Assembly (NCBI GenBank): GCA_025454075.1
Contig: JALOPD010000254.1
Coordinates: 1 to 5,290, forward strand
DNA from: Desulfobacterales bacterium
GTDB lineage: Bacteria > Desulfobacterota > Desulfobacteria > Desulfobacterales > UBA2174_A
Reading direction: 5' to 3'
Length of the DNA stretch: 5,290 nucleotides
Positions 1-5,290 of the stretch are shown one piece after another (position 1 is the first letter of the stretch; the number at the start of each line of letters is the position of its first letter). A program made the translations under genes and the position numbers. Below the pieces are notes generated by a model that was not told where the DNA came from, did no database searches, and was given only the letters and a program-made list of their open reading frames with translations.

Positions 1-59
1 GGTCATACAGCCAGATCTGAAGCCAAGCCCCAGGATCTTATCGAGCGGAGTCGAAACAT

Positions 60-794
60 ATGGAAAACCATGTTGCCGGCAGTCAAGACGCAGAAGACAG
101 AACCCGCAACGTCGCTGTGCATGAAGGCCTGTTCCAGGATTCACTGCGGGAGGCGATCGAAAAGATCAAGGCGGGAATCGATCTTGAAAAAACGAAGCGG
201 ATCATCCAGGAACGGTTCGGCATGAGCGCTCTTGAGACGATCGACCTGCGCGAAATGCGCGCCATTGCCCACGAAGGCCAGGTGGCGTTCCGCTGCAGAA
301 TGACCGCGCGCTGGGACATGGCGGTCATGGTCGACTTCCACGGGAATTGCCTGATGGCCTTTCCGGAAAAAGGCGCGCCCCAGGCATTGCCCGAACCGCG
401 TGTCTCTGATACCAGGAAGCCCCTTATTTTCGTGGCCGATGACGACGAGGGGTGTCTGGACGTACTCATTAAAATGATTAAAATGCTCGGTTACGATGCG
501 TTTGGCGTGCGGGGCGGCAAGGAAGCGATCGAGGTCTACGGTTCCATGCGCAACAAGATCGACCTCGTCATTCTGGACATGAACATGCCCTTTAACGGCG
601 AAAAAACCTATGAGAAACTGCGCAGCATAGATGCCGGCACCAGAATTCTTCTCATCAGCGGCTACACCGAGGACGAGAAGATCAGAGCGCTCTTAAGCCA
701 GAAGCACAGTTGGTTCATAACCAAACCCTTCAACCTGGCGAGTCTGGGCGCCAAAATAGACAGCATTCTCAAACAGCGGCCAGGCGTGCCCTGA
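60..794 (+). CDS. Response regulator: unknown N-terminal domain plus C-terminal receiver domain
   Basis: A 244-residue cytoplasmic phosphoacceptor protein of a two-component system. The C-terminal half (about residues 120-240) is a complete CheY-like receiver domain. It has the acidic pocket D127-D128-D129, the phosphoacceptor D173 in VILDMNMP, the switch Ser S200 in LLISGYTE, and the conserved Lys K222 before P223 in ITKPF. All active-site positions are therefore present and phosphorylation is expected. Residues 1-115 match no domain I recognise: about residues 25-60 look helical and charged, and about 75-100 could form strands (FRCRMTARWDMAVMVDF). No DNA-binding or enzymatic output domain follows the receiver, and no histidine kinase is visible here, so this is an orphan regulator in this window. 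The ATG at 60 is preceded by GGAG at 47-50, nine bases away. Confidence is high for the receiver; the role and partner are unknown. Confidence 0.93.
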   Translation: MENHVAGSQDAEDRTRNVAVHEGLFQDSLREAIEKIKAGIDLEKTKRIIQERFGMSALETIDLREMRAIAHEGQVAFRCRMTARWDMAVMVDFHGNCLMAFPEKGAPQALPEPRVSDTRKPLIFVADDDEGCLDVLIKMIKMLGYDAFGVRGGKEAIEVYGSMRNKIDLVILDMNMPFNGEKTYEKLRSIDAGTRILLISGYTEDEKIRALLSQKHSWFITKPFNLASLGAKIDSILKQRPGVP

Positions 795-1050
795 TGGCCG
801 TCAACCGGAGCCCCCGTGGAGCGCGCATGGAAAGCGGCCATGCACCCCGATGCGGACATTGATTTCCCCCGCCCGGCCTCCGCTCCGGTCTCATCCCGAA
901 CCCTCCGGCCGGTGACGACGTGCCTGCCTCCGGGTTTTCTGGGCGCCCATCGGCGGCACAGCCGGCCGGCGTCCTCAAATGCCTGGCGACCATGGCGGGT
1001 CATCGCGCTGCGGCAAGCGCCAGCCCTCGGATCCACCAAACTCTTCCGGC
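795..1050. other. Stretch without a supportable gene
   Basis: This GC-rich stretch lies between the response regulator stop and the next promoter. Open frames exist on both strands (for example 816-1079 + and 993-769 -). They overlap one another, have unlikely Arg/Pro/Ala-rich compositions, lack good ribosome-binding sites and resemble no family I know. A 6-bp inverted repeat (777-782 with 795-800) spans the response regulator stop but has no T-run. I see no RNA gene. It may be decayed sequence. Confidence 0.5.
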
Positions 1051-1080
1051 TTGAACGCCCCACGCCCAGTGCAGTATAGT
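1051..1080 (+). promoter_or_regulatory. Candidate sigma70 promoter of the ecotin remnant and membrane gene
   Basis: A -35-like TTGAAC (1051-1056) is followed after 18 bases by the -10-like TATAGT (1075-1080). The -10 matches five of six consensus positions and the -35 matches four of six. Transcription would start near 1087, leaving a short leader of about 22 bases before the remnant's ribosome-binding site (AAGGGGG, 1097-1103) and start position. The placement is what an intact ecotin gene would have, which supports both calls. This is a prediction from sequence only. Confidence 0.6.
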
Positions 1081-1108
1081 TGCCCACATTCGAATAAAGG
1101 GGGCTGGC

Positions 1109-1258
1109 ATAAAAAGGAGTTTTGCATTCACCGCGCTGACTCTGGTTATCTCCACGCTCACGGCCCACGCAGCGGACAACATGAAGGCCTTTCCAGCGCC
1201 GGTCAAAGGAACGGTGCGATACGTCCTGCAGCTTCCGAAGCAAGAGGAGGAATCGTGA
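1109..1258 (+). pseudogene. Truncated ecotin-like protease inhibitor with signal peptide; ATA at the start position
   Basis: Read from ATA at 1109, this frame gives 49 residues ending at TGA 1256-1258. Residues 1-21 form a textbook Sec signal peptide: Lys-Arg, a hydrophobic core FTALTLVISTL, and an AHA cleavage site. The rest matches the start of mature ecotin: FP at 28-29, KG at 33-34, R37, V39, QLP at 41-43 and QEEES at 45-49, equivalent to P..EKG..R.V.QL..QEDES in the E. coli protein. Ecotins are about 140 residue periplasmic inhibitors of trypsin-fold serine proteases. Everything after this point is missing, including the disulfide, the reactive-site loop and the dimerisation tail, so no inhibitory activity is expected. 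The ATG has become ATA, although AAGGGGG (1097-1103) sits at normal spacing. The only in-frame ATG, 1181, would skip the signal peptide. No ecotin-like continuation is visible downstream in any frame. The ecotin assignment rests on about 28 residues and recalled family sequence. Confidence 0.65.
1245..1250 (+). promoter_or_regulatory. Ribosome-binding site that fixes the GTG start at 1255
   Basis: A perfect AGGAGG lies four bases before GTG 1255. It also encodes part of the Glu run that ends the ecotin remnant. It is the reason for choosing GTG 1255 over the far-upstream in-frame ATG at 979, whose extra residues look like noncoding translation. Confidence 0.8.
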
Positions 1259-1818
1259 TTGCGACCTATGTTCCATGGCTGTTGCTGGCAACCGGAGCCC
1301 TGGGGATGGTGCTGGGTGTCAACCGCACCCTGAACCGCCGCGAAAAGGAGAGCACGTCGCTTCAGGTATTGGCGTTCCTGTCCGGAGCGGCGCTGCTGGC
1401 GGCACCCGTGGGGATGGTGTTTCAAAGCGGGAACGCCCCTGAGGTTTCGGGGGCATCCATCATCCTGATGCTGCTGCTGGGCAGCTGTCTCATGGCCCGC
1501 GCCCTAAAGAACCTGCCGATTGCGCTCATCGTTGCGGCGCTGCTGGGCACCGGGTTGTTCTGGCTGCTCTCGACCATCAAAGAATTCAGCTTCGCCGGCG
1601 ATGCGGCGACGCAGACCATCGTCCTGGTGACGGCCGTATTGCTGCTGGTCATTTTGGTGATCGGGTTTTTTGTCGAAAAGACGCTCGATCTGTTTCTGGC
1701 GCTCTTGAGCATCGGGATGGTCGTGTTCGCAGTGGCGGCGGCCGCGTGCCTCCAAGGCCTCTTGACCGGTCTGGGCCTCACCGATTACCACGGCCTGCTG
1801 CGCCTGCTGGGCTGGTAG
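1255..1818 (+). CDS. Six-helix integral membrane protein of unknown function
   Basis: From GTG 1255 this encodes 187 residues, mostly hydrophobic. Likely membrane helices lie at about residues 4-22, 36-56, 66-82, 86-106, 119-140 and 144-170. They are joined by short loops, and the loop after helix 1 (NRTLNRREKE) is basic and probably cytoplasmic. There is no extended soluble domain, no cysteine pair and no obvious catalytic or metal-binding motif; charged residues inside helices are rare. I do not recognise the family, so no transport or enzymatic role is proposed. The start is supported by AGGAGG four bases upstream. GTG overlaps the ecotin remnant's TGA as GTGA, the arrangement seen in translationally coupled genes, so this gene probably depends on the promoter at 1051-1080. 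The longer open frame that begins at 979 is rejected because its first 92 codons overlap the remnant and lack protein-like composition. Confidence 0.75.
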   Translation: MIATYVPWLLLATGALGMVLGVNRTLNRREKESTSLQVLAFLSGAALLAAPVGMVFQSGNAPEVSGASIILMLLLGSCLMARALKNLPIALIVAALLGTGLFWLLSTIKEFSFAGDAATQTIVLVTAVLLLVILVIGFFVEKTLDLFLALLSIGMVVFAVAAAACLQGLLTGLGLTDYHGLLRLLGW

Positions 1819-1843
1819 CCTGGAACCGGCCCGTCTTCAAAAG

Positions 1844-1864
1844 CGCTGATCGCTGTCATCAGCG
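1844..1864. terminator. Hairpin between convergent genes, weak terminator candidate
   Basis: CGCTGAT (1844-1850) pairs perfectly with ATCAGCG (1858-1864) around a 7-base loop. It lies 26 bases after the membrane gene stop and 43 bases after the glycosyltransferase stop on the other strand. The - strand reading is followed by CTTTTG, a short T-run, whereas the + strand is followed by AAGGGG. It would therefore serve the glycosyltransferase transcript better. The 7-bp stem and weak T-tract keep this tentative. Confidence 0.4.
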
Positions 1865-1906
1865 AAGGGGACTGCCGCAAAGACGCAAGAAGTGCCGACC
1901 GGCTCT

Positions 1907-2755
1907 TCATTCGATGGCGTGCAAATACCCATGACACAGCCGTTCGCAGCGATCGGCTTCCGCCTGGCGCCCGCGTTTGCGGCAGCCGTCGGCGTAGACT
2001 CTGCATTTTTTCCTTAAAACGGTTGCAGCCGCTCGGCGCTGGGAATCGCTGAGAACCCCGCTGGAAAGCAGCCCGGCGATGGATTCGATGCGGTAGCGGT
2101 CGAGCCCCCGGGCGCGCGAAAGTTGATCGGGATGGCCGCCGCGTTTGACGATCAGCGGGGTGTCGATCAGCGCCACGGGAAAGCGGCAGCTCACCCGCAG
2201 CCAGAGGTCGTAGTCCTCGCAGGCCGGCAGGCGCTCGTCGAACAGCCCCACGCGCTCGAGCAGCCTGCGCCGCAGCATGACCGCCGAAGGGCTCACCAGA
2301 CAGAGTTCCAGCGACGGTTCGAAGATCGTTCCGCCCCGCTTGCGGTGCCGCCTGGCGGGATTCAACCGGCGGCCGTCCTTCACCCAGAGCTCCTCGGTCT
2401 GGCAGATGAGGCTTTCCGGATGCTGCTCGAAAAATTCGACCTGGCGCGCCAGCTTGTCCGGCAGCCAGATATCGTCGGAATCCAGAAAGGCGATCAGGTC
2501 CGCGCCGGCGGCGGCCACCCCCACGTTGCGCGCGGCGCTGACCCCGCGGTTCTCCTGACGCAGCACCCGGATCGCGCTGCCGTAGCCCTGGAGCACCTGC
2601 GGAGTCTCGTCGGTGGAGCCGTCGTCGACCACGATCAGTTCGAAACCCCGGAAGCCCTGGGCCAGCACGGAGTCCACCGCCTCCCGCAGGCACCAGGCGC
2701 GGTTGAACGCGGGGATGATGACGGAGACCTGCGGAGGTTCAAATCTCTGATTCAT
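1907..2755 (-). CDS. Family 2 glycosyltransferase (GT-A fold)
   Basis: A 282-residue inverting glycosyltransferase, expected to transfer a sugar from a nucleotide-diphosphate donor to a surface or secreted glycan at the cytoplasmic face. The GT2 motifs are all visible: VSVIIPAFNR at 10-19, VVDDGSTDE at 42-50 (donor binding), NRGVSAARN at 69-77, and FLDSDDIW at 90-97, carrying the metal-binding D-x-D. The likely catalytic base lies in the ED pair (E180-D181) of ACEDYDLWLRV at 178-188. No membrane segment is seen. The C-terminal 60-70 residues are basic and helical and may bind the acceptor or the membrane. The ATG at 2755 has AGGAA at ordinary spacing upstream. The gene lies 170 bases downstream of hrpA on the same strand, separated by repeat sequence, so co-transcription is uncertain. 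Donor and acceptor cannot be told from sequence. Confidence 0.95.
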   Translation of the reverse strand: MNQRFEPPQVSVIIPAFNRAWCLREAVDSVLAQGFRGFELIVVDDGSTDETPQVLQGYGSAIRVLRQENRGVSAARNVGVAAAGADLIAFLDSDDIWLPDKLARQVEFFEQHPESLICQTEELWVKDGRRLNPARRHRKRGGTIFEPSLELCLVSPSAVMLRRRLLERVGLFDERLPACEDYDLWLRVSCRFPVALIDTPLIVKRGGHPDQLSRARGLDRYRIESIAGLLSSGVLSDSQRRAAATVLRKKCRVYADGCRKRGRQAEADRCERLCHGYLHAIE

Positions 2756-2790
2756 GGTTTCCTGGCGGCCCCGCCTTTGATGCCGTTCAT
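2752..2790 (-). other. Possible 12-codon leader frame overlapping the glycosyltransferase start
   Basis: On the - strand, ATG at 2790 opens a 12-residue frame (MNGIKGGAARKP). Its TGA (2754-2752) overlaps the glycosyltransferase ATG (2755-2753) as ATGA. This geometry would allow translational coupling. However, no good ribosome-binding site precedes the small ATG, and frames this short arise by chance. A TAAAAT -10-like hexamer overlaps the ATG, and I see no matching -35 box. Confidence 0.15.
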
Positions 2791-2795
2791 TTTAA

Positions 2796-2927
2796 GAATT
2801 CGGAAGGCGGAAGGGGGAAGGCGGAAAAAAGCGAACCCCCCTCAACCTCCCGCCTTCCACTCTCCACCTTCCGTATTCCAACTTCCGCATTCCAACTTCC
2901 GACTTCTCTTCTCTCCTTCCACCTTCT
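2796..2927. repeat. Heptamer inverted repeat, copy A (intergenic, reaches into the hrpA stop codon)
   Basis: The left arm opens with GAATTC (2796-2801), then GGAAGGC, GGAAGGG, GGAAGGC and a decayed GGAAAAA unit (2802-2829). The middle (2830-2851) is C-rich. The right arm (2852-2907) carries in-phase NNNTTCC units: GCCTTCC, ACTCTCC, ACCTTCC, GTATTCC, AACTTCC, GCATTCC, AACTTCC, GACTTCT. It then drifts through CT-rich sequence to ACCTTCT (2921-2927), which contains two bases of the hrpA TAG (2926-2928). The first 23 bases (2796-2818) are identical to the start of copy B. GGAAGGCGG and CCGCCTTCC can pair across the centre. The right arm lacks a terminal GAATTC. Confidence 0.9.
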
Positions 2928-5290
2928 ATCCCATCCTCTCGATCCCGCGGAGCTGGTCGTCCAGCCGTTTGGCGGACATCGGCCCGGCGGTTTTCAGCTC
3001 CTGGGCGAAGATCGAGACCTTGTACTCCTCGATCATCCAGGCCAGTTCCTCCACGGCCTGACGTTTCGCGGCCGAGGACTGCGGATTCAGCGCTTCCGCG
3101 AGCCGCTTCAGCGGCCCGGCATATTTCTGCAGCGCCTGCGATTTGATGCGGTCCTTCTCGGGATCCACGAGCGCCCGGCGGGCGCGCAGCGCCAGGGCGC
3201 GCAGGTAGCGCTCGACGTGCGCCAGCCGGGCGCGGTCATAGAGCGCAATGAAGTCCTGCGGCACCAGGTGCCCGATGTCCGCCTTCAGTTGAGCGTGGAT
3301 CGTCCCCAGAGGGCCTTTGGCGCCGGCCAGCGCGGCGATCTCCCGGAAGGCCTCCGCATGGGCCTGAATGAACGCGATCACCGCATAGAGCAGACCGCGA
3401 CCGGCGGTCGTCAGGTTCGGCGCCTGAGCCGCAAGGTGGTCGTCGAAGGCCTTTTCGGAGCGCAGGTCGGCGGCAAAGAGGTCCTGGACCACCTTCTGCA
3501 CCATGGCGTCCTCCAGACGCCGGGCGCCGCCGAGCCGGTTCGCCGCCGGGTGCAGTTCTTCGGGCAGCGTCAGGCCGCGCTTCAACAATTTCACCTCGCG
3601 TACGCAGAGCCGTGCCAGCAGGGCGGCCACGCCTCGGGGGTGGGCGGCGCGCGCCTGGTCGCGGCGCGCGAACAGCTTCAAGTCGATGCGCTCCGCCTGC
3701 GCGCACAGCGCCGGATACCCCGCCCAGGCCGGGCGTTCGCCCGTGGGGCTGGTGACCACCTCGGGCAGTTCACCGAAATCCCAGCGGGTGATCCCGCTGC
3801 GCTCCCAGCGCTGCCGCGCTTCCAGCGGGATCCGCGTGGCCGCCGGCTGGCTGCGCAGAATGGCCGGGTCCCGTCCGGAGGCGAGCTCCCGGCCGTCCGG
3901 CGCCACGACCGCCACCCGCATCTTAAGGTGCGCCGGCAGCGCCGCCACCGGCCAGGCGGACGCCGGCACATCGACGCCGAAGCGCCGGTAGACGAAATCC
4001 CCCAGTGCGGAGAGCAGTGCTCCCTGCCCGCGGGGCATCTCCGCCAGAACGACGTCCACCGTGTCCTTGAGCGGCATCAGCCGGGTGCGCAGGGTCTTGG
4101 GCAGCCCCTTGAGCAGCGCCTCCACCTTCTCGCGCAGCAGCCCGGGCACGACCCAGTCCATGGCTGCCGCCGGCACGGCGGCAGCCAGCGCCGAGGGCAC
4201 CTGCAGGGTCACGCCGTCCGGCTCCGCTCCCGGTTCGAAGCGGTAGCGCAGTTCCAGCGGCTGCCCGCCGGCGCTCAGCCGCTCCGGGTACAGCCCGAGC
4301 TCCGCCGGGTCCGGGCGATAGTTCATCAGGTCGTCCGCCGTCATCCGCAGAAAGCCGTCGCCCCCGCGCTGCCGGATCAGGCGGCTGAGGCTGCGGACGT
4401 CGAAGACCGCCGCCAGCCGGCGGCGGTAGAAGTCCGCGACGGCCTCCTCGCTCGCGAACAGGTCCCGCCGGCGCAGCCGTTCCTCGATCGCCCGGACCTC
4501 CGTGGCCAGGGCCTGGTTGTGATCCATGAAAGCGAATGGTTTGCCCAGTTCGCCGGCGACCAGGGCCTGCCGGATGAAGATCTCCGTGGCGGCGTCGGGA
4601 CGGACCCGGCCGTACGAAACGATCCGCGCCGGCACGATCACCAGCCCGAAAAGGGTCACCTGCTCGGTGGCCACCACTTCCCCGCGCTTCGCATCCCAGC
4701 GGCCGTCGCGGACGCTGGCGCGGCACAGCCGGCCGCCGGCCGGCTCCAGCCAGCCGGCCTCGATGGTGGCGACGGTGCGCGCGAACAGCCGCGAGGTCTC
4801 CACCATCTCGGCCGCCACGATCCAGGCGCCGGCCTTGTTGAACACTCCCGACCCCGGGAAAATCATGGCCTCGCGGTTCCGGGCGGCCTTGTAGAGGTTC
4901 TTTTCCTTTTTCTGCGCGATGTTGGCGAGAAAGCCGCTCAGGATCGACCGGTGAACCTTGGCGAATTCGGAAGGCGGAAGGGGGAGAGAGGAATGCGGAA
5001 GTCGGAAGGCGGAAGGGGGAGGGGAGAAAGGAAGTGCTTCGTCTTTTTTATCTTTCCGACTTCCGACTTCCACCTTCCCCCCTGTCTTCATTCCGCCTTC
5101 CGCCTTCCGAATTCCGAATTCTTTCAGCACCTCCCCGATCTGCCGATGAACGTCCTCCCACTCCCGCATGCGGCGGTAGGAGAGGTAATGTTCGCGGCAG
5201 AAGCGCCGCAGCGCGCCGTGGCTGCCGGCTGCCGGCCGTGCCCTGCGGAACGCCTGCCAGATGTTGAGCAGGGTCAGAAAGTCCGATGCC
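2926..5290 (-). CDS. hrpA: ATP-dependent RNA helicase HrpA, C-terminal 787 residues (5' end outside window)
   Basis: This is the 3' part of a DEAH-box RNA helicase gene. The frame is open from the right edge (first full codon 5289-5287) to TAG at 2928-2926; the ATG at 5169 is internal. Visible residues 1-58 include SDFLTLLNIW and LSYRRMREWEDVHRQI, the block that follows the helicase core in E. coli HrpA (SDFL, VREWQDIYTQL). Residues 110-787 are the DUF3418 C-terminal region: ARN then IFPGSG at 143-148, EMVETSR at 161-167, and near the end WMIEEYKVSIFAQEL, matching E. coli WMIEELRVSYFAQQL. The helicase motifs and HA2/OB domains must lie beyond 5290. HrpA is a cytoplasmic NTP-driven RNA helicase linked to mRNA processing and to rescue of stalled ribosomes. 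Residues 59-109 are an in-frame insertion encoded by repeat copy B: first half Gly/Lys/Glu-rich, second half Pro/Ser/Leu-rich, replacing a linker of about 11 residues in E. coli. The C-terminus looks complete. Confidence 0.96.
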   Translation of the reverse strand, partial: ASDFLTLLNIWQAFRRARPAAGSHGALRRFCREHYLSYRRMREWEDVHRQIGEVLKEFGIRKAEGGMKTGGKVEVGSRKDKKDEALPFSPPPSAFRLPHSSLPLPPSEFAKVHRSILSGFLANIAQKKEKNLYKAARNREAMIFPGSGVFNKAGAWIVAAEMVETSRLFARTVATIEAGWLEPAGGRLCRASVRDGRWDAKRGEVVATEQVTLFGLVIVPARIVSYGRVRPDAATEIFIRQALVAGELGKPFAFMDHNQALATEVRAIEERLRRRDLFASEEAVADFYRRRLAAVFDVRSLSRLIRQRGGDGFLRMTADDLMNYRPDPAELGLYPERLSAGGQPLELRYRFEPGAEPDGVTLQVPSALAAAVPAAAMDWVVPGLLREKVEALLKGLPKTLRTRLMPLKDTVDVVLAEMPRGQGALLSALGDFVYRRFGVDVPASAWPVAALPAHLKMRVAVVAPDGRELASGRDPAILRSQPAATRIPLEARQRWERSGITRWDFGELPEVVTSPTGERPAWAGYPALCAQAERIDLKLFARRDQARAAHPRGVAALLARLCVREVKLLKRGLTLPEELHPAANRLGGARRLEDAMVQKVVQDLFAADLRSEKAFDDHLAAQAPNLTTAGRGLLYAVIAFIQAHAEAFREIAALAGAKGPLGTIHAQLKADIGHLVPQDFIALYDRARLAHVERYLRALALRARRALVDPEKDRIKSQALQKYAGPLKRLAEALNPQSSAAKRQAVEELAWMIEEYKVSIFAQELKTAGPMSAKRLDDQLRGIERMG
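4963..5121. repeat. Heptamer inverted repeat, copy B (inside the hrpA coding sequence)
   Basis: GAATTC bounds both ends (4963-4968 and 5116-5121). The left arm holds eight in-phase units at 4969-5024: GGAAGGC, GGAAGGG, GGAGAGA, GGAATGC, GGAAGTC, GGAAGGC, GGAAGGG, GGAGGGG. The centre (5025-5050) contains the small palindrome GAAGTGCTTC (5031-5040) and a T-run. The right arm (5051-5115) holds TCTTTCC, GACTTCC, GACTTCC, ACCTTCC, an irregular 16-base block, GCCTTCC, GCCTTCC and GAATTCC. The arms can pair imperfectly into a hairpin of about 60-70 bp in DNA or in hrpA mRNA. GAATTC to GAATTC is 153 bp, exactly 51 codons. Confidence 0.95.

Follow-up and report, generated by a model that had tools for sequence, protein, structure and literature searches.

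The hrpA gene of the window, by which we mean the whole 5,290-nt stretch of Desulfobacterales DNA analysed here, carries in frame two convergent arrays of a degenerate heptamer, GGAA-[G/T]-[G/T]-[not A] (GGAAKKB in short), at the joint where the helical region of the helicase meets the OB-fold. Arrays of this family are dispersed in a few genomes of Desulfobacterota, between genes as well as inside them, and two related genomes have one at the same position of hrpA. We consider it fairly probable that the element is a tolerated passenger repeat of the kind known from Xanthomonas, which was inherited in the HrpA joint and belongs to a variant that colonises protein loops. The feature is real, and the GGAAKKB family and its in-frame settings in protein loops seem to be new, while heptamer repeats as a kind are already known.

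The features are collected in Table 1. Among the best 120 of 5091 relatives, full-length HrpA proteins were up to 79% identical to the hrpA product. According to the Pfam matches the repeat lies near residues 57-109, in the joint that links the helical region to the OB-fold; the preliminary description had placed it directly before DUF3418, and the domain order puts it before the OB-fold instead. E. coli HrpA sequences in PDB match up to KELGI (610) and resume at 615, with four residues between. The AlphaFold model of the product had a mean pLDDT of 70 and a pTM of 0.44, with pLDDT below 50 at residues 59-189, which cover the linker and the neighbouring OB-fold; because the OB-fold next door is weak too, the model is uninformative on disorder confined to the spacer. 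Elsewhere in the window, positions 60-794 of the forward strand encode a response regulator receiver domain, with about 120 residues ahead of the domain that match no Pfam family.

Table 1. Features of the window discussed in the text (domain positions converted from Pfam residues)
Feature	Position	Strand	Remark
Second element, same GGAAKKB family	2796..2906		between hrpA stop and downstream glycosyltransferase gene
hrpA, C-terminal 787 codons	2926..5289	-	open frame; OB_NTP_bind and DUF3418; 5' end outside window
DUF3418	2950..4689	-	Pfam residues 201-780
OB-fold (OB_NTP_bind), after linker	4732..4956	-	Pfam residues 112-186
Heptamer element in hrpA: two convergent GGAAKKB arrays, short centre	4963..5121		hrpA reading: EFGIRKAEGGMKTGG...SAFRLPHSSLPLPPSEF
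Purine array, GGAAKKB units	4969..5014	+
Palindrome centre with T run	5015..5053
Opposed array (TTCC on + strand)	5054..5115	-

The hrpA frame passes through the inverted repeat without a stop, as had been described, and the palindrome of heptamers was confirmed: both arms have their autocorrelation maximum at lag 7 (0.72), the lag-7 signal of the linker was matched by none of 1000 codon shuffles, and none of 200 shuffles folded as well as the element, either as DNA (z -6.5) or as RNA (z -7.8). Removal of one stretch from GAATTC to GAATTC does take out 153 bp (51 codons) and leaves LKEF joined to AKVHRSILSG, as reported. GAATTC (positions 4963, 5109 and 5116) is its own reverse complement, so that the reported "period" is two inverted ends reading alike; genome G009 has GAAGTC and GACTTC at these sites. 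The excised form does not suit as an ancestral empty site, since 37 aa would remain, and no listed relative with the whole segment has fewer than 47 aa. Rfam gave no family at gathering score, and a phage search with the heptamer block found no match. The plasmid search (72,556 records) turned up one match, a weak one (81%, covering 31% of the query), in NZ_CP143551.1 (474255-474315), which is a 2.4-Mb Burkholderia replicon.

The closest genomes reached, G001 and G009, each 75% identical to the window in hrpA protein, carry the joint element at the same position. They also have the second element, which the preliminary description had not mentioned, at the same place (L162 4128-4245 in G001 and L179 10809-10911 in G009). 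Local alignments gave 72-84% identity for the orthologous elements and 78-82% for coding DNA. The G009 linker showed a 21-bp (three-unit) gap against both G001 and the window, probably one event because the place is the same in both comparisons, and the whole-unit change of length rests on this single event. Other linker gaps in these alignments were 9, 4, 3, 2 and 1 bp, and those between the intergenic elements 1, 2, 1, 7, 3 and 15 bp. The ends of the orthologous hrpA copies differ, and comparison of the three copies (window, G001 and G009, all with the element) revealed no target-site duplication. Since both elements share their position with two related genomes, both are inherited rather than recently inserted.

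The wider set of HrpA proteins points in the same direction. From 7994 scored candidates we obtained the 5091 relatives, of which the best 120 were listed and aligned. Among these, the closest relatives have a long, heptamer-like joint, and others, without the repeat, have a native stretch of about 14 aa (P0049 and P0051, for example). In the tree of 114 of the 120 proteins, the window falls in a clade of 19, where 14 have both arm labels, three have one arm type, one has the other and one has none. Together with the position common to G001 and G009, this speaks against recent mobility at the hrpA site. The four arm labels needed 36 changes on the tree versus a shuffled mean of 54; the pyrimidine-like label taken by itself clustered no better than shuffles (298 of 500 as low). 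The labels, assigned from peptide patterns, are imprecise: P0069 is labelled "none", and its linker reads like the Pro-rich arm.

The preliminary description had spoken of a mobile or expanding repeat turned linker. The dispersed family, the open frame and the tolerated joint stand, and recent mobility is not supported. Expansion has the 21-bp gap in its favour, but linker lengths do not change preferentially by whole units. Among 240 protein pairs with core identity of at least 80%, a set that takes in linkers without arrays, length was unequal in 135, and 15 of the 135 differed by 7, 14 or 21 aa, which is about chance. Periodicity at lag 7 (p<=0.01) was detected in 10 of 69 distinct hrpA linkers, four of them weak and perhaps not arrays (L032, L112, L120 and L128); in the comparison of lags over the same 69 linkers, lag 7 had 11 and seven other lags had 0-3. 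P0087 has a heptamer-like linker and 94% core identity to P0100, whose linker is native. We set it aside as a fresh gain because its flanks resemble P0088, and it is a probable mosaic made by recombination or assembly, as far as sequence can tell. The hrpA joint of another genome (L006/L119) holds a different repeat, SPPFLKGAGGI...NPPPFKKGGG, without significant lag-7 periodicity.

The family is abundant in few genomes. At least one four-unit GGAAKKS array was present in 17 of 395 Desulfobacterota genomes (an even sample of the phylum), and most copies lie in few of them. Four-unit GGAANNN arrays, with overlapping matches counted, numbered 48 in G001, 16 in G009, 55 in G017 and 96 in G083; among relatives, G005 had none and G006 one. 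In the loci examined, elements of at least 25 bp numbered 22, 4, 21 and 25 in G001, G009, G017 and G083, respectively, with only part of the array places located in G083 and G017 taken into the set. Their length is not fixed and runs from the 25-bp cut-off to 192 bp. In G484 (contig 22, 118812-118892) we observed a uniform GGAAGTG array with nine overlapping matches, set against the mixed arrays elsewhere, and it looks like true slippage.

The GGAA core is imposed by detection; the other three positions are strict by themselves. In 363 units from G001, G009, the window, G017 and G083, position 5 was G or T in 353, position 6 was G or T in 353 and position 7 was not A in 359. The G001 loci were initially picked with a GGAAGGC-rich pattern and completed after the GGAANNN search, and those of G017 and G083 were chosen with the GGAANNN pattern; the 212 units of the latter two genomes gave 208, 208 and 212. 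Arrays from G356, G173, G287, G253, G310, G165 and G346, found with the GGAAKKS pattern, were left out of this alphabet and included in the polarity and neighbour counts. The two-letter limit at two positions differs from what ordinary decay would give. One consequence is that the units are free of stops in every frame: all of 20000 random 12-unit GGAAKKB arrays were open in six frames, compared with 21% of GGAANNN arrays and one of 20000 random 84-mers.

Polarity is also strict. Among 126 elements, 105 had a single direction, 21 were convergent and none was divergent (two convergent loci were counted three times as orthologs, so the independent convergent ones are 17). Fold-back duplication of one arm was considered for these pairs and rejected, since the partner arm ranked first in none of 13 pairs against 39 other arms. 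For these pairs, drawn from G001, G009 and the window, 8 to 39 other arms scored as high as the partner. Pairs of G017 and G083 were scored against this same foreign pool, which is no proper test of partner similarity; there, the partner was the best match for one arm of L226 in G083. The arms have no memory of each other, and the hairpin probably just follows from two arrays of a single unit family facing one another. Within arrays, identical neighbours were not in excess (53 of 302 versus a shuffled mean of 61, with identical chains within one genome collapsed to one), and the genome sets gave 16 versus 18.3, 5 versus 7.8 and 25 versus 22.0. The order of units showed no asymmetry in G001, G009 and the window together (p 0.78) or in G017 (p 0.91), and a weak one in G083 (p 0.046).

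Conserved proteins other than HrpA carry such arrays in their loops, and HrpA itself has them at more than one place. In-frame GGAAKKB arrays occur at two hrpA joints in G001, G009 and G017. The upstream joint, from "...ELGAI" to "LTExGRMMARIPL" (L161 4013-4121, L179 8214-8266 and L104), holds single-direction heptamer arrays in G001 and G009. In G006 there is a heptamer-like stretch in the upstream joint and none at the OB-fold joint. A receiver domain has an array flanked by "IRKWE" and "PIIAMTA"; at this place the Pfam match is interrupted past profile position 69 (L209 and L223). Arrays in frame were also found between the two domains of CobB (L210), after the acyltransferase of a polyketide synthase (L225) and in an HdrA-like protein (L231, in G083), the last two named from their Pfam domains. 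When ten array-bearing ORFs were scanned, no family matched those of L162 and L173, which are probably spurious; the array precedes the domain in L164 and L166 and may lie outside the real gene there.

The same loops have other heptamers elsewhere. As judged by eye, the receiver loop holds units of CGAAATC type (L244, L249, L251 and L260), CTCAAAG/CTCAAAC type (L250), GAAGCTC type (L245) or CGCARTC type (L255 and L259), and is short and native-looking in six loci (L252, L253, L256, L257, L261 and L264). The pattern for the HdrA-like loop, applied to 25 loci, caught the loop in eight, had no match in 16 and picked a wrong stretch in the remaining one; there we saw, again by eye, a pair of GGGGTCA type, convergent, in G021 and an inverted repeat of another kind in G504 (L359 and L362), the others being short. 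The HrpA joint elsewhere has GTCAGAG-type units (L024) or a convergent GTGGATA/CCACTAC pair (L111).

Taken together, we propose that the convergent pair in hrpA, a member of a multi-copy, lineage-restricted repeat family, may have entered the joint between helical region and OB-fold before the window clade diversified and been inherited since. It would be translated into a spacer some 50 residues long, first charged and then proline-rich, that the helicase tolerates. Because the units are stop-free in every frame, an array could enter and persist in a gene, where only the total length modulo three should matter.

The many dispersed copies in few genomes, the none or one found in some relatives, the presence both between genes and in frame within them, and the exclusively convergent pairing would also suit a mobile but non-autonomous palindrome of MITE, REPIN or RPE-like type, put in place by a transposase, for example RAYT (Y1_Tnp). 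We give this a small chance, for the lengths are not fixed, most elements run in one direction only, the orthologous hrpA copies differ at their ends, no target duplication was seen among these filled sites, and several other heptamer families behave alike. As for the driver, Y1_Tnp genes, counted by family match with true RAYTs not told apart, occur in all of 8 genomes, among them G005-G008, which have at most one array, and an array was near the Y1 gene in one of 20 Y1 loci examined (of 35 matches). These genes do not track the arrays, and transposition driven by them is not supported. It is also unlikely that the arrays grew in place by replication slippage, starting from a seed that the gene contained by chance. 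Polymerase slippage is mentioned as an idea for heptamers in the part of PMC4692102 used here, the orthologs differ by gaps of 21 and 7 bp, and the receiver loop offers a stretch that resembles a seed, ATTCGGAAGTGGGAA ("IRKWE"); L244, L246 and L251 have it exactly, and close variants of it occur in L247 and L254, whose loops are short. But the exact seeds sit in loops that hold arrays, other short loops (e.g. L253 and L256) have no seed, unlinked loci within one genome share the alphabet, which is rare in relatives, and the convergent pairing is left unexplained. Slippage of single units predicts like neighbours, which are absent, so it is not supported. As means of spread, simple slippage and RAYT transposition are alike unsupported.

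The persistence of the strict two-letter alphabet could indicate selection for function, with the arrays kept as sites of a DNA-binding protein, as RNA hairpins or terminators, or as a useful spacer of the helicase. The alphabet is strict across genic and intergenic arrays taken together, the elements are kept at orthologous places with identity much like that of coding DNA, and one copy stands directly behind the hrpA stop. We regard this as rather improbable nevertheless, as relatives with native joints of 14 aa manage without the repeat, partner arms are not co-adapted and the same HrpA joint carries quite different heptamers elsewhere. Protein-level selection for a charged linker was rejected as the cause of the repeat, the intergenic copies and the mirror (Pro-rich) arms speaking against it. 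A more speculative idea, which we rate as quite a long shot, is a dedicated repeat-writing process (e.g. short-template copying, telomerase- or DGR-like) that makes convergent arrays with GGAA fixed and the next three bases drawn nearly independently (G/T, G/T, not-A). Several families would then be written into many bacteria and, being open in all frames, would supply recurrent raw material for new protein loops. Finally, purine-rich DNA readily encodes Lys/Glu-rich joints, and hrpA of G001 is split over contigs C109 and C224, whose hrpA parts overlap near residues 113-145, just past the palindrome, possibly an assembly break. That the linker is charged, low-complexity sequence arisen by chance, or an artefact of assembly, is hardly credible all the same, given the intergenic copies, the palindromy, the lag-7 specificity and similar linkers in proteins of several sources (jgi, ncbi and ena). 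A tolerated, inherited passenger repeat is the reading we prefer.

The loops of conserved proteins in which several heptamer families recur in frame are natural replicates for how arrays start, spread and shape a joint. They also advise caution, as an insertion rich in Lys/Glu or in Pro may, in proteins of this sort, be repeat DNA and not an adaptive linker. A literature search on the units, the peptides and Desulfobacterota heptamers, with most subscription journals outside its range, found no report of the GGAAKKB family or of heptamer arrays in these protein loops.

Heptamer repeats are over-represented in bacteria and mostly lie between genes, with a conjectured mechanism, according to the part of PMC4692102 consulted, which is the source for Xanthomonas and Nostoc throughout. 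There the heptamers GGGAATC and GGGGA(C/T)T have a fixed core, are dispersed genome-wide, favour four units and G-quadruplexes, and prefer sites less than 50 bp from stop codons on the sense strand. Xanthomonas has convergent pairs (70 in Xcc and 75 in Xac) and keeps 83% of the repeats in their gene context between two species, with differing lengths; coding regions are under-represented, with 7-11% intragenic, and Nostoc has more, 68% being intergenic there (PMC4692102). As far as these portions of the source describe it, the GGAAKKB family resembles this kind in that its unit has 7 bp with a fixed core, an array holds several units, its sites are many and dispersed, and convergent pairs occur (here 21 of 126, with none divergent). 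The Xanthomonas/Nostoc unit, GGGNATC or GGGGAYT with four G tracts, is different from GGAAKKB, which makes ours another family of the same kind, and our arrays differ from those described in that part in being of mixed units and in frame in loops of conserved proteins.

Other heptamers share part of these features, to judge from the parts of the sources used. Geobacter metallireducens has putative regulatory heptanucleotide elements (GGGACCG x4 in 49 copies, and MTYCTGA), likewise arrays in and between genes, with one five-repeat class drawn as a fold-back alignment; their units differ from GGAAKKB (PMC2700814). The TAACTGA repeats of Beggiatoaceae are, like ours, dispersed heptamer direct repeats of patchy distribution, but in the portion of PMC4679880 used they have one fixed unit, stops in one orientation and nearly always direct order (169 sets, one indirect repeat). 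In slippage microsatellites identical neighbours are in excess, whereas GGAAKKB arrays have no such excess. REPIN palindromes flank a RAYT gene, in contrast with the single Y1_Tnp locus near which we found an array. Palindromic amphipathic repeat coding elements are abbreviated PARCEL. These elements and the Nematomorpha coding palindromes, compared here by the openings of their abstracts, which do not mention heptamer arrays, are palindromic or repeat DNA inside coding sequence, as in hrpA (PMC2996958, PMC6649704). Rickettsia palindromic elements (RPE) come close in setting: in the sections of PMC2229807 and PMC3767692 drawn on, they lie in frame within conserved genes, occupy the same sites in orthologs and are placed at solvent-exposed positions. 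The hrpA element is likewise a palindrome in frame in a protein gene at the same site in orthologs; RPE have about 100-150 bp and terminal inverted repeats in those sections, whereas GGAAKKB elements are built of heptamers, with unfixed ends, and stand singly or in pairs.
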